NCBI GenBank assembly: GCA_022822425.1
Contig: JAJEBS010000063.1
Location: 1 to 40,599, forward strand
DNA length: 40,599 nt
Reading direction: 5' to 3'
From: Gemmatimonadota bacterium
GTDB taxonomy: Bacteria > Gemmatimonadota > Gemmatimonadetes > Longimicrobiales > Gaopeijiaceae
The notes under the pieces were generated by a model. That model saw nothing but the letters and a program-made list of their open reading frames with translations, was not told the DNA's origin and did not search any database. Positions 1 through 40,599 of the stretch are shown here, piece by piece. The position numbers and the translations under genes are program-made. Each line of letters opens with the position of its first letter. Position 1 is the stretch's first letter.

Positions 1-1
1 G

Positions 2-667
2 GGCGGCACCATCAAGCGGTTCATGGAGCATCTGAATCCGCGTGGCGCGCGCGTGGTCGCGCTCGACAAGCCGAGCGACGTGGAACGGGGCCAGTGGTAT
101 TTCCAGCGCTACATCCGGCACCTCCCGACAGCCGGGGAAATGGTGCTCTTCGACCGCTCGTGGTACAACCGCGCCGGGGTCGAGCGGGTCATGGGATTCT
201 GCACCGGTCAGGAGTACCTGGAGTTCCTGCGCCAGTGCCCGGAGATGGAACGCATGCTGGTCAACAGCGGCATCCTGTTCTTCAAGTTCTATTTCTCGGT
301 GTCGCAGGACCAACAGGCCTACCGCTTCGAGCGCCGCAGCACCGACCCGCTCAAGCAATGGAAGATCTCTCCGGTCGACCTGGCGTCGCTGGACAAATGG
401 GACAGCTACACGCAGGCCAAGGAGGCGATGTTCTTCTATACGGACACGGCCGACGCGCCCTGGACCGTGATCAAGTCGGATGACAAGAAGCGCGCGCGCA
501 TCGCCGCGATGCAGTTTTTCCTCTCCCGGCTCGACTACCCGGACAAGGACCATGACGTCGTGACCGGCCCCGACCCGTTGATCGCGGAGTCGGCGACGGT
601 TGTGGTGAGCCGTGACGAACCGATGTCGGCCGACCCGGGCGCGCCCGGCGCCGTGATCGGCCGTTAG
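2..667 (+). CDS. ppk2: Polyphosphate kinase 2 (PPK2 class I), 5' end outside window
   Basis: PPK2 enzymes transfer phosphate between polyphosphate and nucleoside diphosphates in the cytosol. The reading frame is open from base 2 and its first codons read GGTIKRF, the end of the PPK2 Walker A loop (family form DAAGKGGTIKR), so about 60-80 N-terminal residues lie upstream of the window. The visible 221 residues carry the Walker B segment VLFDRSWYNRAGVERVMGF (first Asp at visible residue 51) and the lid region with RFERRSTDPLKQWK. The SDDKKRAR segment typical of single-domain class I PPK2 follows. After the usual end near DYPDKD there is a 35-40-residue Ala/Pro/Val-rich tail with no recognisable domain. 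The stop codon lies one base from the stop of the opposite-strand gene, so the pair is convergent with no room for a terminator. Family assignment is secure; preferred nucleotide (ADP or GDP) cannot be read from the sequence. Confidence 0.93.
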   Translation, partial: GGTIKRFMEHLNPRGARVVALDKPSDVERGQWYFQRYIRHLPTAGEMVLFDRSWYNRAGVERVMGFCTGQEYLEFLRQCPEMERMLVNSGILFFKFYFSVSQDQQAYRFERRSTDPLKQWKISPVDLASLDKWDSYTQAKEAMFFYTDTADAPWTVIKSDDKKRARIAAMQFFLSRLDYPDKDHDVVTGPDPLIAESATVVVSRDEPMSADPGAPGAVIGR

Positions 668-668
668 C

Positions 669-959
669 CTATCGGTTCTCCTCGCCCCCGGCGGGGCCGG
701 TGCCACCGGACCTGCGAGGTTCGATGAGCCGTTCGGTGAAATCCTGACGCTCCTCCAGGAGCGAAAGCCGGTCGTTCATCGCTTCGACCGTCTCGCGCAG
801 GCGCCGGGTCTCCTCCAGCGCGGAGCTGGATTTCTCGCGCGCCATCGCGTCGAGGAGGGTACCGAGTTTCGCCGCGATGGGACGCAGGATGAGTACGCCT
901 CCCGCCGTAACGATGAACAGGGAAGGAACGACCAGGGCGACGAGGGCCTCCCAGTCCAT
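669..959 (-). CDS. Small membrane-anchored coiled-coil protein, unknown function
   Basis: A 96-residue protein. It starts MDWEALVALVVPSLF and has one N-terminal hydrophobic segment (about residues 4-28). A charged, heptad-like helical stretch follows (about 33-78, ALEETRRLRETVEAMNDRL), then a Gly/Pro/Glu-rich tail. The frame is open well upstream, but this ATG is chosen because GGAGG sits 8 bases before it and the upstream residues look non-coding (Pro/Arg/Gly rich). Topology suggests a short inner-membrane anchor with a cytosolic coiled coil, as seen in phage-shock- or ATPase-accessory-like small proteins, but I recognise no family. It is convergent with ppk2 and 142 bases downstream of the dimethylargininase-like gene on the same strand, so it could be the last gene of that unit. 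Confidence 0.7.
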   Translation of the reverse strand: MDWEALVALVVPSLFIVTAGGVLILRPIAAKLGTLLDAMAREKSSSALEETRRLRETVEAMNDRLSLLEERQDFTERLIEPRRSGGTGPAGGEENR

Positions 960-1101
960 TGGCTGAGCCTCCGTGGTTGTGCTGCGCGGAAGGGAATCGG
1001 AAACCGTCCGGCCATCCAGTACGGCAGTTGCGGGAAAGGTGTTGCACGGGGCCGCTGTGAGCGCGGGGGCAATCGGCCGGGCGCGGCCTGGCGGGATTCC
1101 C

Positions 1102-2019
1102 CTACCTCCGCCAGAGAGGCAGGGTAAGGCAGGTCGGCCCGCCTTCGCACGGGATACAGAGTGCATCCGCTTCGAAGCAGGTCACCGTACACCCGGCGTC
1201 ACGCATCAAACTCACAGTGTGCGGGAAGCCGTCGACCGCGATGCACCTGCGGGGCGCCGTCGCGAGCACATTGAGGTTCAGCCCGTTCGAAGCCTCGAAC
1301 TCCTCGTCGCTCGCCTCCAGGCACCGGATGCCGGCTTTCCGCAGCAGCTCGCGCAGCGCGACGGGCAGCAGGCGGGGATAGACGAGCGCCAGATCGCGAT
1401 CCAGCGGGCTGATCACCGACAGGAGGTGCAGGCAGGCGGCGCTGCCGTTCCACACGGGAAGATCGAACGTCAGAAGCGTGATGCCGCGGGGCGCCAGGAC
1501 GCGCCGCAACTGATCGATACCGGCCTGATTGGTGCGGAACGAGCGTGCCGCGGCGACTGTCGTGTCGTCGACCCAGAGCAGATCTCCCCCTTCGGCCAGA
1601 CCGGGTGGCTCGACCGTCCCGACGACCGGCACCCGCAGCCGCTGATACAGCGTCTCGTGCAGGGCCACCTCGGGGCGCCGGAGCGGCTTGCCGGGACGAA
1701 GCAGGATGGCGCCCGCGGGGGTCATGAAGGAGGGGTCGAAGACGAAGATCGAGTCGGAGAGGCCATCGTCCGCGTCCGGAATCCACTCGATGTCCGCCCC
1801 CGAATCCGCGACACAGGCCACGAAGGCGTCGTACTGCCGCAGCAGACGACCTCCATCCAGCGGCCCTGCGTAGTGCCAGAGCGCGGAATCGGCCTCGCGC
1901 GTAGCCCGGCCGGGGCGGCGCAGCGCGACTCGCCGGAGAGGATCCGTCATGGCTGTCACGCCGAAGCCGTCCGTCGACGGAGACCCGCCGTCCGCTGCGG
2001 CCTGCGCGGCCGGGCTCAC
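1102..2019 (-). CDS. Dimethylargininase-like amidinohydrolase (DDAH/arginine deiminase superfamily)
   Basis: The family hydrolyses the guanidino group of arginine or methylarginines in the cytosol. Dimethylargininases give citrulline plus dimethylamine; arginine deiminases give citrulline plus ammonia. The 305-residue product shows the superfamily's signature pieces: SDSIFVFDPSF (Asp89, Asp95), EGGD (143-146), a catalytic His in CLHLLSV (His198) and the C-terminal nucleophile in GGPTCLTLP (Cys297). Length and layout fit DDAH-like proteins better than the roughly 400-residue ArcA. The start is a GTG that overlaps the TGA of the upstream transporter gene (GTGA), with GGAGG about 6 bases before it. 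An in-frame ATG at 1950 (MTDPLRR), without a clear ribosome site, would also fit the usual family N-terminus. Coupling to an AdiC-like antiporter argues that the substrate is arginine or a close derivative. Exact substrate is not determined. Confidence 0.85.
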   Translation of the reverse strand: MSPAAQAAADGGSPSTDGFGVTAMTDPLRRVALRRPGRATREADSALWHYAGPLDGGRLLRQYDAFVACVADSGADIEWIPDADDGLSDSIFVFDPSFMTPAGAILLRPGKPLRRPEVALHETLYQRLRVPVVGTVEPPGLAEGGDLLWVDDTTVAAARSFRTNQAGIDQLRRVLAPRGITLLTFDLPVWNGSAACLHLLSVISPLDRDLALVYPRLLPVALRELLRKAGIRCLEASDEEFEASNGLNLNVLATAPRRCIAVDGFPHTVSLMRDAGCTVTCFEADALCIPCEGGPTCLTLPLWRR

Positions 2020-3383
2020 CGCGCGCCTCCGGCCGCATCTCCGGGGGGCGATCTCCCTCGGGCGGAATCACTCCCCCGCCAGCGCATCGCGACGAAAACC
2101 GGCACTCCGGCCAGCAGCATCAGAAATCCCCAGAACACCGTCTCCGCGCCCGCGCCCATAACCGCCCACAGCGAAAACCCGAACGCGAGCACGCTCACGA
2201 TCGCTCGCGTCAGGGATCTCGCAGCCGGAAGGCCGGCCGCTCGTGACCTGGAGCGCTCGCGGAGCGCCATCATGAGTCCCGTCATGCTCGTGAAGACGTA
2301 GGGCAGGAGCGTCGCCAGGGTGGCCAGCAGGATGAGGAAGGTGAAGGCCTGCACCAGGCCCCTGGTGTAGTTCATCGCGATCAGGATCGTCGCGAGGACG
2401 GCCGACAGGAAGATGCCCACGACGGGCGTGCCGCGGGCGCTCAGGTGTGCAAAGCGCGCCGGGAGCAGGCCGTCGAGGGCGGCTGCGCGCGGGATCTGCC
2501 CGGTGAGCAGTACCCACCCGTTGAGAGCCCCGAAGCAGGAGATGGTGGCGCCCGCTCCGATGACCCAGCGGCCCCAGGTTCCCCAGATGGAGCCCGCCGC
2601 GTCGGCGAACGGCGCCGTGGACAGCGCAAGCTCCCCCGGTGCGATGATGCCCATCACCGCGGCGGTGCACGCAATGTAGACGACCGCGGCGATCGACGTC
2701 CCCAGGATCGTGGCCTTCGGAATGGTGCGGGCGGGGTCGCGCACGTCGCCCGCGGGGACGGTTCCCGCCTCGAGCCCCAGAAACGCCCACAGGGTGAGCG
2801 CGACCGTCGCCGTCACCGCACTGAAGGGGCTCTCTCCGGCCGGGTTGAACGGCTGGAAGTGATCGGCCTGGAAGTAGAGCAATCCGACGGTGCCGATCGC
2901 CGCCAGCGGCAACAGCTTGAGCACGGTGGTCACGAGTTGTACCAGCCCCGCCGTGCGCACGCCGTGCGCGTTGACCAGGGCGAGGGTCCACAGCGCTGCC
3001 AGCGCCGTGGCCAGACCCGCGGCCGGCGAGACCGCCAGAGCCGGCCAGAAGACGGTCGCGTAACTCGCCGTGGCGACGGCGAGGGCGGCGTTCCCCGTGA
3101 GCAGTGAAATCCAGTAGGACCAGGCGATCCAGAACCCCACGAAGTCTCCGAACCCCTCCCGGCCGTACGCATACGGTCCCCCGACCCTGGGCAACGTCGC
3201 TCCGAGCCGAGCGAGCACCAGCGCCAGGCACATCGCCCCTCCGGCGCTCACCAGCCACCCAAGGATGCTGATGCCCCCGAACGGGGCCAGCGACGCGGGG
3301 AGCAGGAAGACGCCCGAGCCGATCATGCTCCCCGCCACCAGGGAGGTGCACATCCAAAGCCCGAGTTTCCGCTTGGCCATCAT
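2016..3383 (-). CDS. AdiC-like APC-family amino acid antiporter/permease
   Basis: A 455-residue integral membrane protein with about 12 hydrophobic segments and the APC signature IGSGVFLLPA (residues 21-30) in helix 1. Compared from memory with E. coli AdiC (arginine/agmatine antiporter), key residues align at a constant offset of three: Ser23 (AdiC S26), Tyr90 (Y93), Asn98 (N101), Trp199 (W202), Glu205 (E208, proton sensor) and Trp290 (W293, which stacks on the guanidinium). AdiC N22 is Ser19 here. This supports transport of arginine-like substrates, probably by exchange, but not a specific pair. The start is uncertain: an upstream GTG exists at 3416, but ATG at 3383 (or the next codon, 3380) has a weak AGG 8 bases upstream and gives a normal N-terminus. 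Its stop overlaps the start of the dimethylargininase-like gene, so the two are translationally coupled. Confidence 0.88.
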   Translation of the reverse strand: MMAKRKLGLWMCTSLVAGSMIGSGVFLLPASLAPFGGISILGWLVSAGGAMCLALVLARLGATLPRVGGPYAYGREGFGDFVGFWIAWSYWISLLTGNAALAVATASYATVFWPALAVSPAAGLATALAALWTLALVNAHGVRTAGLVQLVTTVLKLLPLAAIGTVGLLYFQADHFQPFNPAGESPFSAVTATVALTLWAFLGLEAGTVPAGDVRDPARTIPKATILGTSIAAVVYIACTAAVMGIIAPGELALSTAPFADAAGSIWGTWGRWVIGAGATISCFGALNGWVLLTGQIPRAAALDGLLPARFAHLSARGTPVVGIFLSAVLATILIAMNYTRGLVQAFTFLILLATLATLLPYVFTSMTGLMMALRERSRSRAAGLPAARSLTRAIVSVLAFGFSLWAVMGAGAETVFWGFLMLLAGVPVFVAMRWRGSDSARGRSPPGDAAGGAR

Positions 3384-3634
3384 GATCTGAACCTGTCCGC
3401 GACCGGCTGTCCGCACCAGCCGCGCGTGCGACCCGGTGGATGGTCGGCGCCCTCCGCCCGCGGCCCTGGTGGCGGGCCGTGCCGATGGGTGCAGGGCCGG
3501 GAGGTGGCGTGGTGCCTGATGGCGGCGGGGGTGGCGCGGGACCGTATCGGGGTGGCATCCTGCACGCGGAGATTACATGGGCGTTCCCGCTCCTCAGCAA
3601 GCCACCGATGAACCGGAATCCAGGAGTTCCATTC
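3384..3634. promoter_or_regulatory. Divergent intergenic region with an 8-bp inverted repeat
   Basis: This 251-base gap separates the divergent AdiC-like and gamma-glutamyltransferase-family genes, so promoters for both must lie here or in the gene starts. I could not pick convincing -35/-10 boxes. The clearest structure is an inverted repeat, CGGCCCTG at 3461-3468 and CAGGGCCG at 3492-3499, separated by 23 bases. It could be an operator or an RNA hairpin; in GC-rich DNA chance is also possible. Confidence 0.4.
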
Positions 3635-5413
3635 ATGCGCGATGTTCCCGCAACAGCCCGACGCCGCACTGCGGGCGCGGCCATGGCCGCCACCCTCGCG
3701 ATCAGTTGTGTCCTCCTTGCCGCGACCGCGTGCGAGACCGCGGAGGCGCCGGCGCAGGCCAGCACGACCGCACAGAGCTCCGGGGAGGTGGTCTTCCCCG
3801 CCACCAACCGCCCCGACGTACGCGGCGTCACCGCGGCCGTGTCCGCCGGTCATCCGCTTGCGGCCGCCGCCGGTCACGACGTCCTGCGCCGGGGCGGCAA
3901 CGCCATCGACGCGACGATCGCCATGGCGGGGGTGCTGGCGGTGGTCCGTCCGCACATGAACGGCATCGGCGGCGACGCGTTCATGATCTACTACGAGGCC
4001 GAGAGCGGCCGCGTGTACGCGATGAACGGAAGCGGGCGCGCCGGCGCCCTGGCCACGCCGGAGCTTTTCGCCGAACGCGAACTCGACCGGGTCCCCGGCA
4101 ACGGTCCGCTCTCGGTCTCGGTGCCGGGCGCCGTGGCCGCCTGGGTGGACGCCCTGGACAGCTTCGGCACCCGGCCCATGGCGGAACTCCTGGAGCCCGC
4201 CATCGGCTACGCCCGCGACGGCTTCCCCGTCTCCACCCGGCTCGCCAGCGACATCGCGGGCTCCTCGCGGTCACTGAACGACCACGCGCGGGCGCTTTAC
4301 CTGCCGGGTGGCGCGCCTCCGCCGGTGGGCAGCCTGCTCCGGAATCCCGCGCTGGCCACCACCCTCGAGCGGGTCGCCGCCGACGGCAAGGACGGGTTCT
4401 ACCACGGCTTCGTAGCCGATCGCATCGGCGCCTTCCTGGAGGCCGAGGGCGGCTATGTGCGCGCTCCGGACCTGGCGGCGCACACCACCACCTGGGTGGA
4501 GCCGCTGCGCGGCGACTACGAGGACCACACCATGCTGGTGATGCCGCCCAACACCCAGGGCATTGCCCAGCTGCAGCTGTTCGAGATGGCGAAATCGTTT
4601 GACATGAAGGCGTTGGGTCACAACACCTCAGACTATCTCCACACCCTCATCGAGATGAAGAAGCTGGCCTTCGCCGACCGCGACCAGTGGGCCGCCGACC
4701 CGGAGTTCAGCGACATCCCGCTGGATCGCCTGCTCGACCCCGATTACCTGGCCCGCCGTGCCGGCATGGTCGACGCGGGTGCCGCGGCCGAGGTGCGTGC
4801 GGCGGGGGTGGGCACGGAGATGGCCGCGGGCGGCGGCGGATCGGCGGACGACTCCGGCGACACCGTCTACCTCACCGCCGTGGACCAGTGGGGCAACGCG
4901 GTCAGCTGGATCCAGAGCCTGTTCGCCGGCTTCGGCTCCGGTCTTCTCGAGCCCGAAACGGGCATCGTGCTCCACAACCGGGGCGCCCTCTTCAACCTGC
5001 AGGCGGGGCATCCGAACATCATCGCGCCCGGCAAGCGCCCCTATCACACGCTCTCGCCCATGATGGCGCTCCGCAACGACGGCAGCTTCGCCTTCACCCT
5101 GGGCACGCCGGGGGGCGACAGCCAGCCGCAGAGCCTGATCCAGATCGTCAACAACATGGTGCTCTTCGGGATGACGCCCCAGGCAGCGATCGAAGCACCC
5201 CGCTTCCGCAGCTATAACGGGCTCGGGGTGGCCTTCGAGGATCGCATCGGCGCGTCCGCCCTGGGAGAACTCGCGGCCCTGGGCCACCAGGTCGAGATCG
5301 TGCACGGATGGACGGCCACCTTCGGGGGCGCGCACATGATCCTCCGGGACCGCGACGGCACTCTTACCGCCGCCTCCGACCCGCGGAGGGAGGCATACGC
5401 CATTGCGTACTGA
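3635..5413 (+). CDS. ggt: Gamma-glutamyltransferase family protein (putative lipoprotein)
   Basis: The family cleaves gamma-glutamyl bonds (glutathione and other gamma-glutamyl compounds) using a Thr nucleophile freed by self-cleavage of the precursor. The 592-residue product begins with a positively charged N-terminus and hydrophobic stretch ending ATAC (Cys33), so a lipoprotein signal is likely and the enzyme would be periplasmic or envelope-anchored. The large-subunit motifs GGNAIDATIAMA (87-98) and GIGGDAFM (110-117) are present. So is the processing site GDTVYLTAVD, where Thr410 aligns with E. coli Thr391, followed by GNAVSWIQS. The small subunit contains KRPYHTLSPMM and GTPGGDSQPQ. The canonical TTH after the cut site is TVY here, as in non-classical family members, so glutathione may not be the substrate. 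The ATG at 3635 is chosen because AGGAG lies 8 bases upstream; the open frame before it lacks coding character. The DUF423 gene follows after 12 bases. Confidence 0.88.
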   Translation: MRDVPATARRRTAGAAMAATLAISCVLLAATACETAEAPAQASTTAQSSGEVVFPATNRPDVRGVTAAVSAGHPLAAAAGHDVLRRGGNAIDATIAMAGVLAVVRPHMNGIGGDAFMIYYEAESGRVYAMNGSGRAGALATPELFAERELDRVPGNGPLSVSVPGAVAAWVDALDSFGTRPMAELLEPAIGYARDGFPVSTRLASDIAGSSRSLNDHARALYLPGGAPPPVGSLLRNPALATTLERVAADGKDGFYHGFVADRIGAFLEAEGGYVRAPDLAAHTTTWVEPLRGDYEDHTMLVMPPNTQGIAQLQLFEMAKSFDMKALGHNTSDYLHTLIEMKKLAFADRDQWAADPEFSDIPLDRLLDPDYLARRAGMVDAGAAAEVRAAGVGTEMAAGGGGSADDSGDTVYLTAVDQWGNAVSWIQSLFAGFGSGLLEPETGIVLHNRGALFNLQAGHPNIIAPGKRPYHTLSPMMALRNDGSFAFTLGTPGGDSQPQSLIQIVNNMVLFGMTPQAAIEAPRFRSYNGLGVAFEDRIGASALGELAALGHQVEIVHGWTATFGGAHMILRDRDGTLTAASDPRREAYAIAY

Positions 5414-5425
5414 GGAGAAGAGCCC

Positions 5426-5818
5426 ATGACCCCCATGTCCACCCTGGCGCGCGCCCTGGCCGCGAGCGGAGCCACGCTGGCGCTCCTGGCCGTGGCGCTG
5501 GGGGCATTTGGAGCCCATGCCCTGAGCGAACGCCTGGAGGCGCGCGACCTCGAGATCTTCGAGACCGCCGTGCGCTACCAGATGTACCACGCGCTCGCGC
5601 TTCTCGGCGTCGCGTGGCTGTCCACCCGCCTGGCCGGCCCGTTGACGGGCTGGGCAGGCTGGCTGATGGTAGCCGGGACGGTGGTTTTTTCGGGCAGCCT
5701 CTACCTGCTCGTACTGACCGGACCGCGCTGGCTCGGAGCCGTCACGCCGGTCGGCGGGGTGCTGCTCATCGCGGGATGGCTGCTGGTGGTGGCGGCGATC
5801 CTGCGGAGCAGCGTCTGA
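5426..5818 (+). CDS. DUF423 family small integral membrane protein
   Basis: A 130-residue protein with four hydrophobic segments and the hallmark sequences of DUF423 (E. coli YgdD type): GAFGAHAL (26-33), TAVRYQMYHALALL, and near the C-terminus SGSLYLLVLTGPRWLGAV followed by TPVGGVLLIAGW. The length is normal for the family (about 120-130). A GAGGAG ribosome site lies just upstream and the gene follows the gamma-glutamyltransferase-family gene after 12 bases, so the two are probably cotranscribed. The molecular function of the family is not established; a role in the inner membrane is all that can be said. Confidence 0.9.
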   Translation: MTPMSTLARALAASGATLALLAVALGAFGAHALSERLEARDLEIFETAVRYQMYHALALLGVAWLSTRLAGPLTGWAGWLMVAGTVVFSGSLYLLVLTGPRWLGAVTPVGGVLLIAGWLLVVAAILRSSV

Positions 5819-5846
5819 CCCCGGCGGCGTGCCCTTCTCCAGCTCC

Positions 5847-5864
5847 CTGGCTTAGCTAAGTCAG
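5847..5864. repeat. Near-perfect 18-bp palindrome between convergent genes
   Basis: CTGGCTTAGCTAAGTCAG is a palindrome with one mismatched pair, and its core CTTAGCTAAG is perfect. It lies in the 52-base gap between the stops of the DUF423 gene (+) and the Big/LVIVD gene (-). It is strikingly AT-rich for this DNA. It has no loop and no T-run, so it is not a classical terminator; a protein-binding site or a bidirectional pause or termination element is possible. Confidence 0.45.
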
Positions 5865-5870
5865 ACCGAG

Positions 5871-7778
5871 CTAGAACACCACCCGTTTCGGCCTCAGCTC
5901 CGTGATCCAGATTCCCGAGTTGAGGTCCGATGAGTAGATGCGGCCCTTGAAGATCTGGGCTCCCCAGGTCATGGGCCAGTTGGGCACCACCATGTCGCCG
6001 TCCCTCGGCACGAAGGCCGCCACCTCTCTGCCCTGCTCGTAGAGGTTGCCGCGCAGCTCGCCGGAGATGTCGAGGACGCGCAGCCCCGCCTGGTAGTAGC
6101 CCAGGTAGAGGCGGTCACCCTCGGCCCAGACGTTGTGGACCCCCGCTTCGGGGACCTCGTACCACGCCACCTCGACCGGGTTCTCGATGTCGGAGTAGTC
6201 CACCACGTGAATGAAGCCGCGCGCCTCGATGGGCCGCTCGGAGTCCCATCCCGGCGGGAAGATCTCGTCGCCGAGATAGAGATAGCGGCCGTGGCGCCAG
6301 GCCACGTGCGTGTTGCCGATCGGGTACTTGAACTGGCTCACGAAGGCGGGCTCGCGCGCGGTGCCCTGATGGGTGCCCGCTCCCACGTCCAGCATGATCA
6401 CGCCGTCGTTCCAGTAGGACAGGTAGGCGTAGCCGTCCTGCACGATGACGTCGTGGAGCGTCTTGCCCTGCTTGTCGAGCCCCCAGCGGCCCACCTCGAC
6501 CGGGTTGGCCGGGTCGGAGATGTCGATGATGTGCATCTCGGAGGTGCCGTTGTGGCAGGCGTAGACGAGGTTCTCGTCGCCCAGGATCCAGACGTTGTGC
6601 ACCCCGCCCGTCAGGGTCTCGTCGTAGCGGGAGATGATCTCCGGGTGGGCCGGGTCGGCGAGGTCGAGCAGCACCATGCCGTTGCGGCGGTTGGAGGCGC
6701 CCTCGCGGGTGACGATCCCGACGTGGCTGTCGGGATGAATCTTCACGTCGTTGATGCGGCGCGCGTCCAGCTGGATCGAGTCCGTGAGGACGGGCGCGCC
6801 GCTGTCGGTGACGTCCCACACCTTCATCCAGTCGTGCATGTAGGTGCCCACATAGACATAATCGCGCCCGTCCACGCCCTCGAACACCCACATGTCGCCC
6901 GAGTGGTGCGAGGAGATCGGCCCCCGTCCCACCTGGATCAGCTCCGAATCCGAGATGCGCTCGGTCACCTCGACGTTGGCCGTGCGCACCACGCCTTCCC
7001 CGATCACCGCGTAGACGACGTAGCGTCCCGGGTCCTCGGCCACGAACACGCCCTCCGCTCCGTCTGCGTCGATCTGCGCCCCCACCCCCGCCACCGTCCA
7101 GGCGGGCAGCAGCTCGGGCCCGCCCGCGCCCGAGGGCAGGTTCGCGGCCGCCCGGAAGCGCACCACGTCGCCGGTGCGCACCGTGGAGGCCGCGGGCTCG
7201 AGCGTGTACGCGAACCCGGGGTCCGCCTCCACGGTGACTTCCACTTCCTCCTCCGCGACGCCTGAGCGCACCGTGATGGTCGCCCTTCCGGGGGCGAGGC
7301 CGTACACGCGCCCGAGCGCGTCCACGCTGGCCACCCCGGGCGCGCCCGAGGTGAAGGAGGCCGCCGGTGCGTCCAGCACCTCCCCCAGCCGGGTGGTGCC
7401 CGTCAGCGATATGGGCGCGCTGGTGCCGGCGACGATGGCACCGGGCGCGCCCACCGCCAGGGTGGCGGCCCCCAGCTGCGGCACCGTCAGGTCGGCGAAC
7501 CCGACCACCGTGCCTCCGACCATGGCGGCCACCTGGGCCTTCCCCGGCCGCAGGCCGGTCACCTGGCCGGACGCATCCACGGACACCAGCTCGGGGGTGA
7601 CGGCCACCCAGGTGACGGCCGCGCCGTCGATGACCGCCCCATCGGCGTCCAGGACGCGGGCGGTGAGCGGCAGCACGGCGTCGACGGCGACTTGCGCGCT
7701 GGCGGGGAGCACTTCCACGCGATCCGGTGCGGCCTGAACCGCGACGGCCAATGCGAGCACATGAGCGAAGGATATCAT
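5871..7778 (-). CDS. Secreted Big-domain plus LVIVD beta-propeller repeat protein
   Basis: A 635-residue exported protein. Residues 1-17 form a Sec signal peptide (FAHVLALAVAVQAA, cleavage near AAP). Residues 18-100 and about 101-184 are two bacterial Ig-like (Big_2) domains, each ending in the typical pattern VSVDASGQVTGLRPGKAQV or VASVDALGRVYGLAPGRATI. A third, less typical Ig-like module covers about 188-275. The rest (about 280-635) is made of LVIVD repeats, a beta-propeller seen in surface proteins, with recurring HNVWILGDENLVY, IIDISDPANPVEVG and HVVDYSDIENPVEV elements. No catalytic residues are evident; binding or adhesion at the cell surface is the likely role. GAGGT lies 7 bases before the ATG. 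It follows tRNA-Arg on the same strand. Confidence 0.85.
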   Translation of the reverse strand: MISFAHVLALAVAVQAAPDRVEVLPASAQVAVDAVLPLTARVLDADGAVIDGAAVTWVAVTPELVSVDASGQVTGLRPGKAQVAAMVGGTVVGFADLTVPQLGAATLAVGAPGAIVAGTSAPISLTGTTRLGEVLDAPAASFTSGAPGVASVDALGRVYGLAPGRATITVRSGVAEEEVEVTVEADPGFAYTLEPAASTVRTGDVVRFRAAANLPSGAGGPELLPAWTVAGVGAQIDADGAEGVFVAEDPGRYVVYAVIGEGVVRTANVEVTERISDSELIQVGRGPISSHHSGDMWVFEGVDGRDYVYVGTYMHDWMKVWDVTDSGAPVLTDSIQLDARRINDVKIHPDSHVGIVTREGASNRRNGMVLLDLADPAHPEIISRYDETLTGGVHNVWILGDENLVYACHNGTSEMHIIDISDPANPVEVGRWGLDKQGKTLHDVIVQDGYAYLSYWNDGVIMLDVGAGTHQGTAREPAFVSQFKYPIGNTHVAWRHGRYLYLGDEIFPPGWDSERPIEARGFIHVVDYSDIENPVEVAWYEVPEAGVHNVWAEGDRLYLGYYQAGLRVLDISGELRGNLYEQGREVAAFVPRDGDMVVPNWPMTWGAQIFKGRIYSSDLNSGIWITELRPKRVVF

Positions 7779-7811
7779 CTGGTTTACCTCGGATGACGGA
7801 ACGTGAAGACA

Positions 7812-7828
7812 GGCCGCTTCTTGCGGCC
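7812..7828 (-). terminator. Hairpin downstream of tRNA-Arg, possible terminator
   Basis: GGCCGC and GCGGCC form a perfect 6-bp stem around a 5-base loop, 15 bases past the tRNA 3' end. Read on the minus strand it is followed by TGTCTTC, a poor U-tract. It may end or trim the tRNA transcript before the Big/LVIVD gene. Confidence 0.4.
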
Positions 7829-7843
7829 CGTGACCTCTCGAAA

Positions 7844-7917
7844 TGCCCCCGGCAGGACTCGAACCTGCGGCCCCCGGATTAGGAATCCGGTGCTCTGTCC
7901 ACCTGAGCTACGGAGGC
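7844..7917 (-). tRNA. tRNA-Arg (anticodon CCT)
   Basis: On the minus strand the sequence folds as a full cloverleaf. The acceptor stem is GCCTCCG pairing with CGGGGGC (one G-U pair) with discriminator A. The D arm is GCTC/GAGC. The anticodon stem CCGGA/TCCGG closes a 7-base loop TTCCTAA, giving anticodon CCT. The T stem GCAGG/CCTGC closes TTCGAGT. CCA is not encoded. It decodes AGG, a rare codon in GC-rich genomes. It lies 29 bases downstream of the yqaA-like gene on the same strand and may be processed from that transcript. Confidence 0.96.
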
Positions 7918-7946
7918 GCGCGAACCCCATTCTACCGCCGTCCGCT

Positions 7947-8555
7947 TCAGCGGAGCAACGCCACCACCCCGAAGCCCGCGACGAGCAGAATGCCGAAGAT
8001 CCAGGTCAAGGTGTTGAAATGGCGATCGATCGTGCCCCGCAACGCGGGACCCCATCGGTACACCAGACCTCCCAGCACGAAGAAGCGCAGCCCGCGGGAG
8101 ACGCAGCTGGCCAGCACGAATACCGGGAAGTCGATGGCGAAGACCCCGGCCGAAAGCGTGAACACCTTGTACGGCAACGGAGTCAGGCCCGCCAGGAAGA
8201 TCACCCAGAAGTCGTAGCGCCCGTAGAGCTCCTGTACGCGCGCGAAGCTCTCCGGCGACACACCCGGGACGTGGGCGAAGAAAAACTGGTCGAAGAGGTG
8301 CCACGCGCCCGCACCGATGCCGTAGCCGATCACGCCGCCCAGGACCGACGCCGCCGTGGTCACCGCCGCGAAGCGCATGGACGCCGCCGGAGCGCCCAGG
8401 CAGAGCGCCAGCAGCAGCGGATCGGGCGGAATCGGGAACACCGACGACTCGGCCAGCGCGAGCACCGCCAGTGCCCAGGCGCCGTACGGCGTCCCGGCCC
8501 AGCTCAGCACCCAGTCGTAGAGACGGCGCGTCAACCCTGCATCGTCAGATCCCAC
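7947..8555 (-). CDS. YqaA-type VTT/DedA-like membrane protein
   Basis: A 202-residue inner-membrane protein of the VTT (SNARE-associated/DedA-like) superfamily, closest in layout to YqaA: RRLYDWVLSWAGTPYG, then AESSVFPIPPDPLLLAL, ASVLGGVIGYGIG, and the membrane re-entrant motif FLAGLTPLPYKVFTLSAG. DedA-superfamily proteins have been linked to lipid carrier or phospholipid scrambling; for this subfamily the substrate is unknown. The start is uncertain. I choose GTG at 8555, which has AAGGGG 8 bases upstream and overlaps the end of surE by 25 bases. A TTG at 8534 overlapping the surE stop (TTGA) is an alternative that would remove seven residues before the first helix. It is the last protein gene of the DUF512-der-plsY-gpsA-merR-surE unit. 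Confidence 0.85.
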   Translation of the reverse strand: MGSDDAGLTRRLYDWVLSWAGTPYGAWALAVLALAESSVFPIPPDPLLLALCLGAPAASMRFAAVTTAASVLGGVIGYGIGAGAWHLFDQFFFAHVPGVSPESFARVQELYGRYDFWVIFLAGLTPLPYKVFTLSAGVFAIDFPVFVLASCVSRGLRFFVLGGLVYRWGPALRGTIDRHFNTLTWIFGILLVAGFGVVALLR

Positions 8556-9283
8556 GCCCGCACCCCTTCGAGAAGCCTGTAGTTGGTGAGGTCGAGGTGG
8601 AGCGGGGTTACCGACACGTAGCCCTCCTCCACGGCACGGAAATCCGAGTCTGCGGAGCCGCTCCACGCCGGCGTCGACGCCCCGATCCAGTAGTACTCCT
8701 TTCCCATCGGATCGCGGCCGCGGATCAGCGAATCGCTGTACCTGCGGCGGCCCAGCCGGGTAACCCGCACCCCCTTCGCCTCCTCCGGGGGAATCGGGGG
8801 AAGGTTGACGTTGAAGAGGGTGTCGGTGGGAAACGGTCTGGCGAGCACCTGCTTCAGGAGGTCGGACAGAGGCTCGGACCAGCCCAGACCTTCGGTCAGG
8901 TCGCGTCCGGCGTACGACACCGCGACCGACGGGATGCCGAGCACGGTCGCTTCCATCGCGGCCGCCACGGTGCCCGAATAGAGGACATCCTCTCCCATGT
9001 TCGACCCGTGATTGACCCCGGAGAAGCAGACCGCAGGGCGCTCCTCGAGAAGCGCGCTGAGCGCCAGGATGACGCAGTCCGTCGGTGTACCGTCGACTAC
9101 GGATACGCCCCCGGGACCGGTTCGGGCGCGCAGCGGGAGATGCAGCGTGAGCGAGTGGCTGGTCGCGCTTTGCTCGCGATCGGGCGCCACCACATGCACC
9201 GAGCCGAGCCGCCGCGCCGCCCTCTGAAGGATGGCCAGGCCGGGAGCCATGTAGCCGTCATCGTTCGTGCACAGGATGTGCAT
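8531..9283 (-). CDS. surE: 5'/3'-nucleotidase SurE
   Basis: SurE is a cytosolic metal-dependent phosphatase that removes phosphate from nucleoside 5'- and 3'-monophosphates and short polyphosphates. The 250-residue product is full length and opens with MHILCTNDDGYMAPG, whose Asp8 and Asp9 bind the metal. Ser39 in DREQSATSHS and Asn91 in SGVNHGSNMGEDVLYSGTV complete the metal site known from the family. It starts 10 bases after the merR-like stop, without a strong ribosome site, so translation probably depends on coupling. Its 3' end overlaps the yqaA-like gene. Confidence 0.96.
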   Translation of the reverse strand: MHILCTNDDGYMAPGLAILQRAARRLGSVHVVAPDREQSATSHSLTLHLPLRARTGPGGVSVVDGTPTDCVILALSALLEERPAVCFSGVNHGSNMGEDVLYSGTVAAAMEATVLGIPSVAVSYAGRDLTEGLGWSEPLSDLLKQVLARPFPTDTLFNVNLPPIPPEEAKGVRVTRLGRRRYSDSLIRGRDPMGKEYYWIGASTPAWSGSADSDFRAVEEGYVSVTPLHLDLTNYRLLEGVRAWDLTMQG

Positions 9284-9293
9284 GCGCGGCCGG

Positions 9294-9665
9294 TCAGGAA
9301 TCGCCGGTCTCGGCGGGGCCGGAGAGGATCTCCATCAACTCCGCCAGGTCTCTCTTGAGCTGGCCGCGAAGTTCGGGAGCGAGCGCCGACTTGCGGGCCT
9401 CCTTGAGGCCTCCCGTCCTGCGCATCCGGGCCAGTTCCTGGCGGGCGCCTTCCACGGTGTACTTGTCTTCGTAGAGCAGACGCTTGAGCAGGAGCACAAG
9501 CTCGACCTCCCGGGGCCGATAGACCCGGTTGCCTGCCTGGTTCTTCACGGGGCGAAGCAGCTCGAATCGTGTTTCCCAGTAGCGCAGCACATGCGCCTGG
9601 ATGCCGGTGAGGTCGCATACTTCGCCGATGGAATAGTATGCGCGCCGCGCGATGGGTTCGTTCAA
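9294..9665 (-). CDS. MerR-family transcriptional regulator, short form
   Basis: A 123-residue DNA-binding protein. Residues 10-80 form a MerR winged helix-turn-helix: YYSIGEVCDLTGIQAHVLRY, then WETRF and NRVYRPREVELVLLLKRLL. The part after residue 80 is a short Arg/Lys/Glu-rich helix (ARQELARMRRTGG onward). There is no effector-binding domain and no metal-binding cysteine cluster, so it resembles the small MerR-like proteins often found in housekeeping operons rather than metal sensors. The start is TTG, supported by GGAGG five bases upstream and the lack of an in-frame ATG before the HTH. It sits between gpsA (34 bases upstream) and surE. Its targets are unknown; control of its own operon is a guess. 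Confidence 0.88.
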   Translation of the reverse strand: MNEPIARRAYYSIGEVCDLTGIQAHVLRYWETRFELLRPVKNQAGNRVYRPREVELVLLLKRLLYEDKYTVEGARQELARMRRTGGLKEARKSALAPELRGQLKRDLAELMEILSGPAETGDS

Positions 9666-9699
9666 TGGCTCCTCCCGGGCCCCCGGACCGCAGACGCGA

Positions 9700-10719
9700 T
9701 CACGACCAGTGCTCCGGCTTGGGGTCCCGCATCATGAGATTGTTCGCCGCCTCGGCAGGGTCCGTTCTCCCCATCAGGATATCGTAAACCTGGTCGCAGA
9801 TCGGCATCTCCACCCGATACCTGGCAGCCAACTCGTGCACGGCTTCGGCCGTCTTCACCCCCTCCGCCACCGCCGTCATCCCGCCCAGGATGTCGTCCAG
9901 GGTGCGCCCCCGTCCGAGCTCGAAGCCCACGGTGCGGTTGCGGCTCACGTGACCGGTGCAGGTAAGGACCAGATCGCCCATTCCCGCCAACCCGAAAAAA
10001 GTGGGCGGACGGGCGCCCATGGCAACCCCGAGCCGGGTGATTTCGGCCAGCCCGCGGGTGATCAGCGCACAGAGCGTGTTGTGTCCGAAGCCGTGGCCGG
10101 CCACAACCCCGGCGGCCAGCGCGATCACGTTCTTGAGCGCCCCGCCCAGCTCGACTCCGATCACGTCCTCGTTGGTGTACACGCGAAAGCTGGGGCCTTG
10201 AAGGGCGGCCTGAACCAGCAGGCGGGCCTGCTCCGATCGACTCGCCGCCACCACCGCGGTGGGCTGGCCGCGCACCACTTCCGCCGCGAAACTCGGACCC
10301 GAAAGCACGGTCAGGCGCTCGCTCTGTCGCCGTGTGAGCAGCTCGGCCATCACCTCGTCCATGCGTCGCAGGGTCGCGATCTCGATCCCCTTGGAGGCCG
10401 ACACCACCACGGCATCGGGTTCCAGGAAGGGCGCGGCGCCTCCCACGACGGCCCCGGCATACTGCGCCGGGCTCACCGACATGACGATCTCCGCGCCGGC
10501 GACGGCACGCGCCATTTCTCCGGTCGCCTCCAGGTTGCGCGGAAGCTCGATTCCGGGCAGGAAGCACTGGTTTTCGCCGCCTTCCCGGATCTGCTGCACG
10601 ACCTCGGGCTCGCGCGCCCACAGGCAGACGTCGTGCCCCCTGCCGGCCGCAAGCGCCGCCAGCGCCGTGCCCCAGCTGCCGGCGCCCAGCACGCCGATCC
10701 TGTGGGCCGGATCAGCCAC
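9700..10719 (-). CDS. gpsA: Glycerol-3-phosphate dehydrogenase [NAD(P)+]
   Basis: GpsA reduces dihydroxyacetone phosphate to sn-glycerol-3-phosphate, the backbone precursor for phospholipids. The 339-residue product has the dinucleotide-binding loop GVLGAGSWGTALA (G12, G14, G17), a conserved SASKGIE (Lys110), SGPSFAAEV (140-148) and the substrate-site LGGALKNVIALAAG with Lys196. It continues with ITRGLAEITRLG and GLAGMGDLVLTCTG, all standard for bacterial GpsA. The start is GTG and overlaps the 3' end of plsY by 8 bases. This places the enzyme that makes glycerol-3-phosphate directly after the acyltransferase that uses it. Confidence 0.97.
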   Translation of the reverse strand: MADPAHRIGVLGAGSWGTALAALAAGRGHDVCLWAREPEVVQQIREGGENQCFLPGIELPRNLEATGEMARAVAGAEIVMSVSPAQYAGAVVGGAAPFLEPDAVVVSASKGIEIATLRRMDEVMAELLTRRQSERLTVLSGPSFAAEVVRGQPTAVVAASRSEQARLLVQAALQGPSFRVYTNEDVIGVELGGALKNVIALAAGVVAGHGFGHNTLCALITRGLAEITRLGVAMGARPPTFFGLAGMGDLVLTCTGHVSRNRTVGFELGRGRTLDDILGGMTAVAEGVKTAEAVHELAARYRVEMPICDQVYDILMGRTDPAEAANNLMMRDPKPEHWS

Positions 10720-11347
10720 CTTCGCCCCGCCGGGCCCGGCGATCGCTGTTGATACGCTTTTCCTCGCCTCTCAGCAATCGCCCGATGTTGGACCGGTGCG
10801 CCCAGACGACGAAAGCTCCGGCCAGGATCGCGAACCCCGTGACCCAGGGATCTTCCGAGCGACCCGCCGCATTCCCGACCAGCACCGTCGCCGGCAGCGC
10901 GACAGCCGCCGCGATCGATGCCAGCGATACGATGCCCCGCATCGCCAGGACCAGCGCCCAGACCAGCGCGGCGGCCAGCACGGCGAGCGGCGACAGCGCG
11001 AGAAAGGCTCCGGCGGCGGTGGCGACGCCCTTCCCGCCCCGGAAGCGCACCCAGCAGGAGAAGGTGTGGCCGAGGATCGCGGCCGCCCCGTAGGCTGCCG
11101 CCCATCCGTCCGCAGCGCCGCCGTCGAGCATCGGAAACAGCCAGGCCGGCAGCCAGCCCTTGCCGACGTCCACCAGTCCCACCGGCACCGCCACGCGCAA
11201 CCCCATCGCGCGGTAGACGTTGGTCGCGCCCAGGTTGCCGCTTCCCTCGCGCCGCAGGTCCATTCCGCCGATCGCCTTCCCGACCACGAAGCTGGTGGGC
11301 AGCGATCCCGCGAGATAGGCGGCCAGCACCCAGATCACCGGGGTCAT
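10712..11347 (-). CDS. plsY: Glycerol-3-phosphate acyltransferase PlsY
   Basis: PlsY is the inner-membrane enzyme that moves an acyl group from acyl-phosphate to glycerol-3-phosphate, making lysophosphatidic acid. The 211-residue protein has about five to seven hydrophobic segments and the family's three cytosolic motifs: GSLPTSFVVGK early on, then GSGNLGATNVYR (36-47), and GHTFSCWVRFRGGKGVATAAG in the centre. The Arg/Lys-rich C-terminus (RRARRGEGG) is short. The ATG overlaps the der stop (ATGA), and the gene overlaps gpsA by 8 bases, so der, plsY and gpsA form one translationally coupled run. Confidence 0.96.
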   Translation of the reverse strand: MTPVIWVLAAYLAGSLPTSFVVGKAIGGMDLRREGSGNLGATNVYRAMGLRVAVPVGLVDVGKGWLPAWLFPMLDGGAADGWAAAYGAAAILGHTFSCWVRFRGGKGVATAAGAFLALSPLAVLAAALVWALVLAMRGIVSLASIAAAVALPATVLVGNAAGRSEDPWVTGFAILAGAFVVWAHRSNIGRLLRGEEKRINSDRRARRGEGG

Positions 11348-12681
11348 CGTCTACCCGAGCCTCCATCCGCCTTGAAGCGCATCCGCAGCGGGGAGCCGGC
11401 CATCGGCCACCGGCTGCGGAACCCGTTCTCAAGATAACGAACGTACGCCGGTTGAATCTCTCTCGGCAGATTGCTGAAGAGGACGAAGGCCGGAGGGGCG
11501 ACGCCCACCTGGGTGCCGTAGCGGACCTTGACCGCGCGTCCGCGCGAGTGGGCCGGCGGATGCCGCGCCACCAGCCGCTCCAGCTCCCGGTTCAATTCGG
11601 CGGTCGGGATGCGCCGTTCCCGCTCCGCCTGGACCCGGAGCACGAGGTCGAGGGTCCTGCGCACCCGCTGGCCGGTGAGCGCCGAGGTGAAGACGAAGGG
11701 CACCCAGCGAAGAAACGGGGTTCGGGCGCGCACCGCCTTTTCAATTCCGGGCGCCGTGGAGCCGTTTCTCTCGACCAGATCCCATTTGTTGACGACCAGG
11801 ATAACCCCGCAGCCCGAGTCCCACGCTGCCTCGGCAACCTTCACGTCCTGCATGTGGATACCGGAGGAGGCATCCGTCAGAACCAGGCAGACGTCCGCCT
11901 CGCGGATCACCCGGTTCGCCCGCAGCCACGCATAGTACTCGATGGAGTCGTGGATGCGGGCCTGCCGACGGAGCCCGGCGGTGTCCACGAAAACCAGACT
12001 GCGGCCGTGGTAGCGCATCGTGGAGTCCACGGGGTCGCGTGTGGTGCCGGCCGTCTCGCTGACCACCATGCGTTCCTCGCCGAAGAGCCGGTTGACGAAG
12101 CTCGACTTGCCCACGTTGGGCTTGCCGATCACCGCCACCCGCATTGTGTCCGGCTCGGCGGGGACGGTCTCGGCGTCGGGGAGCGCCTCCAGCACCACGT
12201 CGAGCAGGTCGCCGCTTCCCTTTCCGGAAATCGCGCTCACGGGGACGGGCTCGCCCACGCCCAGCGCCCAGAACTCGTGATGGGAGGTCTCGCGCGGCAG
12301 GTTGTCCACCTTGTTCGCCACCAGCAGGACCGGGCGCTCGCTCAGCCGCAGCACCGTGGCCAGCTTTTCGTCCAGCGGATGGATGCCGTCCCTGGCGTCG
12401 ACCACGAAGAGAATCAGGTCGGCTTCCCCGACCGCCGCCAGCGCCTGGGCGCGCACCGCCCGGTCGAGCGGGCGGTCACTGCCCTCCACCACCCCGCCGG
12501 TGTCGACGAGGAAGAAGTCCCTTCCCGCCCAGTCGGCGCGGGCGAAGTGCCGGTCCCGGGTCACGCCCGGGGTGTCGTCAACGATCGCCTTGCGCCGTCC
12601 CAGAACGCGATTGAAGAGGGTGGACTTGCCCACGTTGGGACGGCCGACCACCGCGACCACCGGAAGCCGGATGCCGATCAT
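11344..12681 (-). CDS. der: GTPase Der (EngA), ribosome assembly factor
   Basis: Der is a double-GTPase that acts in late 50S subunit assembly. The 445-residue protein has two consecutive G domains. The first has the P-loop GRPNVGKST (13-21), TPGVTRDRH, DTGG and NKVD. The second has GKPNVGKSS, TAGTTRDPVD, DTAG and NKWD. A C-terminal KH-like domain ends in RYLENGFRSRWPMAGSPLRMRFK. The ATG is fixed by its 4-base overlap (ATGA) with the stop of the DUF512 gene and by MIGIRLPVVAVVG matching the family start. The same frame stays open for 235 codons upstream, but that part is the shadow of the DUF512 gene. Confidence 0.97.
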   Translation of the reverse strand: MIGIRLPVVAVVGRPNVGKSTLFNRVLGRRKAIVDDTPGVTRDRHFARADWAGRDFFLVDTGGVVEGSDRPLDRAVRAQALAAVGEADLILFVVDARDGIHPLDEKLATVLRLSERPVLLVANKVDNLPRETSHHEFWALGVGEPVPVSAISGKGSGDLLDVVLEALPDAETVPAEPDTMRVAVIGKPNVGKSSFVNRLFGEERMVVSETAGTTRDPVDSTMRYHGRSLVFVDTAGLRRQARIHDSIEYYAWLRANRVIREADVCLVLTDASSGIHMQDVKVAEAAWDSGCGVILVVNKWDLVERNGSTAPGIEKAVRARTPFLRWVPFVFTSALTGQRVRRTLDLVLRVQAERERRIPTAELNRELERLVARHPPAHSRGRAVKVRYGTQVGVAPPAFVLFSNLPREIQPAYVRYLENGFRSRWPMAGSPLRMRFKADGGSGRR

Positions 12682-13949
12682 GGTCCCGACAGCAAGCGCG
12701 TGATCTCGTGGCCGGCAAGCACCTTCGCCGGCGCCAGTTCGCGCTCCAGGCGCGCGAGAGGGTAGTCGTCGACGAACACTCCATCGGAGTTCAGAGCCTC
12801 GGCCGGAAGCAGGACGACGTCCTCCCGCCTTCCCTCCCCCAGCGCCGCGCGCATGTCGTGCCCCGCGAGCAGGCCCGCGACCGTCACCCCGTCCCCGAAG
12901 TAGCGGTTGGTCACGGCGAGCACCTCGACTTGCGCCCGCGTGGCGGATTCCAGGCGCCCGGCGCGGGCTTCGATCCAGGGCGCCATCGACCGGCCCGTCA
13001 CCACCCGGATGCGATGCCCGGAGAGATCGGGAAGCGTGCCCATCCCGGCGTCGAGGTCGTCCAGGAAGCGGCGCACCGCCCCCACCCCGTTTTCCATCAG
13101 CGAGAGGTCGTCGTAGTAGGAGACATCCGGCACCTCCATCCCGGCGATCAGGAACATCTCGTCGGCGGCGTAGGCCCATCGGGTTTCGCGCCGCCCGGGC
13201 GTCCGCTGCCGAGCCCGCTCGACCTGTTCGATCGCGAAGGCGGCCTCGGCCGCGGCGAGGCGCCGCACCGGCCGGTTCTCGTTGTACCTGGTGAGGCCCA
13301 CCGGAACCACCGACAGCGAGCGCACCCCCGTCCCCAGCGACCAGAGGTCGTCGATGGTCCGTTCGAGGTGCGCGCCGTCGTTCCATTCCGGGCAGAGCAC
13401 TACCTGGGTGTGCACCTCCAGCCCCCCTTCGAGCAGGAAGGAGAGCTGCTCCATGATGAGCCCCGCTCGCCGGTTGACCAGCAGACGTTCGCGTACCGCC
13501 GGCTCGGTGGCGTGCACGCTCACGTACAGCGGCGAGATGCGCTGGTCGACGAGCCGCTGGAGGCCGCGCGGTCCCAGGTTGGTCAGGGTGACGTAGCTCC
13601 CGTAGGTGAAGGAGAGCCGGAAGTCGTCATCACGCAGCCACAGGCTGCGACGCGCGTCCTTCGGATTGCCGTCGATGAAGCAGAAGACGCACTTGTTGGC
13701 GCATTCGCGGATCTTGTCGGGTTCCGGGACCAGCCCGATCGGGGTCCCCGGATCCCGTTCGATCTCGTAGACGGAGTGTTCGCCTGCCGGAGAGACCGTC
13801 TCGACGGCCAGATCCGGGTCCCCGAGCAGGAAGGCCAGGTCGATGCCGTCGCGCACACGCTGCCCGTTGATGCGCACGACGCGGGTGCCGATCTCGAGCC
13901 GGAGCTCGTCGGCGATGCTCCCGCTCTCCACCCCGGCGATCCGGACCAT
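12678..13949 (-). CDS. DUF512 protein: PDZ-like domain plus radical-SAM-type cluster motif
   Basis: A 423-residue protein of the DUF512 family, whose members commonly sit next to der. Residues 1-65 are PDZ-like (GVESGSIADELRLEIG, RINGQRVRD). A CxxxCxxC motif follows, CANKCVFC with Cys83, Cys87 and Cys90, in the family context CVFCFIDGNP, matching the [4Fe-4S] site of radical SAM enzymes. After it come the family blocks RLSFTYGSYVTLTNL and SPLYVSVHATEP. The C-terminal third contains the DUF512 domain (SYYDDLSLMENGVGAVRRF and RYFGDGVTVAGLL). The reaction is unknown. GGAGG lies 8 bases before the ATG. Its stop overlaps the der start (ATGA), a conserved arrangement that suggests a link to ribosome or tRNA biology. 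Confidence 0.92.
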   Translation of the reverse strand: MVRIAGVESGSIADELRLEIGTRVVRINGQRVRDGIDLAFLLGDPDLAVETVSPAGEHSVYEIERDPGTPIGLVPEPDKIRECANKCVFCFIDGNPKDARRSLWLRDDDFRLSFTYGSYVTLTNLGPRGLQRLVDQRISPLYVSVHATEPAVRERLLVNRRAGLIMEQLSFLLEGGLEVHTQVVLCPEWNDGAHLERTIDDLWSLGTGVRSLSVVPVGLTRYNENRPVRRLAAAEAAFAIEQVERARQRTPGRRETRWAYAADEMFLIAGMEVPDVSYYDDLSLMENGVGAVRRFLDDLDAGMGTLPDLSGHRIRVVTGRSMAPWIEARAGRLESATRAQVEVLAVTNRYFGDGVTVAGLLAGHDMRAALGEGRREDVVLLPAEALNSDGVFVDDYPLARLERELAPAKVLAGHEITRLLSGP

Positions 13950-13979
13950 CTCCTGTTCCTCCGGCGCCTCCGCAGTCGC

Positions 13980-14387
13980 TCAGCGGCCGCCCGGCGCGCT
14001 CTCCATCGCGGGGCCCCTAAGCTGCACGACGATCACCTCCACCGGCTCCGGTCCCTCGTTCACGTCCCCATGCAGTTCGCCCGGCGGGTCGGCCTCCAGC
14101 CAGTAGGCGCTGCCGGTCTCCCAGGTCATGTCGCGCCGCTCGCCGGCGTCGTTCACAACCGTCAGCGTCCCGCCCTTGAGCGCGATGATGGCGCGGGGAT
14201 TGTCGTGACGGTGCATCTCCAGCGGCTGGTTGGGCACGATCACGCTCTTCCAGACCTCGACATACTCGTTCTCGAACTGGGGCGTGCGTCCGGTCGTCTG
14301 CTCCGGCTCTCCCGAGGACTCGGCCCCGGGCCCGCAGGCGGCAACCAGCAAGGCGATGGTGGAGGTCGCGGTCAGGATGGGCTTCAT
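13980..14387 (-). CDS. Cupin-fold lipoprotein, unknown function
   Basis: A 135-residue exported protein. The N-terminus MKPILTATSTIALLVAAC is a lipoprotein signal with Cys18 as the acylated residue. A Gly/Ser/Glu linker follows, then a single small cupin barrel: HRHDNPRAIIALKGGTLTVV (His59, His61) and ELHGDVNEG (His106), which could bind one metal ion. No catalytic function can be assigned. The ATG at 14387 is chosen over the upstream start at 14441 because GGAGA is 8 bases before it and it opens the signal peptide. It lies 30 bases upstream of the DUF512 gene and 87 bases downstream of tRNA-Gly on the same strand. Confidence 0.82.
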   Translation of the reverse strand: MKPILTATSTIALLVAACGPGAESSGEPEQTTGRTPQFENEYVEVWKSVIVPNQPLEMHRHDNPRAIIALKGGTLTVVNDAGERRDMTWETGSAYWLEADPPGELHGDVNEGPEPVEVIVVQLRGPAMESAPGGR

Positions 14388-14474
14388 GGTGCTCGTCTCC
14401 AGGTCTGAACGGCGCGGGCAGGTCGGCATCGCGTCCGGCAAGGAACGGGCGACGGATTCGTCACCCGGGAAGGA

Positions 14475-14547
14475 AGCGGGCGACCGGGCTCGAACCGGCG
14501 ACCCTCAGCTTGGGAAGCTGATGCTCTACCAACTGAGCTACGCCCGC
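14475..14547 (-). tRNA. tRNA-Gly (anticodon CCC)
   Basis: The minus strand folds as a cloverleaf. The acceptor stem is GCGGGCG pairing with CGCCCGC. The D arm is GCTC/GAGC. The anticodon stem TCAGC/GCTGA closes the loop TTCCCAA, giving anticodon CCC. The T arm is CCGG around TTCGAGC. The discriminator is T and CCA is not encoded. It decodes GGG. It lies between the TPR lipoprotein gene and the cupin lipoprotein gene. Confidence 0.96.
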
Positions 14548-14570
14548 GGGCGGACCTGACCGGGAGGCGG

Positions 14571-14604
14571 CCCGGGCGACGCGTCGTCCGCGCCGTCGCC
14601 CGGG
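14571..14604 (-). terminator. Strong GC hairpin downstream of TPR gene
   Basis: CCCGGGCGACG (14571-14581) and CGTCGCCCGGG (14594-14604) form a perfect 11-bp stem with a 12-base loop, 23 bases past the TPR stop and 23 bases before tRNA-Gly. There is no T-run after it on either strand. It is probably a GC-type terminator or transcript-stabilising hairpin for the TPR gene, or a processing site ahead of the tRNA. Confidence 0.55.
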
Positions 14605-14627
14605 GGCCCCCGCAGGCCCTGCGAAAA

Positions 14628-16049
14628 TCATGGCTCCGGAGAAATGACCTCGTATCGATAGGCGACCACGTCCTGGTCGGTGTCCAGTTCGACTCGGAAC
14701 ACCTCCCTCATCTCCGCGGCAGGCACCGGCACCGAGACGTCCCGGGTTCCGATTTCGAGCCCGTCCGCGCCGTAGAAAAACACGCGGATGTCGACAGAGC
14801 CGCCTTCCAGGGTGTGGTTGACAAGCTCCCCGTTAACGACCCCGCCGCCCCCGCCGAACGGCTGCAGCATGGTGCCGTCGATCTCGAACTCCAGGGTCGC
14901 CATTTCCTCTTCCAGAACCCGCGCCGCCTCCGCCGTGTCCCCCTGGGACATCAGCCCCTGGGCCAGCAGCCGGTAGACGTTGTTGTTGTACGGGTCCATT
15001 TCCGCGAGCGATACCGCCGCCGGATACAGTTCCTCCAGCTCTCCGGCGAGGTAGAGTGCCTGGGCGTAGTTGTAGAGCGCGTCCCGGCTCTCGGGAATGA
15101 GCTCGTACGACCGGCCGAAAGCCTGCGCCGCCATCGAGTAATTCTCGGCGTTGTAGAGGCCGATGCCGGTGACGTAGTAGTCGCGCGCATTCAGGTCGGT
15201 TCGCGCCAGGAGCGCCTCGTAGATTTCGGCGGCCTCCGCGTTGCGGTCCATGGACATCAGGACCACGGCGAGGTTGCTCAGCGCGGTGACGTTGTCCGGG
15301 CTTCGCTCCAGATAGGTGCGGTAGGCCACCTCGGCTTCCTCGTTGCGGCCGGCGTTCGCCAGGATCTGGGCCAGGTTGAAGGCGGCGATCTCCTCGTTTT
15401 CCGACCATGTCGCCTGGATGTCTTCCGGCTGCGCGTCGAATTCGGGGCTCCGAAGCAGCTCGAGTGCGGTCCTGTACCAGTCCACCGCATCGCTATCGTT
15501 GCCAAGCTGTGCGTGGAGTGAACCCAGGTTGAGCATCGCCTCCGGACGCCCCTTGTAGATCGTGTGCGCCGACTCCAGCTGGGGGATCGCCCCTTCCATG
15601 TCGCCCGCCTGGATCAGGTTCACCGCCAGGTTGTACTGACTCACCCACTGCTGCTCGCGGAGAGGGTTCAGGTCGAACGAGTAGAGCGGGTAGAGGTCTT
15701 CGGCCGTCGTCCACATCGAGTCGGCGCCGGCGAGGTCGTTCAGCCCCACGTAGGCTTCTCCGGCCTGGCGGTACGACTGGGGATTGTTGGGCTCGTTGGC
15801 GATGCCGTCGAGGGCCGCCTGAAGCGCTTCCTCGTACCGCGACTGGCGTTCCGCAGGGTCGGCGTTCTGCATGGCCTGGGACAGTGCCAGCGCGGCAGTG
15901 CGCGTAAACATGTTGTCGCGCGGCGGGACTCCCTCCTCCATGCCCGGCGGCATGGGCGTGTCGCCCCCGCCACCACCTGAACCGGCGGCGCATCCGCCCG
16001 CCACGATCACCATACTCGCCGCCAGCACGACGCCAGGCTGGAACCTCAT
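14628..16049 (-). CDS. TPR-repeat lipoprotein, unknown function
   Basis: A 473-residue exported protein. The signal peptide ends VAGGC (Cys20), followed by a Gly-rich linker. From about residue 50 to 370 it is made of tetratricopeptide repeats, about seven, with recognisable units such as YNLAVNLIQAGDMEGAIPQL, EAMLNLGSLHAQLGNDSDAV, FNLAQILANAGRNEEAEVAY and ALYNYAQALYLAGELEELYP. The last 90 residues are a beta-rich module (GGSVDIRVFFYGADGLEIG) resembling the FxLYD-type extracellular fold. It is likely an envelope scaffold protein. GAGGAGG is placed 7 bases before the ATG at 16049. The open frame extends much further upstream but without coding character. It has its own intergenic region of 173 bases, so it is probably the first gene of a separate unit. 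Confidence 0.85.
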   Translation of the reverse strand: MRFQPGVVLAASMVIVAGGCAAGSGGGGGDTPMPPGMEEGVPPRDNMFTRTAALALSQAMQNADPAERQSRYEEALQAALDGIANEPNNPQSYRQAGEAYVGLNDLAGADSMWTTAEDLYPLYSFDLNPLREQQWVSQYNLAVNLIQAGDMEGAIPQLESAHTIYKGRPEAMLNLGSLHAQLGNDSDAVDWYRTALELLRSPEFDAQPEDIQATWSENEEIAAFNLAQILANAGRNEEAEVAYRTYLERSPDNVTALSNLAVVLMSMDRNAEAAEIYEALLARTDLNARDYYVTGIGLYNAENYSMAAQAFGRSYELIPESRDALYNYAQALYLAGELEELYPAAVSLAEMDPYNNNVYRLLAQGLMSQGDTAEAARVLEEEMATLEFEIDGTMLQPFGGGGGVVNGELVNHTLEGGSVDIRVFFYGADGLEIGTRDVSVPVPAAEMREVFRVELDTDQDVVAYRYEVISPEP

Positions 16050-16109
16050 CCGGCTTCCTCCTCTCGATTGATGCGCACATGAGCTGCCGCTCCGCACGCG
16101 GTTTCCAAG

Positions 16110-16140
16110 TGTCAGATAATGGCACTCGTAGAACCTGACA
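16110..16140. promoter_or_regulatory. Inverted repeat upstream of TPR lipoprotein gene, candidate operator
   Basis: TGTCAG (16110-16115) and CTGACA (16135-16140) are a perfect inverted repeat separated by 19 bases. It is centred about 76 bases before the TPR start, in the most AT-rich part of the gap. The minus strand between the arms contains CATTATC, a weak -10-like element. It could be a repressor or activator site for the TPR gene. Confidence 0.35.
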
Positions 16141-16169
16141 GTATCACATGAAGGGGGACTCTCGTCAAA

Positions 16170-16199
16170 CCCGGAGGCGGACGTCGCGAACCGTCCGGG
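16170..16199 (-). terminator. Hairpin after gltX, possible terminator
   Basis: CGGACG (16178-16183) and CGTCCG (16192-16197) pair around an 8-base loop; an alternative outer stem CCCGGA/TCCGGG spans 16170-16199. It lies 23 bases past the gltX stop, at the end of the long gene train. The following minus-strand bases (GGGTTTG) are a poor U-tract, so termination is only suggested. Confidence 0.35.
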
Positions 16200-16222
16200 A
16201 CGGGCCGGTCGCGGGCGTGACC

Positions 16223-17641
16223 TCAGTCCTCCGCCAACCCATCCGGAAGCGCGGCGGAGATGCGCTCCAGCGTCTCGTCGCGACCGTAGACGCCCAGCAC
16301 CTGTCCCAGGTCGGGGCCGCTCTCCCTCCCGGTCACCGCCTTGCGGACCGGGTGGAACAGCGCAGGACCCCGCGCGCCCGCCTCCCTGCCCGCGGCGCGG
16401 ATCGCCCGCCCGATGGCGGGAGCCTCCCACTCGGGCAGGGAGGAAAGCCCGCCGGCCACCGCGCGCAACACGGCGCCCGCGCCCGCGTCGTCCCGGAGAG
16501 CCGCATGAAGGCGGTCCAGCTCCGGCCCGCGGGCCACCAGGAACAGCGCAAGATAGTCATTGATTTCGGCAAAGGTGGTCATGCGCCCGCGGATCACGTC
16601 AACGGCGCGGGTCAGGTCGTAGCGGTCCACGGGAACGCGCGCCGGATCGACGAAAGGCGCGACCGCGCGAGCCAGTTCGGTGAGCGGCATGCCGGCGATG
16701 TGCCTCCCCGACACCCAGCGCAGCTTGGCCGGGTCGTACACGGTGTTGCTGGTGCCGATGCGCTCGAGTCCCACCTCGCGGACCAGCTCGACGGGAGTGA
16801 GGATTTCTTCCCCATCGGGCGCCGACCACCCCAGCAGCGAGAGGTAGTTCATGACCGCAGAAGCCGGGTATCCCGCATCCCGCAATAGCGCCAGCGAGGA
16901 CGCACCCTCGCGCTTCGACAGCTTGCGGCGGTCCCCGCCCAGCACCATCGGGAGGTGGGCGAAGACCGGCCGCGGCGCGTCCAGGGCGTCGAAGAGGACT
17001 GCCTGCCTGGGGGTATTGGACAGGTGGCCCACCCCGCGGATGACGTGGGTGATGCGCATGGCGATGTCGTCCACTACGACCGCGAAGTTGTAGGTCGGGC
17101 GCCCGTCCGCGCGCACGATCACGAAATCGCCGAACTCGGCCGGCGGAAAGGAGACCGTTCCGTAGACCTCGTCGCGCACCGCGATCTCGCCCGCGGGGAC
17201 GTGAAAGCGCATCACCGGGCGAATCCCTTCGCGCTCGCGCCGGACCCGCTCGTCCCGCGTCAGGGTCCGACAGTTCCCGGGATAGCGGAAGCCCGGCTCC
17301 CCTGCGCCCTCCAGACCGCAGTAGCAGGGGTAGGCCAGTCCAGCCTCCACGAGACGTCGGGCGGCCTCGCCATACGCGCCCATCCGCTCGCTCTGTCGGT
17401 ACGGGCCGAAACCGCCTCCGACCTCGGGGCCTTCGTCCCAGAGGGTCCCGAGCCAGCGCAGGTCTTCCAGAATGGTTTCGAGCGAGTTCTCCACGTTGCG
17501 CTCGATGTCGGTGTCCTCCACGCGCAGGATGAAGGTCCCTTGATGGTGGCGCGCGAACGCCCAGTTGAAGACGGCCACGCGCGCGTTTCCCGCGTGCAGG
17601 CGGCCCGTGGGACTTGGAGCGAAACGGGTGCGGACGGTCAT
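16223..17641 (-). CDS. gltX: Glutamyl-tRNA synthetase
   Basis: This class I synthetase charges tRNA-Glu with glutamate. The 472-residue product opens MTVRTRFAPSPTGRLHAGNA, with HAGN (16-19) as the HIGH-type motif, and carries KLSKR (240-244) as the KMSKS loop. Zinc-binding cysteines appear at 106, 108 and 124 (CYC and NCR). The usual anticodon-binding helical domain follows. One oddity: the segment that normally reads RGEDH or RGDDH before LSNTPRQ is RGVGH here (Val204, Gly205), removing the acidic pair. An ATG at 17677 overlaps the uvrC stop (ATGA) and would add 12 residues. I prefer 17641, which has AGGGGAG about 9 bases upstream and gives the standard family N-terminus. Last gene of the long minus-strand train. 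Confidence 0.93.
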   Translation of the reverse strand: MTVRTRFAPSPTGRLHAGNARVAVFNWAFARHHQGTFILRVEDTDIERNVENSLETILEDLRWLGTLWDEGPEVGGGFGPYRQSERMGAYGEAARRLVEAGLAYPCYCGLEGAGEPGFRYPGNCRTLTRDERVRREREGIRPVMRFHVPAGEIAVRDEVYGTVSFPPAEFGDFVIVRADGRPTYNFAVVVDDIAMRITHVIRGVGHLSNTPRQAVLFDALDAPRPVFAHLPMVLGGDRRKLSKREGASSLALLRDAGYPASAVMNYLSLLGWSAPDGEEILTPVELVREVGLERIGTSNTVYDPAKLRWVSGRHIAGMPLTELARAVAPFVDPARVPVDRYDLTRAVDVIRGRMTTFAEINDYLALFLVARGPELDRLHAALRDDAGAGAVLRAVAGGLSSLPEWEAPAIGRAIRAAGREAGARGPALFHPVRKAVTGRESGPDLGQVLGVYGRDETLERISAALPDGLAED

Positions 17642-17673
17642 TCCGGGCTGCTCCCCTGTTGGCCTCGACACGG

Positions 17674-19500
17674 TCATTTCCCCAGGTAGGTGAGCACGCG
17701 CGTCGCGAGCACGTCACTGAACCCGGGCAGCCTCGCGATCTCGGCCCGGCTCGCGGAACGCACCCCGCGCACCGACCCGAAGCGCGCCAGCAGCGCTTGC
17801 CGCCGCTTGTCGCCGATCCCGGGAATCCGCTCGAGTTCGCTCGTGAGCGTGCGCCTGCGCCTGAGCTTGCGGGTGTAGGATACTGCGAAGCGGTGCGCTT
17901 CGTCGCGCATGCGCTGCAGGAGATGGAGCGCTCGGTCCGCGCGCCCCATGCGGACCGGCCGGCGCCTGCCGGGCAGGAACACCTCTTCCTCGCGCTTCGC
18001 GAGCGACGCGACCGCCGTCTCGCGCAGCCCCGCCGAACGGAGCGCCCCGCGGGCGGCGGAGAGCTGGCCCCTGCCGCCGTCCACCAGCACCAGGTCCGGA
18101 ACCGGGGCTCCCTCCCTGACCAGCCTTTTCGCATAACGGGAGACGGCCTCGCCCATCGAGCGGAAGTCGTCGTTGCCCCAGTCCCCGCGGATGCGCATGC
18201 GCCGATACCCGGCCTTGCCGGGCTCGCCGTTGCGGAAGACGACGACGCTCGCCACGACATCCGTACCCTGGGTATGGGAAACGTCGAAGCAGGCCATCAG
18301 CCGGGGAACCACCTTGAGCCCGAGCCGGTTTTGCAGATCGTACAGCACCTCGTCGGCGCGGTCGGCGGCGTACTCGAGGGCGGTGACCCGGTCCTCCATG
18401 GTGTGGCGCGCATTGGCGCTGGCGAGCTCGACCAGCCGCACCTTGTCACCCCGCTGGGGCCGGTGGAACGCCACCTTGCGCCCCGCCGCCCGGCTGAGGA
18501 TGCCCTCGAGCAGGGTGCGATCCTCGAACTCGGCGGGAATGAGCACCTCCCCGGGAAGCTCGGCCTGGCCCTCCCGTCCCGAGCCGAGGTAGAACCGCGA
18601 GGCCACCGCGCTCAGGAGCGCACCGTCGTCCTCGTCGGACAGACCCGAGAGTCGCCGGGTCTCGCGGCCCAGCAGGAGGCCGCCCCGGATGCGCAGCACC
18701 ACCGCTGTGCCGAGTTCACCGTCGCGGGCCAGCCCGATCACATCCTGGTCACCACCTCCCAGGCGGTAGGCCCGCTGGTGGCGGCTCAGGGCATCCAGCC
18801 CCCGGAGCACGTTGCGGTGTTTTGCGGCGGCCTCGAAGTCCAGCGCCTCGGCGGCCGCCTGCATGCGCGCCTCCACGCGCGTTCGCACGGATTCGGTATC
18901 GCCCCCCAGCACGCGCAGTATCTCGTCGATCATCTCGCGGTAGGCCGGCCGGCTCTGCAGCCCCACGCAGGGGGCCTGGCATCGCCCGATGTGGTAATCC
19001 AGGCAGGGACGCGCCGGAGCTTCCTTCGGCAGCCGGTACCGGCACGAGCGCACCGTGTAGAGCCGCTTGACGACCTCCAGCGACTGGCGCATCAGGCCGA
19101 CCGAAGTGTAGGGCCCGAAATAGCGCGATCCGTCCTGGCGCAGCCGCCGGGTCACGAAGACGCGCGGGAAGGGCTCGGCCACGGTGACCTTGATGTGCGG
19201 ATAGCTCTTGTCGTCGCGCAGCTGAATGTTGAACCGCGGACGGTACTCCTTGATGAGGTTCGCCTCCAGGATGAGCGCCTCGGCGCCCGAGCCCACCACG
19301 ATCGTCTCCACGGCGGCGGTGCGGCGCGCCAGCTCGCGCGTTCGGAGCGAGCGGGCGCGATCCGGACGGAAATAGCTGCGCACGCGCGCGCGCAGGGAGT
19401 TGGCCTTGCCGATGTACAGCACGTCCCCGTCGCCATCCTTCAGCATGTACACCCCCGGACGGACCGGGAGGTGGTCGAGTCCCCGGGGCGCGATCGTCAT
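17674..19500 (-). CDS. uvrC: Excinuclease ABC subunit C
   Basis: UvrC makes both incisions in nucleotide-excision repair after recruitment by UvrB. The 608-residue protein has an N-terminal GIY-YIG nuclease (GVYMLKDGDGDVLYIGKANS, 16-35). A four-cysteine cluster site follows (Cys153, 166, 174, 178; CLDYHIGRCQAPC), then a UVR motif around 205-240 for UvrB contact. The RNase-H-like second nuclease contains CFDVSHTQGTDVVASVVVF and LVLVDGGRGQLSAA, and paired helix-hairpin-helix motifs end the protein (IPGIGDKRRQALLARFG, LPGFSDVLATRV). The ATG is fixed by the 4-base overlap with the murJ stop and by GGGAGG 6 bases upstream. The frame stays open far into murJ, but that extension is a shadow. Confidence 0.97.
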   Translation of the reverse strand: MTIAPRGLDHLPVRPGVYMLKDGDGDVLYIGKANSLRARVRSYFRPDRARSLRTRELARRTAAVETIVVGSGAEALILEANLIKEYRPRFNIQLRDDKSYPHIKVTVAEPFPRVFVTRRLRQDGSRYFGPYTSVGLMRQSLEVVKRLYTVRSCRYRLPKEAPARPCLDYHIGRCQAPCVGLQSRPAYREMIDEILRVLGGDTESVRTRVEARMQAAAEALDFEAAAKHRNVLRGLDALSRHQRAYRLGGGDQDVIGLARDGELGTAVVLRIRGGLLLGRETRRLSGLSDEDDGALLSAVASRFYLGSGREGQAELPGEVLIPAEFEDRTLLEGILSRAAGRKVAFHRPQRGDKVRLVELASANARHTMEDRVTALEYAADRADEVLYDLQNRLGLKVVPRLMACFDVSHTQGTDVVASVVVFRNGEPGKAGYRRMRIRGDWGNDDFRSMGEAVSRYAKRLVREGAPVPDLVLVDGGRGQLSAARGALRSAGLRETAVASLAKREEEVFLPGRRRPVRMGRADRALHLLQRMRDEAHRFAVSYTRKLRRRRTLTSELERIPGIGDKRRQALLARFGSVRGVRSASRAEIARLPGFSDVLATRVLTYLGK

Positions 19501-21065
19501 CCGCCGCCTCCCGGACGAAGTCCGAGCAGGCGCGTGCCGGCGAGGTACACGGCGCCGAAGGGAAGGAGCGTGCCCACAGCGGCGAGAACCGGATGGAGGT
19601 CTCCGAAGAGAAGTTCTCCTCCATATCCGGCGGCGATGGCGAGCAGCCCCGCCGCGAGCAGACGGGGCAGCCGCCCGCGCACCATCCCGTGCGGTCCCAG
19701 CGCGCGCCCGAGCTTCCTGCGGAGCAGCCCGTACTCCAGCCAGGCCGCCAGCGAAGTGCCCAGGCCGAGCCCCACCGCGCCAAGGCGGAGGGAACCTGTC
19801 GCGAAGGTGTCGAAGGGAAACATGAGCGCTCCACCCACCACCAGCGACACCGCCACCCGCACCCCGGCCACCCGGGCCGGCGCGCGCGGGTCGCGTACCG
19901 CGTAGAACGCCGAGGAGAGCATGCGCGAGCTGGCCGAGGCAAACAGCCCGAGGCTGTAGGCGGCAAGGACTGCATAGGTTGCCGTGGTGTCCATCGGGCC
20001 GAATTCGCCGCGCTGGTAGATGGCCGCCGTGACGATGTCTCCGAAGAGGAGGTAGGCCAACGTCGACGGAATCACGAAGTACGCCACCCGCTCCAGCGCC
20101 TCCGACACCTGTCCGGCAAGCACCTCCCTCGCCTGACCGCGCCGGCGCGAGAGTTCCGGGAGTTCGGCGGCCGCGACCGCGAGACCGAAGAGCGAGATGG
20201 GCAGGAGATAGAGCCTCTGCGCGTAGCCGAGGATCGCGACCGCCCCCGCGGCGAGGAAGCTGGCCAGCTGGAGTTCCACCAGCGCGCTGAGGCTGACCAC
20301 CCCCCGCGCCGACACCACCGGAACGAAGTTGCGGATCGCTTCCCGGATGCCGGGCGCCCCCAGGTCGAGCGAGGGCCGGAAGTGCTGCAGCTTCCCCGCC
20401 AGGAAGGGAAGCTGAACGCCGAACTGAAGCACCCCTCCGGCAAGGGCGCTCCATCCCAGCGCCACGATCAGATCGTCCGCGCCGAAGGCCCCGATCCAAC
20501 CCAACGCGACCATGGTGGCGATCATGGCCGCGTTCCAGAGCACGGGAGCCACGTAGGACACGAAGAAGCGTCGATGGCTGTTGAGGATCCCGAGAGCCCA
20601 CGCGGAGAGCACCAGCACCCCGGTCATGGGAAAGAGGATGCGCACCAGCTGCACGGTGACGTCCCGCGTCGGTCCTTCGAAGCCCGGCGCAAACACCGCT
20701 ACGACCAGCGGCGCCAGGGAAGCTCCGAGCAGGGCGAGGAGTCCGGCGACCGCGGTCAGGACCCCGAAGGCGGCCCCGGCAAAGCGTCCCGCGCGTTCGG
20801 TTTCGCCGCGCTCCAGCATCTCGGCGTAGATGGGAACGAAGGACGCGGTGAGCGTGCCTTCGCCCAGCAGGTTCTGCACCACGTTGGGGATTCGGAGCGC
20901 CGCTCTCCACGCTTCCGCGAAAATGCTGCTGCCGAAGAAGAACGCGAACAGCACATCGCGGACGAGGCCGGCGGCGCGGCTCGCAAGAATGCCCGCCGCC
21001 ACCCAGGCCGCGGAGCGGCGTCCGTCTCTCCCGGCTGACGCTTCCGACTCAGCGTTGCCGGTCAC
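19497..21065 (-). CDS. murJ: Lipid II flippase MurJ (MviN)
   Basis: MurJ moves lipid II, the peptidoglycan precursor, across the inner membrane. The 522-residue protein has about 14 hydrophobic helices and the family N-terminal blocks SRAAGLVRDVLFAFFFG, WRAALRIPNVVQNLLGEG and ASFVPIYAEML. FPMTGVLVLSAWALGILNS and the central RGVVSLSALVELQLASFL match the second half of helices 4-8. The GTG start lies inside the 3' end of the small upstream gene (17-base overlap). MurJ normally begins close to the SAAWVAAG segment, so the first 15 residues are a normal cytosolic tail. The gene is translationally linked to uvrC downstream (ATGA). Confidence 0.95.
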   Translation of the reverse strand: MTGNAESEASAGRDGRRSAAWVAAGILASRAAGLVRDVLFAFFFGSSIFAEAWRAALRIPNVVQNLLGEGTLTASFVPIYAEMLERGETERAGRFAGAAFGVLTAVAGLLALLGASLAPLVVAVFAPGFEGPTRDVTVQLVRILFPMTGVLVLSAWALGILNSHRRFFVSYVAPVLWNAAMIATMVALGWIGAFGADDLIVALGWSALAGGVLQFGVQLPFLAGKLQHFRPSLDLGAPGIREAIRNFVPVVSARGVVSLSALVELQLASFLAAGAVAILGYAQRLYLLPISLFGLAVAAAELPELSRRRGQAREVLAGQVSEALERVAYFVIPSTLAYLLFGDIVTAAIYQRGEFGPMDTTATYAVLAAYSLGLFASASSRMLSSAFYAVRDPRAPARVAGVRVAVSLVVGGALMFPFDTFATGSLRLGAVGLGLGTSLAAWLEYGLLRRKLGRALGPHGMVRGRLPRLLAAGLLAIAAGYGGELLFGDLHPVLAAVGTLLPFGAVYLAGTRLLGLRPGGGG

Positions 21066-21324
21066 CGGGAGGAAGATCCCTGTCCGGAGTGCGTTCGGTG
21101 AGAAGCCGGTGGAGGAACCTGCTCTCCTCCGACAGCCTGTCGACCTCCGAACTGAGCCGCTCGGTCTCGCTTTCCAGAAGGGCGATGCGCTCGTCGGCGA
21201 TACGGTCGCCGTCGCCGAGCCCGCGGCGTTCCAGACGTGTCGCGAGTGCCTTGCCGACCTGGGAGTCCAGTACGATGGACAGGATCGGGATCAGCAGGAC
21301 GAGAACGACTAACCAGAGCAACAT
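21049..21324 (-). CDS. Small membrane-anchored coiled-coil protein, unknown function
   Basis: A 91-residue protein. Residues 1-20 (MLLWLVVLVLLIPILSIVLD) are one hydrophobic helix. About residues 24-75 form a strongly charged heptad-like helix (IADERIALLESETERLSSEV, DRLSEESRFLHRLL), ending in an Arg/Asp/Pro tail. It has the size and layout of the 96-residue protein at the left end of the window (hydrophobic N-terminus then coiled coil), but the two sequences are not obviously related. It begins 49 bases after bshC and overlaps the start of murJ by 17 bases, so it is almost certainly expressed with murJ. A bitopic septal or wall-synthesis accessory (FtsB/FtsL-like shape) is conceivable but not shown. 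Confidence 0.75.
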   Translation of the reverse strand: MLLWLVVLVLLIPILSIVLDSQVGKALATRLERRGLGDGDRIADERIALLESETERLSSEVDRLSEESRFLHRLLTERTPDRDLPPGDRQR

Positions 21325-21373
21325 GGTCCGAAACTAGGTTTGGGGAAGCGCGTCTGACAACGATCCGCCGCCT

Positions 21374-23017
21374 TCAGCCGCGGAACGACCCGACGCCCGC
21401 GGGGTTCGCGGCACGGGACCCGTCACGGGCCAGCCGGACGGATAAGCGATCGTGAAGCGCATCCAGGAATTCCCGTCCGTAGCGCATCAGGTAGTAGCAG
21501 GCATTCAACGATCGTTCCTGCGGACCTCCCCGCGGATACAGGTGCACCTGAGCCTTCTCTAGCTGGCTGAGCTTCGTCTGCTTCTCCCGCTTCAGGCTGT
21601 GGATGATCTTCTTCCGCATCTGTTCGAGTGCGTCGAAGGCCACCGTGCGAACGTGCCTGGCGGGTCCCTTGAGGGTGGGATCCAGTGTAGCCGCCGCGCG
21701 ACTCAGCTCCTCCACACCCCTGCCGATACCCCCGCGCAAGTCGGCAAGTGCCTGACGGACGCCCTCGGGTACGTCCTCCTGCACGACGCGTCCGGCGAGT
21801 TCGCCGAAGGGTCGGGCCAGATCCTCGAGGGAAAGGTCCAGTTTGTCGAGGACCTTGCGAATCTTGGGTTCGATGACCGTCACCGAGAACCGGGGGTGGA
21901 CGACCGGCATCCGGATCCCGGAGACCTCGAACAGCTCCCGGAGCTGTGCGAAGTAGGCGATTTCGCCTGGTCCGGCCACGTAGGACACCACCGGGAACAC
22001 TGCACCTTCGACCACGGGGCGGAGCAGGACGTTGGGGCTCAGCACACGGGGGTCGGCATCCGACTCGGCGAGGATCCGGCGGCGGGAGAGAAGCTGGCCC
22101 GAGTGCCTGAGCCGGAAATCTCCCCCGCTCCGGTACACGCGCTCCCGCCCCGAACCTCCCTCGAAGAAAAGGTTGACCCCGCCGTCGAGAATGGGAACCT
22201 GTACGTGGTATCCGGCCGCCTGCAGCTGTTCCGCGGTTCTGCCCAGCAGCGCCTCCTGCTCGGGCGCGCCGTCCAGCACCGCCGTGAACAACGTCCGCGA
22301 GGCACGCTTGAGGGGGAGCGAAGAGGCGTCGACGAATGCCATCCCCAGCGGCCCCAGCCAATCGGCGAGCACCTGGGTGAAGGCCTCGCCCAGGGAGTTC
22401 CCCGGTGCGTACGCGGAACGCAGGCGCCGCGCGCAGGAGGGTTTGAAGTCGTTGTCCGGAAAGAGCGAGAGGAATTCGTCCAGCACCGGGTTGATGGCTT
22501 TGCCCATGGGCACCCGGTGGACGGGACGGTCCCCGCGCTCCGAACCGTCGTCGAGTGCGACGCGCCGCAGCTCGTTGGAGACGCTCACGGTGTAGGTGTG
22601 GTCCACCTCTCTCCAGTCGTGATCCTCGGACGCCACCCAGAAGAGGGGAACCACAGGCCTTCCCAGGATACCCTCGAGGGTGCCCGCCAGCCGGACGGCA
22701 GTGAGCGCCTTGTAGACGCTGTACAGAGGGCCGGTGAAGAGACCGGGCTGCTGGCCCGTCGTCACGAAGAAGCCACCCTCCTCGATCAGCCGATCCAGCC
22801 GGGCCCGCACCGACGGCGCAGGGGCGTGGATGCATTCCACGGCGCGGGCTCGAGCGGCGCGGTCGAAGCGGGCCGTCACCGCCTCCGCCGCGGACGCGTA
22901 GCTGGCCGCAAGCGTGGGGTCGCCCTGGAAGAACTCGAGGGCGGAGGGCTGCCGGGTCAGGTAGTCTGCGACCAGGCGGGAGCCGGAGGGATGGCCGACG
23001 AGCAGCTCCAGGTTCAC
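21374..23017 (-). CDS. bshC: Bacillithiol biosynthesis cysteine-adding enzyme BshC
   Basis: BshC adds cysteine to glucosaminyl-malate in the last step of bacillithiol synthesis. The 547-residue protein has the family's Rossmann-like core motifs TGQQPGLFTGPLYSVYKAL (87-105) and FWVASEDHDWREVDH (126-140), and later YVAGPGEIAYFAQLRELF and MPVVHPRFSVTVIEPKI. A long coiled-coil region runs through the C-terminal third, followed by RSLNACYYLMRYGREFLDAL, all as in B. subtilis BshC. The GTG start overlaps the lpxK stop (GTGA). BshA and BshB are not in the window. Bacillithiol in a diderm is known from some non-Firmicute lineages, so this fits an FCB-type organism. Confidence 0.95.
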   Translation of the reverse strand: MNLELLVGHPSGSRLVADYLTRQPSALEFFQGDPTLAASYASAAEAVTARFDRAARARAVECIHAPAPSVRARLDRLIEEGGFFVTTGQQPGLFTGPLYSVYKALTAVRLAGTLEGILGRPVVPLFWVASEDHDWREVDHTYTVSVSNELRRVALDDGSERGDRPVHRVPMGKAINPVLDEFLSLFPDNDFKPSCARRLRSAYAPGNSLGEAFTQVLADWLGPLGMAFVDASSLPLKRASRTLFTAVLDGAPEQEALLGRTAEQLQAAGYHVQVPILDGGVNLFFEGGSGRERVYRSGGDFRLRHSGQLLSRRRILAESDADPRVLSPNVLLRPVVEGAVFPVVSYVAGPGEIAYFAQLRELFEVSGIRMPVVHPRFSVTVIEPKIRKVLDKLDLSLEDLARPFGELAGRVVQEDVPEGVRQALADLRGGIGRGVEELSRAAATLDPTLKGPARHVRTVAFDALEQMRKKIIHSLKREKQTKLSQLEKAQVHLYPRGGPQERSLNACYYLMRYGREFLDALHDRLSVRLARDGSRAANPAGVGSFRG

Positions 23018-24075
23018 CGGCCGCCACCTCCGATCAGGCTGGGCGGAAAACGCCCGTCTGTCATTCCGGCGATCCCCGGCAGCTCACCGAGTGCGTCTTC
23101 CAGCCATCGCCGGCCCCTCTCGACTACGACCTCGAGGTGCAGAACGCGCGCGTCTACGCCGTGCTCGCTCAGCTGTTGCAACTTCACCGCATCCTTGGCG
23201 GTCGTCACGACCGGGCGCCCGCGCGCGCGGTGCGCGATGGCGGCCATGTCCGCCGCGGAGTAGCGGTGGTGGTCGCTGAAGGTCATCGATTCGAACTCCA
23301 TGCCGGGGATATCCCGCTGCAGCAACCCGTGAAACTCCCACGGGCGGGCAATGCCTGACAAGACCAGCGCCGAGCCCGTCGGGGCAGAGGCGGGAGCACC
23401 CGCGACATCGCTCCATCGGGAGAACGCCAGGCTCACCAGGGCAGAACGCAACCGGTGGACCGCCTCGAGCATCCGGGCTCGGCGACGGGCCGCGCGAAAA
23501 CTAGCGATTCGCCGCGTTACGATCACACCCCCGGCGCGCGTCAGGGCGCTCTCCGGCTCCCGATAGGGCCCGCGAGGCAGGAGCCGCAGCGGCGTCGGGT
23601 GCTCCGCCGCGACCAGCACCAGATCCAGATCACGCGCCAGGGCCCGATGCTGGAAGCCGTCGTCGAGGATCACCACCTGCGCGCCCCGTTCCACGACCGC
23701 GGCCGCGGCGCGCGCCCGGTGGCGGTCGGCGGCGACCGGCGCCTCGGGATTCCATTGCCGGTGCAGCAGCACTTCGTCGAAACCGTAGCCGTTGGTCACG
23801 ATGCCGGGGGTCACGCCGCGCTGCAGGAACCAGGCGGCCAGCCAGGCCGTCACAGGTGTCTTGCCGCTCCCCCCCACCGCCAGGTTTCCGACCGACACCA
23901 CCGGCACTCCGGCCGACCGGATCGGCAACCGTCCGGCGTCGTAGCGGCGGTTGCGGGCCGCCACCCCCGCGGTAAAGGCCATTTCCAGCGGCAGCAGAGT
24001 CAGTCCGGCCGCGGCCGCCGCCCGGGTGGACGCCCCCCACACCCACCCCAGTCCCGCTTCCACAACCCGCCTCAT
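23014..24075 (-). CDS. lpxK: Tetraacyldisaccharide 4'-kinase
   Basis: LpxK phosphorylates the 4' position of the lipid A disaccharide at the inner face of the inner membrane. The 353-residue protein has an N-terminal hydrophobic helix (about 20-40), the Walker A loop VGNLAVGGSGKTP (62-74), and the family motif VVILDDGFQHRALARDLDLV. It also has the usual LPRGPYREP and FSDHHRY segments. The ATG overlaps the lpxB stop (ATGA) and its own stop overlaps the bshC start (GTGA). It directly follows lpxB, whose product is its substrate. Confidence 0.95.
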   Translation of the reverse strand: MRRVVEAGLGWVWGASTRAAAAAGLTLLPLEMAFTAGVAARNRRYDAGRLPIRSAGVPVVSVGNLAVGGSGKTPVTAWLAAWFLQRGVTPGIVTNGYGFDEVLLHRQWNPEAPVAADRHRARAAAAVVERGAQVVILDDGFQHRALARDLDLVLVAAEHPTPLRLLPRGPYREPESALTRAGGVIVTRRIASFRAARRRARMLEAVHRLRSALVSLAFSRWSDVAGAPASAPTGSALVLSGIARPWEFHGLLQRDIPGMEFESMTFSDHHRYSAADMAAIAHRARGRPVVTTAKDAVKLQQLSEHGVDARVLHLEVVVERGRRWLEDALGELPGIAGMTDGRFPPSLIGGGGR

Positions 24076-25214
24076 CCGGGGACGGCCCCCGGTGGCCGGA
24101 CCAACAGCGATTCCGCGATCCCCGCCACCCGCCGCGCCGCGCCCGCCGAACCGAGCGCGCGACGAACTTCGCCCAGGCCGGAAATCACGGCCCGTCGTTC
24201 CGCCGTGTCGTCGAGGAGCGGAAGCAGCGCGCGTTCGAGCCGCGCCGGGGTTGCCTGGTGCTGGATCAGCTCGGGCACCACCCGCCGGCCGGCGATGAGG
24301 TTGGCCATGGCGATGTGGTCCACGCGCACCAGGCGCCGGGCCAGGGCGAAGGTGAGGGGATGCGTCCGGTATGCGGTGGCGAAGGGCACGCCCGCGAGCG
24401 CCGCCTCCACGGTGGAGGTGCCCGACTTCACCAGCGCTGCGCGCGCGTGACGGAGCAGACTTCGGCCATCGTCGACGACGGTGGCGGCGACCCCCGAGTA
24501 CGCGCGAGCGGGCAGACCGGGCGCGCGCGCCACCACAACCTGCAGTCGGGAGCGCGCGTGCTGGAGCCGGCGGGCGGCGCCCAGAAACACCTCCAGGTGG
24601 CGGTCGAGTTCCTGACGTCTGGACCCGGGAAAGAGCGCCAGCAGCGGCCGCCGAGCGTCGAGACCGTGTGCGCGGCAATAGTCGGCGCGTGCCGGCACCG
24701 TGTGCTCGACCTCGAGCAGCGGGTGCCCCACGAAGGTCGCACGAGCGCCTGCCCTCTGCAGGAACCCGGCCTCGAAGGGGAGAATCACGGCGACGTGATC
24801 GGTGTCGCGGGCCAGCCGCCGGGCGCGCCCCGGCCTCCACGCCCAGACCTGGGGTGCGATGTAGTACAACACCCGGATTCCAGCCTCGCGGGCGTATCTC
24901 GCGACACGCAGGTTGAATCCCGGGTAGTCGATCGGGATGACCAGGTTCACGCCGTGGCGGTGCATGGCGGCGCGAACCCGGCCCATGAGCCGGCGAAAGA
25001 AGCCGAGGTGGCGCACGACCTCCGCGAAGCCCATGACCGCAAGCTGATCGAGACCCGCCATGCACTCGACCCCCTCGGCCTCCATGCGTTCGCCTCCCAG
25101 CCCCAGCAGCCGGGCGGACGGCCACTTTTCGAGCAGTGAGCGGGCGAGGGCGGCCCCGTGAAGGTCACCGGAGGGCTCCCCGGCGAGCATGAGGATCACC
25201 GGGTCGCGCGCCAC
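24072..25214 (-). CDS. lpxB: Lipid A disaccharide synthase
   Basis: LpxB joins lipid X to UDP-2,3-diacylglucosamine to form the lipid A disaccharide. The 380-residue protein has the GT-B glycosyltransferase layout with family motifs MLAGEPSGDLHGA (9-21), MGFAEVVRHLGFFRR, IPIDYPGFNLR, YYIAPQVWAW and FVGHPLLE. It continues with LFPGSRRQE and KSGTSTVEAALAGVPF. The start is GTG, three bases after the stop of the 44-aa gene, so translation is probably coupled. The pathway gap before it (LpxH or LpxI, which makes lipid X) is not filled by a recognisable gene in this window. Confidence 0.96.
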   Translation of the reverse strand: MARDPVILMLAGEPSGDLHGAALARSLLEKWPSARLLGLGGERMEAEGVECMAGLDQLAVMGFAEVVRHLGFFRRLMGRVRAAMHRHGVNLVIPIDYPGFNLRVARYAREAGIRVLYYIAPQVWAWRPGRARRLARDTDHVAVILPFEAGFLQRAGARATFVGHPLLEVEHTVPARADYCRAHGLDARRPLLALFPGSRRQELDRHLEVFLGAARRLQHARSRLQVVVARAPGLPARAYSGVAATVVDDGRSLLRHARAALVKSGTSTVEAALAGVPFATAYRTHPLTFALARRLVRVDHIAMANLIAGRRVVPELIQHQATPARLERALLPLLDDTAERRAVISGLGEVRRALGSAGAARRVAGIAESLLVRPPGAVPG

Positions 25215-25217
25215 CGG

Positions 25218-25352
25218 TCAGAACCGGAACCCCAGGTACCAGATGACCACCAGCACCGCCACCAGCAGCGCGATGAGCTTCGTGGGGGGCTTGCCCCGCT
25301 TGGCGTCGATCCAGTCCTTCTTGCGGTTACGACGTACGCGAATGAGCGACAT
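25218..25352 (-). CDS. 44-residue single-pass membrane protein, unknown function
   Basis: A very short gene starting MSLIRVRRNRKKDWIDAKRG. About 20 strongly basic residues precede one hydrophobic helix (LIALLVAVLVVIWYLGF) and the protein ends two residues later. Support for coding: AGAGGA about 9 bases before the ATG, a 26-base overlap with the 3' end of the oxidoreductase gene, a 3-base gap to lpxB, and a clean basic-then-hydrophobic design. Orientation would place the basic N-terminus in the cytosol (positive-inside rule). I recognise no family. Its place inside the lipid A genes suggests an accessory or regulator of a membrane-bound step. Confidence 0.7.
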   Translation of the reverse strand: MSLIRVRRNRKKDWIDAKRGKPPTKLIALLVAVLVVIWYLGFRF

Positions 25353-26364
25353 GATCCAGAATCCTCTTCTCGATGCACAGGGTGATCTCCAGAGCCGCCC
25401 GGCCCTCATCACCGGAGACGACGGGGTCGGAGCGCCCGAGCGCCGAATCCCGGAAACCCTCAAGCTCGACGCGCAGCGGTTCTTCGGGGAAACCCTCGAA
25501 GGGAATGCGCTCGACGATGTCCTCCAGCCCCGGAGCCGCCCCCGGGTCCGGTCCCGCCCTCCCCTCTTCCACGCTGGCTTCCCGGGCGTCTTCAAGCAAG
25601 GCGGGCAGGTCTCGCCGGAGCCGCAGGAACTCACCCCTCCCGCGCGCGAGATCGACGCGCAGGTATCCCGACCGCTGGAAGACGCGCAGCATGCGTTGCC
25701 CTTCGCTCGACACCCGACTCGCGGTCAGGTTGGCCACCGCCCCGTTGCGGAAGGTGAGGCGCGCGTTGGCAATGTCCACCGAGGGGGTCAGCACCGGGAT
25801 GCCCGCGGCGGCGATGTCCGCCAGCGGCGCCTTCACCAGCATGCGCACCAGGTCGACGTCGTGAATCATCAGGTCGAGCACGACGGCCACGTCCGTGCCC
25901 CGGGGGCGAAAGGGCGCGAGGCGCTGCGATTCGATGAAGAGCGGAGCGTCGATGTACGGAGCCGCCGCCCGGAGCGCGCCGTTGAACCGCTCCACATGCC
26001 CGGTCTGCACCACGCAGCCCGCCCGGCGGGCCGCGGCCAGGATGCGATCGGCGGCTTCGAGCGAAGGCGCGATGGGCTTCTCGATCAGAAGGTGAACACC
26101 GCGTCCGGCCGCCGCGAGCGCCACCTCTTCGTGGGAGGACGTGGGCACCGCCACCACCAGCGCGTCTACCTCCGACAACAGCTCCCGCAGACTGCGGGCC
26201 GGCTCAAGCTCGAGCTCCCTTGACACGAACGCGGCCCGGCGTGCGTCCACATCGAAGAATCCCGCCATCCGGACTTCGGGCAGATCGCGCAGAATCCGCG
26301 CGTGATGGAAGCCCAGGCTCCCGACGCCGGCCACCCCCATGCGGATCGGGGTGGGACGGCTCAT
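25327..26364 (-). CDS. Gfo/Idh/MocA-family oxidoreductase in the lipid A cluster (GnnA-like position)
   Basis: A 345-residue NAD(P)-dependent sugar oxidoreductase. Residues 8-20 are a Rossmann loop (MGVAGVGSLGFHH, G13-G15-G18), EKP at 95-97 is the family's catalytic lysine motif, and HDVDL with His168 is in the substrate domain. It lies between lpxA (ATGA overlap) and lpxB. In Acidithiobacillus ferrooxidans, as I recall, gnnA of this family and the aminotransferase gnnB occupy that place and convert UDP-GlcNAc into a 3-amino sugar, giving amide-linked 3-acyl chains on lipid A. Here no aminotransferase accompanies it, so a GnnA role is inferred from position only. An alternative is a different nucleotide-sugar oxidation. 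Confidence 0.85.
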   Translation of the reverse strand: MSRPTPIRMGVAGVGSLGFHHARILRDLPEVRMAGFFDVDARRAAFVSRELELEPARSLRELLSEVDALVVAVPTSSHEEVALAAAGRGVHLLIEKPIAPSLEAADRILAAARRAGCVVQTGHVERFNGALRAAAPYIDAPLFIESQRLAPFRPRGTDVAVVLDLMIHDVDLVRMLVKAPLADIAAAGIPVLTPSVDIANARLTFRNGAVANLTASRVSSEGQRMLRVFQRSGYLRVDLARGRGEFLRLRRDLPALLEDAREASVEEGRAGPDPGAAPGLEDIVERIPFEGFPEEPLRVELEGFRDSALGRSDPVVSGDEGRAALEITLCIEKRILDHVAHSRTS

Positions 26365-27173
26365 CCGAGGGTTATGCCGCGTGCGCTGTTGCGGATGAAG
26401 TCGAGAAGGTGGCGAACTTCCGGAATCTGCTCGACGCCGGTTTCGACGCGGTCCATGGCCTGCGACACGTTCAGCCCGGACTGGAACAGGATGCGGTATG
26501 CCTGCCTGAGATGCCGGCGGGTAGCCGCCGGAAACCCGCGCCTCTCCAGTCCGACCGTGTTGAGCCCGTACAGTCTTGGACGTCCTCCTGCGGCCCGGCA
26601 GTAGGGCGGAACGTCCTTCGAGACGCGTGCGCCGCCGCCAACGAAGACATGCGCGCCGATGCGCACGTACTGGTGGATGCCCACCAGCCCTCCGATGATG
26701 ACCCAGTCCTCGATGGTAACGTGGCCGGCCATGTTGACCGAGTTGGACAGTACGACATGGTTTCCCAGCCGGCAGTCGTGCGCCACGTGGACATAGGCCA
26801 TGAGGAGACAGTCGCTCCCCACCACCGTGCGCCCGGACGCGGCCGAGCCCCGATTGAGGGTCGCGTATTCGCGGACGACGGTACGGTCGCCGACGATCAG
26901 CTCGGAGCGCTCGCCCTTGTACTTGAGGTCCTGCGGATCGGTGCCCAGCACCGCGCCCTGACCAAGACGGCACCCCTCGCCCAGGGAGGTATCCCGCTCG
27001 ATGAGCACGTGCGGGCCGATTCGGGTTCTGGGGCCTACGCGCACGCCCGGCCCGATGATCGCCCAGGGCCCTACGACCACCTCCGCTCCGAGCACGGCTC
27101 CGTCGTCCACGATCGCCGTCGGATGGACGTCGGGCTGAACGGTCCGCGAAGGTTCGAGCAGCGAATCACCCAT
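26361..27173 (-). CDS. lpxA: UDP-N-acetylglucosamine O-acyltransferase
   Basis: LpxA places the first 3-hydroxyacyl chain on UDP-GlcNAc (or on a 3-amino variant) in lipid A synthesis. The 270-residue protein is a left-handed beta-helix of hexapeptide repeats (IVDDGAVLGAEVVVGPWAI and later turns). It has the catalytic His132 in YVHVAHDCRLGN (E. coli His125), the GIHQYVRIGAHVFVGGGARV block, and a helical C-terminal domain beginning LNTVGLERRGFPAATRRHL. The ATG immediately follows the lpxC-fabZ stop with no gap. Whether it acylates an oxygen or a nitrogen cannot be told by eye and matters for the neighbouring oxidoreductase. Confidence 0.96.
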   Translation of the reverse strand: MGDSLLEPSRTVQPDVHPTAIVDDGAVLGAEVVVGPWAIIGPGVRVGPRTRIGPHVLIERDTSLGEGCRLGQGAVLGTDPQDLKYKGERSELIVGDRTVVREYATLNRGSAASGRTVVGSDCLLMAYVHVAHDCRLGNHVVLSNSVNMAGHVTIEDWVIIGGLVGIHQYVRIGAHVFVGGGARVSKDVPPYCRAAGGRPRLYGLNTVGLERRGFPAATRRHLRQAYRILFQSGLNVSQAMDRVETGVEQIPEVRHLLDFIRNSARGITLG

Positions 27174-28457
27174 TCAGTCCACGACCCTCGCCATGAATTC
27201 GGCCTCCGCGGCCAGCACCCCGTCCACGTATCCTTCGCCTCTCATCTTGCAGGTTCCGCGCCGGAAGCGCAGAAGCTCCACCTCGCACACCAGCTGGTCG
27301 CCGGGCACCACCGGCCGCCGGAAGCGTGCCTTCTGTATCGACATCAGATAGACCTGCTTGTCGCGCGGGTTGCCCACGGAATCGATGAGCAGAAGTCCGC
27401 CGATCTGGGCCATCGCCTCCACGATGAGCACGCCGGGCATGATGGCCCGTCCGGGAAAGTGTCCCTGGAAGAAGGGTTCGTTGATGGTGACGTTCTTGAT
27501 GCCCGTGATGTGGCGCCCGCCTTCGACAGCGGCGATGCGATCCACGAGCAGCATCGGATAGCGGTGCGGCAGGTAGCTCCGAATCCGCTCGACGTCGAAC
27601 GCGGGCGCGGCAGGCGCGCGGTCAAGCCGCTCCGCGAGGAGTCGTCCGAGTTCGATGTTTCCGTTGTGACTCGGTCGCTCCACCACCAGATGACCCCGCA
27701 GCCGGCGGCCCAGCAGCGTCAGATCGCCCAGTACGTCCCCGATCTTGTGACGCAGGTATTCGTCGGGGAACCGCAGTCCGTCGTTGGCGACGCCTTCGTC
27801 GTCCAGAACGATGGTGTTGGCCGGCGAAGCCCCCCGGGCGAGGCCGCGCGCATGCAGTTCCTCCGCGTCGGCGAGGAAACCGAAGGTGCGCGCCGGAGCG
27901 ATGTCGGCTCGGAAACCGGTGCCGAAGCCGTCGAATGATCCGGTCTGGCGCCCGATCGCGGGGTGTTCGAAGTCGATGGTCGCCGTGATGCGGAATCCCG
28001 GGCCGGGCGCAAGGATGTACGATTCGCCCCCGGCAGCGCGCAGCACGACGGGCTCATCGAACTCGGCCACCCGCGCGGGCGCGTCCTGTTCCGCCACTCC
28101 CGCCGCCTCCAGAGCATCCAGAAAGTCCAGGAAGCTCCCGTCCCGAATGGGGATCTCGGGTCCGGAGACGTCCACCCGTACGTTGGAAATCCCGCGGGCG
28201 CCCAACGCCGCCATGAGGTGCTCCACAGTGCGAACCCGGGCTTCCCCGCGGCCGATGCTCGTTCCGAGCTCGGTGTCCACGACGTGATCCAGGGTGGCGG
28301 GAATCTCGGGTTTGCCGGGCAGGTCGATCCGCCGGAAGACGATGCCGGCGCCGGGTCCGGCGGGATGGAACGACACGGCCGCGGGCTCCCCCAGATGAAT
28401 GCCGATGCCCTCCAGGCTCACCTCCCGGCCGATCGTGCGCTGGCGGTTCCCGTTCAT
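27174..28457 (-). CDS. lpxC-fabZ: Bifunctional LpxC deacetylase / FabZ dehydratase fusion
   Basis: Residues 1-275 are LpxC, the zinc deacetylase that commits UDP-acyl-GlcNAc to lipid [10 protein letters not shown] provides Glu79 and zinc ligand His80, and [12 protein letters not shown] provides His237, Lys238 and Asp241. SHNGN provides His264. Residues about 285-427 are FabZ, the 3-hydroxyacyl-ACP dehydratase: [13 protein letters not shown] (296-308), [13 protein letters not shown] with His333 and VEAMAQ with Glu347. Both active sites look intact. This fusion is typical of FCB-group bacteria and couples control of lipid A commitment to the 3-hydroxyacyl-ACP pool used by both pathways. The ATG overlaps the lpxD stop (ATGA). 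Confidence 0.96.
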
Positions 28458-29515
28458 GGACGCTCCTCCTGCCCGGTCATGACTCGTCCTTCCCTCTCCA
28501 GCGCGGACAGGCGGTCCTCCAGCTCCTTTACACGCTCCCTCAGCGCCGGAAGCCTGCGCATCGCCGCCATGGACTTCCAGAACTCCGCGCGGGGACGCCC
28601 GGGGAACCCGACCACGCTGGTCCCGGCGGGGACATCCCTGATCACTCCGGTCTGCACGGCCACCCGTGCCCCGTCGCCGATCTCCAGGTGCCCGGTCGCG
28701 CCCGACTGACCCGCCATCACCACGCCCTTGCCGAGCGTCGTGGAGCCGGAGATGCCCACCTGGGCGATCAGGAGCGAGTGGTCGCCCACGTTCACGTTGT
28801 GGGCGACATGGACCAGATTGTCGGTCTTGGTGCCCGCGCCGATCACGGTGTCCCCGATGGATCCCCGGTCGACGCAACAGTGGGCGCCCATCTCCACGTC
28901 GTCACCGATGAGGCAGCCGCCCACCTGGCGGATCTTCTCGTGGGCGCCCTTGCGCATCACGAAGCCGAAGCCGTCCGAGCCCACGACGGTCCCGGCATGG
29001 AGGACGACGCGCCGACCCAGCCGGGTTCCCGGATAGAGAACGACATGCGGGTGCAGCCGCGAGCCGGCGCCGATGCGCGATCCCGCGCCCACCGATACGT
29101 GGGCGCCTATGTGCGCGCGGTCGCCGACTTCGACGTCCTCCTCCAGCACCGCGTAGGCATCGATGCGCACGTCCCGGCCGAGCCTGGCGCCCTTGCCCAG
29201 AACGGCCGTGGGATGGATCCCCGGAAGCGCCTCCTCCGGGGGATGGAGCCGATTCAGCAACTGCGCCAGGGCGAGGCGCGGCCGGCCCGCGATCAACAGG
29301 TTCGGCACACGGTCGCGCACGAAAGCGGAAAGGCTCTCCGACACCAGCAGAGCCTCGGCCGAGGACGAGTCCAGGTGCTTGAGGTAGCGCCGGTCGCCGA
29401 GAAAACCCAGCCTGCCGCGCCCGGCCTGATCCACCGGCACGACTCGATCGAAGGTCCAGCCGGACCGCCCTTCCAGGCGCGCGCCGGTGAGAGCGGCGGC
29501 TCCTGCAAGGTCCAT
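28454..29515 (-). CDS. lpxD: UDP-3-O-(3-hydroxyacyl)glucosamine N-acyltransferase
   Basis: LpxD adds the second hydroxyacyl chain, on the 2-amine. The 353-residue protein has the uridine-binding N-terminal domain (VVPVDQAGRGRLGFLGDRRY) and a left-handed beta-helix. The catalytic His239 in LVHVAHNVNVGD has the same number as E. coli LpxD with this start. A C-terminal helix follows (FWKSMAAMRRLPALRERV and a short coiled coil). The ATG at 29515 is chosen because the family starts at this point. An upstream GTG at 29575 that overlaps the ompH stop (GTGA) would add 20 Ser/Ala/Thr-rich residues and cannot be excluded, since neither start has a strong ribosome site. Confidence 0.95.
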   Translation of the reverse strand: MDLAGAAALTGARLEGRSGWTFDRVVPVDQAGRGRLGFLGDRRYLKHLDSSSAEALLVSESLSAFVRDRVPNLLIAGRPRLALAQLLNRLHPPEEALPGIHPTAVLGKGARLGRDVRIDAYAVLEEDVEVGDRAHIGAHVSVGAGSRIGAGSRLHPHVVLYPGTRLGRRVVLHAGTVVGSDGFGFVMRKGAHEKIRQVGGCLIGDDVEMGAHCCVDRGSIGDTVIGAGTKTDNLVHVAHNVNVGDHSLLIAQVGISGSTTLGKGVVMAGQSGATGHLEIGDGARVAVQTGVIRDVPAGTSVVGFPGRPRAEFWKSMAAMRRLPALRERVKELEDRLSALEREGRVMTGQEERP

Positions 29516-29571
29516 GGTCGTGTCCTGTCCTGCCGCGCTCGTGGCGGGCGCCGTCGACGACGACGGCGGGC

Positions 29572-30105
29572 TCACCGGCCGCCGGTGGGCGAATTCTGCA
29601 TGAGTCGGTCGATGACCTGCTGGGTCAGGTTGAGTTCGGGATCCGCGGAGACGATCGCCTGGCCGGAAAGGTCGAAGATGATGGCGTACCCGCCCTCCGT
29701 CCGGATCTGGTCAATCGCTTCGGTCACCTGATCCATGATGGGCTGCACCAGTTCCGCCTGTCGCCCGGCGGCCTCCCCCTCCAGCTCCGCGGCCCGCTGG
29801 TTGTACTCTTCCTGCTTCGCCTGGATGCTCTGGGTCTGGGTGTCCCGGGCCTGCGGAGAAAGGGTGAGCTGCTGTTGCTCGAACTGCTGGATCATGGTCT
29901 GCAGTTCTTCCCCGATCTGATCCAGTTCCGCGCGGTAGCGAGCCATGTCGCGCTCGAACTGGTCCTGTGCCTCGGTAGCCCCCGGGGCCTGCGCGAGAAT
30001 CGCCTGCGAATCGATGTACCCCAGCCTCAGTGGCCCCTGGGCGGCCGCGTCATCGGCCGGCATGAAGAAGAAGCCAGCCGCGAGAACAACTGCTATTGCA
30101 CGCAT
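29572..30105 (-). CDS. ompH: OmpH/Skp-family periplasmic chaperone
   Basis: The family holds unfolded outer-membrane proteins in the periplasm on their way to BamA. The 177-residue product has a signal peptide (AIAVVLAAGFFFMPADDAAA, cleavage near AAAQ). The OmpH core starts with LRLGYIDSQAILAQAPG, and two long Gln/Glu-rich helices (about 50-120, with EEYNQRAAELEGEAAGRQ) form the tentacles. The protein returns to the beta core at GGYAIIFDLSGQAIVSADPELNLTQQV. The ATG at 30105 has GTGGAGG 8 bases upstream. It lies 132 bases after bamA and before lpxD, the classic bamA-skp-lpxD order. Confidence 0.93.
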   Translation of the reverse strand: MRAIAVVLAAGFFFMPADDAAAQGPLRLGYIDSQAILAQAPGATEAQDQFERDMARYRAELDQIGEELQTMIQQFEQQQLTLSPQARDTQTQSIQAKQEEYNQRAAELEGEAAGRQAELVQPIMDQVTEAIDQIRTEGGYAIIFDLSGQAIVSADPELNLTQQVIDRLMQNSPTGGR

Positions 30106-30237
30106 ATTCCGAGCCTCCACGAACGCGCGGTCATGATGGAATCGTCTCGTTTTTTCCGAAAACCAACAGCCTGAAAGGATGTCTGCAATGGTCGCGCAAC
30201 CGCAAGGCCCCCCCGGTCAGACGGATCGCTTCCCGGA

Positions 30238-32664
30238 TCAGAAGCCCGGTCCCATCCTGAAATGTAGCTGCCATCCCGGATTGGTCTTGTCGAACCCGTA
30301 TGCGTAATCGAGGCCCAGCGGCCCGAAGGGCGTGACCAGCTGAGCTCCGACGCCCGCCCCCCGGAACAGGCGCGTGGGCGTGAACTCGGCCGCGCTCACC
30401 CAGACGTTGCCCGCGTCGTAGAAGAACCCGAGCGAAAGGTTGTCGTTGAAGCGGATCGCGTACTCCACCGTCATCGACAGAAACGCATTCCCCAGCCTCT
30501 CGCCTTCCAGGATCCCCGATGCCGACCCGCGGTCGAAGAAGCCGGCCGGGGTGATGGTGGTCTCGTCATAGCCGCGCAGCCTTTCGCCGAACTGAACACC
30601 CCCCATCCAGTACCGGTCGAAGGGAAAGCGCTCCGCATCGCCGATGATCGCCCCGGCGCGGACGCTGAGCCCGAGGGTGGTCCGGATCGGACGAGCGCCG
30701 CTTCCAATCTGGCCCACGGGGGTGAACCAGGTGCCCTCGACTCCGTACTTGATGAAGTCGCCGTCCCCACCCAGAACGCCCCCGTTCATTTCCGCGGACA
30801 ACACCTGCCTCGATCCCTGGGTCGGGAAGAGATTGTGGTTGAGGGTCTGCCGCTGGAGGCTCACGGAGAGCGTACTCAGGATGCCGGGATCCCTTCCGAA
30901 CAGGGAGCGGTCGTCGGACCTCGAGAACAGCTCGTACTTGGTGCGCGAGAGCGAGTATCCCAGAAACAGTCTGGTGCGCAGAGAACCGGGCATCGGCAGC
31001 CCGAAGCGGAGAGAACCGCCCTGCAGGCGGCGCTGGCCGGTCGTGAACTGGAAGAACCGGTCACGCGTGTAGAACGCGGATATCGTGCCGCTTACGCGCG
31101 AGCGCCTGAGCGACGGGTCCGTGTAGGACAGGGTGAAGTTGTTGATGTAACGGCCGAAGTCCCAGCGTACGCTTCCGGCCTTGGCCTGCCCGAAGAGGTT
31201 GGGCTGGTCGTACCCCAGGAACCCGGAAAGGCCGTAGCCGCCACCCATCGCGGTGCCGAAGTTCACGGTGCCGGTCTGCCGCTCCGTGACCCGGTAGACG
31301 ATGTCCACGTTTCCGCTTCCGTCCTCGGCGGGCTGGAGACCGGGAAGCTCCATCGGGGTCTCGAAGTACCCGAGGGCGGAGACCGCCTGATAGCTCTGGA
31401 TCAGCCGCTCTTCGGAGTAGATGTCTCCGGGCAGCGTAAACAGCTGGTCGCGGATGACGCGTTCGTGGGTGTAGTCGTTGCCCTCCACCTCGACCCGGCG
31501 GATATACGCGGGGGGGCCTTCCTGAATGCGCCAGCCGACCATGAGGGTAGGGTCGCCGTCGCCGTTGGCCTCGTCGAACTCGTAGAACGGCTCGACGCTG
31601 GCCCCGAGGTATCCGTTGTTGCGGTAGAGTGTGCCCACCGCCGTCGCGGCCGCGTCGAAGGCGCTGGCGTCGAACACCGGGTCCTGGTCGTCATCGCCGC
31701 CGATCCCGAAGCTGCTGAGCAGTCCTCCCTCTTCAGGCTGATAGAACTGCTCGATCTGCTCGGTCGGGAAACGGCTGTTCCCCTCCACCACGAAGTCGCG
31801 CACCCGGTAGCGGGGCCCCTCCTCGACCGAGACCTCGAGCCGCGATTTCCCCGTTTCGGGGTCGATGATCAGGGTGTCTCCCAGAACCTCGAAGTCGAGA
31901 TACCCCTGCGAGCGGTACAACTCCGGCAGCCGGGCGAACAGATCCTCCTCGAGCGTGCTCTCCTGGTATGAGCCCTGACGGAACCACCAGAACGCTTCCG
32001 GCTTGGTGTCGACGGCGCCGCGAAGCTGGTCGGAGGCCAGATTTTCGTTGCCCTCGAACTCGACCTCGGCGATGGTGACGCGCTGGCCCTCGCTCACTTC
32101 AAGAGTCAGGCGCACGTGCCCCGGCTTGTCGGGAATCTCGTCCACCCGCTCGTCGATGCGAGCAAAGGGTATGCCGTCGTCGGCGAGTTCGTTGCGGATG
32201 AAGTCGCGCGCAATGGCGAGTTTCTGCGGCGAATAGGGCTCGCCGGTGCGGAGGTCGGCGGTGTCGCGGACGGATCCCTGGCTCAGCCGCTCCAGCCCCA
32301 CGATGGTCACCGCATCCATGATGTCCTGCTCTTCGACATCCAGAATCAGCAGCACCGGCTCGCCCTGGCCACCGGCGGCGCTGATGGTGAAGTCCCGGTA
32401 CTGGCCGGTGTTCCAGAGCGCCTTGAGCGCCGTCTGGATGTCGCGGAAGGAAATCGTGGTGCGCGGCTGCAGTGGGAGGTCGGCGAGAATCTCCTCGTCG
32501 GTCAGGCGAACGTTGCCTGCCACGGTGATGGAGTCGACGAAGGTGCCCGCGGCGGGATCCGCCTGCTGTGCCTTCAGCGATGCGGACGGGAGGCAGGCGG
32601 CGACGAGTATCGCCGTGAGCCTTCCAATGTGCACGGAAGCACGTGCGCCGGCGCGTTCGTTCAC
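30238..32664 (-). CDS. bamA: Outer membrane protein assembly factor BamA
   Basis: BamA is the central beta-barrel insertase of the outer membrane. The 808-residue protein has a signal peptide (LTAILVAACLPSASLKAQ). Five POTRA domains follow at about 43-112, 115-192, 195-283, 286-382 and 386-462, and a 16-strand-type barrel from about 465 to the end. The barrel's RGY (697-699, in ERLRGYDE) matches the conserved VRGF/Y loop-6 motif, and the chain ends HFRMGPGF with the terminal Phe typical of barrel proteins. POTRA4 carries an Asp/Gly-rich insert (about 311-335). The GTG start overlaps the clpC stop (GTGA), an unusual partner. A later GTG at 32634 is a possible alternative start. Confidence 0.94.
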   Translation of the reverse strand: MNERAGARASVHIGRLTAILVAACLPSASLKAQQADPAAGTFVDSITVAGNVRLTDEEILADLPLQPRTTISFRDIQTALKALWNTGQYRDFTISAAGGQGEPVLLILDVEEQDIMDAVTIVGLERLSQGSVRDTADLRTGEPYSPQKLAIARDFIRNELADDGIPFARIDERVDEIPDKPGHVRLTLEVSEGQRVTIAEVEFEGNENLASDQLRGAVDTKPEAFWWFRQGSYQESTLEEDLFARLPELYRSQGYLDFEVLGDTLIIDPETGKSRLEVSVEEGPRYRVRDFVVEGNSRFPTEQIEQFYQPEEGGLLSSFGIGGDDDQDPVFDASAFDAAATAVGTLYRNNGYLGASVEPFYEFDEANGDGDPTLMVGWRIQEGPPAYIRRVEVEGNDYTHERVIRDQLFTLPGDIYSEERLIQSYQAVSALGYFETPMELPGLQPAEDGSGNVDIVYRVTERQTGTVNFGTAMGGGYGLSGFLGYDQPNLFGQAKAGSVRWDFGRYINNFTLSYTDPSLRRSRVSGTISAFYTRDRFFQFTTGQRRLQGGSLRFGLPMPGSLRTRLFLGYSLSRTKYELFSRSDDRSLFGRDPGILSTLSVSLQRQTLNHNLFPTQGSRQVLSAEMNGGVLGGDGDFIKYGVEGTWFTPVGQIGSGARPIRTTLGLSVRAGAIIGDAERFPFDRYWMGGVQFGERLRGYDETTITPAGFFDRGSASGILEGERLGNAFLSMTVEYAIRFNDNLSLGFFYDAGNVWVSAAEFTPTRLFRGAGVGAQLVTPFGPLGLDYAYGFDKTNPGWQLHFRMGPGF

Positions 32665-35129
32665 GTTTTCGTCGCGGACGTGGCTCCCAGGGAAAGACCA
32701 TCCCCCGCCTCGTTGAGGTCGGCCTGGATCTCGTCCCCGGCGCCGAATTCCGCCGTGAGGATCATCTCCGAGAGCGGATCCTCCAGGTACCGCTGGATCG
32801 CGCGTCGGAGCGGGCGGGCGCCGAATTTCTCGCTGTAGCCCTGCTCCGCGAGGAAACCGACCGCCGCGTCGCTCAGTGTGAGCGTAAGACCCTCCTCGTC
32901 CAGACGCTCGTGGATCTCCCGGAGCAGGATGTGCACGATCTGCCCGATATCCTCCCGGCTCAGCGCGTGGAAGACGATCGTGTCGTCGACGCGGTTGAGG
33001 AACTCCGGGTTGAAGGTGCGATCAATCGCCGCCTGCACCTTGCCGCGCATGAGTTCGTAGCCGGAGCGGGCATCGTCCTCATGGAACCCCAGGGTCCCAC
33101 CCTTGGAGATGTCCCGCGCCCCGAGATTGCAGGTCATCACGATGACGGTGTTCTTGAAATCGATGGTCCTGCCGTAGTTGTCCGTGAGGTGTCCTTCATC
33201 CAGCACCTGCAGCAGGATGTTGAAGACGTCGGGGTGCGCCTTCTCGATTTCGTCCAGAAGGACGACGGAATACGGCCGACGCCGCACCGCCTTGGTGAGG
33301 GCGCCGGACTCGTGATAGCCCACGTACCCCGGCGGCGCGCCGATAAGACGCGAAACCGAGAACCGTTCCATGTACTCGCTCATGTCCACGCGGATCAGCG
33401 CCTCCCGGTCGGCGAACATGAACTCGGCCAGCGCGCGCGCCAGCTCGGTCTTGCCCACCCCCGTCGGGCCCGAAAAGATGAACGATCCGATGGGCCGCCG
33501 CGGATCCTTCAGCCCGGCCCGGCTGCGCCGGATGGCGCGCGAAATCGCCTGAATGGCGGGGTCCTGGCCGACCACCCGCTTGTGCAGTTCGTCTTCCATG
33601 TTGATGAGCCGCCGGGTTTCGGCCTGCTTCATCCGGGTGACGGGAATCCCGGTCCAGCGGCTGACGATGAAGGCGACGTCTTCGACCGTTACCTCCGGGC
33701 GATGGTGCCTGCGCGCTTCCTGCCACTCCTTCTGGCGCTCGCGAATGCGCCGCTGCAGCTCGCGCTCCTCGTCTCTCAGTTCCGCCGCGCGCTCGAAATC
33801 CTGGTTGCGGATCGCAAGTTCCTTCTGTCCCGCCAGCCCTGCGAGCTCCTCCTTCAGTTCCTCGACCTCCGGCGACGGCACCTGGCTGGCGATGCGCGCC
33901 CGCGACCCGGCTTCGTCGATGACGTCGATCGCCTTGTCGGGCAGGAAACGGTCGGTGATGTAGCGGTCGGACAGCTTCGCCGCGGCGGCCAGCGAATCGT
34001 CCGGAAGGTTCACCCTGTGGTGGTCCTCGTAGTGGCCGCGCAGGCCCTTGAGGATGTCCACGGTCTCGGGAAGGGTCGGCTGGTCCACGATCACGGGCTG
34101 GAAACGGCGCTCCAGCGCCCCGTCCTTCTCGATATACTTGCGGTACTCGTTCAGCGTCGAAGCGCCGATGCACTGGAGCTCTCCGCGAGCGAGCGCCGGC
34201 TTGAACATGTTGGACGCGTCGATGGCGCCCTCGGCGGCCCCGGCACCCACCAGGGTATGCAGCTCGTCGATGAACAGGATGACGTTGCCGCCCTGGGAGA
34301 TCTCGTTCATGACCGCCTTCAGGCGCTCCTCGAACTGGCCCCGATACTTGGTTCCGGCGATGACCGCGGCCATGTCCAGCGCCAGCAGCCGGTGGTCCTT
34401 GAGCGCCTCGGTGATCTCCCCGGCCGCGATGATCTGGGCCAGTCCTTCGACGATGGCCGTCTTCCCGACGCCCGGTTCGCCGATCAGCACCGGGTTGTTC
34501 TTCTTGCGCCGGCAGAGAATCTCCACGATCCGCTCGATCTCGACGCGACGGCCGATGGTCGGGTCGAGCTTGCCGCCACGGGCCAGGTTTGTGAGGTCGC
34601 GGCAGAAATGATCGAGCGCGGGCGTCTTGGACTTCTTGTCCGGCTTGCCGCCCGCCGGCACCGCCTGTCCCCCGCCGACATCCGAACTCATCTCGGAACC
34701 CAGCACCCGCAGGCACTCCGCGCGCGCCCTGTCCAGACGCACGTTCATCGAGTTGAGCACCTGCGCGGCGATGCCCTTCTCCTCCCGCAGGAGTCCGAGC
34801 AGCAGGTGTTCCGTGCCGACGTAGGAGTGGTTGAGTTCGCGGGCTTCGGCCAGCGCGAACTCCAGCACCTTTTTCGCGCGCGAGGTATAGGGCAACTCAC
34901 CCAGGGCGATGGTCGCCTTGCCCTTGCGAACGGCCTCCTCCACCCGTTGGTGAACCTGGCTCAGATCAGCGCCCAGGTTCATGAGCACGGTGGCGGCCAC
35001 CCCTTCCCGCTCACGGATCAGACCGAGCAACACATGCTCGGTGCCGACATAGTCATGTTGCAGCCTGATGGCCTCGTCCCTGGCCATCGCGAGCACCTTG
35101 CGAACCCGATCCGTGAAATTGTAGTTCAT
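32661..35129 (-). CDS. clpC: AAA+ chaperone/unfoldase ClpC
   Basis: ClpC unfolds proteins, including arginine-phosphorylated ones, and feeds them to ClpP. The 822-residue protein has the double Clp_N repeat (1-145), which contains the phosphoarginine-binding region in B. subtilis ClpC. The first AAA+ domain has Walker A GEPGVGKT (217-224) and Walker B FIDEL (286-290). A UVR-bearing middle domain spans about 435-472 ([20 protein letters not shown]), and the second AAA+ domain has GPTGVGKT (554-561), LLDEIEKAH and the C-terminal D2-small domain. The UVR middle region marks it as ClpC rather than ClpB or ClpA. The ATG lies 23 bases after mcsB. The gene overlaps bamA by 4 bases. ClpP is not in the window. 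Confidence 0.97.
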
Positions 35130-35152
35130 CTGCCTTTTGTGCCCGCGGGTCG

Positions 35153-36289
35153 TCAGGAGTCGCGGCCGGAGCCCGAACTGCTCTCCGGAGGTTCCGTATC
35201 CGGAATCACCACACCCTCGGTAGCCAGGATGCGGCGCACATAGGTGGCTCGGTGCGCGTCGCGCTCGCCGGGAGGAAGCTTCCGCCCTGCTGCATCCTCC
35301 AGATGGGCGGACTGCGTGAAGATCATGATCTTGTTGAGCGAGTATACACGGAGCCCAGGGAGAAGTTTCAGCGCCGCGCCCAGCCGAACCCCCGACAAGA
35401 GGTTCATCATTTCCTCGAAAGTAAGAGATCGGGCGTAGCGTAGTAAACCGTAGGCACGCCATATCTTGTCCTCTGTGACTTGATACGCGTCGCGAATCAG
35501 TACGCGGCGTGCCCGCCTCTCGTATTCGATGACTTGGCGCACGATGCGGTCGAGATGGTCGACCAGGTCTTCCTCGGTCTTGCCCAGCGTGGTCTGGTTG
35601 GAAACCTGGAAGAAATTGCCGACGACCTCGGAACCCTCCCCGTAAAGTCCGCGAAACGTCAGCCCGACCTGGCTCAGCCCCTGAAGTACGCGGCCGATCT
35701 CCTTGGTGAGCACGAGCCCCGGGAGATGGATGAGAACCGAGGCCCGCAGCCCGGTGCCGACATTGGTTGGGCAGCTGGTGAGATACCCGAGCTTGTGATC
35801 GTAGGCGTACGGGAGTTCCCGGCCCAGATCCTCGTCCAACCCGTCCACCATGCCCCACGCCCCTTCGAGCGCGAGGCCGGAAACCAGCACCTGCAGGCGA
35901 AGATGGTCCTCTTCGTTCACCATCACGCTGACCGGGTCGCGGGCCGAGAGCACCACTGCGGCCGCACGCCGTGGCAGCTCGGAGTCCGATTTCTCGCCAA
36001 GCAGGTCCTGGGAGATAAGCCGCCGTTCGAGGAGAATCCGCCGGGTTCCGCGGTCCAGTTCGGCAAGCGGATGAACGCTCGCTTCGGCGAGCAGGTCGAC
36101 TTTCTCCGCCGTCCGCCGCACCCGCGCGAGCACCGCCCGGCGATCGTTGACCCGCGACTGCGGACCGAACGCGTATCCCTGGAGGTTGCGGGCGAGGCGA
36201 ACGCGGGTGGAAAGGACGATGTCCGAGTCCGGACCGCTCGCGTCGAGCCATCCCAGGCCGCGATCGAAGATCGTGGACAGGTGATCCAT
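35153..36289 (-). CDS. mcsB: Protein arginine kinase McsB
   Basis: McsB phosphorylates arginines of damaged proteins, marking them for ClpCP. The 378-residue protein keeps the guanidino-kinase framework: STRVRLARN (27-35), VMVNEEDHLRLQ (122-133), CPTNVGTGLRAS (173-184) and NQTTLGKTEED. It also keeps the allosteric phosphoarginine-binding motif RDxxRA as RDAHRA (343-348), so autoregulation known from Geobacillus/Bacillus McsB is probably conserved. The C-terminal tail is Pro/Ser/Gly rich. It follows mcsA after 8 bases and precedes clpC after 23 bases, the normal mcsA-mcsB-clpC order but without ctsR. Confidence 0.97.
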   Translation of the reverse strand: MDHLSTIFDRGLGWLDASGPDSDIVLSTRVRLARNLQGYAFGPQSRVNDRRAVLARVRRTAEKVDLLAEASVHPLAELDRGTRRILLERRLISQDLLGEKSDSELPRRAAAVVLSARDPVSVMVNEEDHLRLQVLVSGLALEGAWGMVDGLDEDLGRELPYAYDHKLGYLTSCPTNVGTGLRASVLIHLPGLVLTKEIGRVLQGLSQVGLTFRGLYGEGSEVVGNFFQVSNQTTLGKTEEDLVDHLDRIVRQVIEYERRARRVLIRDAYQVTEDKIWRAYGLLRYARSLTFEEMMNLLSGVRLGAALKLLPGLRVYSLNKIMIFTQSAHLEDAAGRKLPPGERDAHRATYVRRILATEGVVIPDTEPPESSSGSGRDS

Positions 36290-36297
36290 CGGCTCCC

Positions 36298-36816
36298 CTA
36301 CCGGGTCACGGGCTCGAGGGAACGAATCTGGTCCCTCAGTTGCGCTGCCCGCTCGAAGTCCTCCGTGCTGATGGCGTAGCGCAGTTTTCGGCGCAGGCCC
36401 TCAAGGCGCTGCTCGCGCTCGGAGACGGTCGGATCCGGAGGGAGATACACCTTGCCCACGTGTTGCACGCCCCCGTGAATGCGCCTCAGCAGATTCTTCA
36501 GGTAGAAGTCGAACGTGGTGTAGCAATGTGGGCACCCCAGGCGTCCGTTCTCCCGGAATCCGGCGAACGTAAGGCTGCAGAAGGTGCAGGTCCTGTCCTC
36601 CTCTCCAGCCTCCGCGCCCTCCTCCGGACCGGTCATCTGCGACAGAAAGTCGGTGAGCGGAGAGTGTGCGGGCGGCGAGGGCTGGTTGACCCCGCGGGAC
36701 GCGGCACACTTCTCGCACAGGTGCAGTACGCTGGCCACGTCGTCCACGATCTGGGTCAGATGGACGACGGCCTCCGCCGCGCCGCACTCGCTGCATACCC
36801 GGGGATCGTCGCTCAC
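36298..36816 (-). CDS. mcsA: McsA, zinc-finger/UVR activator of McsB
   Basis: McsA is the cofactor that activates McsB. The 172-residue protein has two pairs of CxxC in the N-terminal half (Cys8/Cys11, Cys34/Cys37) and two more in the middle (Cys77/Cys80, Cys95/Cys98), consistent with two zinc sites. A C-terminal UVR motif (about 136-168, REQRLEGLRRKLRYAISTED) mirrors the UVR regions in ClpC and UvrC. The GTG start overlaps the lolD stop (GTGA). In Firmicutes the CtsR repressor precedes this gene; here lolC and lolD take that place. Confidence 0.94.
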   Translation of the reverse strand: MSDDPRVCSECGAAEAVVHLTQIVDDVASVLHLCEKCAASRGVNQPSPPAHSPLTDFLSQMTGPEEGAEAGEEDRTCTFCSLTFAGFRENGRLGCPHCYTTFDFYLKNLLRRIHGGVQHVGKVYLPPDPTVSEREQRLEGLRRKLRYAISTEDFERAAQLRDQIRSLEPVTR

Positions 36817-37583
36817 AGGAATCCGTCCCCCTCCCCCAGTATGCCGTTGTCCAGCTGCAGAACACGGTCCGCCCGCGCGGCCAGCGAGCGATTGTGGGTT
36901 ACGAGGACCATGGCGAGGTCGTGGTCGTCCTTCAGTTGAAAGAGGAGGTCGTGCAACTGCTCGCTGGTCCGACGATCGAGATTCCCGCTGGGTTCGTCTG
37001 CCAGAAGCACCACCGGGTCGTTGGCGAGCGCCCGGGCCACCGCGACCCGCTGCTGCTCACCTCCCGAGAGCTGCCGGGGTCTGTGCTCGAGGCGTTCCCC
37101 GAGGCCCACCGACTCGAGGAGGCGGCGCGCGCCATCCTCGGCTTCCGGTCGAGTCCGGCCGGCAATGAGTCGGGGCATCATCACGTTCTCGAGTGCAGTG
37201 AAGTCGCGCAGCAGATGGTGGAACTGAAACACGAAACCCACGTGATGGTTTCGGATCCTGCAGACGGACTCGTCGTCCAGCCCGGACAGCGGCGTCCCGT
37301 CGACCAGGATTTCTCCCGCGGTGGGCCGGTCGAGCGCCCCCAGCAGGTGGAGCAGCGTGCTCTTGCCCGCGCCGCTCGCGCCGGTGACCGACACCGCCTC
37401 GCCCACGTGAACTCGCAGGTCTACCCCCCGCAGAACACGGAGTTCACTTCCGTTGCCCCCCACGAACGTGCGCACCAGCGAACGGGCCTCCAGGGGAAGC
37501 AGGACGGGGTCGTGGCCCCCCCGGGGATCCGCGGTCACTCCGTTGCCCGGCCTCAGCCCGGTGGACCCTCCCTCCTCATTCAT
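36813..37583 (-). CDS. lolD: Lipoprotein-releasing ABC transporter ATPase LolD
   Basis: LolD drives extraction of outer-membrane lipoproteins from the inner membrane with LolC/E. The 256-residue ATPase has Walker A GASGAGKST (68-76), a Q-loop FVFQFHHLL (118-126), signature LSGGE (172-176) and Walker B LLADEP (193-198). VTHN ends the catalytic core. The FHHLLRDFTALENV segment is typical of LolD/MacB-type ATPases. About 30 N-terminal residues precede the usual start but the ATG overlaps the permease gene by 8 bases and no better start is visible. MacB-type export is an alternative, but the single permease with a LolC layout next to it favours Lol. Confidence 0.92.
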   Translation of the reverse strand: MNEEGGSTGLRPGNGVTADPRGGHDPVLLPLEARSLVRTFVGGNGSELRVLRGVDLRVHVGEAVSVTGASGAGKSTLLHLLGALDRPTAGEILVDGTPLSGLDDESVCRIRNHHVGFVFQFHHLLRDFTALENVMMPRLIAGRTRPEAEDGARRLLESVGLGERLEHRPRQLSGGEQQRVAVARALANDPVVLLADEPSGNLDRRTSEQLHDLLFQLKDDHDLAMVLVTHNRSLAARADRVLQLDNGILGEGDGFL

Positions 37584-38823
37584 GGCGAATCGCCTCCACG
37601 GGCCGGAGGCCGGCCGCGCGGGATGCCGGATAGAGGGTGGCCAGGAAGGTGATGCCCATGCTCACCGCGATGATCGTCGCGACATCCAGCAGGTCCACGG
37701 CCACGGGCAGATGATCGAGATAGTAGAGATCGGCCGGAATCGAGATGAACTGGTAGCGGTCGAGCGCCCAGGCCATCACAAGGCCCAGGGCCACTCCCAG
37801 CGAAGTCCCGATCATGCCGATCCAGAGCCCCTGCAGGCGGAAGACGCGGAGAATCGCACGGTCGGTCATGCCCATGGACTTCAGGATTCCGATCTCCCGG
37901 GTCCGGTCCACCACGACCATGACCAGCGTGCTCACGACGTTGAAGGCAGCCACCACGATGATCAGGCCGAGGATGACCCCCATCGCCAGTTCCTCGAGCT
38001 TGAGGGCGGAGAAGAACGACCGGTTGGTCGTCATCCAGCTCTCGATGAAGTGGCCCGGCCCGACGGCGGCGCGGATCTCCCGGCCCACCGCGTCGGCTTC
38101 CCACAGATCCTCCACCCGCACGGCGATGCCGCCGACCTGGTTCGCGCCCGCGATGCCGAGCAGGTCCTGGGCGGCCGCCAGAGTCGTGTAGATGTTGCGC
38201 AGGTCGTACTCGTACATGCCGGTGGTGAACGACCCCGCCATCTCGAACTGGCGAACCGTGGGGTACAGACCGCCCAGGGGACTCTCGTTGACGTTCTCGA
38301 GCGACACCAGTACCAGCGTGTCGCCCTTGAAGAGCTGCATGCGCTGCGCCAGCAGACTCCCCACCAGCACGGGAGGATAGCCCGACCCGGTCTTGTCGAG
38401 AGAGTACACGCCGTCCTGCAGATCGCGCTCGAAATCGGTTACGGGCACGCCTTCCGGTTGCGGCAGGACCCCGTAGAGGTCGGCCGTCTGTGCGTACCCG
38501 GCGCGCTGGATGCCGACGCTGGTGACGACAAAGGGAGCGGCTCCCACGACGGCATCGACGGTGCGTACACGGTCGAGCACCTGCTCCCAGCCGTCCATGC
38601 GCAGCGAGGTGCCCGTCTGCAGCACCAGCACATGAGGGTTGGACCCGAGGATCTTCGCCCGCAATTCCTCCTGCATCCCGTTCATGACCGAGATCACGAT
38701 CACCAGCGCCATGACCCCGAGGGTTACGCCGCCGAGCGCGATCCAGGTGATGAGCGACAGGAAACGTCCCCGGTTGGGCGCCGCCAGGTATCGGCGGGCG
38801 ATGTACCAGTCCAGACGCCTCAA
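37576..38823 (-). CDS. lolC: Lipoprotein-releasing ABC permease LolC/LolE
   Basis: The 415-residue inner-membrane permease has the Lol family layout. It starts MRRLDWYIARRYL, with the first membrane helix at about 22-48 (SLITWIALGGVTLGVMALVI), followed by a large periplasmic domain (about 50-270). Three helices then form an FtsX-like domain (NVVSTLVMVVVDRTREIGILKSMGM is the coupling region), ending RPVEAIRHE. One permease with LolD suggests a homodimeric LolC/F-type transporter rather than the LolCE heterodimer. The start is TTG, supported by GGAGG about 9 bases upstream and the lack of any nearby ATG. It lies 16 bases after lysS. Confidence 0.93.
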   Translation of the reverse strand: MRRLDWYIARRYLAAPNRGRFLSLITWIALGGVTLGVMALVIVISVMNGMQEELRAKILGSNPHVLVLQTGTSLRMDGWEQVLDRVRTVDAVVGAAPFVVTSVGIQRAGYAQTADLYGVLPQPEGVPVTDFERDLQDGVYSLDKTGSGYPPVLVGSLLAQRMQLFKGDTLVLVSLENVNESPLGGLYPTVRQFEMAGSFTTGMYEYDLRNIYTTLAAAQDLLGIAGANQVGGIAVRVEDLWEADAVGREIRAAVGPGHFIESWMTTNRSFFSALKLEELAMGVILGLIIVVAAFNVVSTLVMVVVDRTREIGILKSMGMTDRAILRVFRLQGLWIGMIGTSLGVALGLVMAWALDRYQFISIPADLYYLDHLPVAVDLLDVATIIAVSMGITFLATLYPASRAAGLRPVEAIRHE

Positions 38824-38839
38824 CCCTCCGTTCCTCCGC

Positions 38840-40411
38840 TCACTCGGACCTCAGGATGGGGAAGAGAATCACGTCCCGGATGGAGGGCTGGTCGGTCAGC
38901 AGCATGGTGAGCCGGTCGATGCCGACGCCGACGCCGCCGGTGGGCGGCATCCCGTATTCCAGGGCGCGGATGTAGTCCTCGTCGACCCGATGGGCTTCTT
39001 CGTCTCCACCCGCCGCCAGCCGGGCCTGATCCTCGAAGCGCGCCCGCTGGTCGAGAGGGTCGTTGAGTTCCGAGAACGCGTTTGCGATCTCGGTGCCCAG
39101 CACGAACAGCTCGAAGCGCTCCGTGAGACGCGCGTCGCCGCGCTTGGCCTTGGCCAGCGGGGAGAGTTCCCGGGGATGATCCACGACGAAGGTCGGCGAA
39201 CGCAGGTCCTTCTGCACCAGCACGTCGAAGAGCCTGTCGATCAGCTTGCCCCGCCCCGCGCTCTCGATGTCGGGGAGGCGGAGCGCCTTCGCGCGGGCCC
39301 GCAGTTGGTCGTCCTCCAGCTCCAGGGGGTCGTCGCCAAGCGCTTCGCCCAGGGCCTCGACGAGCCGGATGCGCCTGAAGGGCGGGGCCAGCGAGATGCG
39401 TTCTCCCTGGTAGGTGAGGGTGTGCGCCCCCGCGACCGCCCCCGCGATCTCCGAGACCAGCTCCTCCACCAGATCCATCATGTCGTGATAGTCCGCGAAC
39501 GCCTGGTAGAACTCGAGCATGGTGAACTCGGGATTGTGAAACCGGCTCAGGCCCTCGTTGCGAAAGTCCTTGGAGACCTCATAGACACGCTCGAAGCCCC
39601 CCACGATCAGTCGCTTCAGGTAGAGTTCGTCGGCGATGCGCAGGTAGAGCCGGCGGTCGAGCGAGTGGTGGTGGGTCACGAAAGGACGGGCCGTGGCCCC
39701 GCCGTAGAGGGGCTGGAGCACAGGCGTCTCCACCTCCAGGAAGCCGTGGGCGTCCAGCACGCTGCGGGCCGTGGCCACGACCCGCGAGCGGGCGCGGAAG
39801 ACCTCCCTCACCTCGGGGTTGACCGCCAGGTCGGCGTAGCGCTGGCGGTAGCGGGCTTCCGTATCGGCAAAGCCGCTGTGGGTAACCCGTTGCCCGGTAG
39901 CGGCGTCCACTTCGGTCTTGCCCAGCGGTAGCGGCCTGAGCGCCTTGGTCAGCAGCGTCCAGTCGGAAACCTGCACCGTCACTTCGCCCATGCGCGTGCG
40001 GAAGAGCCGGCCGTGCACGCCGATCCAGTCTCCCAGATCGAGGAGGTCCAGATCCTCGAACGCCTGTTCCCCCACCTGATTCCTGCGGAAATACACCTGA
40101 ATGCGGCCCGATCCGTCTTCCAGATCGGCGAACGCGCTCTTTCCGTGACTCCGGAAGGCGACCATGCGGCCGCCGACGCGTACTTCCGCTCCCTGCCCCC
40201 GCTCCGACAGCGTTGCCGCCGCCTCCGCGGCCTCGAACGCGGCGGCGGCTTCCCGGGCCTCGTGGGTGCGCCCGTAGCGGTAGGCGAATGCCTCGATCCC
40301 GCGTTCTCGCAGGCGTTCCAGCTTGTCCATGCGAGAGCGCATGCTCCGCTCGAGGTCGCTGACGGAGGAGGGTGCGCCGGGGTCGGGTCTGGCTCTGGTG
40401 GATTGCGTCAT
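38840..40411 (-). CDS. lysS: Lysyl-tRNA synthetase, class II
   Basis: LysS charges tRNA-Lys. The 523-residue protein has an N-terminal helical extension and an OB-fold anticodon-binding domain (about 76-155, GGRMVAFRSHGKSAFADLED). The class II core carries motif 1 (about 208-232), motif 2 (VYEVSKDFRNEGLSRFHNPE with EFTMLEFY) and motif 3 (GVGVGIDRLTMLLT, about 493-506). YLRIADELYLKRL and FVTHHHSLDRRL match LysRS specifically rather than AspRS or AsnRS. The ATG is 25 bases after the prfB stop, with no strong ribosome site. prfB-lysS-lolC order is a common arrangement in diderms. Confidence 0.97.
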   Translation of the reverse strand: MTQSTRARPDPGAPSSVSDLERSMRSRMDKLERLRERGIEAFAYRYGRTHEAREAAAAFEAAEAAATLSERGQGAEVRVGGRMVAFRSHGKSAFADLEDGSGRIQVYFRRNQVGEQAFEDLDLLDLGDWIGVHGRLFRTRMGEVTVQVSDWTLLTKALRPLPLGKTEVDAATGQRVTHSGFADTEARYRQRYADLAVNPEVREVFRARSRVVATARSVLDAHGFLEVETPVLQPLYGGATARPFVTHHHSLDRRLYLRIADELYLKRLIVGGFERVYEVSKDFRNEGLSRFHNPEFTMLEFYQAFADYHDMMDLVEELVSEIAGAVAGAHTLTYQGERISLAPPFRRIRLVEALGEALGDDPLELEDDQLRARAKALRLPDIESAGRGKLIDRLFDVLVQKDLRSPTFVVDHPRELSPLAKAKRGDARLTERFELFVLGTEIANAFSELNDPLDQRARFEDQARLAAGGDEEAHRVDEDYIRALEYGMPPTGGVGVGIDRLTMLLTDQPSIRDVILFPILRSE

Positions 40412-40436
40412 TGCGGGTCCGGGTGGGAAGACGGGT

Positions 40437-40599
40437 TTATCCGACCCCGGCCGCTCCGAACTGTTTCAGGTAGGCTTCGATGAAGGGATCGATCCTTCCG
40501 TCCATCACCTTCTGGACATCGCCGACCTTCACGCTCGTGCGGTGATCGTTGACCATCGTATAGGGTTGGAACACGTACGAGCGGATCTGGTTGGCCCAG
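40437..40599 (-). CDS. prfB: Peptide chain release factor 2, C-terminal end (gene runs off window)
   Basis: The last 53 codons of a gene reading leftward from the window edge give [20 protein letters not shown], then [19 protein letters not shown] and [14 protein letters not shown], the conserved end of RF2 (family form WGNQIRSYVxQPYxMVKDHRT). RF2 releases nascent chains at UGA and UAA. Most of the gene, including any programmed frameshift site near the start, lies outside. It is 25 bases upstream of lysS and probably heads or continues the long train. Confidence 0.95.

Follow-up and report, generated by a model that had tools for sequence, protein, structure and literature searches.

An oxidoreductase gene of the Gfo/Idh/MocA family lies between lpxA and lpxB in the window considered here, a stretch of 40,599 nucleotides on contig C22 of a Gemmatimonadota genome (completeness 89.44%, 339 contigs). 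The question raised by this locus is what such an enzyme does for lipid A when its expected partners are not beside it. As the preliminary description had it, the cluster lacks GnnB and LpxH/LpxI: a DegT aminotransferase, LpxI and a metallophosphatase/LpxH-like protein were all sought on the window contig without a match. The minus-strand order is BamA, OmpH/Skp, LpxD, LpxC-FabZ, LpxA, the oxidoreductase, a 44-aa ORF, LpxB, LpxK and BshC. Assignments of the lpx genes listed below follow NCBIfam models with curated cut-offs.

28454-29575, minus strand: lpxD (TIGR01853, 331.8 bits against a cut-off of 242.5)
27174-28448, minus strand: lpxC-fabZ fusion (LpxC and FabZ models both above cut-off; predicted start)
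26361-27173, minus strand: lpxA, first acyltransferase (TIGR01852, 333.8 bits against a cut-off of 231; aligns to solved LpxA)
25327-26364, minus strand: gnnA, Gfo/Idh/MocA family, putative UDP-GlcNAc 3-dehydrogenase
25218-25352, minus strand: ORF of 44 aa containing a single hydrophobic stretch, MSLIRVRRNRKKDWIDAKRGKPPTKLIALLVAVLVVIWYLGFRF; it overlaps gnnA at its end
24072-25214, minus strand: lpxB (TIGR00215, 293.5 bits against a cut-off of 190)
23014-24075, minus strand: lpxK (TIGR00682, 129.6 bits against a cut-off of 92; predicted start)

The reported overlap of the oxidoreductase gene with the lpxA stop is confirmed as an ATGA junction, with the ATG at 26364-26362 lying on the TGA at 26363-26361; the ORF ends at 25327 and its product matches Pfam GFO_IDH_MocA. 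The small ORF directly before lpxB encodes a basic start followed by the hydrophobic stretch (MSLIRVRR..RKK..WYLG) and has no Pfam match. In families f1 and f2 it recurs at 9/10 of the gnnA-bearing loci checked and at 9/9 of those lacking gnnA; the four loci checked in families f4 and f5 do not have it.

By several comparisons the oxidoreductase is orthologous to GnnA. The closest solved structure by sequence is 7bvj (E 1e-49), titled in the PDB as GnnA of A. ferrooxidans, with 42.7% identity to the window protein over 232 aa. The 7bvj sequence is in turn 99% identical to an Acidithiobacillus ferruginosus ORF located between lpxA and a DegT gene (gnnB), in genomes retrieved via the rusticyanin gene. 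In a careful tree that also held 14 Gfo proteins of WbpB-like and other types, 45 GnnA rows including that of A. ferrooxidans form a single clade with support of 100/100; identity of the window protein to such non-GnnA Gfo proteins from the phylum is 22-27%. Foldseek matching of the predicted structure (pLDDT 89.4) returned 7bvj/7bvk chains as its top five hits, the best at E 5e-35 and the next family at E 2e-23. The catalytic Lys (EKP, K96) and His (MIHD, H168) of the superfamily are invariant in all 45 GnnA rows, and 40 near-invariant residues are common to the window protein and GnnA; six of these (L17, F152, M166, I167, R217 and Y234) occur in 0/14 other Gfo proteins. Rather than falling far from GnnA, an outcome that the preliminary description had named, together with ester-linked 3-acyl chains, as counting against its reading, the oxidoreductase groups with the biochemically known enzyme, and its substrate is likely UDP-GlcNAc.

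The arrangement extends well beyond this genome. Among 200 sampled Gemmatimonadota genomes, 171 have a gnnA match at E <= 1e-20. The lpxA-gnnA arrangement is not due to chance, since gnnA follows lpxA directly in 121 of the 125 genomes for which both coordinates were listed, at spacings of -7 to 174 bases. The four exceptions belong to another class (family f10), where gnnA adjoins lpxB in 5/5 genomes examined. The order lpxA, gnnA, lpxB is also seen in the cultured Gemmatirosa kalamazoonensis, a member of the same class represented in the sample by G080, one contig of which is 100% identical to a named plasmid. Within the family of the window, 12 gnnA-less loci were read at length; the operon there is otherwise intact, with lpxA and lpxB present and no gnnA between them.

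Where, then, might the aminotransferase be encoded? The only full-length DegT aminotransferase of the genome lies at C131:11314-12450, on a contig separate from gnnA, with a TPR gene on one side and a BamD-like gene on the other. Its product is 44% identical to Acidithiobacillus GnnB, and in a quick tree with midpoint root the main-class DegT proteins join that GnnB (SH-aLRT 91) and not WbpE, DesV or QdtB. These relationships make the C131 protein a GnnB candidate. Adjacency of gnnB to gnnA is not required, as the two lie apart in Mesorhizobium loti (PMC5644692). Orthologues of WbpB (both the f4 and f5 types) and WbpD were sought in the genome as other partners of the DegT protein and not found, the search with the f5 type yielding only generic paralogues near E 1e-20; GnnA is therefore the single 3-dehydrogenase identified as a partner of the DegT protein, and the latter the single aminotransferase identified for GnnA.

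The distribution of the two genes bears on this pairing. Across the 200 genomes, by E-value thresholds, 154 have both, 17 have gnnA only, 12 have the DegT gene only and 17 have neither. Within the family of the window, the DegT gene is present in 37/37 genomes with gnnA and absent from 14/15 without it (G103 is classed as gnnA-less, its weak match at E 3e-31 not lying at lpxA). A Fisher test on joint absence in this family gives p 8e-12. In a quick lpx tree, 11 of the 12 gnnA-less loci form one clade, so that the joint absence reflects one or two independent events and its support for pairing is suggestive rather than strong, weaker than the p value implies. Among the gnnA-less genera, one genome (G154; L166, L236) is alone in keeping the DegT gene, which there adjoins a gene resembling Ugd; this genome encodes a WbpD homologue on a different contig and has no gnnA at lpxA.

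For the pyrophosphatase step preceding LpxB, the whole-genome search for partners envisaged in the preliminary description returned, in addition to the GnnB candidate, a candidate of the LpxH2 type, and no LpxI. The LpxI_C domain had no match in this genome, the only one searched, and a control Caulobacter genome matched. The LpxH2-type phosphoesterase, at C15:5142-5921, matches solved LpxH (E 7.5e-16) and has a complete five-block metallophosphoesterase motif (SDAH, NGD, GNHD, H, GHTH). On the curated NCBIfam LpxH models it falls short, with 71 bits against a cut-off of 134 and 59 bits against one of 190, and it is matched in 193/200 genomes of the phylum. A GNHD third block marks LpxH2, not LpxH, and lpxH2 of Pseudomonas aeruginosa failed to replace Escherichia coli lpxH (PMC3087551). 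The same survey found lpxH outside lpx gene clusters in the genomes covered, so the location on C15 is not odd. The C15 protein is the best pyrophosphatase candidate.

Together these observations suggest the following pathway, to which we would assign a probability of about 0.75 as a whole. GnnA, encoded in the operon, would use NAD+ to oxidize UDP-GlcNAc at its 3-OH, yielding a 3-keto sugar, and the C131 DegT protein would carry out the GnnB step, aminating C3 to give UDP-GlcNAc3N. LpxA would take this nucleotide sugar, placing an amide-linked 3-acyl chain on one or both lipid A sugars; after the action of LpxC-FabZ and LpxD, the C15 phosphoesterase would release UMP before LpxB. The preliminary description had weighed partners encoded elsewhere against an enzyme doing something else to the nucleotide sugar; the former holds up, with candidates on C131 and C15, and the latter loses ground, the oxidoreductase grouping with known GnnA. 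A known enzyme in a known operon position with partners encoded elsewhere makes for a mostly ordinary explanation.

Given that the genome encodes GnnA together with a candidate for GnnB, lipid A with amide-linked 3-acyl chains is likely, a prediction that depends on the C131 protein having GnnB activity and is tempered by genomes that carry gnnA without a close DegT gene. A comparison of LpxA columns between relatives with and without gnnA found no discriminating residue, leaving the LpxA sequence uninformative on selectivity. Selectivity of Leptospira LpxA rests on a backbone carbonyl, which is unreadable from sequence. The family of the window includes close relatives that have gnnA and others that lack it, their operons otherwise equal, which offers a natural comparison for LpxA selectivity. 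The prediction of amide-linked 3-acyl chains covers most of a little-studied phylum, and a literature search found no paper on the lipid A of Gemmatimonadota. In Campylobacter jejuni, amide-linked chains lower TLR4 activation and raise resistance to antimicrobial peptides (PMC8036547, PMC8805021).

The surroundings of the DegT gene in other families suggest a further role. In families f4 and f6 (L202, L154, L165, L203, L204, L212) and in family f5 (L156, L195-L201), the same DegT gene is clustered, with variations, with homologues of WbpD, WbpB and WbpA; one WbpB-like Gfo subfamily is found in f4 and f6 and a different one in f5. Given this company, the DegT protein of these three families probably also serves UDP-GlcNAc3NAcA synthesis. 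It is conceivable, and we put it forward tentatively, that in Gemmatimonadota one 3-aminotransferase supplies two pathways, acting with GnnA to make the UDP-GlcNAc3N used in lipid A and with WbpB in a WbpE-like polysaccharide step, and that the lineage of the window lost the polysaccharide partners, so that the enzyme came to serve solely as GnnB, at a distance from the lpx operon. This double use of one aminotransferase may be the sole unusual point in a system that is otherwise mostly ordinary.

The same clusters are open to a reading in which lipid A is hardly involved: the 3-keto product of GnnA would bypass lipid A, or lipid A would be only slightly changed and consist mostly of GlcN, with the C131 DegT protein serving a surface polysaccharide in the manner of WbpE. 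A WbpA-like gene about 1 kb upstream of the DegT gene in this genome favors such a polysaccharide role, as do genomes having gnnA and no close DegT gene. The latter comprise eight of nine sampled genomes of genus g51 in family f7 (G042, G046, G054, G056, G060, G072, G149 and G163; G054, G060 and G149 searched for DegT only at E <= 1e-80), in which gnnA occupies its normal position after lpxA and no DegT protein comes closer than about 41% identity over partial length, together with G006, G094, G106, G119, G007 and G011. G006, which is 99% complete, has gnnA after lpxA and no DegT match at all. However, gnnA holds a fixed place after lpxA throughout the phylum, the present genome and nearly all of its family lack WbpB and WbpD, and the DegT gene of genus g2 and of family f9 stands alone with no Wbp-type neighbors. 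This reading is, on balance, unlikely.

Far less room is left for a misassignment of partners, with the real GnnB or pyrophosphatase encoded in the unsequenced part of the genome. The completeness and fragmentation given above allow for such a gene, but five genomes of the same genus (93-98% complete) each contain one match to the same DegT protein (E <= 1e-80) and also carry the same LpxH2, which renders this account highly improbable. That the oxidoreductase has some other Gfo/Idh/MocA activity and is merely located in the lpx operon is just as hard to credit: its score on an archaeal UDP-GlcNAc 3-dehydrogenase model (168.6 bits) is below the cut-off of 450, but Acidithiobacillus GnnA scores lower still (143 bits, from a scanned stretch of 233 aa), and the clade, the fold and the 40 shared near-invariant residues speak against it. 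The preferred scheme, with GnnA in the operon and its partners elsewhere, also carries a practical lesson: when a partner is missing from a cluster, the whole genome should be searched first.

The scheme resembles several systems already described. The LpxH2 proteins discussed in PMC3087551 share with the C15 protein the GNHD third block, the metallophosphoesterase type and a place outside the lpx cluster; their function is putative in that paper, as is the activity of the C15 candidate here. The WbpD-WbpE-WbpB-WbpA system, which makes UDP-GlcNAc3NAcA, uses the same chemistry at C3, and orthologues of the DegT protein are found in the f4, f5 and f6 clusters; unlike that system, the present genome has no WbpB or WbpD, and the tree places its DegT protein closer to GnnB than to WbpE of P. 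aeruginosa. In Capnocytophaga canimorsus, gnnA and gnnB were likewise recognized from A. ferrooxidans sequences, and its hybrid GlcN3N-GlcN backbone indicates that presence of the genes does not equate to two amide sites (PMC3342949); that organism has two lpxA genes, whereas here there is one per genome in nearly all cases. In M. loti, gnnA and gnnB are apart, as here, but gnnA is also outside the lpx cluster (PMC5644692). The A. ferrooxidans-type arrangement lpxA-gnnA-gnnB-lpxB differs in having gnnB between gnnA and lpxB, where the present candidate is on another contig, and the present operon differs in its fusion of lpxC to fabZ and in the 44-aa ORF between gnnA and lpxB. It is nevertheless the closest likeness: gnnA follows lpxA and precedes lpxB in both, the GnnA fold is the same, and the identities of 42.7% over 232 aa for GnnA and 44% between GnnB and the DegT protein of this genome link the two sets of enzymes.
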